From contig NZ_JAEPWM010000001.1 of the NCBI RefSeq assembly GCF_016654015.1, positions 744,001-808,000 of the forward strand: a stretch of 64,000 bases of DNA, read 5' to 3'. A program made the position numbers and the translations under genes. The stretch's first letter is position 1. Each line of letters starts with the position of its first letter. Shown in pieces: positions 1 through 64,000 of the stretch. The notes beneath the pieces are model-generated. The model saw only the letters and a program-made list of their open reading frames with translations. It ran no database searches and was not told where the DNA came from. The stretch is from Ramlibacter ginsenosidimutans. Lineage in GTDB: Bacteria; Pseudomonadota; Gammaproteobacteria; Burkholderiales; Burkholderiaceae_C.

Positions 1-1
1 C

Positions 2-409
2 TGGATCCTGCGCACGCAGCGCCGGCGCAGGCAGCGGCAGGAACACGTCGGGCGCCTGGCCGAGGAGATCGTCCAGGTGGCGCAATCCATCGAGGTGGAC
101 CTGCTCTCGCTGCCGCGGACGACCGAATCCGCGGACCTGGCGCGGCTTGCTGCCGACTGCCGCGTGCGCGCCACGAGCATCGGCAGCAGCCGCTGTCGCA
201 CGGCGCAGGCGCTGAACCACGCGGTCGGCCAGTTGCACGAGGACCATCGCCGGGTGGTCGACCTGCGCTGGGAGCTCGACGCCGTGATGGCCGAGCGGCG
301 CACCGGCAAGCCCGCGCCGCGCTCTTGCAAGTTCGCTACCGGCTCCAAGCCGACGCGGTCACGCTGGGCCACCACGGGCCTGCACACGCGCCCCTCCACG
401 CTCGGCTGA
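2..409 (+). CDS. Hypothetical protein, 5'-truncated by window edge
   Basis: This reading frame is already open at the left edge and runs to a TGA, giving at least 135 residues, so the true start lies outside the window. The visible part starts with an Arg/Gln-rich stretch, continues as an Ala/Leu/Arg-rich helical region with no recognisable motif, and ends in a basic Ser/Thr/Arg-rich tail. The basic stretch could be the cytoplasmic flank of a membrane segment upstream, but no hydrophobic segment is visible here. I do not recognise a family. Codon use is GC-rich like the neighbours, but the tail is of low complexity, so the frame could be partly spurious. Confidence 0.35.
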   Translation, partial: WILRTQRRRRQRQEHVGRLAEEIVQVAQSIEVDLLSLPRTTESADLARLAADCRVRATSIGSSRCRTAQALNHAVGQLHEDHRRVVDLRWELDAVMAERRTGKPAPRSCKFATGSKPTRSRWATTGLHTRPSTLG

Positions 410-631
410 ACCTGCGCGCTCGCGCGCTGACCTTGCGCATTTCGCTGGTGGCGGCCTGCGCAGTTCGCCTCACCCGGTGGCGCGGGGATTGCTTTGATTT
501 TGCGCCGCACCATTGCGAAGGATTACAGGTTTGCGGGCGGATTTGCACCGCTGCGTCTTCACAGTGTCACGAAGGTCTCCTAGCATGGACCCCGGAGACC
601 GCGACACGCGATGCAGAAGGAGACCCGCCCC
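410..631. other. Non-coding gap with probable promoter of the next gene
   Basis: This stretch lies between the truncated first gene and the small hypothetical gene that follows. It is less GC-rich around 490-580 than the rest of the region, as expected for a promoter. I could not pick a convincing -35/-10 pair. Short frames here are not supported by codon use. Confidence 0.3.
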
Positions 632-856
632 ATGACCGCTGCTGATTACCGCATCGAAAGCACGCAACCGATTGCCGGGCGCTTCTGGCCGGCGCAGGGC
701 TCGCGGCAGTTCGCGGTCAGCGATCGCGCGCTGGCGGTCAGCATCGCGGCGAAAAGCTTCAGTGGCAGCAGCGAAATCCGCGTTGTGCACGTTCCCACCG
801 GCGAAGTCGTTTTCCGCAAGCCGGCCGACCGGCCGATGGCGAGCGACGAGCCCTGA
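632..856 (+). CDS. Small hypothetical protein (74 aa)
   Basis: This is a short soluble protein of about 74 residues with no signal peptide or membrane segment. The central part alternates hydrophobic and polar residues in a way that suggests a small beta-rich fold. I do not recognise its family. An ATG lies 21 bases upstream in frame, but the start at 632 is preferred because a GGAG ribosome-binding motif sits about ten bases before it. It converges on plsC, whose stop codon lies 12 bases beyond its end. Confidence 0.55.
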   Translation: MTAADYRIESTQPIAGRFWPAQGSRQFAVSDRALAVSIAAKSFSGSSEIRVVHVPTGEVVFRKPADRPMASDEP

Positions 857-868
857 CCCGCCGGCCGC

Positions 869-1609
869 TTACGCGCGCTCCCGCAATCGGGCGACAACTT
901 CGCGCAGGTCGTGCGCCCACGCGCGGCGGTCGCGGCCCTGCGCGGTTTCCGGTTCGCCGAAACGCACATGCGCCTCGAAGGGCGGACCCGCCAGGGTGCG
1001 CCACACCGAGGCGAGCAGCGTGTCGTCGCCCAGGTAGAGCGGCCCCGGACAGTCCTGTCCCGTCCGCCGATCGACGAAGCGCAGCGCCACCGGCTGCACC
1101 GGCACCTCCGCGGAGATCGCGGCCTGGATCAGGTTGCCGTGGAAGGGCAGCAGGTCCTCCCCATCGCCCGTGGTGCCCTCCGGAAACACCGCCACGATCT
1201 CGCCGGCCCGCAGGCTCTCCGCCATGTGGTGCACCACGCGCATCGCGTCGCGCCGCTTCTCGCGCTCGATGTACAGCGTGCCCGCGCCGGTCGCCAGTGC
1301 GCCGATCAGGGGCCAGTGCTTCACGTCGGACTTGGACACGAAGCGGCAGTGACGCGCCGCATGCAGCACCAGGATGTCGAGCCACGACAGGTGGTTGGAC
1401 ACCAGCAGCAGGGGACCTTCCGCCGGCGGGCAGCCCTCCACCCGCAACGGAACACCCAGGATGCGCAGCATCTGCCCGGCCCAGGCCTGCACCGTCGCTT
1501 CGCGCTGTGCCGGCGAGCAGCGCGGGAAGCGGAAGGTGACCGTGATCCATCCGCCCGCCGCATGCGCGAGCGCGCGCGCCAGCTTGCCGACGGCGCCCAG
1601 GGCCTTCAC
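869..1609 (-). CDS. plsC: 1-acyl-sn-glycerol-3-phosphate acyltransferase (PlsC family)
   Basis: PlsC-type enzymes transfer a fatty acyl group to lysophosphatidic acid to make phosphatidic acid at the inner membrane. The 246-residue protein has the family's HX4D catalytic motif (NHLSWLD, near residue 70) and the substrate-binding FPEGTTG motif near residue 146, followed by the later conserved hydrophobic segments. The GTG start is chosen because it overlaps the pyrX stop codon as GTGA, which implies translational coupling at the end of the pyr operon. A frame extending further upstream lies inside pyrX and is an artefact. The family call is firm; the exact acyl acceptor is inferred. Confidence 0.88.
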   Translation of the reverse strand: MKALGAVGKLARALAHAAGGWITVTFRFPRCSPAQREATVQAWAGQMLRILGVPLRVEGCPPAEGPLLLVSNHLSWLDILVLHAARHCRFVSKSDVKHWPLIGALATGAGTLYIEREKRRDAMRVVHHMAESLRAGEIVAVFPEGTTGDGEDLLPFHGNLIQAAISAEVPVQPVALRFVDRRTGQDCPGPLYLGDDTLLASVWRTLAGPPFEAHVRFGEPETAQGRDRRAWAHDLREVVARLRERA

Positions 1610-2910
1610 CCCTGCGGAGTGGCGTCGTACGCCAGCTGGCCGCCGACGATCGTATAGCGCACCGCGCCCGGAAGCTCGTGGCCCGAGAACGGCGTGTTGC
1701 GTCCCTGGCTGCGCAGCCGATCCGGGCTGACCGTCCAGTGCGACTGCAGGTCGAAGATGCACAGGTCGGCGATGCCGCCTTCGACGAGCTGGCCGGCGCT
1801 GGCCTGCAAGGTGCCGAGCGCCGGGCCCAGCACGCGCGCGGGTTCGCTCGTGAGCACGGCGAGCGCGCGCGGCAGCCCCACGCCGTCTTCCTGGCCCCAC
1901 TTGAGCGCCAGTCCCAGCAGCAGCTCGAGCCCGGTGGCGCCCGGCTCGGCCTCCGCGAAGGGCAGTGTCTTCGCATCCTCGTCCACCGGCGTGTGGTCCG
2001 AGACCAGCGCGTCGATCGTGCCGTCGGCGAGCCCCTCACGCAGGGCGGTGCGGTCCCGCTGCTGGCGCAGCGGCGGCGACAGGCGCATGCGGCTGTCGAA
2101 GTAGCCGATGTCCACGTCGGTGAGGTGCAGCGAATTGATGCTCACGTCGCAGGTGACCGGCAGCCCCTCCTGCTTGGCCTGGCGCACCAGCGCGACGCCC
2201 GCCGCACTGCTGATGCGGCACAAGTGCACGCGCGCACCCGAGCCGCGCACGAGTTCGAAGATGGTGTGCAGCGCGATCGTCTCCGCGGCGACGGGCACGC
2301 CCGAGAGTCCGAGCCGGGTGGCGAGCGCACCGCTGGCGGCCACGCCCTTGCCCAGGTGGTATTCCTGCGGCCGCAGCCACACGGTGTAGCCGAAGGTCGA
2401 TGCGTACTGCAGCGCGCGCTGCAACACCTGCGTGTTCTGCAGCGGCACCTCGGCCTGGCTGAAGCCGACGCAACCCGACTCGGTGAGCTCCGCCATCTCG
2501 GTAAGCACCTCGCCGGCGAGACCGCGTGTGAGCGCGCCGAGCGGGAACACGCGCGCCTGGTGCAGCTTTTCGGCGCGGAACTTGAGCATGTCCACCAGGC
2601 CGGGCTCGTCGAGCACCGGGTCGGTGTCCGGCGGGCACACCACGCTCGTCACGCCGCCGGCGACGGCCGCGGCCATTTCGCTTTCCAGCATGCCCTCGTG
2701 CTCGTGCCCCGGTTCGCGCAGGCGCACGGCGAGGTCCACCAGGCCGGGCGCGACGATGCAGCCGCGCGCATCGAGCACGCGGTTGGCGCTGAAGCCCTCG
2801 GGAATCTGGCGCACGCCGATGATGCGTCCCGCTGCGATCGCGACGTCGCCGATCTCGTCGAAGTTGCGGGCCGGGTCGATGACGCGCCCGTTGCGGATCA
2901 GGATCTTCAT
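1606..2910 (-). CDS. pyrX: Dihydroorotase-like protein PyrX (PyrC'), probably non-catalytic
   Basis: This 434-residue amidohydrolase-fold protein follows pyrB directly, with the start sharing one base with the pyrB stop (TGATG). Active dihydroorotases carry an HxH zinc motif after the PGLVD stretch. Here the segment reads PGLVDLAVRLREPG, so both metal-binding histidines are replaced by Ala and Arg. The later SDHTP motif is kept. This matches the pseudo-dihydroorotases of Pseudomonas, which act as structural partners of aspartate transcarbamoylase rather than as enzymes. By inference it builds a PyrB/PyrX complex and a real dihydroorotase is encoded elsewhere. Annotation as an active pyrC would be misleading. 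Confidence 0.88.
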   Translation of the reverse strand: MKILIRNGRVIDPARNFDEIGDVAIAAGRIIGVRQIPEGFSANRVLDARGCIVAPGLVDLAVRLREPGHEHEGMLESEMAAAVAGGVTSVVCPPDTDPVLDEPGLVDMLKFRAEKLHQARVFPLGALTRGLAGEVLTEMAELTESGCVGFSQAEVPLQNTQVLQRALQYASTFGYTVWLRPQEYHLGKGVAASGALATRLGLSGVPVAAETIALHTIFELVRGSGARVHLCRISSAAGVALVRQAKQEGLPVTCDVSINSLHLTDVDIGYFDSRMRLSPPLRQQRDRTALREGLADGTIDALVSDHTPVDEDAKTLPFAEAEPGATGLELLLGLALKWGQEDGVGLPRALAVLTSEPARVLGPALGTLQASAGQLVEGGIADLCIFDLQSHWTVSPDRLRSQGRNTPFSGHELPGAVRYTIVGGQLAYDATPQG

Positions 2911-3881
2911 CAGGAAATCTCCCGCGTGTTGGCGGCGACGATTCCCATCACGGCCATGCGCACCGCGATGCCGAAGGTCACCTGCGGCAGGATCACGCTC
3001 TGCTTGCCGTCGACGACGGCGGAGTCGATCTCCACGCCGCGGTTGATCGGGCCGGGATGCATCACGATGGCGTCGGGCTTCGCCAGCGTCAGGCGTTCCG
3101 GCGTGAGGCCGTAGCGCTTGAAGAATTCCTGCGAGGACGGCAGGAGCGCGCCGCTCATGCGCTCGTTCTGCAGGCGCAGCATGATGATGACGTCGCAGCC
3201 GCGGATGCCCTCCTCCAGCGAGTGGAACACCCGCACGCCCATCTCGCGCATGTCGCCCGGAACCAGCGTCTGCGGGCCGACGACGCGCACCTCGGCGCAG
3301 CCGAGCGTGGTGAGCGCGTGGATGTCGGAGCGCGCGACACGGGAGTGCAGCACGTCGCCGACGATCGCCACCGTGAGGTTGGCGAAGTCCTTCTTGTAGT
3401 GCCGGATGGTGTACATGTCCAGCAGGCCCTGCGTGGGATGCGAGTGCCTGCCGTCGCCGGCGTTGATCACGTGCACGTGCGGCGCGACGTGCTGCGCGAT
3501 CAGGTACGGCGCGCCCGACTCGCTGTGCCGCACGACGAAGATGTCGGCCGCCATCGCCGAGAGATTGGCGATCGTGTCCAGCAGCGACTCGCCTTTGGCG
3601 GTGGACGAACGCGCGATGTCCAGGTTGATGACGTCGGCCGACAGCCGCGTCGCCGCGATCTCGAAGGTGGTGCGCGTGCGCGTGCTGTTCTCGAAGAACA
3701 GGTTGAACACGCTCTTGCCGCGCAGCATCGGGACCTTCTTCACTTCGCGGTCGCTGACGCTGACGAAGTTGGACGCGGTGTCGAGGATGTGCGTGATGAT
3801 CTCGCGCGGCAGCCCTTCGATGGAGAGCAGGTGGATCAGCTCGCCGTGGCCGTTCAGTTGGGGGTTTCTCTTGTGCAGCAT
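2910..3881 (-). CDS. pyrB: Aspartate carbamoyltransferase catalytic subunit
   Basis: PyrB condenses carbamoyl phosphate with aspartate, the committed step of pyrimidine synthesis. The 323-residue protein has the carbamoyl-phosphate motif STRTRTTF near residue 62, HPTQGLLD near residue 146 and a C-terminal HPGP segment with conserved Arg, all as in the family. The ATG at 3881 gives the usual N-terminus; the open frame runs further upstream but only through pyrR sequence. It sits 11 bases after pyrR and overlaps pyrX by one base. The pairing with pyrX indicates a class A-type PyrB/PyrX holoenzyme, and no pyrI is present. Confidence 0.95.
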
Positions 3882-3892
3882 GGATGTCGTTC

Positions 3893-4411
3893 TCAGCTGG
3901 CCTGCTCGAGCTCGAAGGTGAACAGGCCGCTCGCGTCGCGGGCGAGAGCCAGCGACCGGTCGGGCGGCAGGCTCACGCGGGCGGCAGCGTAGTCGGCCTG
4001 GATCGGCAGCTCGCGGCCGCCGCGGTCCACCAGGACCGCCAGCGCCACGGAGGCGGGCCGCCCGTAGTCGAACAGCTCGTTCAGCACCGCGCGGATGGTG
4101 CGGCCGGTGTACAGGACGTCGTCGAGCACCAGGATGTGGGCGCCGTTGACGTCGAAGTCGAACTGCGTCTGCGCCGTGGCCGACAGCCCGCGCCGCGTGT
4201 AGTCGTCCCGGTGCATCGCCGACGAGAGCACGCCGGGCCGGCCGGGCAGCGCCAGGTCCTTCTGCAGGCGCTCGGCCAGCCACGCGCCGCCCGAAGTGAC
4301 ACCGGCGAGGCGCGTATCGGGACGACGCAACTGCTGCACGCCGCGCAACAGGTCGCGGTACAAGGCTTCGGCGTCGAGCGTCAGCGCGCCGCTGGTGGTA
4401 GCGGGTTTCAA
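3893..4411 (-). CDS. pyrR: Bifunctional pyr operon regulator / uracil phosphoribosyltransferase PyrR
   Basis: PyrR proteins have the type I phosphoribosyltransferase fold. They bind UMP and can regulate pyr genes, and many also make UMP from uracil and PRPP. The 172-residue protein has the PRPP-binding loop [12 protein letters not shown] near residue 95. The TTG start is chosen because it overlaps the ruvX stop as TTGA, has a GAGGAG-like ribosome site just upstream, and no ATG fits near the expected N-terminus. No clear attenuator is visible before pyrB, which follows after 11 bases. Regulatory versus catalytic role is therefore open. Confidence 0.9.
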
Positions 4412-4827
4412 GGCAGGCTCCTCAGGAACTGTTCCAGGATGACGCAGGCCGCGCCGGCGTCGGCATCGCGGGCGCCGGCGGCCAGCGCTTCGGTGGTGCT
4501 GTAGCGCTCGTCCACCTCGTACACCGGCTTGCCGCAGCGCCCGCGCAGCTGCCGGGCGAACTTGCGCGCACGCGCCGTATTGTCGTGGCTGGCGCCGTCC
4601 GGATGGAACGGCACGCCGACCACCAGCGCATCGGGCTGCCATTCCCGCACCCGCGCCTCGGCTTGCGCCAGCCGCGCATCGCTGCCTTCGGCGCGGATGG
4701 TGGGTTGCGGGGTGGCGGTGCGCAGCATGCGGTTGCCCACCGCCACGCCGGTGCGCTTGTGGCCGAAATCGAAAGCGAGAAAGGTCTGGAACTGCGGCGG
4801 AACGTCGGGTACCGGGCCGGCACTCAT
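4408..4827 (-). CDS. ruvX: Holliday junction resolvase-like protein RuvX/YqgF
   Basis: This 139-residue protein has the RNase H-like fold of the YqgF family, which is linked to rRNA 5' processing and recombination. The first strand carries [14 protein letters not shown] with the first catalytic Asp, the middle has the VVGVP segment, and the C-terminal part has the family's DERYSTTEA motif. The ATG overlaps the yqgE stop by four bases (ATGA), and its own stop overlaps the pyrR start. The yqgE-ruvX-pyrR-pyrB order is common in proteobacteria. Confidence 0.9.
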
Positions 4828-5423
4828 GCGTGGCCTGCTCCCGGCGACAGCATCCAGGATTGCAGTCCCAGCAGCGACAAGGCCTTGTCGTAACGCTGCT
4901 CGATCGGCGTGTCGAAGATGACGCTGGTGTCGGCGCTCACCGTGAGCCAGCTGTTTTCGGCAAGCTCGGACTCCAGCTGCCCCTCGCCCCAGGCGGAATA
5001 ACCCAGGGTGACCAGCAGCTTGCGCGGGCCCGCGCCGGTGGCGATGGCCTCCAGGACGTCCTTGGAGGTGGTCATCTCCAGTCCGCCGGGGATGGTCATG
5101 GTCGACGCGTACACCGATTCGCCCGCGTCGGCGCCCTCTGCGTGTACGGCCTCGTGCAGCACGAAGCCGCGCTCGGTCTGCACCGGGCCGCCCTGCAGCA
5201 CCGGCGTGGCCGCGAGCTCGTCGCGCCCGAGCGGCAGGTCCACCTTCTCGAACAGGTTGCGCAGGTTGATGTCGGTGGGCTTGTTGATCACCAGGCCCAA
5301 TGCGCCGCGCGAGCTGTGCTCGCACAGGTAGACGACCGAGCGCGCGAACGACGCGTCCTGCAGCCCCGGCATGGCGATCAGGAAGTGATGCGTCAGGTTC
5401 ATGGAATCGGCTTCGTTCGCCAT
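4824..5423 (-). CDS. yqgE: UPF0301 family protein YqgE (AlgH family)
   Basis: This protein of about 199 residues belongs to the YqgE/AlgH family, which has no settled biochemical function although AlgH was tied to alginate gene expression in Pseudomonas. The characteristic start NLTHHFLIAMPGL, the GALGLVINKP segment and the GGPVQTERGFVLH segment are all present. Two in-frame ATGs are possible, at 5423 and 5402. Neither has a strong ribosome site and the upstream one is listed. It is the first gene of the pyr run and lies only 18 bases from divergent phrB, so both promoters must be compact or overlap coding sequence. Confidence 0.88.
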   Translation of the reverse strand: MANEADSMNLTHHFLIAMPGLQDASFARSVVYLCEHSSRGALGLVINKPTDINLRNLFEKVDLPLGRDELAATPVLQGGPVQTERGFVLHEAVHAEGADAGESVYASTMTIPGGLEMTTSKDVLEAIATGAGPRKLLVTLGYSAWGEGQLESELAENSWLTVSADTSVIFDTPIEQRYDKALSLLGLQSWMLSPGAGHA

Positions 5424-5441
5424 GAGGTAGATTTTAAGTGG

Positions 5442-6905
5442 ATGGACACACCGTACGCCCGCGCCCTGCTGTGGTACCGCCGCGACCTGCGGGCGAATGA
5501 CCATGCTGCCCTGTCGCAGGCCCTTCGCAGCGCCGCCGCGGTCCACTGCGCCTTCGTGTTCGACCGCGCCATCCTCGATGAGTTGCCTCGGCAGGACAGG
5601 CGGCTGGAATTCATCCGGGAGTCCGCCGCCGCGCTCGACGCCGACCTGCGCTCGCTCGGCGGCCCGGGCTGCGGGCTCATCACGCTGCACGCCAGCGCGG
5701 CCGAGGCGCTCCCGGCGCTGGCCCGCCGGCTGGGCGTGCAGGCGGTGTTCGCCAACCACGACGACGAGCCGGCGGCGCTCGCGCGCGACCAGCTCGTGCG
5801 CGAGCGCCTCGCCGCGGACGGCATCGCCTTCCACACCTCTAAGGACACGGTCGTGTTCGAGCGCGGGGAGGTGCTCACGCAGGCCGGGGCGCCCTACTCC
5901 GTCTTCACGCCCTACAGCCGCGCCTGGCTGGCCAAGGTGGACGAGGCCGACCTGCGCCCGCACCCGGTCCGCGAGTTCGCTGCGCGCCTGGCGCCCCGGC
6001 CCGAGGGGTTCGCCACCGACGTGCCGGCGCTGGCGCAGCTCGGGTTCGAGCCGACCAACCTGCGGTCCCTGAAGCTTCCCACCGGCAGCGCCGGCGCCGC
6101 CGAACTGCTGCGCTCCTTCGCGCAGCGCATGGACCGCTACGAGGAGCTGCGCGACCTGCCCTCGGTGAAGGGACCCAGCTACCTGGGCGTGCATCTGCGC
6201 TTCGGCAGGGTCTCCATCCGCGAACTGGTGCGCGCCGCCCGCGCCCACGACAGCCCGGGTGCCGCGACCTGGCTAAAGGAACTGGTCTGGCGCGAGTTCT
6301 ACTTCCAGGTGCTGGCGAACTTCCCGCAGGTGGGCCGGGGCGAGAGTTTCCGTCCTGCCTACGACCGCATTGCGTGGGAGCAAGGGCCGCAGGCGCAAGC
6401 GCACTTCGCCGCATGGTGCGAAGGACGCACCGGCTACCCGCTGGTGGATGCGGCCATGGCGCAGATCAACCAGACCGGCTACATGCACAACCGCCTGCGC
6501 ATGGTGACGGCGAGCTTCCTGTGCAAGGACCTGGGCCTGGACTGGCGCTGGGGCGAGCGCTACTTCGCGGAAAAGCTCAACGACTACGAGCTCGCGTCCA
6601 ACAACGGCGGCTGGCAATGGGCCAGTTCCTCGGGCTGCGACGCGCAGCCGTACTTCCGCATCTTCCACCCCGTGACGCAGGGCGAGCGGTTCGACCCCGA
6701 TGGCAAGTTCGTGCTGCGCTACCTGCCGCAACTTGCAGGCTTGCCGGAGAAGGTGCTGCACGCGCCGTGGAAGGCGCGGCCGGTGGACCTTGCCGCTGCG
6801 GGCATCACGCTGGGCAAGGACTATCCGCTGCCCATCGTCGACCACGCGCAGGCGCGGGAGCAGACGCTGCGGCGCTATTCCGTCGTCAAGGAGCGGGATT
6901 CGTAG
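5442..6905 (+). CDS. phrB: Deoxyribodipyrimidine photo-lyase
   Basis: The enzyme uses blue light and FADH- to split cyclobutane pyrimidine dimers in DNA. The 487-residue protein has an N-terminal photolyase alpha/beta domain beginning with LLWYRRDLRANDH, which is the antenna-chromophore part. The C-terminal FAD-binding domain includes WREFYFQVL and, near residue 385, NNGGWQWASSSGCDAQPYF, the most conserved photolyase segment. The ATG at 5442 starts the domain cleanly; the frame upstream is antisense to yqgE. The gene ends at an inverted repeat and a terminator that face the chpA operon. Confidence 0.95.
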   Translation: MDTPYARALLWYRRDLRANDHAALSQALRSAAAVHCAFVFDRAILDELPRQDRRLEFIRESAAALDADLRSLGGPGCGLITLHASAAEALPALARRLGVQAVFANHDDEPAALARDQLVRERLAADGIAFHTSKDTVVFERGEVLTQAGAPYSVFTPYSRAWLAKVDEADLRPHPVREFAARLAPRPEGFATDVPALAQLGFEPTNLRSLKLPTGSAGAAELLRSFAQRMDRYEELRDLPSVKGPSYLGVHLRFGRVSIRELVRAARAHDSPGAATWLKELVWREFYFQVLANFPQVGRGESFRPAYDRIAWEQGPQAQAHFAAWCEGRTGYPLVDAAMAQINQTGYMHNRLRMVTASFLCKDLGLDWRWGERYFAEKLNDYELASNNGGWQWASSSGCDAQPYFRIFHPVTQGERFDPDGKFVLRYLPQLAGLPEKVLHAPWKARPVDLAAAGITLGKDYPLPIVDHAQAREQTLRRYSVVKERDS

Positions 6906-6990
6906 GCTGGCGGTGAGCCGCAGGCGAACCCCAGCGATGCAGGGAGCGCCGCAAGCTGGGGTTCGCTTCGCTCACCGGCCAGCCTACGAA
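6899..6990. repeat. Imperfect 92-bp inverted repeat after phrB
   Basis: Outer arms at 6899-6917 and 6971-6990 (TTCGTAGGCTGG and its complement) enclose inner arms at 6924-6935 and 6955-6966 (GCGAACCCCAGC and GCTGGGGTTCGC). The element can fold into a long hairpin and looks like a dispersed REP-type or miniature element. Behind it, about 7000-7060, lie loose copies of a roughly 20-base unit ending in AGCAGAAAC. Confidence 0.75.
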
Positions 6991-7058
6991 GGAGAACCCA
7001 CCCGCGTACCGAGCAGAACACCGGCGTACCAAGCAGAAACCACCAGCCCACCAAACAG

Positions 7059-7082
7059 AAACGCGCCCCCGGGGGCGCGTTT
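7059..7082. terminator. Bidirectional terminator between phrB and chpA
   Basis: AAACGCGCCCCC is followed directly by its perfect complement, giving a 24-base palindrome flanked by A-rich sequence on the left and TTTCTC on the right. It lies between two convergent genes, so it can stop transcription from both sides. Confidence 0.8.
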
Positions 7083-7100
7083 CTCGTCCTCCAGCCGGCG

Positions 7101-10100
7101 TTACGCCGCGACCGCCTGGGTGCAGTAATGCTTCACCAGGCTCAGCAGCTCTTCTTCCGAGTAGGGCTTGCCCAGGTAGTGGTTCACGCCCAGCTCCTTG
7201 GCGTGCTCGCGGTGCTTCTCGGCGATGCGCGAGGTGATCATCACGATCGGCAGGTGCGCCAGGCGCGCATCGGCGCGGATGTTGCGCGCGAGGTCGAAGC
7301 CGTCCATGCGCGGCATCTCGATGTCCGACAACACCACCGACGGCAGTTCCTCGGCCAGTTTTTCGAGCGCCTGCAGGCCATCGGCGGCGAGCGCCACGCG
7401 GTAGCCTTCGCGCACCAGCAGGCGCTGCGTGACGCGCCGCACGGTGATCGAATCGTCCACCACCAGCACCAGCGGCACCGCCGGCGCCACCGGTGCGGCC
7501 GGCGTGGCGGGCGTCACGACGCGCACGGCGCCTTCGCCCAGCACGTCGGGGCTCGCATGATCGGCGCTCAGCGCCCGGGCCTGCTCGCCGTACACCTGCG
7601 CCAGCGCCACCGGGTTGTAGATCAGCACGACGGCACCGGAGGCCAGCACGGTCATGCCGGCAAGGCCGGGCAGGCGCGACATCTGCGGGCCGAGGTTCTT
7701 CACCACGACTTCCTGGTTGCCCAGCACTTCGTCCACGTGCACCGCGATGCGTTGCGCGGCCGAGCGGAAGATCACCACCGGCAAGGTCTTGCCCTGCGGC
7801 TCTGTGCTGCGCGCCGACGACTGCAGCAGCGCGCCCGACCAGAAGAAGGGCAGCTGCTCGCCGGCGAACTCGAAGCTGGCGCTGTTGTAGGCCTGCTGGA
7901 CTTCCTTCAGGCTGCCGCGGCGCACCAGCTCCACCAGGTTGGCCGGCACGCCGATCGACAGCTTGCCGGTGCGGATCATCACCACCTGCGTCACCGCGGT
8001 GGTCAGCGGCAGCACCAGCTTGAAGCTCGTGCCGCGCCCCCTCTGCGTGGCCGTCTCGATGCGGCCGCCGAGCGCGTTCACTTCGGCGCGCACCACGTCC
8101 ATGCCGATGCCGCGACCGGCGAGCTCCGTCACCTGCTGCGCCGTGGAAAAGCCGGGCAGGAAGATCAGGTTGGCCGCGTCGGCGTCGGAGAGCTGCTGGT
8201 TCGGCTGGATCAGGCCGTTCTCGATCGCCTTCTGCCGGATGCGCGCGACGTCGAGGCCGGCGCCGTCGTCCTGGAATTCGACCGAGACGTCGTTGCCCTC
8301 CTGGCGCACCTGGATGACGATGTTGCCGGTGGCGTCCTTGCCGGCCGCGGCGCGCGCCTGCGGCGTCTCGACGCCGTGGGCCACGCAGTTGCGCAGCAGG
8401 TGTTCGAACGCAGGCGTCATCCGATCGAGGACGCCACGGTCCATCTCGATCGTGCCGCCCAGGATGTCCAGCTTCACCTGCTTGCCGCTTTCCTTGGCGG
8501 CCAGGCGTACCACGCGGTACAGGCGGTCCGAGATGCCCTCGAACTCCACCATGCGGGTGCGCAGCAGGTCGCGCTGCAGTTCACGGGTCTGGCGCGCCTG
8601 GGCGATCAGGTCGTCTTCGGTCGCTTCCACGACGCGGTGGATGCTCCGCTGCACCGTGGCCACGTCGTTCACCGATTCGGCCATCAGCCGCGTGAGCTCC
8701 TGGACGCGGGTGAACCGGTCGAACTCCAGCGGGTCGAAGCCGGCGGCGGTGTCCTTGGCCTGCGCCATGCGCGACTGCATCTGCGACTCGGCCTGCACTT
8801 CGATCTCGCGCAGCTGGGCGCGCAGGCGGTCGAGGTTGCCCGTGAGGTCGCCCAGCGATCCGCGCAGCTGCTTGAGCTCCGACTCCAGGCGCGAGCGGGT
8901 GATCATCACCTCGCCGGCCTGCGTGACCAGGCGATCGAGCAGCTGCGAGCGCACGCGCACGGCCTGGTTCGCAGCCTGCCGCGCGGGCGCGAGTGCGGTC
9001 GTCACCGGCATCGCGATCGCAATCGCGGTGCGCGACGGCGGCATCGCGGCTGCGGGCGCGGGTGCGGGTGCGGGCCCATTGGCTGCAGCCGCAGCCGGCG
9101 CGGCTTGCTCTGGCGGTGCCGGGCGCGGCACTTCCGCCGACTTCACGCCAGCGACCGGCGCCGGCGCCGGCACCGCAGCGGGCGCGGCCGCCGGCGGCTC
9201 GGCCGGCGCGAAGCCGCCAGTGGCCTTCAGGGTGTCGAAGCGGCCCTGCATGGCATCGAACCGCTGCAGCAGCGCTTCGATGTCCGCCGGCGCGATGTTT
9301 TCGTGGCCGAGGTATTCGACCTCGGACTCCATGCGGTGCGCGAGCTCGCCCAGCTGCAAGGCGCCGGCGAGGCGGGCGCTGCCCTTGAGCGTGTGCAGCA
9401 CGCGCAGCACCAGGTCGCGCGGCTCGCGCTGCTCGGGGCGCGCGGCCCAGGCGCGCAAGGCGCCGCCCAACTGCGGCATCAGTTCCGCGGCCTCCTCCTC
9501 GAAGATCGGGAACAGGTCGGGATCGATTGCATCGACGACGTCGAGTTCTTCCTCGGTGTCGACCGCCACCAGCGGTGCGCGCTGCGCCACGCTGGCCGTG
9601 AGTGCCGCGGGCTGCGCAATCGGCCCGTGCGCCACGGGCGGCCGCACGGGCGCGGCCGGTGCAGCGACCTTCGCGGGCTCGGCGGCCGGCTGGTACTCGA
9701 AATCGTCCGCCGGGGGAAATTCGCTCGCCAGCTCCGAGCGCGGCTCGCCTTCGGCGTGCTTGAGCGCCTGCAGCTCCGCCAGCAGGCGCGGCTCGGGCTG
9801 CTTCAGGAAGCCGGCGGCGAACTGGTGCAGCAGGCGGCGCACTTCTTCCGCCGCCTCGGTGAAGGTCCGCGCATGCGCCGGCGTGCCGTTCGCCAGGGTC
9901 TGGGTGTGCTGCAGTGCGCCTTCCATGGCGCGGGCGATCTCCGAGAGCGCCTGGAAGCCGACGGTGGCGGAACTGCCTGCGAGCGCGTGTGCCCACCCCA
10001 CCGTGGAGTCGGCGACGCGCTCGTCCATCTGCAGCGCCCACTCGCTGATTTCGGTGGCGAGCCGGCGCGACCACTCGTCCGCCTCATTGAGATAGACGTT

Positions 10101-13100
10101 GTACAGCGGGATGCCGATGCGCAGCGTCCCGATCACCTTCACCTGTTCTTCGCGTGTCGCTTCGGGTTCGGGTTCGGGCTCCAGCCCGGGAGCGACGCGG
10201 ACCGAGTCGATCGCAGGAAACTCCGTCTCCAGCCCCGCGGGCGTGGTGAAGCGGAAGTCGTCCAGCGGCGACATCGGCACGTCCGCCGACGGTATCGCGT
10301 TGGCGGCAGGCGTGGACGGACCGGCAACGGCGGACAGGCTGGCGAAATCGATCCCGGCGATCTCGTCCGGCGCTTGTTCCGGCAGCGCCGCGGGCGGCGC
10401 TTCATCCAGGCCCATGGGCGGCAGGACGGCCGTGGCGATCAGCTCCTGGCTCGCCTGCGGTTCCGAGGCAGCGGCACGCGGGGCATGCGCCACAGGCTCT
10501 TCCTTGCCCAGGATCGCCGTCGCGGCGAAGTCCGCCGCGAACTCCGGCGGCAGTTCGTCGGCCGACAGTTCGGCGACCTCGGTGGCGCGCGGCGATCCGG
10601 CCGCAGGCTCCAGGTCCGGCAGTTCGATGCTGAACATCCCGTCATCAACCGGCGCAGGCGCTTCGGCTGCGGGTGCCAGCTCCATCGTGAAGCCGAGATC
10701 CGGCAGGTCGGCCGCAGCCGGCCCGGAGTCGTTCGCCGCGGGCTCGCTCGCCTGCTCTTCGAACGGCGGCAACTCGAGCGCCGGCTCCTGCCCCGTGACC
10801 GCAGCGCCCGCGTCCGGCGTCTCGATGGGCAGCAGCTTGCCCTCGGTGCGCATCGCATCGGCTGCAACGCGGAAGTCGGACGCCTTCCAGCCGGAGTCGC
10901 TGTTCGCGGCGATGTCCTCGACCCAGCGCCCGAAGGCCGTCAGCGCCTCGGTGGAGAGGACGCGCAGCGCGTCGGTCGCGGGCTTCTGGTCGGCCAGCCA
11001 CGTGTTGAGCACCTGCTCCAGCGCCCACGCGGCTTCGCCGAGCTCGTTGAGGCCCACCATGCGCGAGCTGCCCTTGAGCGTATGGAACGCGCGGCGCAGC
11101 GTCGTGAGCTCACCCACGTTCTTCGGCTCTTCGGCCAGCACCCGCAGCGCGGCCAGTCCGTTGACGACGACCTCGCGTGCTTCTTCCAGGAAGATCTGGC
11201 GCAGTTCCTCGTCACCCTCATCGTCGCCCGTCGTCGGGGCTGCGGCAGGCGCGGACGAGAGCTGGGCGGCCGCCGGCGCGCTCGCAGGCGCCGCAGCTGC
11301 AACGCCGGCCGAGGCGGGCGCGAAGTCGAGGGGCGGCAACTCCAGCGCCGTGGCGGGTGCGGCGGGTGCGGCGGTTGCAGCGGGCGCGGACGGCTCGGCC
11401 CGCGGCGCAGCCCGCGCCGGCATCGCCGGCACTTCGGCGCGTCCCATCAGAGGGCGCAGCTCGCCCGTGCGGTCGTCCCACACGAACAGCTTCTTCACCA
11501 GCGAAGGCTGGTAATTCAGCATGTCGATCAGGAAGCCCAGCGCACCCAGGTTGTTGCCAAGGCGGTCGAAGGTGCCGGCGCTGCGCGCCTGCTCCTCGTC
11601 CACTTCCGTGACGATGATGTTCTCGACCGCTTCGCGCATGCGCAGCACGGCTTGCGCGGCCTGGTCCAGGCCCAGCACCGAGAGCACGCCCCGCATCTGC
11701 GAGAGGAAGGCGGGTGCGTCGCGCAGCGGCCCCTTGTCGGCGGGATTGCGGAAGAACTGGTCCAGCAGCTTTTCCAGTTCGCCCATGGTGCCGCGCAATT
11801 CGCCGACCACGCTGCCCATGGTCTGCCTGTCGCTCACGCGCCGGTACAGGTCCTCGACCCAGGACTCCAGCGGCTCGGGCGCGCCGCCCCGTGCGACCTT
11901 GTCCAGCCGCTCGGCCAGGCGCGCGGTGCGCTCGGACAGTCTCTGGTCGCTGGGGTCGATGTCCTGGAAGGCCGCCTCCAGGTAAAGCACCGCGGTGGCG
12001 ACTTCCATCGCGAGTTCCGCGCTCGGCGGCTTGCCGCTCTTCATCACGCCATCCACCGCGCCGGACATGGCGTGCGCCAGCGGTTGCGCGGCCGGATAGA
12101 GCTTCACGAGCGTGTCGCACAAGGAGTGGAACTGTTCGCCGACGCCCTTGACCTTGTGCGCCTCGCCGCCGGACAGCGCGGACCAGTTTTCCTTGGAGAC
12201 GCCGATGCGCTTGCGCAGCTGCGTCAGCAGCATGGGATCGAAGCGGCCGAACGGGCTGCTCGCGTAGTCCGCCGGCGTGGACTGCTCGAGCCCGAGGCCG
12301 TGGCGCACCGCCGCGAGCGTCGCGCTTGCGGGGCCTTGCGGCGGCACCGCCTGCGCGCAGAAGAACGCGAGGTCCTGCGCCAGCCGGTCCGACACGCTGG
12401 TGTCGCCCTTGGCGAGCGATGCGTACTGCAGCAGCACGCGGGAGGCGCCGCGCTTGACGTACACGTCGGGCGGCAGCAGTCCCAGTGCGATCGCCTCGAA
12501 GTAGCCGGCGGCCACCTTCCAGAAGACCTTGGCCTGCTTCGCTTCCTGGGAAGCCGCGAGCGCCAGGCTGATGTCGGCGAGTTCGCGGCCGGCGGCGGGG
12601 TCGGCGGCCTTGACGATGCGCAGCACCGCCTGGTCCATGCGCGCGCGCACGGACGGGTCGTACTGCAGGGACTCGGCGGGCGCCGGCACCGGGAAGTCGT
12701 TCCAGCGCCAGTCGTAGGTCCACAGGTCGGTGGGGTGCGCGGCGGCGCCACACAGGTCCTGCACGTCCTTGTACTGCAGGAACAGCGACAGCGGCGACAC
12801 CTTCTTGCCGCCCAGCAGCGCCTCGAGGTACTCGGTCAGCGCGAAGCCCGCGCGCTCCACCTTGGCGGCCGCAGCTTCGGTGCACAGCTCGGGGCGCTCG
12901 ATGAACTTCTGCGCCGCGCCTTCCATGACGCGCAGGATCCGCGCCGGCGCGCCCAGCCCCACCATCTCCAGGGCACCGACGGCCTGGTGCATGTGCTGCC
13001 GCGCGATGCGCAGGTGGCCGTTGTCGACGTTGGTGAGGTCCTCGCCGCGCGCCTGCGCGGCATCGCGCACGAAGCGGCGCAGCGCCGACGAGGCGGACTC

Positions 13101-13184
13101 GAGCGACTTGCGCAGTTCGTCCAGCACCCAGGCCAGGGGGCCCAGGTCGTTGTTCGCCAGATCGATTTCTTGGGCTGCTTGCAT
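7101..13184 (-). CDS. chpA: Chemosensory histidine kinase ChpA (PilL), multi-Hpt CheA hybrid
   Basis: This 2027-residue protein is the kinase of the Pil-Chp system that controls type IV pilus twitching. A long N-terminal region precedes several phosphotransfer domains with the HTLKGSSRM motif near residue 703 and HTLKGSARL near residue 1264. They are separated by low-complexity Ala/Pro/Glu linkers. A CheA dimerisation segment starts near residue 1410, the ATPase N-box HLLRNCVAHG is near residue 1596 and the G-box GRGIGMDVVR follows. A CheW-like domain and a C-terminal receiver (LVVDDS near residue 1906, DIEMPRMDG) complete the protein. It is the last gene of the pilG-H-I-J-chpA run and is separated from pilJ by a repeat. 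A terminator follows. Confidence 0.95.
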   Translation of the reverse strand: MQAAQEIDLANNDLGPLAWVLDELRKSLESASSALRRFVRDAAQARGEDLTNVDNGHLRIARQHMHQAVGALEMVGLGAPARILRVMEGAAQKFIERPELCTEAAAAKVERAGFALTEYLEALLGGKKVSPLSLFLQYKDVQDLCGAAAHPTDLWTYDWRWNDFPVPAPAESLQYDPSVRARMDQAVLRIVKAADPAAGRELADISLALAASQEAKQAKVFWKVAAGYFEAIALGLLPPDVYVKRGASRVLLQYASLAKGDTSVSDRLAQDLAFFCAQAVPPQGPASATLAAVRHGLGLEQSTPADYASSPFGRFDPMLLTQLRKRIGVSKENWSALSGGEAHKVKGVGEQFHSLCDTLVKLYPAAQPLAHAMSGAVDGVMKSGKPPSAELAMEVATAVLYLEAAFQDIDPSDQRLSERTARLAERLDKVARGGAPEPLESWVEDLYRRVSDRQTMGSVVGELRGTMGELEKLLDQFFRNPADKGPLRDAPAFLSQMRGVLSVLGLDQAAQAVLRMREAVENIIVTEVDEEQARSAGTFDRLGNNLGALGFLIDMLNYQPSLVKKLFVWDDRTGELRPLMGRAEVPAMPARAAPRAEPSAPAATAAPAAPATALELPPLDFAPASAGVAAAAPASAPAAAQLSSAPAAAPTTGDDEGDEELRQIFLEEAREVVVNGLAALRVLAEEPKNVGELTTLRRAFHTLKGSSRMVGLNELGEAAWALEQVLNTWLADQKPATDALRVLSTEALTAFGRWVEDIAANSDSGWKASDFRVAADAMRTEGKLLPIETPDAGAAVTGQEPALELPPFEEQASEPAANDSGPAAADLPDLGFTMELAPAAEAPAPVDDGMFSIELPDLEPAAGSPRATEVAELSADELPPEFAADFAATAILGKEEPVAHAPRAAASEPQASQELIATAVLPPMGLDEAPPAALPEQAPDEIAGIDFASLSAVAGPSTPAANAIPSADVPMSPLDDFRFTTPAGLETEFPAIDSVRVAPGLEPEPEPEATREEQVKVIGTLRIGIPLYNVYLNEADEWSRRLATEISEWALQMDERVADSTVGWAHALAGSSATVGFQALSEIARAMEGALQHTQTLANGTPAHARTFTEAAEEVRRLLHQFAAGFLKQPEPRLLAELQALKHAEGEPRSELASEFPPADDFEYQPAAEPAKVAAPAAPVRPPVAHGPIAQPAALTASVAQRAPLVAVDTEEELDVVDAIDPDLFPIFEEEAAELMPQLGGALRAWAARPEQREPRDLVLRVLHTLKGSARLAGALQLGELAHRMESEVEYLGHENIAPADIEALLQRFDAMQGRFDTLKATGGFAPAEPPAAAPAAVPAPAPVAGVKSAEVPRPAPPEQAAPAAAAANGPAPAPAPAAAMPPSRTAIAIAMPVTTALAPARQAANQAVRVRSQLLDRLVTQAGEVMITRSRLESELKQLRGSLGDLTGNLDRLRAQLREIEVQAESQMQSRMAQAKDTAAGFDPLEFDRFTRVQELTRLMAESVNDVATVQRSIHRVVEATEDDLIAQARQTRELQRDLLRTRMVEFEGISDRLYRVVRLAAKESGKQVKLDILGGTIEMDRGVLDRMTPAFEHLLRNCVAHGVETPQARAAAGKDATGNIVIQVRQEGNDVSVEFQDDGAGLDVARIRQKAIENGLIQPNQQLSDADAANLIFLPGFSTAQQVTELAGRGIGMDVVRAEVNALGGRIETATQRGRGTSFKLVLPLTTAVTQVVMIRTGKLSIGVPANLVELVRRGSLKEVQQAYNSASFEFAGEQLPFFWSGALLQSSARSTEPQGKTLPVVIFRSAAQRIAVHVDEVLGNQEVVVKNLGPQMSRLPGLAGMTVLASGAVVLIYNPVALAQVYGEQARALSADHASPDVLGEGAVRVVTPATPAAPVAPAVPLVLVVDDSITVRRVTQRLLVREGYRVALAADGLQALEKLAEELPSVVLSDIEMPRMDGFDLARNIRADARLAHLPIVMITSRIAEKHREHAKELGVNHYLGKPYSEEELLSLVKHYCTQAVAA

Positions 13185-13187
13185 GTG

Positions 13188-13277
13188 TCTAGGGGCTAGG
13201 GTCTAGGGGCTAGGGTCTAGGGGGCGGGGGTCTGGCTGGCTTTTCCCTAGCCCCTAGCCCCTAGCACCTAGTCCCTT
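13188..13277. repeat. CTAG-rich direct and inverted repeat between pilJ and chpA
   Basis: Two exact 14-base units TCTAGGGGCTAGGG lie at 13188-13201 and 13202-13215, followed by a partial third. The complementary series CCCTAGCCCCTAGCCCC lies at 13245-13261 and continues to 13277. Together they can form a strong hairpin inside the pilJ-chpA intergenic RNA. It may reduce or process the transcript, or it may be a dispersed repeat family. Confidence 0.85.
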
Positions 13278-13282
13278 GCAAC

Positions 13283-15541
13283 TCACGCAATCTTGAATCG
13301 AGACACCGACTGACGCAGTTCTTCCGCCATCCGCGTCAGTTCCCGCACCTGCTGGGCCGTCGAGCGAGTGCCTTCTCCGGTCTGCTCCGTCACGGCGAAG
13401 ATGTGCTGGATGTTGCCGGCCACGACGTTGGCCGATTCGGCTTCGCGCGACGCGGAGGTCGAGATCTGCTCGATCAGCTCGGCGAGATGGCGCGACACCT
13501 GGTCGATTTCCGTCAGCGCGGTACCGGCGTTGTCGGACAGCTTCGCCCCTTCCACCACGCCCTGCGTGGAGCGCTCCATGGCGGCCACCGCGTCCTGCGT
13601 GTCGGTCTGAATGGCCTTCACGAGCGCCGAGATCTGGCGCGTCGCGTCGGCCGAGCGTTCGGCCAGCCGCTGCACTTCCTCGGCCACCACCGAGAAGCCG
13701 CGTCCCGCTTCACCGGCCGACGCGGCCTGGATGGCGGCGTTCAGGGCCAGCACGTTGGTCTGTTCGGTAATGTCGGAAATCAGTTCGGTGATTTCGCCGA
13801 TCTCCTGAGACGACTCGCCGAGTCGCTTGATCCGCTTGGACGTTTCCTGGATCTGGTCGCGGATGGCGTTCATGCCGCCGATGGCGTTCTGCACCGCGCT
13901 GAGTCCCGACTCGGCGGCCTTCAGCGACTGGCGCGCGACCTGGGCGGATTCCTGCGCCTGACCGGCCACCGTGTTGATGCGCCCGGCCATGTCCAGCACC
14001 GACTGGCCGGTTTCGCGGATCTCGCGCAGCTGCTCGGTCGAAGCCGCCAGCAGTTCGGTGGAGGTCGACTCCACCTGCGCCGTCGTCTGCGCCACCTTCG
14101 TGGCCGTGTTCTGCACCGCGCCCACCAGCTGGCGCAGTTCTTCCACCGTGTAGTTCACGGAGTCGGCGATCGCGCCCGTGATGTCCTCGGTCACCGTCGC
14201 TTCCTGCGTCAGGTCGCCTTCGGCCACCGACTGCAGTTCGTTCATCAGGCGAAGAATGGCCGCCTGGTTGGCGTCGTTCACGCGCTTGGCTTCCTGCTCC
14301 TGGCGCTCGGCTTCGTGGCGCATCGTTTCCGCGCGTTCCTGCCGGTTGCGCGAGTCCTGCAGCTGCACGTAGGCGAGGCCGATCGCGCAGCCGATGGCGA
14401 ACAGCGAGGAGATCGCCAGGGCCAGCAACGCGCCGGCGCCGAGGCCGGTCTGCGCAGACAGGCTGCCCTGCACGTCTTCGAGCGCGCGGCGCAGCGGCTC
14501 GGAGTCCGCGATGATCGAAGCCTGCGCTTCCCGCGCGGACACCAGGCCCTGCAGGTTGCCCAGGATGGCGCCGGCCTGCGTGCGGGTCTGCTCGTACAGC
14601 TTCAGCAGCGCGTCCAGGCGTTCACGGACCTGTTCGTCCTTGGAGCCGGCCAGCCGCAGTTCGGGGCTGCCATCGCGCAGGCCCTGGGCGATTTCCCGGA
14701 ACGAGTTCAGGTCCTTGCCCAGCAGGAACACGGCCTCGGGCGACACGCCTTCCATGGTCAGGAATTCGTTCGCCGACTTGCCGATCCGCTGCGTCAGCAT
14801 CACCAGCTGGCCCGCCGCGGAGATCTCCGCCGCGCTCGCGTTCTGCTGCAGCTTCAGCGAGGACACCGTCTCCGCGATCTCCAGCAGGTCGGAGGACTGC
14901 CGGTTGATCGTGCGCAGCGCAGTGCCCACCTGCGTCAGGATCTTCTGCTGCGCCAGCACCGTGTTCGCGTTCTTCTCGGCGCGCTGCATCAGCGGCACGA
15001 TCTTGTCGATTTGCGGCTGCAGGTCCTGCGAGACCGGCGCCAGGCGCAGGTTGGGGTCGCCGTTCTTCAGGCCGCGCACCGTCTGCGCCAGCACCTGCGC
15101 CGACTCCTTCACGTCGGGGAAGGCCTGCGGACTGCCGATCAGCGCCTGCGACACCGACTTGGCAAGGCGCTGCGACTGCATCAGCGAGCTGCCGGTGCCG
15201 GCCACCTGCTGGGCGACCTTGTCGGCCTGGTTCACCGCGTAGATCGCGACGGAGCCCAGCACCACGAGCGAGAGGGACAGCAGCGTGAACAGGATGCGCT
15301 GGTGGGTGGCCGTGGTGCGGCGGCCCAGTACCGGGACCGAAATCAGTTCCGCCGGATCGACCTGCTCGGAGATCGACTCCTCCTCGCCCAGCGTGGTCGA
15401 GTCGTCCTGCGAGCTGCCGGCCTCGATGGTGGCGGTGGTCGCGTCGGGCGCGCCGAGGCTCAGTTCCTGCGTGACGGACGGGTCGGCCGAATCTTGCGCT
15501 CTCTTGCCGAACAGGTGCTTCAGGGAAAAAACGACAGACAT
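13283..15541 (-). CDS. pilJ: Twitching motility methyl-accepting chemotaxis protein PilJ
   Basis: PilJ is the membrane receptor that feeds signals to ChpA. The 752-residue protein has a cytoplasmic N-terminus of about 75 residues, a first membrane segment around residues 80-100 ([20 protein letters not shown]), and a long periplasmic helical region with two PilJ-type repeats that begin with [13 protein letters not shown]-like sequence. A second membrane segment near residue 370-395 is followed by a HAMP-like region and a cytoplasmic signalling domain. The hairpin-tip motif is near E[14 protein letters not shown], followed by [11 protein letters not shown]. The ATG start has the expected basic N-terminus. 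It follows pilI by 19 bases. Confidence 0.95.
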
Positions 15542-15560
15542 GGTGTGCCTTCGGGAAGGT

Positions 15561-16091
15561 CTAAGCGCTGATGCTCAGGAATTGGGGTTCTTGCGAGAGC
15601 GCCTGCAGGTTGATCTCCTGCCAGTACGCACCGTTGGCATCGGTGTAGCCGCTGCCGAAGAACGCCGGCGAGCCCTCGGGTGCGTCGTTGGACGAGACGA
15701 AGGCGTCGGTGTTGCGCAGGCCGGCGAGCCGGTCGACCAGCAAGGCGCAGTTCACGTCGAGCAGCGCATTGAGCGCGACGAGCCGGGACTCGGCGCGCAG
15801 CGCGTCCGAACGCAGCTGCGGCGCCTGGCCGGTAACGTAGCTGGCGAGGTCGACCACGCCGAAGAGGCCGCCCCGCAGGTTCGCGACACCCAGGAACCAG
15901 GCCTGCGTGTAGGGCACCTGCTGCGCGGAGGTGAACGGGAAGATCTCGCCCGACTGGCTCAGCGGGAAGAGGTACTTGCTGCCCGCGGCTTCGACCGCGA
16001 GCCAGCCCGCCTGCACGCCCTCGGTGCGGGCGGCTTGCAGGCGGCTGGCCAGCCGGCTTTGCAGCTCGCGGAGGGCTTCGCGGTTGGCCAT
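15561..16091 (-). CDS. pilI: CheW-like adaptor protein PilI
   Basis: PilI couples the PilJ receptor to the ChpA kinase. The 176-residue protein is a single CheW domain after a short N-terminal helix. It contains [27 protein letters not shown] and the C-terminal strand pattern of the fold. Its place between pilH and pilJ is the standard order of the Pil-Chp cluster, which supports the assignment over a flagellar CheW. Confidence 0.92.
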
Positions 16092-16116
16092 GGAGGCTTG
16101 CTGCGGGGTGCCGCTG

Positions 16117-16482
16117 TCAGCCCAGGGCCTTGATCTTGGCCATGAGCTCGGCGGCGTCCACCGGTTTGGTGATGTAGTCGCGCGCGCCCTGGCGCATGCC
16201 CCACACCCGGTCGGTTTCCTGGTTCTTGCTCGTGCACATGATGATGGGCACGTCGGCGAACTGCGGATCGCGCGTGATGGCGCGCGTGAGCTGGAAGCCG
16301 TTCTGGCCGGGCATCACCACGTCCATGAGGATCAGGTCGGGCTTCTCTTCGCCGAGGCGGCGGAAGGCGTCTTCGGCGCTCTCGGCCGTCTTCACGGCGA
16401 ACCCGTTCTTCTGCAGCAGGTCGGTCATGAACATCAGCTCGGTCTTGGAATCGTCCACAACGAGCACTTTGCGGATGGCCAT
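16117..16482 (-). CDS. pilH: Twitching motility response regulator PilH
   Basis: This is a stand-alone receiver domain of 121 residues with the acidic pair VVDDS, the phospho-acceptor in LILMDVVMPGQNG, the conserved Thr/Ser at IIMCTSK and the Lys in DYITKPVD. PilH receives phosphate from ChpA and opposes or tunes PilG in pilus retraction control. It lacks an output domain. It follows pilG by 14 bases and precedes pilI. Confidence 0.92.
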   Translation of the reverse strand: MAIRKVLVVDDSKTELMFMTDLLQKNGFAVKTAESAEDAFRRLGEEKPDLILMDVVMPGQNGFQLTRAITRDPQFADVPIIMCTSKNQETDRVWGMRQGARDYITKPVDAAELMAKIKALG

Positions 16483-16496
16483 CGCATCTCTCCTTC

Positions 16497-16877
16497 TTAT
16501 TTGGCGGCGCCGAACTGCTGCACGGTCTGCAGCAGCTGGTCTTTCGTGAAAGGTTTGGTGAGGTAGTCCTGCGAGCCGACCATGCGGCCGCGGGCCTTGT
16601 CGAACACGCCGTCCTTGGAGGACAGCATCACGACGGGAACGGAGGAGAACTTGGCGTTGCGCTTGATGATCGCGCAGGTCTGGTAGCCGTCGAGCCGCGG
16701 CATGAGGATGTCGCAGAAGATCAGGTGGGGCTCGTAGTCGTTGACCTTCGACAGGGCGTCGAAGCCGTCTTCGGCCAGCATCACCTCGTGGCCGCCCTGC
16801 TTCAGGAAGATCTCCGCACTGCGCCGGATGGTGTTGCTGTCATCGATCACCAACACCTTCAATCCAGTGGTGCTCAC
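16497..16877 (-). CDS. pilG: Twitching motility response regulator PilG
   Basis: This is the second single-domain receiver (126 residues). It has VIDDSNTIRRSAEIFLKQGG, the aspartate in FCDILMPRLDGYQTC, the segment VVMLSSKDG and the Lys in DYLTKPF, all typical of PilG. In the known system phospho-PilG promotes pilus extension and cAMP signalling in Pseudomonas; that link here is inferred. The start codon is GTG with a GAGGAG ribosome site upstream. It is the first pil gene and lies 79 bases after the rubredoxin stop codon. Confidence 0.92.
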   Translation of the reverse strand: MSTTGLKVLVIDDSNTIRRSAEIFLKQGGHEVMLAEDGFDALSKVNDYEPHLIFCDILMPRLDGYQTCAIIKRNAKFSSVPVVMLSSKDGVFDKARGRMVGSQDYLTKPFTKDQLLQTVQQFGAAK

Positions 16878-16956
16878 GTGAAGCCTCTCCTCACTTGTTA
16901 CTGCTCGAGGTGCGGCATCCCCTGTGGGGCGTCCCAGCGCCGCTTCTCGTGGTTTT

Positions 16957-17136
16957 TTAGATCTGGACCATCTCGAAGTCTTCCTTGCGCGCCCCGCACT
17001 CGGGACAGGTCCAGTTCATCGGCACCTGCTCCCACGGAGTTCCGGGGGCGATGCCATGTTCTGGCGAACCTGCGGCTTCATCGTAGATCCACCCGCAAAT
17101 CAGGCACATCCAGGTCTTGGTCGTCGTCTCGGTCAC
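16957..17136 (-). CDS. Rubredoxin
   Basis: This is a 59-residue iron-binding electron carrier. It has the two CxxC pairs that hold the single iron: CLICG near residue 11 and CPECG near residue 44, with the typical W-x-YD and GI-P-GT-W segments between them. It starts with GTG; an in-frame TAA lies two codons upstream, so no longer form is possible. The rubredoxin gene just upstream of pilG and divergent from thiD is a common arrangement in Burkholderiales. Its redox partner is not encoded nearby. Confidence 0.93.
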   Translation of the reverse strand: MTETTTKTWMCLICGWIYDEAAGSPEHGIAPGTPWEQVPMNWTCPECGARKEDFEMVQI

Positions 17137-17229
17137 AGCTTAAAGGGCCTTCGTCTAGAATGCAACGATTGTATCTAGGCCCTTTGCCTACCTCTCACGC
17201 AGAGGCCTCGCGTTGAAGATCACGGGCCC

Positions 17230-18156
17230 ATGACGAATTCCACACCCATCCAGACGAAGCCCTCCGAACCGGAGAGCGAGGACGACGGTCCTGCCTGCGT
17301 GATGGTGTTCAACGCAAGCGATCCGAGCGGTGCCGGCGGACTCGCCGCCGACATCACCGCGATCGCATCCGTGGGCGCGCATCCGCTGCCCGTGGTGACC
17401 GGTGCGTACGTGCGCGACACCGGCGAGATCTTCGATCATTTCGCCTTCGACGAAGAGGCCGTCGCAGAGCAGGCGCGCACGATTCTCGAGGACGTGCCGG
17501 TGCAGGTGATCAAGGTCGGATTCGCGGGCAGCCCCGAGGCCTTGAGCACCATCGCGGAGATCGCGGCGGACTATCCGGACGTGCCCGTCGTGTCGTACAT
17601 GCCGGCACTTTCCTGGTGGGACGAAGGCCCGACGGATCTCTACGAAGATGCCTTCCGCGAGCTCATGTTGCCGCAGACCACCGTGTTGGTAGGAAACCAC
17701 AGCACGCTGTGGCGCTGGCTGTTGCCTGAGTGGAACAACGACCGCAGTCCATCCGCGCGCGACCTCGCCAAGGCGGCCGCCGACATGGGCGTGCCGTACA
17801 CGCTGGTCACCGGCGTGCCGCTGCCCGACCAGTTCGTCGAGAACGTGCTCGCCACCCCGCAGGCCGTGCTCGCGAGCGAGAAGTTCGAGCGCTTCGACGC
17901 GGTCTTCTCCGGCGCGGGCGACACGCTCTCGGCGGCGCTGGCCGCGCTCGTCGCCGGCGGCGCCGACCTCGCGGCGGCCGCGGTCGAAGCCCTCGCCTAC
18001 CTGGATCGCTGCCTCGACGGCGGCTTCCGGCCCGGCATGGGCAACGTGGTGCCGGACCGGATGTTCTGGGCGCAGCCCGGCGCCGGCGAGGGCGAAGACG
18101 ACGAACCGGGCGGCGGCCAAGGCTTCGACCTGCCCGCTCACGACACCAAGCATTGA
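17230..18156 (+). CDS. thiD: Hydroxymethylpyrimidine/phosphomethylpyrimidine kinase (ThiD family)
   Basis: ThiD phosphorylates hydroxymethylpyrimidine and its phosphate for thiamine synthesis. The 308-residue protein has the ribokinase-like fold. The N-terminal [15 protein letters not shown] segment is the ThiD substrate loop, and [10 protein letters not shown] near residue 235 is the anion-hole motif with the catalytic Asp. Compared with enterobacterial ThiD it has an extra acidic N-terminus of about 20 residues and an acidic Gly-rich C-terminus, and its middle part is diverged. The specific substrate is therefore inferred. It is followed by hemL after 35 bases. Confidence 0.85.
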
Positions 18157-18191
18157 GCGCGGCGCGGCGCGCGCGCGACCGGACCCGTCCC

Positions 18192-19493
18192 ATGGCCACT
18201 GACAAGAACGCAGAACTCTTCGAGCGCGCCCGCGCGCTGATCCCCGGCGGCGTCAACTCGCCCGTGCGCGCCTTCCGCGCGGTGGGCGGCACGCCGCGCT
18301 TCATCGAACGCGCGCAGGGCGCGTACTTCTGGGACGCCGACGGCCAGCGCTACATCGACTACATCGGGTCCTGGGGTCCGATGATCCTGGGCCACGGGCA
18401 TCCGCGCGTGGTCGAGGCCGTGCAGCAGGCGGTGCGGGACGGCTTCTCCTTCGGCGCGCCGACCGAACGCGAGATCGAACTGGCCGAGGAAATCGCGCGG
18501 CACCTGCCGTCCGTGGAAATGGTGCGCCTCGTGAGCTCGGGCACCGAAGCGGCCATGAGCGCGATCCGGCTCGCGCGCGGCGCCACCGGGCGCAACCGCA
18601 TCATCAAGTTCGAGGGCTGCTACCACGGCCACGCCGACGCGCTGCTGGTGAAGGCCGGCTCCGGCCTGGCCACCTTCGGCCATCCCACAAGCGCAGGCGT
18701 GCCGGCCGAAGTCGTGCAGCACACCCTGGTCCTCGAATACAACAACATCGCGCAGCTGGAGGAAGCCTTCGCGACGCACGGCGCCGACCTCGCGTGCGTG
18801 ATCATCGAGGCGATCGCCGGCAACATGAACTTCGTGCGCGCCAGCGTGCCCTTCATGCAGCGCTGCCGCGAGTTGTGCACGCAGCACGGTGCGCTGCTCG
18901 TGTTCGACGAGGTGATGACGGGCTTCCGCGTCGGGCTCACCGGCGCGCAAGGCGTGTACGCGCGGGCCCTCCCCGGCTTCGCGCCGGACATGACCGTGCT
19001 GGGCAAGGTGATCGGCGGCGGCATGCCGCTGGCGGCCTTCGGCGGTCCGCGCACGCTGATGGAAAAGCTCGCCCCGCTCGGCCCCGTGTACCAGGCCGGT
19101 ACGCTCTCGGGCAACCCGGTCGCCACCGCCTGCGGCCTGGCCACCTTGCGGGAGATCGCGCAGCCGGGCTTCTACGAGGCCTTGGGGCAGAAGACCCGCG
19201 CGCTGGTGGACGGCTTGCAGGCTGCGGCGGCGGAATCGGGCGTGGCCTTCTCGGGCGATTGCGAAGGCGGCATGTTCGGCTTCTTCCTGCTGCCGCAGCT
19301 TCCGCACAACTACGCGCAGGTGATGCGCAGCGACGCCGCCCGCTTCGGCAAGCTGTTCCACGGCCTGCTCGATCGCGGCGTGTACATCGCTCCGGCCCTG
19401 TACGAAGCCGGCTTCGTGAGCTCGGCGCACAGCGACGACGACATCGCCCGGACGGTGCAGGCCGCGCGCGAGGTGTTCCGCACGCTCGCCTGA
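18192..19493 (+). CDS. hemL: Glutamate-1-semialdehyde 2,1-aminomutase
   Basis: HemL converts glutamate-1-semialdehyde to 5-aminolevulinate, the first dedicated precursor of heme. The 433-residue PLP enzyme opens with the family's [12 protein letters not shown], then [15 protein letters not shown], the PLP-binding [10 protein letters not shown], and the catalytic lysine in [11 protein letters not shown] near residue 271. Length and motifs match the family throughout. The ATG at 18192 gives the usual N-terminus; sequence upstream in this frame belongs to thiD in another frame. Confidence 0.96.
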
Positions 19494-19506
19494 GGCGCGG
19501 GACGCT

Positions 19507-20874
19507 TCAGCCGGCGGCCGCGACCTTCCAGATCTTCTTGCGGTTCAGGAACAGCGGGATCGCGCCGATCGCGATGCCGCCCATGCCCACCAGGTTCGTC
19601 ACCCAGTCGAACGTGGGAATGCTGTAGAGCGCGATGAAGAACATGAACAGGCCGCTCGCGGCGGGCCACAGCACGCGCGTCAGCGCCGGCAGCACGCCGT
19701 CGCCCAGGCTGCGCCGGAAAAACCAGGCGCAGGCCAGGCCGGTGAGCCCGAGGTAGAAGCAGATCTGGAAGCCGATCGCCGTGATCGAGTCCTGCAGGAT
19801 GACGTTGATGGTGGGCAGGTACGAGGACACGAACAGCAGCACCAGCCCCGCGACCCAGATGAAGAAGATCGCGATGTGCGGCGTCTGCCAGCGCGGGTGC
19901 AGGCGCGAGTAGCGGTGGTGCAGCGCGCCTGCTCGGCCCTTGGCGAACAGCGTGCGCGTGAACTGCAGCATCTGCGTCTCCACCGTGCCTACCGTGCTGA
20001 GCAGCACCGCCACGATCGCGATGTAGCCCCAGGTCTTGCCGAGAACCTTCTCGGCGATCGCGAAGATGATGTTGGTGTTGTAGTGCTGGATCTCGGCCTC
20101 GGTGAGCCCCAGCAAGGTGATCACGATGAACACCAGGAAGAACACCATCAGGAACACCATGGACCAGAAGGCCGCCCGCCCCGGCGTGCGGCTCGGGTCG
20201 CGCGTCTCCTCGCTCAGGTTCATGGTCACGTCCCAGCCGTAATAGAAGAAGATCGCCACCAGCGCGCCGGAGGCGAAGCCCGCCGGCGTGAAGGCGAACG
20301 GCGAGAACCAGTGCCACGAGAACGGGTGCACGGGCGCGTGCGGGAAGGTGACGAAGGCCATGACGATGATCACCAGCAGGATCACGCCCTCGACGAGGGT
20401 CATCGCCACCTGCACGTAGCTGGTGAGCTTGATGCCCTTGACCACCACCGCACTGACGAAGGTCAGCCAGGCCGCGGCGATCAAGGTGACGTAGTGCACG
20501 TCGTTCATCAGGTCGGGGCGCACGATCAGCAGCGTGGCGTTGGCGGCCGGGATCATCGCGGACACCATGAACACGCAGCACAGCACCAGCAGGGCCCAGC
20601 CGGCAAGGAAGCCGAGCGCCGGTCCGAACACGTGCGTCACCCAGGCGAAGGAGGTGCCCGCGTTGGCCATCGCCCGATTCAGGTGGATGAACGCGAACGC
20701 GATGCCGAACATGATCAGCCCGCACGCCAGGATGCTGGCGGGCGAGAGCGTGCCGGCCGTGCCGATGATGGTGGAGGTGGTGATCTCGATGCTGTAGGCG
20801 GGCGCGGTGCCCGCGATGCCCATGATCACCGACTCCACGATCCCCAGCGAGTTTGCGTTCAGCGAATCGGCCAT
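19507..20874 (-). CDS. APC-superfamily amino acid permease
   Basis: This integral membrane protein of about 455 residues has roughly 12 hydrophobic segments. The first contains GIAGTAPAYSIEI, which resembles the unwound substrate-binding G-rich helix of APC transporters. The loop DVTMNLSEETRDPSRTPG after segment six is typical of the family. The substrate cannot be read from the sequence, and amino acids or amines are the likely class. The ATG at 20874 is preferred; an upstream ATG would add 24 polar residues. It converges on hemL and lies 103 bases downstream of purH. Confidence 0.8.
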   Translation of the reverse strand: MADSLNANSLGIVESVIMGIAGTAPAYSIEITTSTIIGTAGTLSPASILACGLIMFGIAFAFIHLNRAMANAGTSFAWVTHVFGPALGFLAGWALLVLCCVFMVSAMIPAANATLLIVRPDLMNDVHYVTLIAAAWLTFVSAVVVKGIKLTSYVQVAMTLVEGVILLVIIVMAFVTFPHAPVHPFSWHWFSPFAFTPAGFASGALVAIFFYYGWDVTMNLSEETRDPSRTPGRAAFWSMVFLMVFFLVFIVITLLGLTEAEIQHYNTNIIFAIAEKVLGKTWGYIAIVAVLLSTVGTVETQMLQFTRTLFAKGRAGALHHRYSRLHPRWQTPHIAIFFIWVAGLVLLFVSSYLPTINVILQDSITAIGFQICFYLGLTGLACAWFFRRSLGDGVLPALTRVLWPAASGLFMFFIALYSIPTFDWVTNLVGMGGIAIGAIPLFLNRKKIWKVAAAG

Positions 20875-20977
20875 GTCGGCACGGTCTCCGGCGTGAGCGC
20901 CAGGCAGGACCATCCCGCCGCAGCCTCGGCGCCGTTTATAGGGCAAGCCGCCGCGCCCCGCAAAGGGGACGGGCGAA

Positions 20978-22549
20978 TCAGTGGCGGAAGTGCCGAACGC
21001 CGGTGAACACCATCGCCACGCCGCGTTCGTTGGCAGCGTCTATGACTTCCTGGTCGCGCATGGAGCCGCCAGGCTGGATCACGCAGGTCGCCCCGGCATC
21101 CACCACCACGTCGAGGCCGTCGCGGAAGGGGAAGAAGGCGTCGCTCGCCACCACCGTCCCCTTCATCTCCAGCTTCGCGTTCTGCGCCTTGATCGCGGCG
21201 ATGCGCGCGGAGTCGACGCGGCTCATCTGGCCCGCGCCCACGCCGATGGTCATGCCATCGCGGCAAAACACGATCGCGTTGGACTTGACGTACTTGGCCA
21301 CCTTCCACGCGAACAGCAGGTCCTGCAGTTCCTGCGGGCTGGGCTGGCGGGTCGTGACCACCTTCAGCTCTGCTAGCGTCACTTCGCGGTTGTCGGCGGT
21401 CTGCATCAGCAGGCCCGAGCCCACGCGCTTGATGTCCATGAGGTTGCGGCCCTGCTCCCAGGCCGTAGTGCCGCCGGGAGGCAGCGCGATCCGGAGCAGG
21501 CGCACATTGGGGCGTTCCTTGAAGAGGGCGAGCGCCTCGGGCGTGAAGTCGGGCGCCATCAGCACCTCGACGAACTGGCCGCGCACCTTCTGGGCCGCCG
21601 CGCCATCGACGGTGCGGTTGAAGGCGATGATGCCGCCGAAGGCCGACGTCGGGTCGGTCTGGAAGGCCTTGGCATAGGCCTCCAGCGGGTCCTTGCCGAC
21701 GGCGACGCCGCAAGGATTGGCGTGCTTCACGATCACGCAGGCCGGTGTGTCGAAGCCCTTGACGCACTCCCAGGCCGCATCCGCATCGGCGATGTTGTTG
21801 TACGAGAGTTCCTTGCCCTGCAGCTGCTGCGCGGCCACCAGCGAGCCCGGCGCCGGATGCAGGTCCCGGTAGAACGCGGCCTGCTGGTGCGGGTTCTCGC
21901 CGTAGCGCAGGTCCTGCAGCTTCACGAAGCGGCCGTTCGCCTGCGCCGGGAACGGCGAGCGCGTGCCGTCCGGCTGCAGCGAGGAAAGGTAGTCGCTGAT
22001 CGCCGCGTCGTAGTTGCTGATGCGGTTGAAGGCAGCGACCGCCAGCATGAACCGGGTCGAGCGCGAGACTCCGCCGGAGGCCTTCAGCTCCGCGATCACC
22101 TGCGCGTATTGCGACGCGTCGGTGAGCACCGCGACGTCCTGCCAGTTCTTGGCGCCGCTGCGCACCATGGCCGGGCCGCCGATGTCGATGTTCTCGATGG
22201 CGTCTTCCAGCGTGCAGCCCGGCTTCGCGACGGTCTGCTCGAAGGGATAGAGGTTCACCACCAGGATGTCGATCGGCGTGATCGCATGCCGGTGCAGTGC
22301 CGCCACGTGGTCCGGGTGGTCACGCCGGCCCAGCAGGCCGCCATGCACCTTCGGATGCAGCGTCTTCACGCGCCCGTCCAGCATCTCCGGGAAGCCGGTG
22401 AGCTCGGCGACTTCCGTGACGGGCAGCCCCTGTTCGGCCAGCAGTTTCGCCGTGCCGCCGGTGGAGATCAGGCGAACGCCCAGGTCGTGCAGCGCGCGAG
22501 CGAGTTCGGCGATGCCGGTCTTGTCGGAGACGGAGAGGAGTGCGTTCAT
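20978..22549 (-). CDS. purH: Bifunctional AICAR formyltransferase / IMP cyclohydrolase
   Basis: PurH catalyses the last two steps of IMP synthesis. The 523-residue protein has the N-terminal MGS-like cyclohydrolase domain ([33 protein letters not shown]) and the C-terminal transformylase domain with KHANPCGVA and the terminal segment [13 protein letters not shown]. The family's length and order are complete. It follows fis by 52 bases and is probably cotranscribed with dusB-fis. Confidence 0.96.
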
Positions 22550-22601
22550 GGTGTGGGGCGCTGCGCGCTGCGGCCCTGCCGCTGCGCGTGCCGGCGCCGG
22601 T

Positions 22602-22838
22602 TCATTTCAGGAGCTTGTGCTCGATCAGTTTCTTGCGCAGCGTATTGCGGTTCAAGCCCAGCCACTCGGCGGCGCGGGACTGGTTGTTGTCGGCCTTGGA
22701 CATCACCACTTCCAGCAGCGGCTTTTCCACGACCTTCACCAGCATCTCGTACATCCCGTCGGGCTCGGTTCCGCGCAGGTCGCGGAAGTAGCTCTCCAGG
22801 CTCGCACGGACGCACTCCTCGATCTGTTTCTTACTCAT
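22602..22838 (-). CDS. fis: DNA-binding protein Fis
   Basis: Fis is a nucleoid-associated protein that bends DNA and modulates rRNA promoters, recombination and replication. The 78-residue protein has the N-terminal dimerisation helices and the C-terminal helix-turn-helix [20 protein letters not shown]. It is shorter at the N-terminus than the enterobacterial form, as is usual in betaproteobacteria. Its start overlaps the end of dusB by eight bases, the same dusB-fis pairing as in E. coli. Confidence 0.95.
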
Positions 22839-23874
22839 TGACGTTCTCGGCGAGTTCCTCCGTCCTCGCGTCCGCCGCCGCCGGCAGGCGGTCCATGCGG
22901 GACGCGAGCCCCTCGAAGAAACGGTCCACGGCGGCCAGCTGCGTCCTGCTGTCCTCGACCGTATTCATTTCGGCGCGGAACGCCTCGCCGCCCGGAAGCG
23001 TGCGGACGTACCAGCCGATGTGCTTGCGCGCGCTGCGAACGCCGGTGAATTCCCCGTACAGCGCGTAGTGATCCTCCAGGTGCGAAAGCAGCGCCCGCTG
23101 CACTTCCACCACCAGCGGCGGCGCCAGTTCGGTGCCGGCCTGCAGGAAGTGCACGATCTCGCGGAAGATCCACGGCCGTCCCTGCGCCGCCCGGCCCACC
23201 ATGACGGCGTCGGCACCCGTGCGCTCGAGGACCTCGCGCGCCTTGCGCGGCGAGGTGACGTCGCCATTGGCGACGACGGGAATGCGCACGCTCGCCTTGA
23301 CCGCGGCGATGGTCTCGTATTCCGCCTCGCCCCGGTAGCCCTGCTCGCGCGTGCGGCCATGCACGGTCAGCATCTGCACGCCGGCGGACTCGAAGGCGCG
23401 GGCGAGCGCGACCGCATTGCGGTGTTCCGCCGACCAGCCCGTCCTCATCTTGAGCGTGACCGGCACGCCGTGCGGCGTGCACGCAGCGACGACGGCCTGT
23501 GCGATGGCGAGCGCCAGCGGCTCGTCCTGCATCAGCGCCGAGCCTGCCCACTTGTTGCAGACCTTCTTGGCCGGGCAGCCCATGTTGATGTCGATGATCT
23601 GCGCGCCGCGCGCAACGTTGTAGGCGGCGGCCTCGGCCATCATCTCCGCGTCGGTGCCCGCGATCTGCACGGCGACCGGCCCGGGCTCGCCCTCGTGGTT
23701 GGCGCGGCGCGAGGTCTTCAGGCTGTTCCACAGGTCCTTGCGCGAGGTCACCATCTCGCTGACCGCGTAGCCGGCACCGAATGCGCGACACAGCTGGCGG
23801 AACGGCCGGTCCGTCACACCCGCCATCGGCGCTGCGAACACGTTGTTCGCGAGGGTGTAGGGGCCGATCTGCAT
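22831..23874 (-). CDS. dusB: tRNA-dihydrouridine synthase B
   Basis: DusB reduces uridine to dihydrouridine in the tRNA D-loop using FMN and NADPH. The 347-residue TIM-barrel protein has the family segments APMAGVTDRPFR, MVTSRKDLW, the catalytic cysteine in INMGCPAKKVCNK, the FMN-binding ANGDVTSP and MVGRAAQGRPW. It heads the dusB-fis-purH run and faces the divergent yqaA-like gene, from which it is separated by 121 bases. Confidence 0.95.
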   Translation of the reverse strand: MQIGPYTLANNVFAAPMAGVTDRPFRQLCRAFGAGYAVSEMVTSRKDLWNSLKTSRRANHEGEPGPVAVQIAGTDAEMMAEAAAYNVARGAQIIDINMGCPAKKVCNKWAGSALMQDEPLALAIAQAVVAACTPHGVPVTLKMRTGWSAEHRNAVALARAFESAGVQMLTVHGRTREQGYRGEAEYETIAAVKASVRIPVVANGDVTSPRKAREVLERTGADAVMVGRAAQGRPWIFREIVHFLQAGTELAPPLVVEVQRALLSHLEDHYALYGEFTGVRSARKHIGWYVRTLPGGEAFRAEMNTVEDSRTQLAAVDRFFEGLASRMDRLPAAADARTEELAENVNE

Positions 23875-23995
23875 GGGTGGGAAGTGCCGAAAAAAGAGGC
23901 ACGATTGTAGGCCCGGCGCGTTTCAGGCACTGAAATGAAACGCTTGCGATTCGTCAAGCCGACGACCGGGAGGGCTCCGATAAGATCCGCCCGAC

Positions 23996-24466
23996 ATGCC
24001 CATCTGGATGGAATCACTGTTCGCGCTGCTCGCGCTGCCGGAGTACGGGCTCAGCACCTTGTTCGTCGCGGCGTTCGTGTCGGCGACGCTGCTGCCCGTC
24101 GGCTCGGAGCCCGCGCTCGTGGGGCTGCTGGTGCTGAACCCGCAGCTGTATTGGCCCGCCATCCTGGTCGCGACGCTGGGCAACACGCTCGGCGGGATGC
24201 TCGATTGGTGGATGGGCTACGGCGCCCACCAGGTTGCCGACAAGTACGCGCACTCGCGCGTGCACCTGCGGGCGCTGGCGTTCCTGGAGCGGCTCGGGCC
24301 CAAGGCCTGCGCGCTGGGCTGGTTGCCCATCGTCGGCGACCCGCTGTGCGCCGTCGCCGGCTGGCTGCGCATGCCGTTCTGGCCCTGCACCGGCTACATG
24401 CTGCTCGGCAAGTTCCTGCGTTACCTGATCATGACGCCGGTGCTGCTGGGGCTGCTGCCGCACTGA
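23996..24466 (+). CDS. YqaA-family inner membrane protein (SNARE-associated/DedA-like)
   Basis: This small membrane protein of 156 residues has about four hydrophobic segments. It carries the LLPVGSEPALVG and GNTLGGMLDWWMG motifs that typify the YqaA branch of the DedA/VTT superfamily, and LGPKACALGWLPIVGDPLC in the second half. DedA relatives are thought to be lipid scramblases or flippases, but YqaA itself has no assigned function. An alternative ATG lies 12 bases downstream. Its 3' end overlaps a small gene on the other strand. Confidence 0.85.
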   Translation: MPIWMESLFALLALPEYGLSTLFVAAFVSATLLPVGSEPALVGLLVLNPQLYWPAILVATLGNTLGGMLDWWMGYGAHQVADKYAHSRVHLRALAFLERLGPKACALGWLPIVGDPLCAVAGWLRMPFWPCTGYMLLGKFLRYLIMTPVLLGLLPH

Positions 24467-24603
24467 ACCGCATCCTCCGCGGCCTCGGTCGCGGCGAACA
24501 CCACCGCGAAGGTCAGCGACAGCAGGAGTGCGTAGAGCAGCAGTTCGTAGCAGCGCACGGCGCGTGCGCGCAGGCGCAGCCACAGGCTTTGGATGTCGGT
24601 CAT
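24421..24603 (-). CDS. Small single-pass membrane protein (60 aa), hypothetical
   Basis: This predicted 60-residue protein has a basic N-terminus (RLRARAVR), one hydrophobic segment of about 20 residues (ELLLYALLLSLTFAVVFAAT) and an acidic-to-polar tail. The start at 24603 has a strong GGAGGGG ribosome site six bases upstream, which is the main reason to believe it. Its last 46 bases overlap the 3' end of the yqaA-like gene on the other strand. No family is recognised. Confidence 0.5.
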   Translation of the reverse strand: MTDIQSLWLRLRARAVRCYELLLYALLLSLTFAVVFAATEAAEDAVQCGSSPSSTGVMIR

Positions 24604-24730
24604 CGGCCCCTCCGGAGAGCGCGCATCATCGCCCCACCGGCCGCCCGCGTGCAGTGACATGTGCACCTTGCGGCGCTCGCCACAAGGTGCGCACGGCGAC
24701 GACCCGCTGCCGGGCCGCGCCGCGCGTGGA

Positions 24731-25717
24731 TCACTGGACGCTGACCAGCGGGCGCTTCTCCTGCGTCCAGAGCGACATCGAGCCGTCGTACAGGCGCGTC
24801 TTGTGGTTGCCCATGATTTCGGACATCACGAACCACGCGCCCGAAGCGAGGTGGCCGGTGTTGCAGTAGCTGATCGAAGGCGCGTCGGGGTCGATGCCGT
24901 TGGCGCGCATTAGCGCGTCATAGACCTTGGGCGGATGGAAATACAGCGCGCCGTTGGCCGCCCGCGTGAGCAGCTCGGGCGCGAGGTTCTTCGCGCCGGC
25001 CACGTGGCCGAAGGCGGCCACCGTCGGCGCCTTGGAGGTCCCGAAGTACTGCGGCAGCCCGCGTGCATCGACAAGCTGCATGGACTGCTTCTCGGACGCT
25101 TCGGCCACCTGGTCCGAGTTTGCGAGGTACTCCGGACGATCCGGGCCGGCCTTCCACGTGCCGGTCACCTTCCCGGGCGCGGCGGTGGTCACCTCGTGGC
25201 CCTCCGCCAGCCAGCCGGCGACGCCGCCGTCGAGCATGGCCACGCGGTCCTCTCCGCGCAGCTTGAAGGTCCAGTACAGGCGCAGCGCCTCGTCGATGTC
25301 CGCGATCTGCTGGCCCATGGGCACCAGCACGATCGGCTTGTCGGCCGCGATGCCGGCGGCCTGCATGCGCGCCTGGAAGTCCGCGCCTTCGGGCGACAGG
25401 AACTTCACCTTGCGCCCGTCCAGCACGCGCTCGGTGCGCACCTCCTTGAAATCGACCAGCCGCGCGCCGGGCAGGTGGCCGCCGACGTCCACGAGGCTCT
25501 TCTTGCCGGTCTTCGCGTCCGTTTCGTACACGGGCTCCTTGCCGAAAGAGGCGAAGTCGGATCGCACCTCGACGACTTGCACCTCAGCGCGGTGGTCGAC
25601 GAGCCAGGCGGCGTTGACCACCGGGCCGGGTAGTTCGACCGCGAAGGCGGGCGACAGGCCGGCGGCCAGGGCGAGCCACGCCAGCGGTTTGCGGATGAAA
25701 TCAGTGAGACGGGACAT
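24731..25717 (-). CDS. Exported two-domain rhodanese (sulfurtransferase)
   Basis: This 328-residue protein has a Sec signal peptide (basic start, hydrophobic core, AFA-VEL cleavage region near residue 26) and two rhodanese-like domains. The C-terminal domain has the cysteine in SYCNTGHLAS near residue 290, which would carry a persulfide. The N-terminal domain has no cysteine at the matching place (VPMGQQIADID). Such proteins move sulfur from thiosulfate or a similar donor to an acceptor in the periplasm. It overlaps the His-rich gene upstream by 17 bases and ends the operon with two YeeE/YedE permeases. Confidence 0.85.
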   Translation of the reverse strand: MSRLTDFIRKPLAWLALAAGLSPAFAVELPGPVVNAAWLVDHRAEVQVVEVRSDFASFGKEPVYETDAKTGKKSLVDVGGHLPGARLVDFKEVRTERVLDGRKVKFLSPEGADFQARMQAAGIAADKPIVLVPMGQQIADIDEALRLYWTFKLRGEDRVAMLDGGVAGWLAEGHEVTTAAPGKVTGTWKAGPDRPEYLANSDQVAEASEKQSMQLVDARGLPQYFGTSKAPTVAAFGHVAGAKNLAPELLTRAANGALYFHPPKVYDALMRANGIDPDAPSISYCNTGHLASGAWFVMSEIMGNHKTRLYDGSMSLWTQEKRPLVSVQ

Positions 25718-26336
25718 GGTCGTTTTCCTCGGGTGAAATGCGAAGCGCCTGCATGCGCCCCAGGCGATCGGGCAGGGACACGGCGCGCTGGCTGGTGATG
25801 TGCAGCGAGCGGTCCTGGAGGGCGGCGCCGCGGCCGCCGACGCGGCGGTCGCGCTCGTGCAGCAGTTGAATGATCTCGGCATCGTACAGGCGCACCATCG
25901 CCGTCAACCAGCGCGCCACCGGCGCCAGCCGTCCGTGCGCGCGCAGCGAGAAGCCGGCGATCAGCGCCTCCATGCGCGGAGCATCGCGCCACGCCTCGCC
26001 GGTGACCCACTGGTTGGTGGTGAAGAGGCGCAGCGGCAGCCCCCGCGCGTCGAGCGAAATGCCGACGAGGTGCGAGATGGCGTCCGGCTGCCCCGGCGTC
26101 GGGACGAACAGGTGGAAGTGCCCGTGCTCGCCCTCGGCGCGTTCGCCGGCGGGATGCGCGTGGTAGTAGAAGCGGGCGCCGCTGGCGGCATCGACATGGT
26201 CCTCGCGCGGATGGTGCGACCACTCGACGAAGCGCTGGGCGCCAGCGAGCGCTGCCGCGGCCAGACTGCGGCCGCGGCTCGCGTAGTGCCACTGCACCGC
26301 GATCACCTCGTCCGCCGCCTGGGCCCGAGCATCCAT
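25701..26336 (-). CDS. Conserved protein of unknown function, His-rich (211 aa)
   Basis: This soluble protein has no signal peptide or membrane segment. Near residues 55-78 it has several histidines (YYHAHPAG, EGEHGHFHLFVPT), an arrangement that could bind a metal ion. Other recognisable stretches are HLVGISLDARGLPLRLFTTNQWVTGE and a C-terminal basic region. I associate it only tentatively with uncharacterised DUF6969-like proteins. It starts within the stop of the small NPCG protein (TGATG) and ends inside the rhodanese gene, so it is translated as part of the sulfur operon. Confidence 0.72.
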   Translation of the reverse strand: MDARAQAADEVIAVQWHYASRGRSLAAAALAGAQRFVEWSHHPREDHVDAASGARFYYHAHPAGERAEGEHGHFHLFVPTPGQPDAISHLVGISLDARGLPLRLFTTNQWVTGEAWRDAPRMEALIAGFSLRAHGRLAPVARWLTAMVRLYDAEIIQLLHERDRRVGGRGAALQDRSLHITSQRAVSLPDRLGRMQALRISPEENDHVPSH

Positions 26337-26599
26337 CAGCTTGCCTCGCCCGACTTCGGCTTGCGCTTGGCCCCGCAGGGATTCGCGGGTCCGCAGGGAT
26401 TGGCCGCCCGCTTCTTCGTCGCGGCGCCGCAGGGGTACGCGGCTTTCTCCGCCTTCCCGGCAGCGCAGGGATTGGACGGCGCGCTCGCCGGTGTCTTGGC
26501 GGCCTCGGCGGCGACCGCCACGGGAGCGGCGCCCACGCCGGCGATGGCGACGAGCAGGGCGGACAGGCAGACGGTGGAGGAGCGGCGTGAACGGGTCAT
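26336..26599 (-). CDS. Small exported protein with repeated xPC motifs (87 aa)
   Basis: The protein has a clear signal peptide (RSRR, then a hydrophobic stretch ending near AVAA, residue 32). The mature part of about 55 residues is rich in Ala and Lys with four cysteines in related motifs: SNPCAAGK, YPCGAA, NPCGPA and NPCGAK. The regular Cys spacing suggests metal or sulfur binding in the periplasm. No characterised family is recognised. Its start overlaps the stop of the YeeE permease (ATGA) and its stop overlaps the next start (TGATG), so it is a tight operon member. Confidence 0.75.
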   Translation of the reverse strand: MTRSRRSSTVCLSALLVAIAGVGAAPVAVAAEAAKTPASAPSNPCAAGKAEKAAYPCGAATKKRAANPCGPANPCGAKRKPKSGEAS

Positions 26600-27240
26600 G
26601 GGGAGGTCATCGAAAGGGAAGAAGAGGAAGCGCCGGCTGCGGAGGTCGCTTGGGCGCCGGCCACGGCCTGTTCGGCGGTAACCGGGCCGGCGCCGCGGCG
26701 CTCGAAGCGCGCGGCCAGCCAGAACACGAACACCGCGGCGGCCACCATCGCTGCATCGACTACCCAGGGCGACACGTGCAGCAGGGCCGGCAGCGTGTCT
26801 GCCGACGCGAGCTCGCCGGAGGTCGTCCACGCTTCGAGGGCGCCGAAACCGCCCGCGAACACACCGGTGCCGAGCAGCAGGCCGATGAAGAACACGACGG
26901 CGTCGATACGGCCGGACACGAGGCCGACCACGGAGGTGCCGGGGCAGTAGCCGCCGATGGCGAAGCCGGCGCCCACGAGCGCTCCTCCGATGGCGGCTGC
27001 ACCCAGGAACGCTGCCGGCACGTACAACTGGGCGGCTGCGACGACGCCGGTGGCGGTCAGCGCCGTCAGGCCCACGGCCGCGACCACGATGGCGGTGAAC
27101 ATCACCTTGAAGACCGACCAGTCGGTCAGGCGGAATTGCGCCGTCAGCTTGCAGGGACTGCCGAAGCCGGCGTTCTCCAGCACGTAGCCGAAGAGCGCGC
27201 CGCACAGCAGGCCGCTGGCGATGTCGGGAAGCGCGAACAT
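26596..27240 (-). CDS. YeeE/YedE-family permease, second half-transporter (PmpB-like)
   Basis: This 214-residue membrane protein has about four or five hydrophobic segments and two cysteine motifs typical of the family: GFGSPCKLT near the N-terminus and FAIGGYCPGTSVVGL near residue 100. YeeE proteins import thiosulfate or related sulfur compounds through relayed cysteines. Short paired forms are known as PmpA/PmpB. The C-terminus adds a polar Ala/Ser-rich tail of about 40 residues. It starts in the stop of the first permease gene (TGATG). The ATG at 27240 is chosen; the frame upstream is not coding. Confidence 0.87.
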   Translation of the reverse strand: MFALPDIASGLLCGALFGYVLENAGFGSPCKLTAQFRLTDWSVFKVMFTAIVVAAVGLTALTATGVVAAAQLYVPAAFLGAAAIGGALVGAGFAIGGYCPGTSVVGLVSGRIDAVVFFIGLLLGTGVFAGGFGALEAWTTSGELASADTLPALLHVSPWVVDAAMVAAAVFVFWLAARFERRGAGPVTAEQAVAGAQATSAAGASSSSLSMTSP

Positions 27241-27761
27241 CACTGGACTCCCTTGACGATGCGGCTGGTCAGCAGGCCGACTGCGAAGAAGGCGCCGAGA
27301 AACACGAAAGCGGCGAGTCCCAGCGTGGCCGCGCCGGACAGGCCGAGGCCGCTGGTGCAGCCGGCGGACACCCGCGCGCCGAAGCCGGATGCCGCACCGC
27401 CGACCAGCGCCCACATCAGGCGCTTGGTCGTGCCGACGCTGCGCGCGCCATCGAGCTGGACGCGGAAGCGGCCGGCGCGCCAGGCCGCGAACAGCCCGCC
27501 GGCGGCAACGCCGATCACCTGCCACGTGATCCAGGATGCCAGGGGCGACCCGTCTTCGAACAGCGGGCCGAGATAGGCATTGGAGCGGGCAGCGCCGCCG
27601 CCGAGGACGGCGGTGAGCCGGGTGGTGAATCCCGTGGCGCCGAGGCCGTGGCCCGTGAGCAGGAAGGTGAGGAGCAGCACGAGGCCGAGGAGCACGCCCG
27701 CGATCCAGGGCGACCAGAACGGCTTGATGGCGTGGTGAACGGAAGCGGATGGCACCGGCAT
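27240..27761 (-). CDS. YeeE/YedE-family permease, first half-transporter (PmpA-like)
   Basis: This 173-residue membrane protein has about four hydrophobic segments and the conserved motif SAGCTSGLGLSG near residue 135, which carries the substrate-contacting cysteine of YeeE transporters. It begins with a basic loop and one long hydrophobic helix. A GGAG-like ribosome site precedes the ATG. It is the first gene of the five-gene overlapping operon and has its own strong promoter about 50 bases upstream. Confidence 0.87.
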   Translation of the reverse strand: MPVPSASVHHAIKPFWSPWIAGVLLGLVLLLTFLLTGHGLGATGFTTRLTAVLGGGAARSNAYLGPLFEDGSPLASWITWQVIGVAAGGLFAAWRAGRFRVQLDGARSVGTTKRLMWALVGGAASGFGARVSAGCTSGLGLSGAATLGLAAFVFLGAFFAVGLLTSRIVKGVQ

Positions 27762-27808
27762 GGAGAACTCCCGGGATGAGCCGGCTTTATATCCTCAATT
27801 ACGGATTC

Positions 27809-27837
27809 AATATAGTATAGTTTCCGATAGGGTCCAA
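27809..27837 (-). promoter_or_regulatory. Sigma-70 promoter of the YeeE operon with overlapping operator
   Basis: On the minus strand TTGGAC (27837-27832) and TATATT (27814-27809) are 17 bases apart, close to consensus. A 23-base imperfect palindrome at 27803-27825, with arms of the form GGAWWC and GWWTCC, overlaps the -10 element. This is where a repressor such as a sulfur-sensing ArsR-type protein would bind. No such regulator gene lies beside it. Confidence 0.65.
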
Positions 27838-27953
27838 ATCGCATCGCCTTCCGGCGTCACGGACGCACGCGCACGCTGGCGCCGCCCTATGCGGACGCGT
27901 GACGATGGAACGGTGAGCGGGGGGAACGCCGCGCGCCAGGGCCGCGGCGGGAC

Positions 27954-29048
27954 TCAGACGTTGAACAGGAAGTTCATGACGTCGCCATCCTTGACGACGT
28001 ACTCCTTGCCTTCGCTGCGCATCTTGCCGGCATCCTTGGCGCCCTGCTCGCCCTTGCAGGCGATGAAGTCGTCGAAGGCGATGGTCTGTGCGCGGATGAA
28101 GCCGCGCTCGAAGTCCGTGTGGATCACACCGGCCGCCTGCGGCGCCGTCGCGCCGATGGGCACGGTCCAGGCACGCACTTCCTTCACGCCCGCGGTGAAG
28201 TAGGTCTGCAGGCCCAGCAGCTTGAACGCCGCGCGGATCAGCCGGTTCAGCCCCGGCTCGTCCTGCCCGATCTCCGCCAGGAACATCTTCTTGTCTTCCT
28301 CGGGCATGTCGGCGATCTCGGACTCGATCTTGGCGCAGATCGCCACCACGGGCGCATTCTGCGTGGCCGCATACGCGCGCAGCCGGTCCAGGTGCGGGTT
28401 GTTCTCGAAGCCGGTCTCGTCCACGTTGCCGACGAACATTGCCGGCTTGGCGGTGATCAGGAACAGCGGCTTGAGCAAGGCCTTCTCGTCGTCGCTGAGC
28501 GTGAGCGTGCGCACCGGCCGCCCTTCGTTCAGTGCAGCCTGCACCTTGGGCAGCAGCTGCACCATCTTCGCCGCTTCCTTGTCGTTGCCCGACTTCGCCG
28601 CCTTGCTGTACCGGGCGAGCGTCTTGTCCACGGTACCCAGGTCCGCGAGGCACAGCTCGGTCTGGATCACCTCGATGTCGGAGACCGGGTCCACGCGGCC
28701 GGCCACGTGGATCACGTTGGCGTCCTCGAAGCAGCGCACCACGTTCACGACCGCGTCGGTTTCGCGGATGTGCGCGAGGAACTGGTTGCCCAGGCCCTCG
28801 CCCTTGCTCGCGCCCGCCACCAGGCCGGCGATGTCGACGAACTCGACGATGGCAGGCACGATCCTCTCGGGCTCGACGATGGCGGCGAGCTGCGCCAGCC
28901 GCGGGTCGGGCAGTTCGACCACGCCGACGTTCGGTTCGATGGTGCAGAAAGGATAGTTCTCGGCGGCGATGCCCGCCTTGGTCAAGGCGTTGAACAAGGT
29001 GGACTTGCCGACGTTCGGCAGACCCACGATCCCGCACTTCAAACTCAT
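27954..29048 (-). CDS. ychF: Redox-regulated ATPase YchF (Obg-family)
   Basis: YchF is a ribosome-associated P-loop protein that prefers ATP and affects stress responses and translation start choice. The 364-residue protein has the Walker A motif GLPNVGKST at residues 8-16, the segments [11 protein letters not shown] and [17 protein letters not shown], the NVDE replacement for the GTP-specificity motif, and the C-terminal TGS domain ending in FLFNV. It is complete and typical. Confidence 0.96.
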
Positions 29049-29171
29049 GTCAGTCCCCGTGAACGAAGCCCGAAAGTGTATGCGATGGGGCTTGTCCCGG
29101 CCGTTCGCGGGCTGCTGCGCGCTGCTGTGGTTCGCGGCGACCCGGGTGGATGCGAGCCTGCCGCAGGTGCG

Positions 29172-30035
29172 TCAGTCGAAGCGGTAGTTCGCGCGCACGG
29201 CTTGCCCGACGCGCAGCGTCGCTTCGATGCCGGCCACCATGATCGCGTTCATGCCGAAACTCACCCGGCCGCCCACCACATCGTTGCGGCGGTAGCCCTG
29301 CAAGGTGTCGGTCACGACGGGATCGATCGCGGCCGTGGCCGGGTCGATGTTGGGGATCGGGCAGCGCGGGCACGGTTTCACGGGGCGCAGTTGCACCTCG
29401 CCTTCGTCCGTCCCGATGCGGATCAGGTCCAGACTGTCCTCGTCATGCGCTTCCAGGCCGTCCAGCACGAGGTTGGGCCGGAAGCGTTCGATCCCCACCG
29501 GCGCGTGCCCGGCGGCGGCGAGCTTCGCGTTCAGCTGGTCCAGCGAAGCCGTGCCCACCACCAGCAGGGGAAAGCCGTCGCTGAACTGGTTGAGCGCCTC
29601 GGCGCCCTGCGTCCACTTCGCATTCGACAGCCTTCGATGGTCCGGGTCGAAGCGCACCAGCCGCAGCTTGCGCCCGAGGAAATCGGTGAACCACTGGGCC
29701 GCGATGTCGCCCATGTCGAACGCCGGGACCTCGTCGTCCCAGAGGCGCACGCGCACCGGCGCCTCGACAGTGTCGATCGCGAGGTGCAGCGCCAGCATCC
29801 CGGGCGCGCGCAGCACCACCTCGTGCAGCTTGAGCTGGGGCTTCACCAGCGCCATGCGCGGCAGTTGGCGCTGCGTGACGAATGCGCCCTGCTCGTCCAC
29901 CAGCATCCAGGCGCGGTCCAGGTCGAGGCCGGTCTCGAGCAGCGGGGCCTCGCGAACTTCCACGCCGGCGCAGGACTTCACCGGATAGACGAACAGGCGG
30001 GCGAGACGGGCGGTGACATCGGCAGGGGCACTCAT
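29172..30035 (-). CDS. MOSC domain-containing protein
   Basis: This 287-residue protein has the N-terminal beta-barrel domain (LFVYPVKSCAGVEV, DRAWMLVDEQGAFVTQRQ) and the C-terminal MOSC domain with RFRPNLVLDG. The cysteines in RPVKPCPRCPIPNIDP are in the position used for sulfur or molybdenum-cofactor binding in MOSC proteins such as YcbX and mARC. YcbX-like proteins reduce N-hydroxylated bases, and that role here is inferred. The ATG at 30035 fits the domain start. It is divergent from the monooxygenase gene with 35 bases between. Confidence 0.88.
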   Translation of the reverse strand: MSAPADVTARLARLFVYPVKSCAGVEVREAPLLETGLDLDRAWMLVDEQGAFVTQRQLPRMALVKPQLKLHEVVLRAPGMLALHLAIDTVEAPVRVRLWDDEVPAFDMGDIAAQWFTDFLGRKLRLVRFDPDHRRLSNAKWTQGAEALNQFSDGFPLLVVGTASLDQLNAKLAAAGHAPVGIERFRPNLVLDGLEAHDEDSLDLIRIGTDEGEVQLRPVKPCPRCPIPNIDPATAAIDPVVTDTLQGYRRNDVVGGRVSFGMNAIMVAGIEATLRVGQAVRANYRFD

Positions 30036-30070
30036 GGGCGGGGATTGTGCCCGGCTCCTACAATCACCCG

Positions 30071-31198
30071 ATGGCCGCTCCGTACGACGTATGTATCCGC
30101 GGTGCGGGCATCGTCGGCCGCACCCTCGCCCTGCTGCTCGCCCGCGATCGCCTGCGCGTGGCGCTGGTGGAAGTTCCGCCGCCGCCTTCCGCGGGTCAGG
30201 GCGACGTCCGCGCCTATGCCCTGAACGCGGCCTCACGCGAACTGCTGCTGCGCTTGCGTGCCTGGCCCGACGAAGCCCACGCGACGCCCGTCACCGGCAT
30301 GGACGTGCGCGGGGATGACGGCGGCCGCGTGCGCTTCTCCGCTGCCGACGAAGGCGCGGCGGCGCTGGCCTGGATCGTCGACGTGGAGCCCCTGCTCGCG
30401 CGGCTGGCCGAAGCGGTGCGCTTCCAGCCGCAAGTCGACGTCGTGCAGGCGCCTGCACCGGCGGCCTTGACCGTGGTCTGTGAAGGCCGCGCCAGCACCA
30501 CCCGGGCGGAGTTCGGCGTGGCTTACCAGGTCACGACCTATCCGCAGCGCGCCCTGGCCGCACGCGTCAGTTGTGAAAAAGCGCATGGCGGTGTCGCGCG
30601 CCAGTGGTTCTCCGACGGCAACGTGCTGGGCTTGCTGCCCCTGGGCGGCCCGGACGGGAACTCGATGGCGCTGGTGTGGTCCCTCCAGGAGCCGCGCGCG
30701 GACGAGCTGCTCGCGGCAACGCCCCAGGAATTCGAAACGCGGCTGCTGGCCGCCTGCGGCGCCGAGCTGGGACGCATGAGCCTGGCGAGCGAGCGCATGG
30801 CGTGGCCGCTGCAGCGCGCGCAGGCCGAGCGCTGGTGCGGGCCCGGCTGGGCGCTGGCCGGCGATGCCGCGCACAGCGTGCACCCGTTGGCCGGCCAAGG
30901 CCTGAACCTGGGCCTGGCGGACGCCGAAGTGCTGGCGCGCGTGCTGCACGAGCGCGAATACTGGCGCGGGCTGGGCGATGAGAAGCTGCTGCGCCGCTAC
31001 GAGCGTGCGCGCAAGATGGACGTGCTGGCCATGGCCTGGACGACCGACGGGCTGCAGCAGTTGTTCGCGCAGCCCGCGGAGCCCTGGGCCTGGATGCGCA
31101 ACTGGGGCATGCGCGGCTTCGACCGCAGCGGGCCCGTGAAACGCTGGGTGGTGCGGCAGGCCATGGGCCGGGCGCGACAGCTCTTGAGAACGGAATGA
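30071..31198 (+). CDS. FAD-dependent monooxygenase (UbiH/VisC-like)
   Basis: This 375-residue flavoprotein has the N-terminal dinucleotide fold (IRGAGIVGRTLALLLAR), and the C-terminal FAD motif GDAAHSVHPLAGQGLNLGLAD near residue 265. These features match the UbiH/UbiF/VisC group of ubiquinone-pathway hydroxylases. The exact position hydroxylated is not determinable. The ATG at 30071 is chosen over one 24 bases upstream because it starts directly before the Rossmann strand. It overlaps dsbC by four bases (ATGA). Confidence 0.87.
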   Translation: MAAPYDVCIRGAGIVGRTLALLLARDRLRVALVEVPPPPSAGQGDVRAYALNAASRELLLRLRAWPDEAHATPVTGMDVRGDDGGRVRFSAADEGAAALAWIVDVEPLLARLAEAVRFQPQVDVVQAPAPAALTVVCEGRASTTRAEFGVAYQVTTYPQRALAARVSCEKAHGGVARQWFSDGNVLGLLPLGGPDGNSMALVWSLQEPRADELLAATPQEFETRLLAACGAELGRMSLASERMAWPLQRAQAERWCGPGWALAGDAAHSVHPLAGQGLNLGLADAEVLARVLHEREYWRGLGDEKLLRRYERARKMDVLAMAWTTDGLQQLFAQPAEPWAWMRNWGMRGFDRSGPVKRWVVRQAMGRARQLLRTE

Positions 31199-31980
31199 AG
31201 ATGAACGCGAACGCGATCCGCACCGGGCTGGCGGCAGCCCTGCTGGCAGTCGCCCTCGGGGCCGCCGCCGCCGAGAAGGACCTGGCCCCGACGGTGGCGA
31301 ACGCCGCCCGCGCGGTGCCCCCGGCCGTGGAAAACGCGCTGCGCAAGAACCTGCCCGAGCGCATGCCGAACCTGCCGCGCATCGACGAGGTCAGCCGTAC
31401 GCCCGTGCCCGGCCTGTACGAAGTCCGCGTTGGCACCGACCTGTTCTACTCGGATGCCGAGGGCAACTTCATCATCAACGGCGAGATGATGGACACGCGC
31501 GGCCGCCGCAACCTCACCGAGGAGCGGATGGACAAGATCCTGGCGATCGACTTCAGCCAGATGCCCGTGAAGGATGCCTTCACCATCGTGCGCGGCAACG
31601 GCAAGCGCAAGCTCGCGGTGTTCGAGGACCCGAACTGCGGCTACTGCCGCCGCTTCGAAGCCGACCTGCAGAAGATCGACAACGTCACCGTCTACCTGTA
31701 CCTCTATCCGATCCTCGGGCCGGACTCGATCGAGAAGTCCAAGGCCATCTGGTGCGGCAAGGACAAGGGCCGCATCTGGCAGGACTGGATGGTGCGCGGC
31801 GTGCCGATCCCGCGCCACGACGCCGACTGCGACGTGAGCGCGCTGGCGCGCAACACCGAGTTCGGCAAGACCCACAAGATCACGGGCACGCCGACGCTGA
31901 TCTTCGCCGATGGCTCACGCGTTCCCGGCGCCATCGGTGCGGCCGCCGTCGAGAAGCTGCTCGTGAACGGCGGGAAGTGA
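31195..31980 (+). CDS. dsbC: Thiol:disulfide interchange protein DsbC
   Basis: DsbC is a periplasmic disulfide isomerase and is kept reduced by DsbD. The 261-residue protein has a signal peptide ending near AAAA-EKD, an N-terminal dimerisation domain (LYEVRVGTDLFYSD, FIINGEMMDT), and a thioredoxin-fold domain with the active site CGYC near residue 148 and the cis-proline in TGTPTLIF. A second ATG lies six bases downstream. It is coupled by ATGA to the gene before and by GTGA to the gene after. Confidence 0.94.
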   Translation: MKMNANAIRTGLAAALLAVALGAAAAEKDLAPTVANAARAVPPAVENALRKNLPERMPNLPRIDEVSRTPVPGLYEVRVGTDLFYSDAEGNFIINGEMMDTRGRRNLTEERMDKILAIDFSQMPVKDAFTIVRGNGKRKLAVFEDPNCGYCRRFEADLQKIDNVTVYLYLYPILGPDSIEKSKAIWCGKDKGRIWQDWMVRGVPIPRHDADCDVSALARNTEFGKTHKITGTPTLIFADGSRVPGAIGAAAVEKLLVNGGK

Positions 31981-33734
31981 CCGCAGCGCGTCCAGGCGGC
32001 CCGCACTACCGGGTCGAGGCAGCCGATCCGGCCGCCCATCTGTTCCATGTCACCCTGACGGTGCCCCAGCCCCAGGCGGGGCAACGCCTGTCCTTGCCCG
32101 CGTGGATTCCCGGCAGCTACCTGGTGCGCGAGTTCGCGCGCCACCTGCAGCGCCTCGCCGCGCGCCAGGACGGGCGGCCAGTGACGGTGCAGCAGCTCGA
32201 CAAGGCGACCTGGCAGGTCGATTGCGTGCCCTCCAGTCCGCTGGTGCTGACCTACGAGGTCTACGCCTTCGACAACTCGGTGCGCACCGCGTGGCTGGAT
32301 TCCGAGCGCGGCTTCTTCAACGGCACGAGCCTGTGCCTGCGCGTGCATGGGCAAGCGCAGGAGCCGCACGAACTGGAGCTGGTGCCGCCGCGGGCGTATC
32401 CGCATTGGGAAGCGGCCACCGGGCTGGAGCCGCTGAAGACCGGCAAGCGCGGCTTCGGCACCTACCTCGCGCACGACTACGACGAGCTGGTGGACTGCCC
32501 GGTGGAACTGGGCGCCTTCTTCAGCGCGGAGTTCCGCGCCGGCGGCGTGCCGCACCGGCTGGTGATCTCCGGCGCCACCGAGGCGCTGGACACGGACCGG
32601 CTGGTCGCCGACATGCAGAAGATCTGCGAGACGGAAATCCGGTTCTGGCACGAACGCCGCCGGCCGCCGTTCAAGAGCTTCCTGTTCATGCTCAATGCGG
32701 TGGACGACGGCTACGGCGGGCTCGAGCACCGCAACTCCACCGCCCTGATCTGCTCGCGCCGCGACCTGCCGCGCAAGGGCGACGGGCGCATGGGCGAAGG
32801 CTACGTGACGCTGCTGGGCCTGATCAGCCACGAGTACTTCCACACCTGGAACGTGAAGCGCCTGCGGCCGGCGGAGTTCGCGCACTACGACTACCGGCAG
32901 GAGAACTACAGCAACCTGCTCTGGTTCTTCGAGGGCTTCACCAGCTACTACGACGACCTGCTGCTGCGGCGCGCGGGCCTGATCGACGATGCCACCTACC
33001 TGAAGCTGCTGACGAAGACCTGCAACCAGGTCCTGCAGACGCCGGGGCGCGAACTGCAGTCCGTCGCGCAGGCCAGCTTCGACGCCTGGGTGAAGTACTA
33101 CCGCCAGGACGAGAACACCGCCAACGCCACCGTCAGCTACTACACCAAGGGCGCGCTGGTGGCCCTGTGCTTCGACCTGACGCTGCGCCAGGAAGGACAC
33201 GCGAGTCTCGACGACGTGATGCGCGCGCTGTGGCAACGGTGCAAGGCCGGGCCGATGGCCGAAGCGGACTTCACCGGCGTGCTGAAGGAACTCGGCGGCC
33301 GCGCGTTCACGCGCGAGCTGGCGCACTGGGTGCACGGCACCCGCGAGCTGCCGCTGAAGGAACTGCTGGAGCAGCACGGCATCAGCGTGATGGAGGAGCC
33401 CGCGCAACTGCAGCAGCGCCTGGGCGTGCGCGTGAGCGAGACGGCGCAGGGCGTCATGCTGAAGAACGTGCTGCGCGGCGGCAGCGCCGAGCAGGCGGGG
33501 TTCGCCGCCAACGATGAATGGGTCGGCGTGGAAGTCGCCGGCCAGGGCTGGCGCCTGGGCAAGCTCGATGACCTGATGCTCTACGCCGGCACCCATCGCA
33601 AGGTCACCGCGATCGTCTCGCGCGACCGGCGCCTGCTGCGGCTCGAGCTCACGATCCCCAGCGCCGTCACCACCTGGCGCCTGGTCCTGCGCGACCCGAC
33701 GAGGGCGCAGACGTGGTTCGGTCCCCAAGGCTGA
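31977..33734 (+). CDS. M61 family peptidase (glycyl aminopeptidase-like) with PDZ domain
   Basis: This 585-residue protein has the M61 N-terminal beta domain (LSLPAWIPGSYLVREFARH), the zinc-binding HEYFH motif near residue 285 followed by TWNVKRLRP, and a gluzincin-type glutamate downstream. A C-terminal PDZ domain is also present (VMLKNVLRGGSAEQAGFAAN). M61 enzymes such as the Sphingomonas glycyl aminopeptidase remove N-terminal Gly or Ala. No signal peptide is visible from the GTG start at 31977, chosen because it overlaps the dsbC stop as GTGA. Confidence 0.9.
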   Translation: MTAARPGGPHYRVEAADPAAHLFHVTLTVPQPQAGQRLSLPAWIPGSYLVREFARHLQRLAARQDGRPVTVQQLDKATWQVDCVPSSPLVLTYEVYAFDNSVRTAWLDSERGFFNGTSLCLRVHGQAQEPHELELVPPRAYPHWEAATGLEPLKTGKRGFGTYLAHDYDELVDCPVELGAFFSAEFRAGGVPHRLVISGATEALDTDRLVADMQKICETEIRFWHERRRPPFKSFLFMLNAVDDGYGGLEHRNSTALICSRRDLPRKGDGRMGEGYVTLLGLISHEYFHTWNVKRLRPAEFAHYDYRQENYSNLLWFFEGFTSYYDDLLLRRAGLIDDATYLKLLTKTCNQVLQTPGRELQSVAQASFDAWVKYYRQDENTANATVSYYTKGALVALCFDLTLRQEGHASLDDVMRALWQRCKAGPMAEADFTGVLKELGGRAFTRELAHWVHGTRELPLKELLEQHGISVMEEPAQLQQRLGVRVSETAQGVMLKNVLRGGSAEQAGFAANDEWVGVEVAGQGWRLGKLDDLMLYAGTHRKVTAIVSRDRRLLRLELTIPSAVTTWRLVLRDPTRAQTWFGPQG

Positions 33735-34873
33735 AGCTCGCGCTGCTCGCGCTGGCGGTGATCGCCGGCCACCTCGCGGGCCTGGCCTGGTTCTCGCTGC
33801 AGGCCGACCAGGCCTCGGCATTGCGCCTGATGGTGCCGCCCATGTACACGCGCATGCTGCAGCCCGCAGCGCCGCCACCAGTGGTCGCGGCGCCTCCGCA
33901 TGCCGCTCCCTCGAAGCGCGTCACGGCGCTGCGACCGCGACCACCGGCCTCGTCGCCCGAGGAGCGGGCAGCCGAGGCGCGCGCGCGCCGCGAGGCCCGC
34001 GAGCAGGCGGAAGCGCGCGCCGTGGCCGAGGCCCACGCCCGCGCATTGGCGCAAGCCGAAGCGCTGGCCGAGGCGCTCAGGAAGCAGGAGGAAAAGGAGC
34101 GACTCGCCCAGCAGGCGCAGCCGGCTGCATCGGCGGCCTCCGCCGCATCCTCCTCCGCGTCGGCCCCCGCGGCGGAAGTCGCTCAAACCCCCGCGTCCGC
34201 CGCGAGCGCTGCCGCCACCGACACGGCGGCGCTCGATCGCTGGCCGGTGGACACGCGGCTGAACTATGCGCTCACCGGCCAGTACCGCGGGCCCTTGTAC
34301 GGCGATGCGCGCGTGCAGTGGCAGCGCGAAGGCGACCGCTACCAGGTGCGGCTCGAGGCGCGCATCGACATGTTCGGCACCCAGGTCCTCACCAGCCAGG
34401 GGCAGGTGACGGCCGACGGCCTCGAGCCGCACGCCTACGAGGAAACGCGCCCCGGCAAGCGCCGATTCGCGCGCATCGGCGAGCACGCGGTCGAACTGGG
34501 CAACGGCAAGACCGTCGCGAAGCCGCCGGGCGTGCAGGACACGGCCAGCCAGTTCGTGGAGCTGACGCAGCGCTTCGCCACCGGCCGCGAGCCACTCGTC
34601 GTCGGCCACGCGGTCTCGCTATGGCTTGCGCGCCCCGGCGGCGTGGACCTGTGGGAGTACGAGATCGTGGGACGCGAGCTGCTCAGCACCCCGAAGTTCG
34701 GCACGCTGGAGACCTACCACCTGAAGCCGCGGCCGATCACCAGTCCGCGCGGCAACATCAACGTGGAGATGTGGTTCGCGCCCAGCCTGCAGTACCTGCC
34801 GGTGCGCATCAAGCTCACCATGGGGCCGGACACCTGGCTCGATCTGGTGATCGACCATATCGAGCAGCGTTAG
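33713..34873 (+). CDS. DUF3108 domain protein with N-terminal membrane anchor
   Basis: This 386-residue protein starts with one hydrophobic segment (residues 7-27), continues as a Pro/Ala-rich and charged linker with a helical Ala/Glu/Arg region (about residues 70-130), and ends in a DUF3108 domain of about 210 residues that probably forms a beta structure in the periplasm. The N-terminal layout resembles TonB-like anchored proteins. Function is unknown. The GTG start overlaps the M61 gene by 22 bases. The last 33 bases are present again, diverged, at 38391-38423 beyond an accessory island. Confidence 0.83.
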   Translation: MVRSPRLKLALLALAVIAGHLAGLAWFSLQADQASALRLMVPPMYTRMLQPAAPPPVVAAPPHAAPSKRVTALRPRPPASSPEERAAEARARREAREQAEARAVAEAHARALAQAEALAEALRKQEEKERLAQQAQPAASAASAASSSASAPAAEVAQTPASAASAAATDTAALDRWPVDTRLNYALTGQYRGPLYGDARVQWQREGDRYQVRLEARIDMFGTQVLTSQGQVTADGLEPHAYEETRPGKRRFARIGEHAVELGNGKTVAKPPGVQDTASQFVELTQRFATGREPLVVGHAVSLWLARPGGVDLWEYEIVGRELLSTPKFGTLETYHLKPRPITSPRGNINVEMWFAPSLQYLPVRIKLTMGPDTWLDLVIDHIEQR

Positions 34874-35010
34874 TCACTACGGGCTATTGGCCGAGGTCAG
34901 GAGGGACAGAAGAATGGGCTCCCTGGAGACCTCCGGTCAGTGGGCCGCGGGTCGCCGTCGCCACATCGAGTGCCGACGGATCATCGTGACAGTCCATAAA
35001 AGCAGTTCGA
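34874..35010. other. Left end of the first accessory island
   Basis: This 137-base stretch follows the DUF3108 stop codon. I see no gene, hairpin terminator or convincing promoter in it. Its base composition is less GC-rich than the upstream genes, which fits the start of imported DNA. Confidence 0.4.
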
Positions 35011-35250
35011 ATGAGTCGCCAACCCCTTTTCCCGATGACGCGCGATCTTGAATGCTCGATCAAGGGTGCGGCTTCGGCTGGAGAACGCCTCGTCGATCAA
35101 TACGCATCGGCGGAGCCCTTCCCGCACATAGTGATGGACGACTTCCCGGATCCTTCGCTGCTCGAGCGCGGGGCGGCGAAATTGCACGCGTGATCGTCGG
35201 ACCGCGACTCATGGGTCAAAGCGGACCTGCGGACCGGAGAAAAGCATCGT
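35011..35250 (+). pseudogene. Fragment of a 2OG-Fe(II) oxygenase-like gene
   Basis: The frame encodes SAEPFPHIVMDDFPDPSLLE, which resembles the N-terminus of prolyl hydroxylase-like 2-oxoglutarate oxygenases. A TGA at 35191 interrupts it after 60 codons. In the same frame the sequence continues with DRDSWVKADLRTGE, which also looks like the family, and then stops at 35245-35250 region where the glycosyltransferase starts. The HxD iron-binding domain is absent, so this is a truncated relic and not a functional gene. The family call rests on a short match and is tentative. Confidence 0.5.
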
Positions 35251-35252
35251 CC

Positions 35253-36185
35253 ATGCGCCTGGTCGTCGTCACGGTGAACTACTGCTGCGCTGACGCCATT
35301 CTCGAGCGCCTGGAAGAATCTGCGCGCCAGATTGCCGCATGTGACGGCGAATGGTGGATCGTCGATAACCACTCACCCGACAACTCCGCCGAGCGCATCA
35401 GCCGCGCGCTCGCCCGGTATGACAACGTCCACCTGATGCGTGCGGAGGAGAACGGGGGCTTTGGTTTCGGCAACAACCAGGTCATCCATCGCGTTGTCCT
35501 GGGGCAGATCAACGCGGACTACCTTTACTTCCTGAACCCCGATGCGAGTCCGCTGCCCGGCTCGATCGAACAGATGACTGCTTATCTCGACGAACACCCG
35601 GAGGTGGGAATCGTCGGTTCGGGACTCCTCGATGACAAGGGAAACCACACGGACTCGATGTTCCGCTTCCCCTCGTTCTGGAGCGAAGTGGAATCTTCGC
35701 TTGTGCTGGGCCCCGTCTCGAGGCTGCTCAGTCGCCATCGTCAGTCGCTCGGCGCACTCGATCGACCGGGACCGGTCGACTGGGTAGCGGGAACCTCTTT
35801 CATGGTGCGGGCCGAAGTATTCCGGGCGGTCGGCGGTTTCGACGAGGAGTTCTTCTTGTACTGGGAAGAGGTGGAACTGTGCCATCGGGTGAAGAAGGCC
35901 GGATTTGCCGTGCACGCCTTGCCGAGTGCCAAGGTCGCTCACGTCGGCGGAGTTTCGACCGGCATGCACCGACCCGAGCGCCGGATCCCGTCATACTGGC
36001 ATCGATCTCGCAATCTCTATTTCCGCAAGACCCGGAGCGGCGGCCCCCTGCTCTTGCTCAATCTCGTGACCTCGGCTTGCATATTGGCCAGGCGGGCGAA
36101 GGACCTGGTGCGCGGCCGGCCGGCCGAACACCCGCATTTTTTGAGAGACCACCTCAAGCATGCCTTCCAACCCCGCCGCCGATAG
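35253..36185 (+). CDS. Family 2 glycosyltransferase
   Basis: This 310-residue GT2 enzyme starts with VVVTVNYCCADAI and WWIVDNHSPDNSAE. The metal-binding region reads YFLNPDASPLPG in place of a plain DxD, and GGFDEEFFLYWEEVELCHRV is the acceptor/catalytic segment typical of rhamnosyl- and related transferases. It would add a sugar to a surface polysaccharide or lipid. The ATG at 35253 begins directly at the first strand. It overlaps the following PIG-L gene by 26 bases. Codon use is less GC-biased than in flanking core genes, in keeping with import. Confidence 0.88.
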   Translation: MRLVVVTVNYCCADAILERLEESARQIAACDGEWWIVDNHSPDNSAERISRALARYDNVHLMRAEENGGFGFGNNQVIHRVVLGQINADYLYFLNPDASPLPGSIEQMTAYLDEHPEVGIVGSGLLDDKGNHTDSMFRFPSFWSEVESSLVLGPVSRLLSRHRQSLGALDRPGPVDWVAGTSFMVRAEVFRAVGGFDEEFFLYWEEVELCHRVKKAGFAVHALPSAKVAHVGGVSTGMHRPERRIPSYWHRSRNLYFRKTRSGGPLLLLNLVTSACILARRAKDLVRGRPAEHPHFLRDHLKHAFQPRRR

Positions 36186-37638
36186 CCGCCCCTGCGGAAG
36201 TGACGAGGATTGCCTGGTGTATGCGCGCCCTCACTTTAGGCGAGAGGGTGCCAATCTCCATTTCTTCCTGTCCAGCCGCATCTACCGTCGATTGAACGAG
36301 GCGGAGGCTGCCATTTGGGACGCGCTTGGCGCCGGGCCGGCGACGATCGGTGAATTGCACGATCGGGCGGCGGTCAAGGAGATCGCCGAGGACGGGCTCG
36401 TTGAAATTGTCGCCCCCGTCGCCGCCAACGACCGGCGGCGAATCCTGGTCGTCGAGCCGCATTGCGACGATGCAGCCCTATCGATCGGCGCGACCATGTG
36501 GAAATTGCGGGAGCAGGTCGAGTTCCACCTCCTGACGATGGCGAGCCGCAGCAACTACAGCACGGCTTTCCAAATGCATCGCGATTATTTCAACCGCTCC
36601 CGAATCACGGAGATGCGCACCGCCGAGGGCGAGCTATTCATGGCCCACCTTGGTGGAACCTATCATTGCGCCGGCCTCGCCGAGGCGACACTGCGATACA
36701 AGGACAGCGATTGGGACCTCGACTTCTTCAACGCTCATGAAGTCGCCGCAGCCATCTCGAACAACCGACGTGCGCCCTCACGAGTCCTGCAGGAATGGAC
36801 TGCTACGCTGCGCGAGTTCTTGCAGGATCGCTCGTTTGCCGAAATCTGGCTCCCGCTGGGAGCGGGCACGCATTCCGATCATGACCTTGCGCGCGCTGCC
36901 GGACTCCGTGTTGTCATGGATCAGCCAGCTGCAACTGTACGGTTGTACGAAGACGTGCCCTACGGCGTCCATTATCAGGAGCACACCACGCGCATCCTGA
37001 AGCTCCTGGACACGCACGGAGCTAGCCTCTCGCCGTGTCCGGAGGACGTGACTGACGAATTTCCGACCAAGCTCTCCCTGCTCAAGATCTTCGCGTCCCA
37101 GTTCAAGCTTGGTGCGATCCAGCCAGGGGTTGAGAGAGCGTCCGCCGCGGACGGCGGCAGGAAGGTGGAGCGCCTATGGACACTCGACGCTCTCCCCAGC
37201 GAGCTCCCGGAAGACCAGCTCTGGATAGGCGCCCCCGACGTCCAGAAGGCGGCTACTTCGCTGCAGACTTTTCGCACAGGCGCCAGCTCAGAAACGCGCG
37301 TGGCGATTTTTGCCATCAATGCATCCGGTCGCTGGGCTGACGACCTTGTCTTGGTCACGGACCTGTTCCCCCGCGCGAAGTTCGTCGTCTACGCCGGACC
37401 ACGCGTCTTTGCCGAATTCGAAGAAGTCGCGAATCCGGCCGTGGATCTCAACCGGCTGGACGGGCACCCCGCCTCCTGGCTGAAAGCAGCTTTGCGCGAG
37501 GTGGGGACTGGGCACCGAATCGTCATTGCCGGCGAGGCCGGGTCTAAGGTGAAGGCGCTGAAGGCCTTTTGGCAAATTGGCCGAACATTGACGGTGCCGG
37601 CAATGGACAACCTGTTCCAGGCGCTGGCGAGTAGCTGA
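36160..37638 (+). CDS. PIG-L-family deacetylase with N-terminal PqqD-like domain
   Basis: This 492-residue protein appears to have three parts. Residues 15-85 resemble a PqqD-like peptide-chaperone domain (LSSRIYRRLNEAEAAIWDAL, then TIGELHD). Residues 90-300 form a PIG-L/LmbE domain with the zinc motif EPHCDDAALSIG near residue 100 and the later THSDHDLA near residue 235. Residues 340-492 form an alpha/beta domain I do not recognise, with strands AIFAINASG and KFVVYAGP. PIG-L enzymes remove acetyl groups from N-acetylglucosamine-type sugars. With the GT2 gene it probably modifies a glycan, but the PqqD-like part suggests a peptide or carrier partner. Confidence 0.8.
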   Translation: MPSNPAADSRPCGSDEDCLVYARPHFRREGANLHFFLSSRIYRRLNEAEAAIWDALGAGPATIGELHDRAAVKEIAEDGLVEIVAPVAANDRRRILVVEPHCDDAALSIGATMWKLREQVEFHLLTMASRSNYSTAFQMHRDYFNRSRITEMRTAEGELFMAHLGGTYHCAGLAEATLRYKDSDWDLDFFNAHEVAAAISNNRRAPSRVLQEWTATLREFLQDRSFAEIWLPLGAGTHSDHDLARAAGLRVVMDQPAATVRLYEDVPYGVHYQEHTTRILKLLDTHGASLSPCPEDVTDEFPTKLSLLKIFASQFKLGAIQPGVERASAADGGRKVERLWTLDALPSELPEDQLWIGAPDVQKAATSLQTFRTGASSETRVAIFAINASGRWADDLVLVTDLFPRAKFVVYAGPRVFAEFEEVANPAVDLNRLDGHPASWLKAALREVGTGHRIVIAGEAGSKVKALKAFWQIGRTLTVPAMDNLFQALASS

Positions 37639-37829
37639 TCGCTGCTATTCGACAATCGAGAGCGGCGTCCGTCGCGACGGCGGGAAACCGCATCCTCGGC
37701 GAGGCGCGCGCGATCTGGGAGCCAGACAACGCCTGCAGGGGGAGTTCGCGATCCAGGTCGCGTCCGATCGGCGCCGCCGAGGCCCCGCCGGGGCTGACCT
37801 GCACCCTTCCTTCCTACCAGTTGATGGTT
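37639..37829. other. Gap between PIG-L gene and IS66 remnant
   Basis: No convincing gene is visible. Short frames exist on both strands but none resembles a known protein. The stretch may contain the decayed 5' part of the IS66 element, because the tnpB-like reading continues only from about 37830. Confidence 0.3.
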
Positions 37830-38386
37830 AGCGAGGTCCGTCACCCGGGAGAATTGCATGACGACATTGGCCTGTGGCTGCCGGCCCGGCGCCTGAACCA
37901 GGCACGCTTCGTATGGACGAGTGACGGTGCTCCGAGTGTCGGCCTCACGCGCCAGCAGTTCGACACGCTGGTGCTCGGACTGCCGCGGCAGCGCATTGGC
38001 GAAGCCGGCGTGATCTCGCTGCAGTAGCGCAATTGTATCTGCCGATGCCCTGGTGCAGCGCGGATGGCAGCATGTCCCTCCGTGAGCACCGCATACAACA
38101 TCGACGGCCTCGACGCGCATCAGCTGCGCGAACTGGTGGCGCGTCCGCGCGCCCACGTGCTGCACAAACAGACGCTGATTGACACGCTCACGCACGGGAA
38201 CGCGGTCCTCAAGCGCCTGAAGTTCGCGGCCCATCCCGAGCGCTTCACAACGCGGAGCAGCGCAGCCTGCTCAAAGAAGTGCTCGAGGGCGACCTGCAAG
38301 CTGTATCGGAGGAGATCGAGCGCGTCGCTGCACAGGACAAGCCTGCGGGCGAGACGAACAAGCCGAAAGGGCCAGCCTCTGCCCGG
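37830..38386 (+). mobile_element. Degenerate IS66-family remnant (tnpB end and tnpC start)
   Basis: The frame ending at 38027 encodes LWLPARRLNQARFVW and LTRQQFDTLVLGLPRQRIGEAGVI, which is the C-terminus of the IS66 accessory protein TnpB. From about 38080 the N-terminus of the TnpC transposase follows: GLDAHQLRELVARPRAHVL and LTHGNAVLKRLKFAA, then, after frameshifts, LLKEVLEGDLQAVSEEIERV. It breaks off at KGQPLP near 38386. Only pieces of two of the three IS66 genes survive, there are frame errors, and no terminal repeats are recognisable. It is inactive. Confidence 0.8.
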
Positions 38387-38387
38387 T

Positions 38388-38423
38388 GTGGACTTGGTGA
38401 TCGACCACATCGCGCAGCGCTAG
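38388..38423 (+). pseudogene. Duplicated tail of the DUF3108 gene
   Basis: The sequence encodes VDLVIDHIAQR followed by a stop, matching the end of the DUF3108 protein (LDLVIDHIEQR). Over 33 bases (38391-38423 against 34841-34873) 28 are identical. The IS66 remnant is joined directly to it in the same frame. It marks the right border of the island inserted after the DUF3108 gene. Confidence 0.75.
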
Positions 38424-38448
38424 CCGCGGGCACTCCCGCACCGGGCCG

Positions 38449-39744
38449 CTACAGCTTGCGTTGGTCCACCACCCGCCTGGCCTTCCCCATGCTGCGCTCG
38501 ATGCCGCCGACGGGCCGCAACTCAATGCGCGCGCTCGTGCCGATGTAGACCTTGATCTCGTAGGCGAGCCGCTCGGCCGCCGAACGCACGTCCGCGTGCT
38601 CGTGGTCCAGGCCCGCGCCCGCTTCGACGGCGACGGTGAGCTCGTCCAGCGGGCCCTCGCGCGTGAGGATGCACTGGTAGTGCGGGGCCAGCACGGGCTG
38701 CCTGAGGATCAGCTCCTCGATCTGCGTGGGGAACACGTTCACGCCGCGCACGATCATCATGTCGTCGCTGCGGCCGGTGATCTTCTCCATGCGGCGCATC
38801 GTGCGTGCGGTGCCCGGCAGCAGGCGCGTCAGGTCGCGCGTGCGGTAGCGGATGACGGGCAGCGCCTCCTTCGTCAGGCTGGTGAAGACCAGCTCGCCCA
38901 GCTCGCCGTCGGCGACGGGCGCGCCGGTCTCCGGGTCGACGATCTCGGGATAGAAGTGGTCCTCCCAGATCGTCGGGCCGTCCTTGGTCTCGATGCACTC
39001 GTTGGCAACGCCGGGGCCCATCACCTCCGAGAGCCCGTAGATGTCCACGGCGTCCAGGCCCAGGCGCTGCTCGATCTTCTGGCGCATGTCGTTGGTCCAC
39101 GGCTCGGCGCCGAAGATGCCCAGGCGCAGGCTGCACTCGCGCGGGTCCATGCCCTGCCGTTCCATCTCATCGGCGATGGCCAGCATGTAGCTGGGGGTGA
39201 CCATGATGATGTCGGGCCGGAAGTCGGTGATCAGCTGCACCTGGCGTTCGGTCTGGCCGCCGCCGAAGGGGACCACCGTCAGGCCCAGCTTCTCGGCGCC
39301 GTAGTGGGCGCCGAGGCCGCCGGTGAAAAGGCCGTAGCCGTAGCTCACGTGCACCATGTCGCCGGGACGCGCCCCCGCCGCCCGGATGCTGCGCGCCATC
39401 ACCGCGGACCAGGTCTCGATGTCGTTGCGGGTGTAGCCCACTACGGTGGGCTTGCCCGTGGTGCCGCTGGACGCATGGATGCGCACGCACTGCTCGCGCG
39501 GCACCGCCAGCATGCCGAACGGGTAGGCCTCGCGCAGGTCGTGTTTGGTGGTGAAGGGAAACTTCGCCAGGTCGGCGAGGCTGCTGCAGTCGTCGGGATG
39601 CACGCCGGCAGCGTCGAACTTGCGCCGGTAGACCGGCGAATTCGCATAAGCGTGGTTCAGCGTCTGCTGCAGGCGCTTGAACTGCAGCGCCCGCAGTTCG
39701 TCGACGCTCGCGTTCTCGATAGCCTCCAACGGAAAGCGGTTCAT
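38449..39744 (-). CDS. paaK: Phenylacetate-CoA ligase
   Basis: PaaK activates phenylacetate to phenylacetyl-CoA with ATP, the first step of the aerobic pathway. The 431-residue adenylate-forming enzyme has the P-loop-like SSGTTGKPTVVGYT near residue 93, the motif IFGAEPWTNDMR, YGLSEVMGPGVA and the C-terminal catalytic lysine segment SMGKARRVVD. Length and motifs match the family. The start overlaps the paaI stop (ATGA). Only part of the paa pathway lies here; the epoxidase genes paaABCDE are not in the window. Confidence 0.95.
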   Translation of the reverse strand: MNRFPLEAIENASVDELRALQFKRLQQTLNHAYANSPVYRRKFDAAGVHPDDCSSLADLAKFPFTTKHDLREAYPFGMLAVPREQCVRIHASSGTTGKPTVVGYTRNDIETWSAVMARSIRAAGARPGDMVHVSYGYGLFTGGLGAHYGAEKLGLTVVPFGGGQTERQVQLITDFRPDIIMVTPSYMLAIADEMERQGMDPRECSLRLGIFGAEPWTNDMRQKIEQRLGLDAVDIYGLSEVMGPGVANECIETKDGPTIWEDHFYPEIVDPETGAPVADGELGELVFTSLTKEALPVIRYRTRDLTRLLPGTARTMRRMEKITGRSDDMMIVRGVNVFPTQIEELILRQPVLAPHYQCILTREGPLDELTVAVEAGAGLDHEHADVRSAAERLAYEIKVYIGTSARIELRPVGGIERSMGKARRVVDQRKL

Positions 39745-40184
39745 GGCTCCTCCGGAATCACCGTGCCCTGGATGCTCGCGCTCTTGCCGCGGAAGACCGC
39801 CACCACCTCGCCACGCTGGTTGGTCACCTTCATGTCGTAGATCCCGTGGCGGCCCTGCAGGACCTGCTCGACCCCCTCGCAGGTGAGCACGTCGCCCAGG
39901 TGCCCGGGCTTCAGGAACTCGATGCTGGCGCCCGCCGCCACCGTCACCTTGTTGTGGCTGTTGCAGGCGTAGGCGAACGTGGAGTCCGCCAGCGTGAAGA
40001 TCAGGCCGCCATGGCAGATCTTGTGGCCGTTGAGCATCGGCGCGCGCACCGTCATGCGCATGACGGCACGACCGGGCTCGCAGGAGAGCAGCTCGATCTG
40101 CATGAAGTCGCGCACCGCCGGGTCGTCGGCGTACATGGCCTCGCCCACCGCAGTGGCGAGCGCTTGGGGAGATCGCTTGCTCAT
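39741..40184 (-). CDS. paaI: Hydroxyphenylacetyl-CoA thioesterase PaaI
   Basis: PaaI is a hotdog-fold thioesterase that releases CoA from stalled phenylacetate intermediates. The 147-residue protein has the signature NGHKICHGGLIFTLADSTFAYACN, with the catalytic Asp within it, and the strand FLKPGHLGDVLTCEG. The ATG at 40184 fits the family. It overlaps the end of paaG by four bases and is coupled to paaK. Confidence 0.93.
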   Translation of the reverse strand: MSKRSPQALATAVGEAMYADDPAVRDFMQIELLSCEPGRAVMRMTVRAPMLNGHKICHGGLIFTLADSTFAYACNSHNKVTVAAGASIEFLKPGHLGDVLTCEGVEQVLQGRHGIYDMKVTNQRGEVVAVFRGKSASIQGTVIPEEP

Positions 40185-40984
40185 TCGCCGGTGAATTGCG
40201 CTGGGCGCTTTTCGCGGAACGCCATCACGCCTTCGATGTAGTCGTGGGTCTTGCCCAGGCCAGACTGGGTGTCGCGTTCGAGGTTCAACTGCTGCTCCAG
40301 CTCGTTCGTCGCTGCCGCACGCAGCAGCTTGCGCGTCTGCACGAGCGCGGTGGTCGGCATCGTCGCGAGCCGGTCGGCGAGCTGCAGCGCGGCCTGCACG
40401 CAATCCTGGCCTTCGGCGGCGACGTCCCAGATCATTCCCCACTCCTTCGCATCGCTGGCGCTCACCTTGTCGCCCAGCATCGCGCAGCCCATGGCGCGGG
40501 CCAGGCCCAGCTTCTTGACCAGGAACCAGGAACCGCCCGCGTCGGGGATGAGCCCGATCTTGCTGAAGGCCTGGATGAAACTTGCCCCCGGTGCCGCGAT
40601 GGCAAGGTCGCAGGCCATCGCGAACGATGCGCCGGCGCCCGCGGCCACGCCGTTCACTGCAGCGATGGTGGGAACGCGCACGTCCATCAGCTTGCGGATG
40701 GAGGGATTGAAGGCCTGGTCGATCACCGGGCCCGGGTCCGCGCGCTTCACCAGGTCGGGACCGGGCTCGAAGTCGAATTCGGCGAGATCGGCGCCGGCGC
40801 AGAAACCGCGCCCCGCACCCGTCAGCACGGCGGCGCGGACGGCCTTGTCCGCGTTGATGCGGTCGAGTGCGGCCCACAGGTCGCGGTGCATCTGGCGCGT
40901 GAAGCTGTTGAGGGCCTGCGGCCGGTTCAGCGTGACGACGGCCACGCTGCCCCGCGCCTCGTACAGCACGGTGGCTTCGCTCAT
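40181..40984 (-). CDS. paaG: 2-(1,2-epoxy-1,2-dihydrophenyl)acetyl-CoA isomerase PaaG
   Basis: PaaG is a crotonase-fold isomerase that opens the epoxide of activated phenylacetate to the oxepin and also acts later in beta-oxidation. The 267-residue protein has the oxyanion-hole segments GRGFCAGADLAEF and GVAAGAGASFAMACDLAIAA, and the active-site region IGLIPDAGGSWFLVKKLG. The ATG at 40984 is preferred over a longer frame because the crotonase domain begins right after it. It leads the paaG-paaI-paaK operon and is divergent from paaF. Confidence 0.9.
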   Translation of the reverse strand: MSEATVLYEARGSVAVVTLNRPQALNSFTRQMHRDLWAALDRINADKAVRAAVLTGAGRGFCAGADLAEFDFEPGPDLVKRADPGPVIDQAFNPSIRKLMDVRVPTIAAVNGVAAGAGASFAMACDLAIAAPGASFIQAFSKIGLIPDAGGSWFLVKKLGLARAMGCAMLGDKVSASDAKEWGMIWDVAAEGQDCVQAALQLADRLATMPTTALVQTRKLLRAAATNELEQQLNLERDTQSGLGKTHDYIEGVMAFREKRPAQFTGE

Positions 40985-41079
40985 GGTGGTTCTCCTTGGC
41001 GCCGAATCTAGCACCCGCGGCGCACGCGACCGGAGCATGGTTTCCCTTGGGTATAGTGGGCGCTCCGCAGGAGAACGGC

Positions 41080-41859
41080 ATGGCCTACGAATTCATCGAA
41101 GTGCGCACGGAAGCGGGCAAGGTTGGCGTGATCACGCTCAACCGGCCCAAGCAACTCAACGCCCTCAGCAACGGCCTGATGGACGAGCTCGGACAGGCCC
41201 TCAAGGCCTTCGACGCCGACGAGGCGATCGGCTGCATGATCCTCACCGGCAGCGAGAAGGCCTTCGCCGCGGGCGCCGACATCGGCGCCATGGCGAGCTA
41301 TACCTTCGCGGACGTCTACAAGGGCGACTACATCACGCGCAACTGGGAAACGATCCGCTCGATCCGCAAGCCCGTGATCGCGGCCGTGAGCGGCTTCGCG
41401 CTGGGCGGCGGCTGCGAGCTGGCGATGATGTGCGACTTCATCATCGCCGCCGACAACGCGAAGTTCGGCCAGCCCGAGATCAAGCTGGGCATCATTCCCG
41501 GCGCCGGCGGCACGCAGCGCCTGCCGCGCGCGGTGGGCAAGGCCAAGGCCATGGACATGGCGCTCACGGGCCGGATGATGGATGCGACCGAAGCGGAACG
41601 CGCGGGACTCGTGAGCCGGGTCGTGCCTTTCGCCAAGCTGATGGAAGAGACGCTCGGCGCTGCCCTGCAGATCTGCGAGTACTCGCAAGTCGCCGTACTC
41701 GCCGCCAAGGAATCGGTGAACCGCTCCTTCGAGAGCGGGCTGGCCGACGGCGTCATGTTCGAGCGGCGCATGTTCCACGCCCTCTTCGCGACCGAGGACC
41801 AGAAGGAAGGCATGGATGCGTTCGTGAACAAGCGCAAGGCGCAGTTCAAGCATCGCTGA
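41080..41859 (+). CDS. paaF: Enoyl-CoA hydratase (PaaF-like)
   Basis: This 259-residue crotonase-fold enzyme has EKAFAAGADIGAM, GFALGGGCELAMMCDFIIA with the first catalytic Glu, and the second Glu in KLGIIPGAGGTQRL. Both glutamates argue for a true hydratase. The GGAG ribosome site lies seven bases before the ATG, and a TATAGT -10-like element is at 41052-41057. The paaF name rests on the neighbouring paaG; it could also serve general short-chain beta-oxidation. Confidence 0.88.
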   Translation: MAYEFIEVRTEAGKVGVITLNRPKQLNALSNGLMDELGQALKAFDADEAIGCMILTGSEKAFAAGADIGAMASYTFADVYKGDYITRNWETIRSIRKPVIAAVSGFALGGGCELAMMCDFIIAADNAKFGQPEIKLGIIPGAGGTQRLPRAVGKAKAMDMALTGRMMDATEAERAGLVSRVVPFAKLMEETLGAALQICEYSQVAVLAAKESVNRSFESGLADGVMFERRMFHALFATEDQKEGMDAFVNKRKAQFKHR

Positions 41860-41883
41860 AACCGGACCGCCGGATTTTCTCCT

Positions 41884-41889
41884 TATAAT
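41884..41889 (+). promoter_or_regulatory. -10 element of the tRNA-Met promoter
   Basis: A perfect TATAAT lies 10 bases before the first tRNA base, so transcription would start within a few bases of the gene. The -35 region is poor. Confidence 0.6.
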
Positions 41890-41899
41890 GGAGAGCTCA

Positions 41900-41976
<77 letters not shown>

Positions 41977-41982
41977 GACTCC

Positions 41983-42017
41983 GAAACCCCCGTGGATCGA
42001 CTATTCCCGGGGGTTTC
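41983..42017 (+). terminator. Terminator of the tRNA gene
   Basis: GAAACCCCCG and CGGGGGTTTC form a perfect 10-base stem with a 15-base loop, followed by TTC. It begins seven bases after the tRNA and lies before the end of the convergent RidA-like gene. Confidence 0.75.
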
Positions 42018-42033
42018 TTCATGCCGGCCCGGC

Positions 42034-42390
42034 TCAGCCTGCGACCGGCTTGTCCGGCACGACCGCGATCACCTCGAGCTGCAGCAGCATGCCGCCGCGC
42101 AGGTCGTGCACGAGCGTGTGGCGCGCGGGCCGGTCGTGCGGATCGGGGATGCACTTCAGCCATTCCACGTTGATGGCCTCGCGCACGGATTCGTCCTTGA
42201 CGAACACGGTGACGCGGCCCACGTCCTCCAGCGTCGCGCCGCCGTTGGCAAGCAAGGTGCGCAGGTTCTGGAAGGCGACGCGCCCCTGCTCCGCCCCATC
42301 CGCCGGCAGCTCGCCCGTAGCCGGATCCTTGCCGGCGATGCCGGAGGAGAAGATCATGTTCCCCACGCGCGCACCCATGGGGATGGGCAC
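42034..42390 (-). CDS. RidA family protein, N-terminus uncertain
   Basis: RidA proteins hydrolyse reactive enamine/imine intermediates. The 118-residue frame has [18 protein letters not shown] near its start, VFVKDE, and the C-terminal [18 protein letters not shown] with the conserved substrate-binding Arg. Family members usually have an extra N-terminal strand. That strand ([11 protein letters not shown]) is encoded in frame upstream, but no ATG, GTG or TTG lies between it and an in-frame TGA at 42442-42444. The GTG at 42390 is therefore the only start, and the product may be shortened or the gene damaged. Confidence 0.75.
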
Positions 42391-42443
42391 CTTGCCGTGG
42401 GTGACGCCGGGAACTTCGAGCGAGCGGGGGTCTGCGTGCGTTC

Positions 42444-42632
42444 ATGACCATTGCGCAGATCATGGAGAGCCCGCGCCGCCGCGCGCACCTCACCAGCTTC
42501 CCCTTGCAGGCCGGCCAGCCGGACTGCGTGCGCAAGATGCAGTCCGAAGTGATGGGCGTGGAGATCGGCGAGTTCCAGGGGCTGGCGCCGCAGTTCGAGG
42601 TCCGCCCCAGGACGGCAGAACGCCCCGGCTAA
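42444..42632 (+). CDS. Small hypothetical ORF (62 aa)
   Basis: This is a short soluble frame with a codon pattern like real genes (high GC at third positions). It has no signal peptide, membrane segment or recognised motif. Its start coincides with the place where the RidA-like gene loses its N-terminus, so it could be the 3' part of an older gene cut by a rearrangement. Evidence for translation is weak. Confidence 0.3.
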
Positions 42633-42720
42633 AATGCACGCTCCCGGCTGCATTGCTTCCGGGATGCAACGCTTTCGTTGACACCCAAGGCACTGTCCCG
42701 CACAGTGCCTTCGTCTTTCC
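42630..42720 (+). promoter_or_regulatory. Structured 5' leader or small RNA before the secreted hypothetical gene
   Basis: A TAAAAT -10-like element at 42630-42635 is followed by bases that can form either CCCGG...CCGGG or TGCAT...ATGCA, two mutually exclusive stems. A small AACG-CTTT-CGTT hairpin comes next. Last is a perfect 10-base hairpin (AAGGCACTGT / ACAGTGCCTT, 42687-42711) followed by TCGTCTTTCC, which looks like a terminator. This suggests an attenuated leader or a short stand-alone RNA. Confidence 0.45.
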
Positions 42721-42740
42721 ACAGCCTCTGGATCTACACC

Positions 42741-43151
42741 ATGAACCGCTGGATGCGATTCCTCCTTTCCGCCCTGCTCGCTGCCGTTGCCGTTTCGGCT
42801 GCCGCGCAGGCCGTCATGCGCGATGCGCCGCGCGACGTCAAACCGGGCCTCCTCGCCGTGAGCGCGACGCCGCCCGTGATCACCGTGGACGGCAAGCCCG
42901 ACCGCTTCGCGCCCGGCGCGCGCATCCACGACCGCAACAACATGCTGGTGCTGACCGGCGCGGTCGCGGGCCAGAGCCTCTACACGGTGTACCGGCGCGA
43001 CAGCTCGGGCCTCGTGCACGACGTCTGGGTCCTCAACGAGGAGGAGTACGCCAAGATCGGCGGCGTGCGCACCGGCGACCCGGACGGCTACAAGCGGCTC
43101 AACGACCTGCTGGATGCGATCTGGGCGTCGCGCTGGCTGCTGCTGAAGTGA
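42741..43151 (+). CDS. Secreted hypothetical protein (136 aa)
   Basis: The protein has a typical signal peptide (short basic start, hydrophobic core, cleavage near SAAAQA, residue 23). The mature domain of about 113 residues is mixed, with [18 protein letters not shown] and a Tyr/Arg-rich middle, and ends in a helical segment. I do not recognise a named family. It follows the hairpin-rich leader and ends eight bases before miaB, so the two are probably cotranscribed. Confidence 0.75.
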
Positions 43152-43159
43152 GGCCGGCC

Positions 43160-44497
43160 ATGAAGAAGGTGTACATCAAGACCTTCGGCTGCCAGATGAA
43201 CGAGTACGACTCGGACAAGATGGCGGACGTGATGAACGCGGCCGAAGGCTACGAGCCCACGCAGGATCCCGAACAGGCGGACCTGATCCTCTTCAACACC
43301 TGCTCGGTCCGCGAGAAGGCGCAGGAAAAGGTGTTCTCCGACCTCGGCCGCGTGAAGCACCTGAAGCAAAAGGGCGTGCTGATCGGCGTGGGCGGTTGCG
43401 TCGCAAGCCAGGAAGGCGCGGCCATCATCGAGCGCGCGCCCTACGTGGACGTGGTGTTCGGCCCGCAGACCCTGCACCGCCTGCCGGAACTGCTGGCGCA
43501 GCGCGAGAAGCAGCAGCGCCCGCAGGTGGACATCAGCTTCCCCGAGATCGAGAAGTTCGACCACCTGCCGCCCGCGCGCGTGGAAGGCGCCTCGGCCTTC
43601 GTGTCGATCATGGAAGGTTGCTCGAAGTACTGCAGCTACTGCGTGGTGCCGTACACGCGCGGCGAGGAAGTGTCGCGACCCTTCGACGACGTGCTCACCG
43701 AAGTCGCCGGCCTCGCCGACCAGGGCGTGAAGGAAGTGACGCTGCTCGGTCAGAACGTGAACGCCTATCGCGGGAAGATGGGCGACACCGGGGAGATCGC
43801 CGACTTCGCGCTGCTGATCGAGTACGTGGCGGAGATCCCCGGGATAGCCCGCATCCGCTACACGACGAGCCACCCCAACGAATTCACGCAGCGGCTGGTC
43901 GACGTGTACGCCAAGGTGCCGCAGCTCGTGAGCCACCTGCACCTGCCGGTGCAGCATGGCAGCGACCGCATCCTGATGGCGATGAAACGCGGCTACACCG
44001 CCATGGAGTACAAGAGCACGATCCGCAAGCTACGTGCGGTGCGTCCTCAGATCTCGCTGTCGACCGACTTCATCGTCGGCTTCCCCGGCGAGACGGAGGA
44101 AGACTTCGGCAAGATGATGAAGCTGGTGGAAGACGTAGGCTACGACGCGAGCTTCTCGTTCATCTTCAGCCCGCGTCCCGGCACGCCCGCCGCGCAACTG
44201 CACGACGACACGCCGCACGCGGTCAAGCTCAAGCGCCTGCAGCATCTGCAGGCCGTGCTGGAAGAGAACGTGCAGCGCATCAGCGCGAGCCGCGTCGGCA
44301 CCGTGCAGCGCATCCTCGTGGAAGGCCCTTCGCGCAAGGACCCCAACGAGCTGATGGGGCGCACGGAGTGCAACCGCATCGTCAATTTCGCGGGGCCGCA
44401 GCGCCTCGTGGGCCAGATGGTCGACGTGACGATCACGCAGGCGCTGCCGCACTCGCTGCGCGCGGAGGCCATAGTGAACGAGCGGGTGGCGGTTTAG
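43160..44497 (+). CDS. miaB: tRNA-2-methylthio-N6-dimethylallyladenosine synthase MiaB
   Basis: MiaB adds a methylthio group to isopentenyl-adenosine 37 of tRNAs using two iron-sulfur clusters and SAM. The 445-residue protein has the UPF0004 domain ([17 protein letters not shown] and further cluster cysteines CSV and GGCVAS), the radical-SAM motif CSKYCSYC near residue 154 and a C-terminal TRAM domain. The tail, from ALPHS on, departs from the sequence remnant found at 46070-46148, which reads [15 protein letters not shown]. The end of the gene may therefore have been replaced when the adjacent island arrived. Confidence 0.95.
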
Positions 44498-45051
44498 CCG
44501 TCACTGAAGGCCGGGCACTCAGGGCTGATCAGGCAAGGAGTCGTCGACTGATGGGGCTCGAGTGCCATTCCGGTGGGTGGCACGCTGGATCCACGCTCAT
44601 GCATCTCCCGTTCCTGCCGCCTGATGATGCGCGCGGGAATGCCGACGGCCGTGCAGTCAGCTGGAACATCTTCGAGAACCACGGCCATGGCCCCAATCCG
44701 TGCGCCGTCGCCCACGTGCACCTTGCCGAGGACCTTGGCGCCGGCACCGATATATACGCGGTTCCCGATCACCGGATACTCCCCGGCGCCGATCATGCCC
44801 AGGGTGACCTGCTGCATGATCATGCAATCGTCTCCTACTCGCGCGTTTTCGTGGAAGACCAGCCCGTTGGGATGAGGCAGCCGCACGTTTGCGCCGAGTC
44901 GCGCCCGTGGATCGATGTCCGAAGCGGTCATCACGCTCCAGAACAGATGCCGGGCACGCGCGTACTTGCGAAGCAGCACGTGCACCAGCCCGGGGCGGCC
45001 CGCATGGCGCTGGTAATCGCGGATGCTTTTGAGAAGTGCCCGGGCAAACAT
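44494..45051 (-). CDS. Hexapeptide-repeat acetyltransferase (serine acetyltransferase-like)
   Basis: This 185-residue protein has a helical N-terminus of about 50 residues and a left-handed beta-helix with hexapeptide repeats ([47 protein letters not shown]). Near the end are VGIPARII and a polar tail. This is the CysE-like group often found in polysaccharide clusters, where such enzymes O-acetylate sugars. The missing long N-terminal domain makes a true cysteine-pathway CysE unlikely. Its stop codon overlaps the miaB stop on the other strand. It follows the DUF535 gene by two bases. Confidence 0.85.
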
Positions 45052-45053
45052 GG

Positions 45054-45989
45054 TCAGGTCGCCTGGAACCGGACGATCGTGGGTTGGGCGCCCGGAGCGG
45101 CGATCTCCGCCGCCAGCTGCTCCAGCATCTCGTTGCGCTTGCGGTACATGCCACGCTTCTTGCTTTGGACTTCCTCGAGCGCGCGAAGCGAGAGGGTCGG
45201 CGGCAACTCGAAATGGGAGGGCGCGATCCGGATGCCGCCGCGGTCGCACCAGATTTCGTCGTAGTTCACGTGCATCTCCTCGCCAGCGTGAGCCCCGAAA
45301 TAGGCGTGCCGGAAGAAACGGTGGCTTTCGGCGACTGCGTAGATGCGGCTGACCCCGATCCGCTGGAAGAACATGCGCGCGACGTCGAGAAGCAGGTCGC
45401 GGGGACGCATGCCATGGAAATCCTTCGTCAGGACCTTGTATTGATCCAGCGCTCCTTCCGTGCTGCGGCCCTGGAGTCCGCCGATGAACGCGCAGCGATC
45501 CTGGCCGTCGCTGAACAGGGAGAACGCCAGCGAGTAGCTTCTGTGATCGCCCACGAACAGGTTCAGCGCCAGATGCCCTTCCCTCGCGAGCCACTTGGGC
45601 TGGTCCAGGATCAAACGTACGTCTGCGCTATAGCCACGCAAGTTCAGCACTTCCAGCTTGTCTTCGACACAGGCGCGAATCGGGGGTCCAATCGACTCGA
45701 CGAGGTCGAAGTGTGAAACGATGCGCCGGACCCGCTCCCTGGCGTTCCATGCGGAACACTGGTAAGGCCACAGCAGGACGCCTGCGGTTTCGGGTCGCTG
45801 TTCGAGGTGCTCGTGCAGCGCAGAGCCGAGCCGCGCGCTGACAAAAGGCCGCAGCACGTCACCGTCCAGGCAGGCGCGAGCGGCGAACCTGGCCCTCAAC
45901 TTCCAGCTAGGATCGAGCGCGCGCGCCACTCGCATCCGCCATCCCAATCCCGACAGTAGCCTCATCGGTCCATCATTCGCGGTTCCCAC
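45054..45989 (-). CDS. DUF535 (VirK/YbjX) family protein
   Basis: This protein of 311 residues matches the VirK/YbjX family in its central and C-terminal parts: LALNLFVGDHRSYSLAFSLF, FIGGLQGRSTEGALDQYKVL, DLLLDVARMFFQRIGV, and the FRHAYFGAH segment with MHVNYDEIWCDRGG. VirK-type proteins affect outer-surface properties and peptide resistance in enterobacteria, but no reaction is known. An alternative ATG lies 24 bases into the frame. Together with the acetyltransferase it makes a two-gene unit inserted at the miaB 3' end. Confidence 0.85.
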   Translation of the reverse strand: MGTANDGPMRLLSGLGWRMRVARALDPSWKLRARFAARACLDGDVLRPFVSARLGSALHEHLEQRPETAGVLLWPYQCSAWNARERVRRIVSHFDLVESIGPPIRACVEDKLEVLNLRGYSADVRLILDQPKWLAREGHLALNLFVGDHRSYSLAFSLFSDGQDRCAFIGGLQGRSTEGALDQYKVLTKDFHGMRPRDLLLDVARMFFQRIGVSRIYAVAESHRFFRHAYFGAHAGEEMHVNYDEIWCDRGGIRIAPSHFELPPTLSLRALEEVQSKKRGMYRKRNEMLEQLAAEIAAPGAQPTIVRFQAT

Positions 45990-46069
45990 ACAGGCCGCAA
46001 TGGCCCGAGAGAACCAATGGTGCGCGCTGCATCGCCCGGCGCGGCGAGTGGAAACGCTGGCGCATTCGG

Positions 46070-46148
46070 GATGTGACGATCACGCAGGCGCTGCCGCACT
46101 CGCGTGCGCGCGGAGGTGGTGACGCGGGACGATCGCCTGGCGGCCTAG
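46070..46148 (+). pseudogene. Duplicated miaB tail
   Basis: A run of 31 bases (46073-46103) is identical to 44426-44456 inside miaB and encodes [10 protein letters not shown]. After one inserted base the match goes on for 12 more bases. The corrected frame then reads LRAEVVTRDDRLAA and stops at 46146-46148, which looks like an authentic MiaB C-terminus. It marks the right border of the acetyltransferase/DUF535 insertion. Confidence 0.85.
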
Positions 46149-46168
46149 CGGCTGCCGGGCGCCTGTGT

Positions 46169-46636
46169 TCACGCCGTCACGGCCAGCAGCTCACCGTACT
46201 GCTCGCGCAGCCGGTGCTTGAGCATTTTCCCGGTGGCGCCGAGCGGGATGGCGTCTACGAACACCACGTCGTCGGGGATCCACCACTTCGCGACCTTGCC
46301 TTCGTAGAAGCGCAGCAGTTCGTCGCCCGTGAGCTGCGCGCCGGGCTTGCGGACCACCACCAGCAGCGGGCGCTCGTCCCAGCGCGGATGGCGCGCCGCG
46401 ATGCAGGCCGCCATCGCCACCCCGGGATGTGCCACCGCGATCTTCTCCAGGTCGATCGACCAGATCCACTCGCCTCCGGACTTGATCACGTCCTTGCTGC
46501 GGTCCATGATCTGGATGAAGCCGCCGGCATCGATGGTCGCCACATCCCCGGTGGGGAACCAGCCGTCCACCAGCGGACGGGCCTCGCCGCGGAAGTAGTC
46601 CTGCACGACCCAAGCGCCAGTCTTTTTATCCGGGTC
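46169..46636 (-). pseudogene. 3' fragment of an acyl-CoA ligase (AMP-binding) gene
   Basis: The frame encodes about 150 residues of the C-terminal part of an adenylate-forming acyl-CoA ligase: [22 protein letters not shown] and [18 protein letters not shown], then [12 protein letters not shown] with the catalytic Lys. The N-terminal three quarters with the ATP-binding P-loop is missing. A TAA at 46637-46639 closes the frame upstream, right where the promoter of the next operon starts. A fatty-acyl CoA ligase is the likely parent. It cannot be active alone. Confidence 0.85.
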
Positions 46637-46639
46637 TTA

Positions 46640-46668
46640 TTGACTGATTATTTTTACCCGGGTATATT
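46640..46668 (+). promoter_or_regulatory. Strong promoter of the DUF2239 operon, leaderless, with palindromic operator
   Basis: TTGACT (46640-46645) and TATATT (46663-46668) are 17 bases apart. Only six bases separate the -10 element from the ATG at 46675, so the start point should fall on or next to the start codon and the mRNA would be leaderless. A perfect palindrome TACCCGGGTA (46655-46664) touches the -10 element, and a related ATCCGGGTCT lies before the -35. Confidence 0.7.
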
Positions 46669-46674
46669 TCGCCG

Positions 46675-47259
46675 ATGGCACTGGATCCAACCCACACCTA
46701 CACCGTCTTCGCGGGCGCACGCCGCCTTGCATCGGGGCCGCCGGAGGAGGTCGCGGCAGCGGCGCGCGTGCGCGGCGGCGACCAGTCCCTGCTGGTGTTC
46801 GACGATGTCACGGGAAGCCAGGTGGAGCTGGACCTGCGCGGCAGCGAGGAGCAGGTGCGTGCGCGCTATCGCGCCGCGCCGCAGCCACCCGAAGCCCGCG
46901 GGCGCGGCAGGCCGCGGCTTGGCGTGGTCGCGCGCGAGGTCACGCTGCTGCCCGATCAGTGGGAATGGCTCGCTGCGCAGCCCGGGGGCGCTTCCGTCGT
47001 GCTCCGCAAGCTGGTGCAGGAAGCGCGCCGGGCCGGCTCGGGGCGGGACCGCATGCGTCGCGCGCAGGAGCGCTGCTACAAGGTGATGGTCGCGCTGGCG
47101 GGTGACCGTCCCGGTTTCGAGGAAGCGGCGCGCTCCCTCTTCCGCGCCGACATGGAGACATTTCGCCAGCTGGCCGAGCGATGGCCAGCCGACATCCGCG
47201 AGCACCTCCTGCGACTCGCGGACCCCGATGACGCTGCAAGCACCAGGAGCCCCGAATGA
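46675..47259 (+). CDS. DUF2239 family protein
   Basis: This 194-residue protein matches DUF2239 by its start (TYTVFAGARRLASGP), the segment LLVFDDVTGSQVELDLRG and the C-terminal half. The middle, RGRGRPRLGVVAREVTLLP, followed by WLAAQPGGASVVLRKLV, resembles a small DNA-binding region. The function is not known; a transcription role is a guess. It has no ribosome-binding site, which fits a leaderless start. The stop overlaps the next gene (ATGA). Confidence 0.85.
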   Translation: MALDPTHTYTVFAGARRLASGPPEEVAAAARVRGGDQSLLVFDDVTGSQVELDLRGSEEQVRARYRAAPQPPEARGRGRPRLGVVAREVTLLPDQWEWLAAQPGGASVVLRKLVQEARRAGSGRDRMRRAQERCYKVMVALAGDRPGFEEAARSLFRADMETFRQLAERWPADIREHLLRLADPDDAASTRSPE

Positions 47260-47612
47260 ACACAGCACCCCCATCCGGGGCCGCCGAGCGGCGCAGGCTC
47301 GCTCGCGAGGCACGCGATGCGTTTCCGCCCATGGGCGTCTATGCCGTGCGTGACCACGGCACCGGGCTGGTCCGCGTGGGCGCCAGCCGGGATGTGCACG
47401 CACGCCTGAGGCGACTGCAGTTCGAGCTGCGGCTGGGCGGATGCCCCGACAAGGAGCTGCAGGCCGCATGGCGGCAGGACCCCGCGCGCCTCTCGTTCGA
47501 AGTGCTGGATCTGGTGCGGCAGCGCAGCGACCCGGCGTTCGACTACGCCGAGGAACTGCGGGTGCTGGAGCAATTGCACCGACATGAGTTGTGCGCAGGA
47601 GCTGCGCCATGA
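47256..47612 (+). CDS. GIY-YIG nuclease-like protein
   Basis: This 118-residue protein has the features of a short GIY-YIG domain: GVYAVRDHGTGLVRVGAS in place of the GIY...YIG strands, followed by RDVHARLRRLQFELRLG with the conserved Arg, and a late YAEELRVLEQL with a candidate catalytic Glu. The two Tyr-containing motifs are degenerate (GVY and VRVG), so nuclease activity is uncertain. Coupled by ATGA to both neighbours. Confidence 0.75.
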   Translation: MNTAPPSGAAERRRLAREARDAFPPMGVYAVRDHGTGLVRVGASRDVHARLRRLQFELRLGGCPDKELQAAWRQDPARLSFEVLDLVRQRSDPAFDYAEELRVLEQLHRHELCAGAAP

Positions 47613-47959
47613 GCCTCGCCGCATTGCAGGTGTGCCTCGACCGCGAACACGCCCGTGCCGCGGCGGCGTTCCGCCTCGACGACGAGCTCGGCACGCATCA
47701 CGGCATCGCATGGCTCGATTTCGTCCTGCTCGACGCACTGCAGTCTGCCGACGCAGCCATGCCCGACACGGAACTCGCCGCGCGCCTGGGCCTGCTGCGC
47801 TCGCACCTGCTGATGCGCGTGCGGCCCCTGCAGAAACTCGGGCTCGTCACCTGCCGGTCGGACGGGGAGCATTCGCGCAGCATCGCCCTGTCCGTCGCCG
47901 GACGCAGGCTCGCCAACGAGGCGCGGGACACCGCCGCGCACGTGTGCGAACAGGTGTGA
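47609..47959 (+). CDS. MarR-like winged-helix regulator
   Basis: This 116-residue protein has a winged-helix core: WLDFVLLDALQS, then DTELAARLGLLRSHLLMRVRPLQKLGLV as helix-turn-helix, and the wing CRSDGEHSRSIALSVAGRRL. This is the MarR pattern, without the long terminal dimer helices. It ends the three-gene operon and is a good candidate to bind the palindrome in the operon's promoter. The stop codon lies only three bases before a miaB-like fragment. Confidence 0.78.
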   Translation: MSLAALQVCLDREHARAAAAFRLDDELGTHHGIAWLDFVLLDALQSADAAMPDTELAARLGLLRSHLLMRVRPLQKLGLVTCRSDGEHSRSIALSVAGRRLANEARDTAAHVCEQV

Positions 47960-47962
47960 TGC

Positions 47963-48001
47963 CAGGACGCGAGCGAGCTGATGGGCCGCACAGGATGCGC
48001 G
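47963..48001 (+). pseudogene. MiaB-like internal fragment
   Basis: The bases encode QDASELMGRTGC, matching [11 protein letters not shown] in MiaB (44337-44373). Many bases are identical but several third positions differ, so this came from a diverged miaB and not from a recent copy of the resident gene. It follows the MarR-like gene immediately and is the right border of the second cassette. Confidence 0.65.
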
Positions 48002-48014
48002 GCAAGGTTCCGCC

Positions 48015-48038
48015 CCCTCTCCCCCTCGGGGGAGAGGG
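48015..48038. repeat. Palindromic REP-like element
   Basis: CCCTCTCCCCC and GGGGGAGAGGG form a perfect 11-base stem with a TC loop, followed by ATGGGGTGAGGGGG. Elements of this type are scattered through many proteobacterial genomes between genes. Confidence 0.7.
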
Positions 48039-48068
48039 ATGGGGTGAGGGGGTTCCTGAAACGGGCCT

Positions 48069-48099
48069 GCCTTTCTGAGCGCAGGGCGCTCAGAAAGGC
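48069..48099 (-). terminator. Hairpin at the end of ffh
   Basis: GCCTTTCTGAGCGC and its complement form a perfect 14-base stem with a three-base loop. It includes the ffh stop codon (48090-48092), so the stem starts in the last codons. There is no long T-tract. Confidence 0.7.
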
Positions 48100-49457
48100 A
48101 TCTTCGGCATGCCGCCCTTGCCGCCCATGCGGCGCATCAGCTTCATCATGGCGCCGCCCTTCATCTTCTTCATCATCGTCTGCATCTGCTCGAACTCGTT
48201 GAGCAGGCGGTTGACTTCCTGCACGTGCACCCCGGCCCCGGCGGCGATGCGGCGCTTGCGGGTCGCCTTGATGATCTCCGGCTTGCGGCGCTCCTGCGGC
48301 GTCATCGAGCAGATGATGCCTTCCTTGCGGCGCACGTCGCGCTCGGCCTTGTCCATGTCGACCTGACCCGCCTTGGCCTGCACCTGCGCGGGCATCTTGT
48401 CCATCAGCGTGGAGAGGCCGCCCATCTGCTTCATCTGCCGCAGCTGCATCAGGAAGTCCTCCAGGTCGAAGCCTGCGCCGCTCTTCACCTTGGCGGCCAG
48501 CTTCTGCGCGGCATCGATGTCGACGCCGGCCTGCACCTGCTCCACCAAGGCGACGATGTCGCCCATGCCCAGGATGCGGCCGGCGTGGCGCTCGGCGTCG
48601 AACACCTCCAGCCCGTCGATCTTCTCGCTGGTGCCCGCGAACTTGATCGGCGCGCCGGTGATCTGGCGCACGGACAGCGCCGCGCCGCCGCGCGAGTCGC
48701 CATCGAGCTTGGTGAGGATGATGCCCGTGAGCGGCAGCGCCTCCTTGAAGGCCTTCGCGGTGTTGACCGCGTCCTGGCCCTGCATGGCGTCGACGACGAA
48801 CAGCGTCTCCACCGGTTTGATCGCGGCGTGCAGTTCGCGGATCTCCCGCATCATGGCCTCGTCGATCGCCAGCCGGCCCGCGGTGTCCACCAGCAGCACG
48901 TCGAAGTACTGCTTGCGCGCGTAGTCCAGCGCGGCACGCGCGATGTCCACGGGCTGCTGGTCCGGCGTGCTGGGGAACCACTCGGCGCCCGCCTGCTTCG
49001 TCACCGTCTTGAGCTGCTCGATGGCGGCAGGACGATACACGTCCCCCGAGACCGTCAGTACCTTCTTCTTGCGCTTCTCGATCAGGTGCTTGGCCAGCTT
49101 GGCGGTGGTGGTGGTCTTGCCCGCGCCCTGCAGGCCAGCCATGAGGATCACCGCCGGCGGTTGCGCCGCGAGGTTGATGTCGCTGACGCCCTCGCCCATG
49201 GTCGCGACCAGCTCGCGGTGCACGATCCCCACCAGCGCCTGGCCGGGGTTGAGGGATCCCACGACCTCCTGGCCCAGGGCCTTTTCCTTGACGCGGGCGA
49301 TGAAGTCGCGCACCACGGGCAGCGCGACGTCCGCCTCCAGCAGGGCCATGCGCACTTCGCGCAGCATCTCCTGCACGTTGTCTTCGGTGATGCGGGCCTG
49401 GCCGCGCATCTGCTTCACGAGGCGGGAAAGTTTGTCGCTGAGGGCGGAGGTGGCCAT
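48090..49457 (-). CDS. ffh: Signal recognition particle protein Ffh
   Basis: Ffh is the GTPase of the signal recognition particle and binds 4.5S RNA and signal peptides of nascent membrane proteins. The 455-residue protein has the N-domain, the GTPase P-loop GLQGAGKTTT near residue 106, the DTAGR motif near 190, TKLDGDSRGG, and the methionine-rich M-domain with RRIAAGAGVHVQEVNRLL and the terminal Met/Lys/Gly-rich tail. It is complete. Confidence 0.97.
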   Translation of the reverse strand: MATSALSDKLSRLVKQMRGQARITEDNVQEMLREVRMALLEADVALPVVRDFIARVKEKALGQEVVGSLNPGQALVGIVHRELVATMGEGVSDINLAAQPPAVILMAGLQGAGKTTTTAKLAKHLIEKRKKKVLTVSGDVYRPAAIEQLKTVTKQAGAEWFPSTPDQQPVDIARAALDYARKQYFDVLLVDTAGRLAIDEAMMREIRELHAAIKPVETLFVVDAMQGQDAVNTAKAFKEALPLTGIILTKLDGDSRGGAALSVRQITGAPIKFAGTSEKIDGLEVFDAERHAGRILGMGDIVALVEQVQAGVDIDAAQKLAAKVKSGAGFDLEDFLMQLRQMKQMGGLSTLMDKMPAQVQAKAGQVDMDKAERDVRRKEGIICSMTPQERRKPEIIKATRKRRIAAGAGVHVQEVNRLLNEFEQMQTMMKKMKGGAMMKLMRRMGGKGGMPKMPF

Positions 49458-49538
49458 GGGAGGTGGGAAGTGGGGGTGGCGCGACAGGCCCGGAACCGCG
49501 CGAGGGGGTGCGCGAGGGCCAGGGGCTAAACTCGAACC

Positions 49539-50333
49539 ATGATTTTATCCAGTGCGTCCCCTGCGGGTGTGGCGCTCTCCCTGGCCGCCGCGGCCGCCTA
49601 TGCAGTCCCGGCCGCCGGCGCGTCGCGGCTGAGCGAGGCGGCGGCACGCAGGGCGCTGCAGGCCGCGTGGCTGCTGCACGCGGTGGTGCTGGTCCTCGGC
49701 TTCCTCGGCCAGCCCCTCTTCGGCTTTGCGCAGGCGGTGTCGATCACTGCCTGGCTGGTGCTCACGGTCTATGCGGTGGAGCGCCAGCTGTTCCCGCAGC
49801 TGCGCGCACGGTGGGCGCTGTGCGGCTTCGGCAGCGCCGCCGTGCTGCTGGCGCTGGCCTTTCCCGGTGTGCCGCTGAACGTGAGGGAGTCGCCGTGGCT
49901 GCCGCTGCACCTCGCGCTCGGGGTGGCCAGCTACGGCCTCTTCGCCGCGGCCGCCGTGCACGCGTGGATCCTCCAGCGCGTCGAGCGCAGCATCCGACAG
50001 GGCGCCGAGCCCCAGGCCGGCGTGCCGCTGCTGACCCTGGAGCGCCTCACCTTCCGCTTCGCCACCGCCGGTTTCGTGCTGCTCACGGCGACGCTGGTGG
50101 CGGGCATCTTCTTCTCCGAGGCCTTGTACGGCCGCGCCTGGCGCTGGGACCACAAGACCGTGTTCTCGGTGCTGTCCTGGATCGTCTTCGCGACGTTGCT
50201 GCTGGGCCGGCAGCGCTTCGGACTGCGCGGGCGCCGCGCGGTCAACGTCATCTACATCGGCTCCGTGCTGCTGCTGCTCGCCTACGTCGGCTCGCGCTTC
50301 GTGCTGGAAGTCGTGCTCGGGCGCACGCCATGA
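49539..50333 (+). CDS. ypjD: CcsA/YpjD-type cytochrome c assembly membrane protein
   Basis: This 264-residue protein has eight or so hydrophobic segments and the pattern of the cytochrome c assembly (CcsA/ResC) superfamily, including the histidine in the segment LPLHLALGVASYGLF and WRWDHKTVFSVLSW with a second conserved His. YpjD in E. coli lies beside ffh as here. Its exact role is unknown, and heme binding is inferred from the family. Divergent from ffh by 81 bases. Its stop overlaps the next start by four bases. Confidence 0.87.
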   Translation: MILSSASPAGVALSLAAAAAYAVPAAGASRLSEAAARRALQAAWLLHAVVLVLGFLGQPLFGFAQAVSITAWLVLTVYAVERQLFPQLRARWALCGFGSAAVLLALAFPGVPLNVRESPWLPLHLALGVASYGLFAAAAVHAWILQRVERSIRQGAEPQAGVPLLTLERLTFRFATAGFVLLTATLVAGIFFSEALYGRAWRWDHKTVFSVLSWIVFATLLLGRQRFGLRGRRAVNVIYIGSVLLLLAYVGSRFVLEVVLGRTP

Positions 50334-50560
50334 AGTACCTGGTCCTCTTCGCCGTCCTCTACATCGCCTACCTGGTCTGGCGCAACAACCGCATCGCGGA
50401 CGGCTCCGCCTCGCGCCGCACGCCGCCCGCACCACCGGCGCCGCAGCAGATGGTGAGTTGCGCCGTGTGCGGCCTGCACCTGCCCCAGCCCGATGCGGTG
50501 CGCGGCGCCGATGGCCGCTTCTTCTGCGGCCAGGAGCACCGCCGCCTCGCCGGCGGCTGA
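50330..50560 (+). CDS. PP0621 family protein with Cys-pair motif
   Basis: This 76-residue protein has a hydrophobic N-terminus (KYLVLFAVLYIAYLVW), a Pro-rich linker and a C-terminal zinc-ribbon-like part with SCAVCGLHLP and a second Cys in FFCGQEH. The layout matches the PP0621 family, which has no known function but often lies before pilS. The start is coupled by ATGA to ypjD. It precedes pilS by 10 bases. Confidence 0.85.
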   Translation: MKYLVLFAVLYIAYLVWRNNRIADGSASRRTPPAPPAPQQMVSCAVCGLHLPQPDAVRGADGRFFCGQEHRRLAGG

Positions 50561-50570
50561 AAGCCTGTCC

Positions 50571-52294
50571 ATGGCGACACCCAGCCGCCCGAACTCCTCC
50601 TGGAGCCATTCGACCTGGACCTGGGACACTCCGGTGCTGCTGCCCCCGGCGCCGGGCACCTCGCCCTTCCACCGGCTGTGGCTGGGGTTCATGGTGGCCC
50701 GCATCGGCGTTGCGGTGATTCTGCTGGTGCTGCTCGGGGGCCTGATGGCCATCGGCATCGCGCCGCTGGACTGGTGGCAGCTCGCGCTGTGCGCGGCCTA
50801 CCTCGCCGCCTCCGTGGCCGTGCGCGTGTTCACGCGCCCCGCCGCGCCGGGTCGCAGCTTCGACCCGCAGTGGGTGTCGACGATCGGGATCGACCTGATC
50901 GCGTTTTCCACGCTGCACTTCCTGCAGGCGGCAGGCCTCAACTTCTCGCCGCTGTTCGCGCTGCCGGTGCTCACGGCCTCCGTGCTCGGCTCGACCCTGC
51001 TCGCGCTCGGCACGGCCGCCGGCGTAACGTTGCTGCTGCTGGCCGACGGCTGGCTGCAGTCCCTGGAATTCGCCGACCACACCGCACGCCTTTTGCAGGC
51101 GGGGCTGGCCGGCGGCGGCTACTTCGTCGTGGCCTTGCTGGCCAACCAGCTGGCCATCCGGCTCGCGCGCGAGGAGCAGGCGGCCCGCCAGGGCCTGTCG
51201 GCCGCGCGCACGCAGGCGTACGTCAACGAACTGGTGATCGACACGCTCTCCGACGGCCTGCTGGTGGTGGGCATGGACTGGCGCATCCACGCGGCGAACC
51301 CCGCCGCGCGCGCCCTGCTCGGATGGCAGGCGCGGGAAGCCCCGGCCTCGCTCGCGCTGGTGTCGCGCCCCGGCTGGAAGCCGCTGGCGGCGCTGGCGCA
51401 GCGCACCTTCGACAGCGGCGACACGCTCAGCGCGGAGATCGCGCTGGACCTCGGGCCGGCCGAACGCCTGCACCTGCGGGTGCGCACGCGGCTGACCCCG
51501 CCGCACGACCCGTACAGCCAGACGCTCTGCGTGATGTTCCTGCAGGACCTGCGGGAAGCGGAGGCGCAGTTGCGCACCGAGAAGCTGGCCGCGATGGGAC
51601 GCATGTCGGCCGCGGTCGCGCACGAGATCCGCAATCCGCTCGCCGCCATCGCGCAGGCCAACGGCCTGCTGGCCGAGGAGCTCGGCGAGCCGGGACAGCA
51701 GCAACTGGCAGCGCTGGTGGGCAAGAACGTGCACCGCCTGACGCAGATCGTGGAAGAAATCCTGAACCTCGCACGGCTGGAGACGCCCACCACGGACTGG
51801 CTGGAGCTGGACCAGGTGGTGCAGTTGCTCGCCGGCGAGTGGATGCGCCACACCGGCGCAAGCGAGCGCGTGCAGTTGCTCCCCGGGTCGAGCGGCGCAT
51901 GGGCGGCCTTCGATGGCGAGCACCTGCGCCGCATCCTCGTGAACCTCCTGGACAACGCGCTGCGCTATGCGTCGCGCGCCCGCGGCGCGATCGTGGCGGC
52001 AACGGACCTGCAACTGGGCCAGGCACGCATGCAGGTCTGGAGCGACGGCGCACCGCTCGACCCCGGCGTGCAGCGCCACCTGTTCGAGCCGTTCTTCTCC
52101 TCCGAGAGCCGGTCCAGCGGACTGGGCCTGTACATCTGCCGCGAGTTGTGCGACCGCCACGGTGCGCTCATGACTTATGCGCGCACCACCGCGCCGGATG
52201 GCAGCGGGCGCGAGGGAAATTGCTTCAGCGTGACATTCCGCACGCGCACAAGTCAGGTGCCAGGACCCGTGCCCTTGGGCACAATACGCGCCTG

Positions 52295-52295
<1 letters not shown>
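50571..52295 (+). CDS. pilS: Two-component sensor kinase PilS
   Basis: PilS phosphorylates PilR to control pilin transcription. The 574-residue protein has six hydrophobic segments in residues 35-215, a PAS domain around 225-330, the histidine phospho-acceptor motif AAVAHEIRNPLAAIAQ near residue 350, the ATPase N-box (NLLDNALRYAS) and G-box (SSGLGLYICREL). The polytopic N-terminus is the known PilS form. Its TGA shares one base with the pilR ATG (TGATG). Confidence 0.94.
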
Positions 52296-53762
<1,467 letters not shown>

Positions 53763-53785
<23 letters not shown>

Positions 53786-54359
53786 ACCGGCTGGCGATCC
53801 GCTCTGGCAGGACGGCTGGTACCGCTTCGCGCATCGCATCGCCTCGCCCAACTTCGGCCCGCGGCCCGCCGGCGCGCTGGTCGACCTGGTCGTCGTGCAC
53901 TCCATCAGCCTGCCGCCCGGCGTGTACGGCGGCGACGAGGTGCGGCAACTTTTCACGAACACGCTGGATTGGGACGCGCACCCGTACTTCCAGCAGATCC
54001 GCGGGATGCAGGTCTCGGCGCACTTCTTCATCCGGCGCGACGGCGCGCTGCTGCAGTTCGTCAGCTGCGACCAGCGCGCGTGGCATGCAGGCCGTTCCAG
54101 CTACCGGGGGCGCGACAACTGCAACGACGATTCCGTGGGCATCGAGCTCGAAGGCCTGGAGGGCGAGACCTTCGAGGACGCGCAGTACGAGCAGCTGGCC
54201 GTCGTGTGCGCGGCGCTCGCGCAGCGCTACCCGATCCAGCACGTCGCGGGCCACGAGCACATCGCGCCGGCGCGCAAGAAGGACCCGGGCCCCGGCTTCG
54301 ACTGGGCATCGCTGCAGCGCGAACTCGGGTGGTCGCGCGCGTGCTTTCCCACCGCGTAG
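53763..54359 (+). CDS. ampD: 1,6-anhydro-N-acetylmuramyl-L-alanine amidase AmpD
   Basis: AmpD cleaves the peptide from anhydro-muropeptides in the cytosol during cell-wall recycling. The 198-residue amidase_2 protein has the zinc histidines in VVHSISLPPG and AGHEHIAPARKKDPGPGFDW, with the FFIRRDG and QLVSCDQRAWHAG-like stretches between. There is no signal peptide, as expected. It overlaps the end of pilR but is not functionally linked to it. Confidence 0.94.
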
Positions 54360-54447
54360 GCTCCTGGCAACGCATCCGTCGCGAACCAGTTCACGCCTTG
54401 CGCGCCGCGTTGCGCGTGCAATCCCGCACCACAGGCGTTCCACAGCC

Positions 54448-54456
54448 TTGTCCACA
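54448..54456 (+). promoter_or_regulatory. DnaA-box-like site upstream of nrdA
   Basis: TTGTCCACA matches the DnaA box with one change from TTATCCACA. A partial TTCCACA lies 8 bases upstream. DnaA is known to regulate nrdAB in E. coli; its role here is inferred. Confidence 0.5.
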
Positions 54457-54484
54457 GGTGATGCACCGGTTTCCTAGCGTCAAC

Positions 54485-54498
54485 CACTACATCTAGTG
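54485..54498 (+). promoter_or_regulatory. NrdR box 1
   Basis: CACTACATCTAGTG fits the NrdR box, an inverted repeat with CACTA and TAGTG ends. It is the upstream member of a pair. Confidence 0.8.
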
Positions 54499-54515
54499 CT
54501 TGAAAGCCCGGGAGA

Positions 54516-54529
54516 CACTAGATATAGTG
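54516..54529 (+). promoter_or_regulatory. NrdR box 2
   Basis: CACTAGATATAGTG is a near-perfect NrdR box. Its centre is 31 bases, three helical turns, from that of box 1, the spacing NrdR uses to bind both sites. It lies 68 bases before the nrdA start codon. The nrdR gene itself is not in the window. Confidence 0.85.
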
Positions 54530-54596
54530 CCTCGCACGAGTGGGTGACGCTACACTTCGCACCCCTCAAAGAACAACTGCAGCAAGAGGAACACGC

Positions 54597-57560
54597 ATGC
54601 AACCTGCCCTGGGCCCCTCCACCATCCCGCACGCCGGCGCCGCCGGTACCGCTCCCCTGGCCGCCGCCGGCCAGCCTGCCGCCTCCGCATTGGCGCATTA
54701 CCAGATCATCCGCCGCAACGGCGCGGTGGTCCCGTTCGAACCGAGCAAGATCGGCGTGGCGATGATGAAGGCCTTCCTGGCCGTGCACGGCACGCAGGGC
54801 GCGGCCTCGGCGAGCGTGCGCGAGACGGTGGACGTGCTCACGCAGCAGGTCGTGCGCGCGCTGGTGCGTTCGCGTCCGGGCGGCGGCACCTTCCACATCG
54901 AGGACATCCAGGACGCGGCCGAACTGGGCCTCATGCGCGGCGGCCACCACGAGGTCGCGCGCGCCTATGTGCTCTACCGCGAGCGCCGCGCACAGGAGCG
55001 CGCCAAGCAGGCCCAGGAGCAGGCGCCCGTCGCGCCGCAGTTCCACGTGCTGGACCACGGCCAGCGCGTGCCGCTGGACACCGAAGGCCTGCGCGCGCTG
55101 ATCGTCGCTTCCTGCGCCGGGCTGGGCGCCGACGTCAAGCCGGAGCCGATCTACGCCGAGACGCAGCGCAACCTGTACGACGGCGTGCCGCTCGACGAGG
55201 TCTACAAGGCGTCGATCCTGGCCGCCCGCACGCTGATCGAGAAGGAGCCGGACTACACCTTTGTCACGGCCCGCCTGCTGCTGCACACGATCTTCAAGGA
55301 AGCGCTCGGCCGCGAAGTGGCGCCGGCCGAGCGCGCCGAGGCCTACGCCGACAGCTTCCCCGCCTTCATCAAGAAGGGCGTGGACAACGACCTGCTGGAC
55401 GAGCGCCTGCTGCAGTACGACCTGAAGAAGCTGGGCGCCGCGCTCAAGGCCGACCGCGACCTCAAATTCGACTACCTGGGCCTGCAGACCCTGTACGACC
55501 GCTACTTCCTGCACGTGCGCAAGACGCGCATCGAGCTGCCGCAGTCCTTCTTCATGCGCGTGGCCATGGGCCTCGCGCTCAACGAGATCGACCGCGAAGC
55601 GCGCGCCATCGAGTTCTACGAGGTCCTCTCCAGCTTCGACTTCATGTCCTCGACGCCGACGCTGTTCAACAGCGGCTCGCTGCGTTCGCAGTTGTCCTCC
55701 TGCTACCTCACGACGGTGCCGGACGACCTGGACGGCATCTACGAGTCGATCAAGGAAAACGCGCTGCTGTCCAAGTTCGCCGGCGGCCTGGGCAACGACT
55801 GGACCCGCGTGCGCGCGCTCGGCTCGCACATCAAGGGCACCAACGGCGAGTCGCAGGGCGTGGTCCCGTTCCTGAAGGTCGTCAACGACACGGCCGTGGC
55901 CGTGAACCAGGGCGGCAAGCGCAAGGGCGCCGTCTGCGCCTACCTGGAATCCTGGCACCTGGACGTCGAGGAATTCCTGGAGCTACGCAAGAACACCGGC
56001 GACGACCGCCGCCGCACGCACGACATGAACACGGCGAACTGGATTCCCGACCTGTTCATGCGCCGCGTGATGGAAAAGGGCGACTGGACGCTGTTCTCGC
56101 CCTCTTCCGTGCCCGACCTGCACGACAAGTTCGGCGCCGAGTTCGAGCGCGCCTACGTCGCCTATGAAGAGAAGGCCAAGCGCGGCGAGATCAAGCCGAG
56201 CAAGACCATCCCCGCCAACGACCTGTGGCGCAAGATGCTCTCGATGCTGTTCGAGACCGGCCATCCCTGGATCACCTTCAAGGACGCCTGCAACGTGCGC
56301 TCGCCGCAGCAGCACGCCGGCGTCGTGCACTCGTCCAACCTGTGCACCGAGATCACGCTGAACACCAGCGACTCCGAGACGGCCGTCTGCAACCTGGGTT
56401 CGGTGAACCTGCTGCAGCACCTGAAGGACGGCAAGGTCGACCAGGAGAAGCTCAGGAAGACCATCGCCACCGCGATGCGCATGCTCGACAACGTGATCGA
56501 CATCAACTACTACGCGGTGAAGAAGGCGCGCGACTCCAACATGCGCCACCGGCCCGTCGGCCTGGGCGTGATGGGCTTCCAGGACGCGCTGTACGAGCTG
56601 CGCATCCCCTACGCGTCCAAGGAGGCGATCGAGTTCGCCGACGAGTCCATGGAGGCGGTCTGCTACTACGCCTACTGGGCCTCGACCGAGCTGGCCCGCG
56701 AGCGCGGCCGCTATTCCAGCTACAAGGGTTCGCTGTGGGACCAGGGCGTGCTGCCGCTGGACACGCTCAAGCTGCTGGCCGACGCGCGCGGCGAGCAGTA
56801 CGTGGACGTCGACCGCTCGGCCACCCTGGACTGGGATACGCTGCGCAAGAAGATCGCCGCGGACGGCATGCGCAACAGCAACTGCGTGGCCATCGCGCCG
56901 ACCGCGACCATCTCCAACATCATCGGCGTGGACGCCTCGATCGAGCCCTGCTTCGGCAACCTGTCGGTCAAGTCGAACCTGTCCGGCGAGTTCACCGTCA
57001 TCAACCACTACCTGGTGCGTGACCTGAAGCGCCTGGGCCTGTGGGACGACGTGATGGTCATGGACCTGAAGCACTTCGACGGCTCGCTGCGTCCGATCGA
57101 CCGCGTGCCGCAGGAGATCAAGGCCCTGTACGCGACCGCCTTCGAAGTCGAGCCGGTGTGGCTGGTGGAAGCCGCCGCCCGCCGCCAGAAGTGGATCGAC
57201 CAGGCGCAGTCGCTGAACATCTACATGGCCGGCGCATCCGGCAAGAAGCTGGACGAGACCTACAAGCTCGCCTGGCTGCGCGGACTGAAGACCACCTATT
57301 ACCTGCGCACCACCAGCGCGACGCAGGCGGAGAAGTCGACCGTGCAGAGCGGCCGCCTGAATGCGGTGAGCAACGGGAATGCGGGAAGCGGCATGCACGC
57401 CGGCGCGACGCACACCGGCGAAGGCGCGATGAGCGCGATGGAAGCGGCAGCGGCCGCAGCGCGCGCGCAGATCGAAGCGGCCACCGCGCCGACGGCGACG
57501 CCCGCGACCGACATCAAGTTCTGCGGCGTCGACGATCCGACCTGCGAGGCCTGTCAGTGA
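54597..57560 (+). CDS. nrdA: Ribonucleoside-diphosphate reductase alpha subunit
   Basis: NrdA makes deoxyribonucleotides from NDPs with radical transfer from NrdB. The 987-residue protein has an extended Ala/Pro-rich N-terminus, an ATP-cone near residues 35-130 (IIRRNGAVVPFEPSKIGVAM), the barrel with the active-site cysteines (SSCYL, the NLCTEI segment with the NxCxE triad, and VCNLGS) and the C-terminal pair in DPTCEAC that relays electrons. This is the class Ia form. A GAGGA ribosome site precedes the ATG. Expression is probably repressed by NrdR at the two upstream boxes. Confidence 0.96.
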   Translation: MQPALGPSTIPHAGAAGTAPLAAAGQPAASALAHYQIIRRNGAVVPFEPSKIGVAMMKAFLAVHGTQGAASASVRETVDVLTQQVVRALVRSRPGGGTFHIEDIQDAAELGLMRGGHHEVARAYVLYRERRAQERAKQAQEQAPVAPQFHVLDHGQRVPLDTEGLRALIVASCAGLGADVKPEPIYAETQRNLYDGVPLDEVYKASILAARTLIEKEPDYTFVTARLLLHTIFKEALGREVAPAERAEAYADSFPAFIKKGVDNDLLDERLLQYDLKKLGAALKADRDLKFDYLGLQTLYDRYFLHVRKTRIELPQSFFMRVAMGLALNEIDREARAIEFYEVLSSFDFMSSTPTLFNSGSLRSQLSSCYLTTVPDDLDGIYESIKENALLSKFAGGLGNDWTRVRALGSHIKGTNGESQGVVPFLKVVNDTAVAVNQGGKRKGAVCAYLESWHLDVEEFLELRKNTGDDRRRTHDMNTANWIPDLFMRRVMEKGDWTLFSPSSVPDLHDKFGAEFERAYVAYEEKAKRGEIKPSKTIPANDLWRKMLSMLFETGHPWITFKDACNVRSPQQHAGVVHSSNLCTEITLNTSDSETAVCNLGSVNLLQHLKDGKVDQEKLRKTIATAMRMLDNVIDINYYAVKKARDSNMRHRPVGLGVMGFQDALYELRIPYASKEAIEFADESMEAVCYYAYWASTELARERGRYSSYKGSLWDQGVLPLDTLKLLADARGEQYVDVDRSATLDWDTLRKKIAADGMRNSNCVAIAPTATISNIIGVDASIEPCFGNLSVKSNLSGEFTVINHYLVRDLKRLGLWDDVMVMDLKHFDGSLRPIDRVPQEIKALYATAFEVEPVWLVEAAARRQKWIDQAQSLNIYMAGASGKKLDETYKLAWLRGLKTTYYLRTTSATQAEKSTVQSGRLNAVSNGNAGSGMHAGATHTGEGAMSAMEAAAAAARAQIEAATAPTATPATDIKFCGVDDPTCEACQ

Positions 57561-57667
57561 TCCGCGCAGCGCGCGCGATCACATCGAAATGAAAGAGGTA
57601 TCGGCGTTCTCCGACAGAACGCCGATGCAATCAAGCAACAAAATGCGACCCGGATGTGAACGGACAC
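57561..57667 (+). other. nrdA-nrdB intergenic region with hairpin
   Basis: ATCGGCGTTCT and AGAACGCCGAT (57600-57626) form a perfect 11-base stem with a five-base loop. No T-tract follows, so it is more likely an mRNA processing or stabilising structure than a terminator. No gene is present. Confidence 0.6.
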
Positions 57668-57696
57668 TTTGATTCACGCATCCGGGCTCGCATAAT
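57668..57696 (+). promoter_or_regulatory. Probable nrdB promoter
   Basis: TTTGAT (57668-57673) and CATAAT (57691-57696) are 17 bases apart, 19 bases before the nrdB start codon. nrdB may thus be transcribed on its own as well as with nrdA. Confidence 0.5.
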
Positions 57697-57714
57697 CCGA
57701 GCACTGGAACACCT

Positions 57715-58947
57715 ATGTTGACCTGGGACGACGAAGTCACGCCCACACCGTCAAAGCCCGTGAGCAGCGGTTTAGCCACCAACCGCGAGGCGATGCATTC
57801 ACCGCTCGCGCACGCCGTTCCGACTCCTCAGCCCGCCTTGCGCACGCTCGATGACGGCGCGACGATCGCGCCCGCCGCGATCGCGCCCATCGCGACGCAG
57901 CCGCGCGCCGACGCGCAGGCCACCAGCACGCGCCGCGTGCAGGCCGCCGACAAGCGCATCATCAACGGCCAGACCGACGTCAACCAGCTCGTCCCCTTCA
58001 AGTACAAGTGGGCCTGGGAGAAGTACCTGGCGACCTGCGCCAACCACTGGATGCCGCAGGAAATCAACATGAACCGCGACATCGCCCTGTGGAAGGACCC
58101 GAACGGTCTGACCGAGGACGAGCGCCGCGTCATCAAGCGCAACCTCGGCTTCTTCGTGACGGCCGACTCGCTGGCCGCGAACAACATCACCCTGGGCACC
58201 TACCGTCACATCACGGCGCCCGAGTGCCGCCAGTTCCTGCTGCGCCAGGCTTTCGAGGAAGCGATCCACACCCACGCCTACCAGTACATCGTGGAGTCGC
58301 TGGGCCTGGACGAGAGCGAGATCTTCAACGCCTACCATGAGGTGCAGTCGATCCGGGACAAGGACGAGTTCCTGATCCCCTTCATCGACGCGATCATGGA
58401 TCCCAACTTCCACACCGGCACACCGGAAGCCGACCAGCGCCTGCTCAAGAGCCTGATCGTCTTCGCCTGCCTGATGGAAGGCCTGTTCTTCTATGTCGGC
58501 TTCACCCAGATCCTGGCGCTGGGCCGGCAGAACAAGATGACCGGCGCCGCCGAGCAGTACCAGTACATCCTCCGCGACGAGTCGATGCACTGCAACTTCG
58601 GCATCGACCTCATCAACACCATCAAGCTCGAGAACCCGCACCTGTGGACCGCCGACTTCAAGTCGGAGATCAAGGGCCTGTTCCAGAAAGCTGTCGAACT
58701 CGAGTACCGCTACGCCGAGGACACGATGCCTCGCGGCGTGCTGGGACTCAATGCCTCCATGTTCAAGGGCTACCTGCGCTACATCGCGAATCGCCGCGCC
58801 ACGCAGATCGGCCTGGAAGCGCTTTTCCCGAACGAGGAAAATCCCTTCCCGTGGATGAGCGAAATGATTGACCTGAAGAAAGAGCGTAATTTCTTTGAGA
58901 CCCGCGTGATCGAATACCAGACGGGTGGAGCTCTTTCCTGGGACTGA
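57715..58947 (+). CDS. nrdB: Ribonucleoside-diphosphate reductase beta subunit
   Basis: NrdB holds the di-iron tyrosyl radical. The 410-residue protein has an extra N-terminus of about 75 residues, then the helical core. Metal ligands are visible as TADSLAANN (Asp), EEAIHTHAY (Glu, His, and the radical Tyr in the ExxHxxxY order), MEGLFFY (Glu) and [10 protein letters not shown] (Glu, His). The conserved tyrosine argues for the class Ia type. The C-terminus differs from enterobacterial NrdB. Confidence 0.95.
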
Positions 58948-59134
58948 GTCGGCAACTGCAAGGTAGTTTGGGTTAACCGCCCGCACGCACCACCGCACGA
59001 AGAGGCGGGGGCGTGGCGGGCGCAGGTGTTCGTGCGGCTGGGCAATGGCCCAACCACACGGATCGCTTCGCGCCACCAACAATGCGCGGAGTGCTCTTTG
59101 GTTGATGTTGTGTCAACTTGAACAGGAGATAGAA
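58948..59134 (+). other. Upstream region of the histone-like gene
   Basis: This gap of 187 bases lies between nrdB and the histone-like gene. The last 40 bases are relatively AT-rich (GATGTTGTGTCAACTTGAAC) and carry the AGGAGA ribosome site. I cannot name a promoter with confidence; no gene is present. Confidence 0.35.
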
Positions 59135-59641
59135 ATGGCAACTGCGAAGAAATCGGCCGCCAAGAAGGCCCCGGCCAAGAAGGCTGCGAAGAAGACCACC
59201 GCGCGCAAGACGACCGCGAAGCGCCCGGCCGCCAAGAAGGCTGCCGCCAAGCGCCCGGCCGCCAAGAAGGCTGCCGCGAAGCGTCCGGCTGCGAAGAAGG
59301 CGGCTGCGAAGCGCCCGGCGGCGAAGAAGGCCGCTGCGAAGCGTCCGGCTGCGAAGAAGGCGGCGAAGAAGACCACGGCCAAGAAGTCGGCCGCGAAGAA
59401 GACCACCGCCAAGCGCGCGACTGCGAAGAAGTCGACCGCGAAGAAGGCGGCGAAGAAGTCCTCCGGCGCGAAGAAGGCTGCGAAAGCGCCTGCTGCGAAA
59501 GCGCCTGCTGCCAAGAAGGCTTCCAAGCCTGCTGCGAAGTCGAACGGCGGAACGTCCGCCCCGGCTGCTGCGGCTCCCGCGGCTCAGACCACTCTGAACC
59601 CGCAGGCCGCCTGGCCTTTTCCGACCGCTGCGAAGCCTTGA
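59135..59641 (+). CDS. Histone H1-like DNA-binding protein, Ala/Lys-rich
   Basis: The 168-residue protein is almost wholly made of AAK, KRPAAKK and KKTT motifs, like eukaryotic H1 tails and bacterial HctB or BpH1-like proteins, and would bind and compact DNA. Residues 29-77 contain five tandem [10 protein letters not shown] units coded by near-identical 30-base repeats. The C-terminal 40 residues lose the lysines and are Ala/Pro-rich with a hydrophobic end (QAAWPFP). The ATG at 59135 is selected by the AGGAGA site; a longer frame upstream is not coding. Many Burkholderiales carry such a gene. Confidence 0.88.
59219..59365 (+). repeat. Five tandem 30-base repeats within the histone-like gene
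   Basis: Units start at 59219, 59249, 59279, 59309 and 59339, each coding [10 protein letters not shown] (the last lacks one Ala codon). The copies differ mainly at third positions. The number of units is likely to vary between strains. Confidence 0.9.
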
Positions 59642-59648
59642 GGCAGCG

Positions 59649-59679
59649 CACGGGCGAAACGCCTCGCGTTTCGCCCGTG
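59649..59679 (+). terminator. First hairpin after the histone-like gene
   Basis: CACGGGCGAAACGC and its exact complement form a 14-base stem with a CTC loop, seven bases past the stop codon. No T-tract follows. Confidence 0.65.
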
Positions 59680-59701
59680 GATGCCTCGTCCGCTCCAGGG
59701 T

Positions 59702-59731
59702 ACCCGCGGCTTGCCGCGGGTTTTTTCTTTT
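59702..59731 (+). terminator. Rho-independent terminator of the histone-like gene
   Basis: ACCCGCGGC and GCCGCGGGT form a nine-base stem with a TT loop followed by TTTTTCTTTT, a classic intrinsic terminator. Confidence 0.9.
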
Positions 59732-59811
59732 CACTTGGAAAAGTCGCACGCGACTTTTCCAAGTGGCCTGATCAGTGCGACGAGGACCGGCGGAGCCGGA
59801 TCCTCGTCGCA
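59732..59811. repeat. Two further long hairpins
   Basis: CACTTGGAAAAGTCGC and its complement (59732-59765) form a perfect 16-base stem with an AC loop. A second hairpin with TGCGACGAGGA and its complement follows at 59776-59811. They lie beyond the terminator of the histone-like gene and before alkB-like. These may be dispersed palindromic elements. Confidence 0.8.
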
Positions 59812-59887
59812 GGGGAGACCGCGCTGCATGTTATTCCGCGCGGTCTGCGGGCCCCTGCGGGGGAGGGGGACTCGGTAAGCTGTCGTC

Positions 59888-60502
59888 ATGAGTGACGCAC
59901 AGGGGTCGTTGTTCGGCGCAGATGCGCAGCCCGAACTGCCGGCGGGCATGCGCTACCAGGCGGAGTTCCTCTCGCGGAAAGAAGAGGGATCGCTCGTCGC
60001 GATCATCGACCGGCTGCCGCTCGCCCACATGAAATACCAGCAGTACACCGCCCGGCGGCGGGTCGTGAGCTATGGCGGGCAGTACGACTTCAGCGCGCAG
60101 CGGCTGGACGAGGCCGAGCCGCTGCCCGCATGGCTCGATGCGCTGCGCGAACGCGCCGGGGCGTGGGCGGGCATCGCGCCGGAGCACTTCACGCAGGCGC
60201 TCGTAGCCGAATACGCGCCCGGCACGCCGCTGGGGTGGCATCGCGACGTGCCGGACTTCGAGGACGTGATCGGCGTCTCCCTCCTCAACGAGGCCGTGCT
60301 GCGCTTCCGGCCGTATCCGCCGGAGCGGGGCACGCGCGCCGACGTGCTGAAACTCGTCGCCGCGCCCCGTTCGATCTACCTGCTGCACGGTCCGTCCCGC
60401 TGGGAGTGGCAGCACAGCGTCTCGCCGACGAAGCAGCTGCGCTACTCCATCACCTTGCGCACCGCGTCGGCGCGCATCGGGAAGGCCGCGCGCCGGGGCT
60501 GA
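59888..60502 (+). CDS. AlkB-like 2OG-Fe(II) dioxygenase
   Basis: This 204-residue protein belongs to the AlkB family, whose members remove alkyl groups from DNA, RNA or protein. The iron ligands are visible in GWHRDVPDFEDVIG (HxD) and WQHSVSP (His), and the 2-oxoglutarate arginines in LRYSITLR. The N-terminus QGSLFG and the segment FLSRKEE resemble AlkB proteins of the ALKBH-like type. The preferred substrate cannot be told. Transcribed alone between terminators. Confidence 0.88.
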   Translation: MSDAQGSLFGADAQPELPAGMRYQAEFLSRKEEGSLVAIIDRLPLAHMKYQQYTARRRVVSYGGQYDFSAQRLDEAEPLPAWLDALRERAGAWAGIAPEHFTQALVAEYAPGTPLGWHRDVPDFEDVIGVSLLNEAVLRFRPYPPERGTRADVLKLVAAPRSIYLLHGPSRWEWQHSVSPTKQLRYSITLRTASARIGKAARRG

Positions 60503-60523
60503 CGGAGGCGCGCCAAAAGAATA

Positions 60524-60544
60524 AAGCGCCCTCGCGGGGCGCTT
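60524..60544. terminator. Terminator between the AlkB-like and lipoprotein genes
   Basis: AAGCGCCC and GGGCGCTT form a perfect eight-base stem with a five-base loop, flanked by AATAA and TTCC. It lies between two convergent genes and can act both ways. Confidence 0.75.
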
Positions 60545-60610
60545 CCAAGGTTCCTTCGCTTCCGAGGAGCTGGGATCCCCGGGGCAGCGGCCCCGGGAAA
60601 TTCGATGGCC

Positions 60611-62335
60611 CTACGGCCGGCCGACGGAGTACGCCAGCCAGCGGCCGACACTCGTCTCCACGTTGGTGGTGAGCGTCAGGCCGGTGCCGGTGACGTTCAT
60701 CTGGTAAGCCGCCGAGAAGTTCGTGCCGGGCTCCCGCGTGCGCAAGCCCGGGATGGGCTTGTTGAGGTCCTGCGTGTCGATGCGACCGTCGCTCTGGCGT
60801 TGCCGCTGCACCGTGTTGGCCGTCGCATCCACCGCGATGTTGGTGATCTCGTTGGAGGTGACCGGGTCGGTCGAACGCGTGCCGGTCGGCGAGGTGTACA
60901 TGATGAGCGTCTCGGAGTACTTGCTGGCCGAGCCCACTTGCGGCAGCGTCCATGGCTTGAGCTTGGTGAGCACGAAGCTGGATTGCTCCACCGTCGCATC
61001 CGTGGAGCCGGATGAGTTCGTGGTTCCGAACATGGCCAGCGCCCCGGTGGGGGCCTGGTAGGCATAGACGTTGGCCACGGGTGCCGGGCCGTTGCCACTG
61101 AGCACGTCGAAGCCACCGTCCGTGCGCTCGGCCACGGTCATCCCGGAGCTCTCCGGCTTGCACGCCCAGCCGGCGGCCGGGTCGTAGTCGCAGCTGGACG
61201 CCGTCCGGTCCGACGCGAACGTCAACTGGCCGCGATAGGTCTGCACGCCGTCGCCGGGGTAGTAGCCCGACTGCAGCGAATCCCAGGTGCCTGCGACCTC
61301 GGAATACGAGTGCGCCTGCACCGGGAAGATGATGCCGGTGGCCCCCGGGGTCACCGTGGGCGCGACGTACCGCGAGCGGTAGATGCCGACGCCACCGGGG
61401 CCGAAGGCGACCACCCATTCGCCGGTCTGCCCGTTCAGCGCCAGGGTGGCCGTGAACGCGCAGGGGTTGGTGCCGTCCTGCACCAGGGCCATCTGGTTCA
61501 CCCCATCACCCGCGCCGAAGGTCTTGGCTGCGAAGTTGATCGGGCGCAGCGTCATGCGGCCGTGGTAGTCGATCGCGCGATAGTTGCCGCTCAGCACGTA
61601 AGGGCAGCCAGGCAATCCGCCACCGTCCACCGCGGCCATTGCGTCGCTCAGGCCCGTGGAGGAGTTGCTCGCGGCGGCGCTCGCCACCTGCGTGACCAGC
61701 AGCGGCAGCGCGTCGACCGTCACCTTCTGTGCCAGCGCGTCCAGGGCTTTGTCGTAGGCGTTCCCCGCAGTGCCGCCCGAGGCGGCAACGAGGTCACCCC
61801 GCAGGGGATCGATGGCTCCGAGGTCGACACCGGCGCTCTTCAGCGCGGCAACGATGGCAGTGGCCGCCGCGGAGAGCTTGTCCTGGGTGAGCGTTCCCGC
61901 CGAGGAGCCGCTGAAGTTCGCAAAGTAGTTCGCCGGCAGCGTTGCGGCGAACTGCGCGATCACGAGCTCCGTCAGGGGCGTCACGTTCGCTTTCGCGGTG
62001 GTGACCGCGGTGGCCGAGTCCGTGCTTCCGGCCTGCACCGCGGAGTGCAGCACGATGGATGCCGTGTCGCCACTGCCCGTCACCTGCACCACGCAAGGCA
62101 AGCTGCCGTGCGCGATGTTCACGGTGTAGGCACCGGTGCCCGAGGTGGTGGCCGTTCCGCTGCCGGTCGCGCACTTCACCTCCACGGAGGCGCTGGCAAG
62201 CGCCGTGCCGATCGCCGCGGTCCCCGCCACCTGCAGGCTCGGGTCGGGCGAACTGCTGCCGCCACCGCCTCCGCAACTCGCCAACAGGACGCTCGCGCCG
62301 ATGGCGACGACCGTTCTTGCCACTTTCAATGTCAT
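60611..62335 (-). CDS. Large lipoprotein of unknown function (574 aa)
   Basis: The N-terminus is a lipoprotein signal peptide with the lipobox LASC near residue 20 followed by a Gly/Ser linker, so the mature protein is anchored by lipid and probably faces the periplasm or the surface. Residues 35-100 resemble a small beta-sandwich (a carboxypeptidase-regulatory or Ig-like fold, with VEVKCATGSGTATT). The rest is Ala/Gly/Thr-rich and beta-rich, with no motif I know. The GGAGAG ribosome site is nine bases before the ATG. Divergent from the LuxR-type regulator. Confidence 0.75.
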   Translation of the reverse strand: MTLKVARTVVAIGASVLLASCGGGGGSSSPDPSLQVAGTAAIGTALASASVEVKCATGSGTATTSGTGAYTVNIAHGSLPCVVQVTGSGDTASIVLHSAVQAGSTDSATAVTTAKANVTPLTELVIAQFAATLPANYFANFSGSSAGTLTQDKLSAAATAIVAALKSAGVDLGAIDPLRGDLVAASGGTAGNAYDKALDALAQKVTVDALPLLVTQVASAAASNSSTGLSDAMAAVDGGGLPGCPYVLSGNYRAIDYHGRMTLRPINFAAKTFGAGDGVNQMALVQDGTNPCAFTATLALNGQTGEWVVAFGPGGVGIYRSRYVAPTVTPGATGIIFPVQAHSYSEVAGTWDSLQSGYYPGDGVQTYRGQLTFASDRTASSCDYDPAAGWACKPESSGMTVAERTDGGFDVLSGNGPAPVANVYAYQAPTGALAMFGTTNSSGSTDATVEQSSFVLTKLKPWTLPQVGSASKYSETLIMYTSPTGTRSTDPVTSNEITNIAVDATANTVQRQRQSDGRIDTQDLNKPIPGLRTREPGTNFSAAYQMNVTGTGLTLTTNVETSVGRWLAYSVGRP

Positions 62336-62553
62336 TTGTCTCTCCGATCTGGAACTTGTGCGGACCGCGAGGCCGTCGTTGTTCGGCGTAAGGAACTGCA
62401 ACGCCGCGGCGCGAGCATTCCGGAGAGACGTGCCGTGGGCCATTCCTCGATTGGGGAAAGTGTTGTTCCCTACTCCATTTGGGTGAGGACTGCGAGTGAC
62501 GCGCACGCGCGCGTATAGACTCCGCCCGCGGTAAACAAAAAGCATTGCAGCGA
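62336..62553. other. Divergent promoter region
   Basis: These 218 bases separate the lipoprotein and LuxR-type genes, which point away from each other. No gene is present. The stretch near 62460-62545 is the least GC-rich and should hold the regulator's promoter; no clear -35/-10 pair stands out. Confidence 0.4.
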
Positions 62554-63717
62554 ATGGACCTGTCCGAGCAGTCGTTTCTCCACTTCATCGACCTGATCTA
62601 CAGCGCCGCCGAACACCCGCAGCGATGGCGCCGGTTCTACGAGGAACTGACGGTGGCGGCGGGGGTGCGCTCCATCCACATGCTGGGCGTGGACAAGCGG
62701 CTGGGCACACTCGCCTACAGCGAGGGCGCGAACCTCCCCGTCGAAGGCGAGCTGGCCTACATGCACCACTACCGGCTGATCGACCCGAGGCTGCCGATGA
62801 TGGACAGCCTGCAGGAGGGTGAGTGGCTGCATTGCCCGCAGCGGCTGGGCGACGAGGTCGTGGCCACGCACCCCCTTTACCAGGAGTTCCTGCTCCCCTA
62901 CGACCGCCGCTACAACTCCATGTGCAAGCTGGTGGACCTGCCCGAGGCCACCGTGATCTTCTCGCTCCTGAGCGGCGAGGCCGAAGGGCCGCTCCAGCCG
63001 CAGGCGCTGGCCTTCGTCGATCGGCTGCTGCCCCACCTGCAGCGCGCGTGCCGCATGGGCGTGCGCAATTTCGTCTATTCGACGCAGGCGCTCGTGGGCC
63101 ACATGCTGGTGGACAAGCTGCGCCAGCCGGTGATCCTGATGTCACCCGGCGGCGAGGTAATGCACACCAACCAGGCGGCGCAGGAGCTGCTGCGGTCCAC
63201 GCGCCTGGTGCAGGTGAACGCCGGCCGGCTGGAGCTGCCGCAGCCGCAGCTGCGTGAGTTGCTGCGCCAGTGCGAAGAGATGGAGCAGGTGCTGAAAGCC
63301 ACGCCGTCCGAGGAGCAGCACGCGACCGCGGGCCAGGGCCAGTTCCGCTCCCTGCTGATCACCGAGCCGGACGGCGGCGAGTCGCTCTACGCCTTCCACA
63401 CCCTGCTGTCTCCCCAGCGGGAAATGGGCAGCTTCGGACTGCGGCCGGTGGCGATGCTGATCTTCTACCACCCGGCCTCGGCCCCCTCGATCGACGCCAG
63501 CCTGCTCTATGCGGTGTTCGGGCTGACGCCGGCGGAATGCCGCATCGCCACCTTGTTGGCCGAAGGCCTCTCGCTCAAGCAGATCGCCCAGGCGCAGGGA
63601 ACGCAGCACGACACGGTGCGCAAGCAACTGCGGTCCATCTACCAGAAGACCTCGACCAACCGGCAGCCGGAGCTGATCCGGCTGCTGCTGCACCTGCCGC
63701 ACAACGCCATGCAGTAG
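62554..63717 (+). CDS. LuxR-type transcriptional regulator
   Basis: This 387-residue protein has an N-terminal sensor-like region of about 300 residues with no recognised ligand domain and a C-terminal LuxR helix-turn-helix: LTPAECRIATLLAEGLSLKQIAQ, then HDTVRKQLRSIYQKT. No receiver domain is visible, so it is probably a ligand-binding regulator. An alternative TTG start lies nine bases upstream. Divergent position suggests it controls the lipoprotein gene. Confidence 0.85.
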   Translation: MDLSEQSFLHFIDLIYSAAEHPQRWRRFYEELTVAAGVRSIHMLGVDKRLGTLAYSEGANLPVEGELAYMHHYRLIDPRLPMMDSLQEGEWLHCPQRLGDEVVATHPLYQEFLLPYDRRYNSMCKLVDLPEATVIFSLLSGEAEGPLQPQALAFVDRLLPHLQRACRMGVRNFVYSTQALVGHMLVDKLRQPVILMSPGGEVMHTNQAAQELLRSTRLVQVNAGRLELPQPQLRELLRQCEEMEQVLKATPSEEQHATAGQGQFRSLLITEPDGGESLYAFHTLLSPQREMGSFGLRPVAMLIFYHPASAPSIDASLLYAVFGLTPAECRIATLLAEGLSLKQIAQAQGTQHDTVRKQLRSIYQKTSTNRQPELIRLLLHLPHNAMQ

Positions 63718-63739
63718 CGCAGGGCAAGGTGCGCGCGGC

Positions 63740-64000
63740 CTACTTCTGGTCGGCGGCCAGCTGCATGCGCCGCCGCAGGCGTGCCGCTTCTTCGGTGGCG
63801 CCGGCCTTCTCCGCGCGCATCGCCTGCGCCCCGAGCCAGGCCATCACGCTGCGCCGCCAGCCTTGCGCGGAGGCCGTGTCCACTGCGACCTGCAGGACCT
63901 CGGGATCGGCCTTCTCCGTGCGCAGCAACACGCCGGCTGCGATGACGCGCTGCAGCGGATCCTTGATCCCTTTCAATGCGGCCGCACCACCCTGCCCGCT
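63740..64000 (-). CDS. Hypothetical protein, 5'-truncated by window edge
   Basis: The frame is open at the right edge, so the start lies beyond the window; at least 86 residues are visible. The C-terminal part is helical and rich in Ala and Arg, with RVIAAGVLLRTEKADPEVLQ and a repeat-like pattern (QGWRRSVMAWLGAQ) reminiscent of TPR-type helix pairs. No family is assigned. Confidence 0.6.
   Translation of the reverse strand, partial: SGQGGAAALKGIKDPLQRVIAAGVLLRTEKADPEVLQVAVDTASAQGWRRSVMAWLGAQAMRAEKAGATEEAARLRRRMQLAADQK

Follow-up and report, generated by a model that had tools for sequence, protein, structure and literature searches.

In a 64,000-nucleotide stretch of the Ramlibacter ginsenosidimutans genome (the window), whose named near relatives are for the most part species of Ramlibacter, sequence comparison identifies positions 34874 to 38387 as inserted DNA that splits a conserved convergent gene pair encoding a DUF3108 protein and a paaK-type phenylacetate-CoA ligase. 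By the same comparison, the 36 bases that follow this insert are the remnant of a DUF3108 gene end, left in its native place next to paaK. The best reading of this arrangement is either one-sided homologous recombination in the DUF3108 gene combined with an illegitimate joint or a duplication that was later trimmed, both of which are known processes.

The complete DUF3108 gene (33713 to 34873, forward strand; Pfam PF11306, E 7.7e-13) ends in a C-terminal motif that is kept across the genus. Its last codons (34838 to 34873, LDLVIDHIEQR and stop; tail 1) recur on the same strand as tail 2 (38388 to 38423), a stranded set of the last 12 DUF3108 codons reading VDLVIDHIAQR, stop codon included. The earlier note had reported this repeat as 34841 to 34873 against 38391 to 38423 with 28 of 33 identities, and both its coordinates and its identity hold; extension by one codon, to 34838 to 34873 against 38388 to 38423, gives 29 of 36. 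Within the 3.6-kb interval separating the DUF3108 gene from paaK, the best other ungapped alignment of the tail scores 20/36, and in the whole 5.3-Mb genome the DUF3108 gene end has only two matching places, the second with an E of 8e-4. The repeat is not due to chance. Tail 2 is read within an open reading frame (ORF) that is continuous with remnants of the IS66 gene tnpC, as might be expected if it were unrelated to DUF3108 and were a fortuitous likeness or a natural part of an IS66 protein. This is hardly conceivable given that the real pair scores 29/36 against at most 21/36 in shuffles of the tail, that the tnpC gene of a longer IS66 copy has QPLPVQFPRREI at the place of tail 2, that paaK is only 25 bp away, and that tail 2 matches the conserved DUF3108 C-terminal pattern.

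That pattern can be written approximately as [VLI]DL-x-V-[DE]-x-I-E-Q-R, a single variable residue preceding the I, and tail 2 conforms to it save for an A in place of the E. The paaK-type gene (38449 to 39744, reverse strand; Pfam PF14535/PF00501) is a conserved convergent neighbor, with proteins 81 to 90% identical in the same place in 42 genus-mates. In each of the 42 genus-mates where a single stretch covers both genes, the two converge; the gap between them is shorter than 300 bp in 32 (including G067 and G025, whose DUF3108 stop is not cleanly read) and longer in the other 10. In the window, 25 bp separate tail 2 from the paaK stop, at the place where the relatives have their DUF3108 end, and this side resembles an empty site. 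Since tail 2 combines this distance with a fit to the DUF3108 end pattern, we take it to be the native right border and 34874 to 38387 to be inserted. The accessory insertion that the earlier note had placed between the two tails is thus confirmed, with tail 2 sitting at the native position. No paaK remnant is supported after tail 1, where the best alignment score of 23 is equaled by 30 of 100 shuffles.

Two of the genus-mates with long gaps (G044 and G055, loci L226/L216) carry unrelated cargo of 9.8 kb and 5.8 kb between these two genes. The former comprises metabolic and ABC transport genes and the latter, going by visual inspection of the translations, porin-like, binding-protein, and two-component genes. 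These cases indicate that the DUF3108/paaK gap tolerates insertions repeatedly. A second DUF3108 tail was found in none of the ten genus-mates with gaps of 0.6 to 9.8 kb. We regard as very doubtful the broader proposal that this gap is repeatedly targeted by insertions in the genus and that the incoming segment brought its own DUF3108 end and so kept the gene whole by an undescribed integrase-free mechanism.

The insert is compositionally heterogeneous: its left part, glycosyltransferase gene, and PIG-L gene have a GC content of 61 to 62%, its pat-like fragment 69%, and its IS66 remnant 65%, with 68 to 72% in the neighboring genes. The left part (34874 to 35254, forward strand, GC 61%) contains a 60-codon broken reading frame at 35012 to 35194 of unproven family, and its match within the genus is a merely trivial one of 37 bp. 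The name "oxygenase fragment," given to this frame in the earlier note, is unsupported, as it matched no Pfam family. It is followed by a glycosyltransferase family 2 (GT2) gene (35255 to 36185, forward strand; Pfam PF00535, E 1.4e-13) of low GC3, whose ORF is open upstream to 35052 but whose Pfam match suits a start near 35255. The end of the GT2 gene overlaps by 26 bp a PIG-L-domain gene (36160 to 37638, forward strand; Pfam PF02585, E 3.9e-8), the product of which has extra N- and C-terminal parts and is possibly a rare fusion. The reading frames of these two genes are open; the remainder of the insert is debris. This debris includes the IS66 material recognized earlier but also a piece that had been missed, namely, a pat-like fragment (37664 to 37797, forward strand) corresponding to the GNAT end of an ADP-forming acyl-CoA synthetase/acetyltransferase and 82% identical to a copy elsewhere in the genome (G000:C1:912076-912209). 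The fragment is degenerate and adjoins the IS66 remnant; the genome's own copy is intact. The IS66 remnant (37855 to 38387, forward strand) comprises the end of tnpB and the first part of tnpC, frameshifted and cut midgene. A longer IS66 copy on a different contig (around G000:C3:110052-110562) shares 87% identity with it. Unlike intact insertion sequences of the IS66 family, the remnant is truncated on both sides and no longer mobile.

At the right border, IS66 similarity continues through CAGCCTCTGCCCGGTG to about 38388 and breaks off midway through tnpC, at the start of tail 2, so that midgene tnpC is fused to the last 12 DUF3108 codons, with the rest of that DUF3108 copy absent. Because the IS66 similarity stops exactly at the start of tail 2, the joint is illegitimate; because such a joint sets the length of the repeat, that length is uninformative on an att site or recombination core or on a target-site duplication. 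The IS66 debris had been described as joined in frame to the second tail. An ORF is indeed open across the joint (38064 to 38423), but the frame is fortuitous, since the tnpC remnant carries two frameshifts that compensate each other (2 bp inserted near 38250, net +1 near 38372), and the residues between them are not those of tnpC.

The structure of this border also bears on two explanations in which the tails are products of a mobile element. Direct repeats surround inserted DNA that contains an IS66 remnant, as they would if a transposon had duplicated its target site. However, target-site duplications of IS66 elements are about 8 bp, against 33 to 36 bp with at least five differences here, and the remnant has lost both IS ends, neither of which lies at either tail; an origin of the tails by target-site duplication is thus exceedingly unlikely. 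When a site-specific recombinase inserts a genomic island at a gene's 3' end, direct repeats of that end with synonymous differences are left behind. On this precedent, the insert could be a decayed island acquired at the DUF3108 3' end, with tail 1 as the island-borne replacement end and tail 2 as the original (attL/attR). The resemblance to tyrosine recombinase islands at protein-coding gene ends extends to a gene end on both sides of the insert and to the synonymous differences between them, and the unrelated cargo that other genus-mates have in the same gap is as expected of such a site. In contrast to those islands, the insert contains no integrase in its ORF list or Pfam matches, tail 2 is bounded on its inner side by the IS66 joint and not by the edge of a defined core, and 0 of the 10 relatives with long gaps, cargo-bearing ones among them, have a second tail, all of which makes a decayed island improbable.

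The test suggested in the earlier note, namely, asking which tail matches the relatives, finds that both do so equally well, the best matches of tail 1 (G011/G030) and of tail 2 (G029/G030) each being 28/33, and 36 bases do not decide the matter. The tails themselves are likewise 28/33 identical, a value reached by 18% of relative pairs, so that they differ as alleles of two species do. Of the five differing bases among the 33, four are synonymous. The fifth gives tail 2 an A in place of an E at a position occupied by E or D in 37/37 relatives, which would fit decay after displacement. Both tails share the codon ATC, rare in the relatives (2/37), and the string VIDH; this hints at a single lineage for both tails, and an in-place duplication fits as well. 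No switch of nearest relative was seen across the insert, the genes to either side being closest to the same relatives, with similar identities. The earlier reading of an insertion with a hybrid border is partly supported: the insertion is confirmed, and recombination between related sequences may have left such a border, since the tails resemble the alleles of two species, but the flanks show no change of nearest relative.

We tentatively favor, at a little under even odds, a single-event entry of the insert by one-sided homologous recombination, a process known as homology-facilitated illegitimate recombination (HFIR). Under this reading, the incoming DNA, from a related bacterium, would have contained a DUF3108 gene followed by the insert. 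On the left side, a homologous crossover would have taken place within or upstream of DUF3108. On the right, a donor end inside an IS66 copy would have been joined illegitimately to the recipient DUF3108 gene just before its last codons, such that the body of the recipient gene was replaced and its tail left behind as tail 2. Decay of tail 2 and of the IS66 piece would have come later. If a related donor carried DUF3108 and then the insert, one event suffices. In favor of this reading we count the convergence of the gene pair in 42/42 genus-mates (with a gap under 300 bp in 32), the 25-bp spacing, the atypical GC content, including the low GC3 of GT2, the absence of the insert from the sampled genus-mates, the illegitimate joint, and the E-to-A change in tail 2, together with tail differences that reach the size of those between species and are mostly synonymous, like those of two functional alleles. 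Three points count against it: no sampled genome has DUF3108 followed by this insert, both tails share the ATC codon and the VIDH string, and the nearest relatives are the same on both sides, which leaves DUF3108 and its upstream region with no visible imported tract.

HFIR, reported from Streptococcus pneumoniae, Acinetobacter baylyi, and Pseudomonas stutzeri, joins foreign DNA to the recipient homologously at one end and illegitimately at the other, with deletion of recipient DNA (PMC3240628 and references therein). The insert shares with it the illegitimate side, the insertion of foreign DNA, and the loss of recipient DNA, the last of these being found with the illegitimate joint at the right border. 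A homologous side is putative: DUF3108 is intact and the tails differ like two alleles, but neither a donor nor a tract of shifted ancestry was found. It differs in that the product alone is seen and the joint is blurred by later decay. Published HFIR joints mostly have 3 to 10 bp of microhomology (PMC3240628); here the stretch of recipient DNA that preceded the joint has been lost.

The alternative of duplication in place followed by trimming is possible but rather unlikely. In it, a longer second DUF3108 copy would have arisen in the lineage around the insertion, for example, by integration of a gene-bearing circle, and this copy would subsequently have been reduced to its last codons by an illegitimate deletion starting within IS66. 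The rare ATC codon and VIDH string common to the tails, the unchanged nearest relative across the insert, and the midgene cut in IS66, which suggests a deletion joint, all agree with it. It needs at least two events, however, and a mostly synonymous difference of species-level size is not required of a nonfunctional copy, although the sample here consists of five changes only.

Searches for the source of the insert returned little. It is absent from the sampled genus-mates, and DUF3108 followed by this insert was found in no sampled genome, which leaves it with no known donor; against a sample of the order, its DNA gave short matches only. Apart from its own genome, relatives of the PIG-L protein were found neither among 401 genomes of the family at E 1e-20 nor among 398 genomes of the phylum at E 1e-15, and none matched on plasmids. 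Weak matches to the PIG-L domain occur in two genus-mates only, and these have no more than part of the domain in common with it.

The insert, with its two sugar chemistry genes and broken fragments, represents a commonplace scar left by gene transfer and not a new kind of element. The general picture is unchanged by this scar between DUF3108 and paaK, whose mechanism belongs to a known type. What the stranded gene end provides is a fixed position for the empty site, with the right border shown to be an illegitimate joint. Were a donor to be found, the locus would exemplify in nature how foreign DNA is taken up through one-sided homology.
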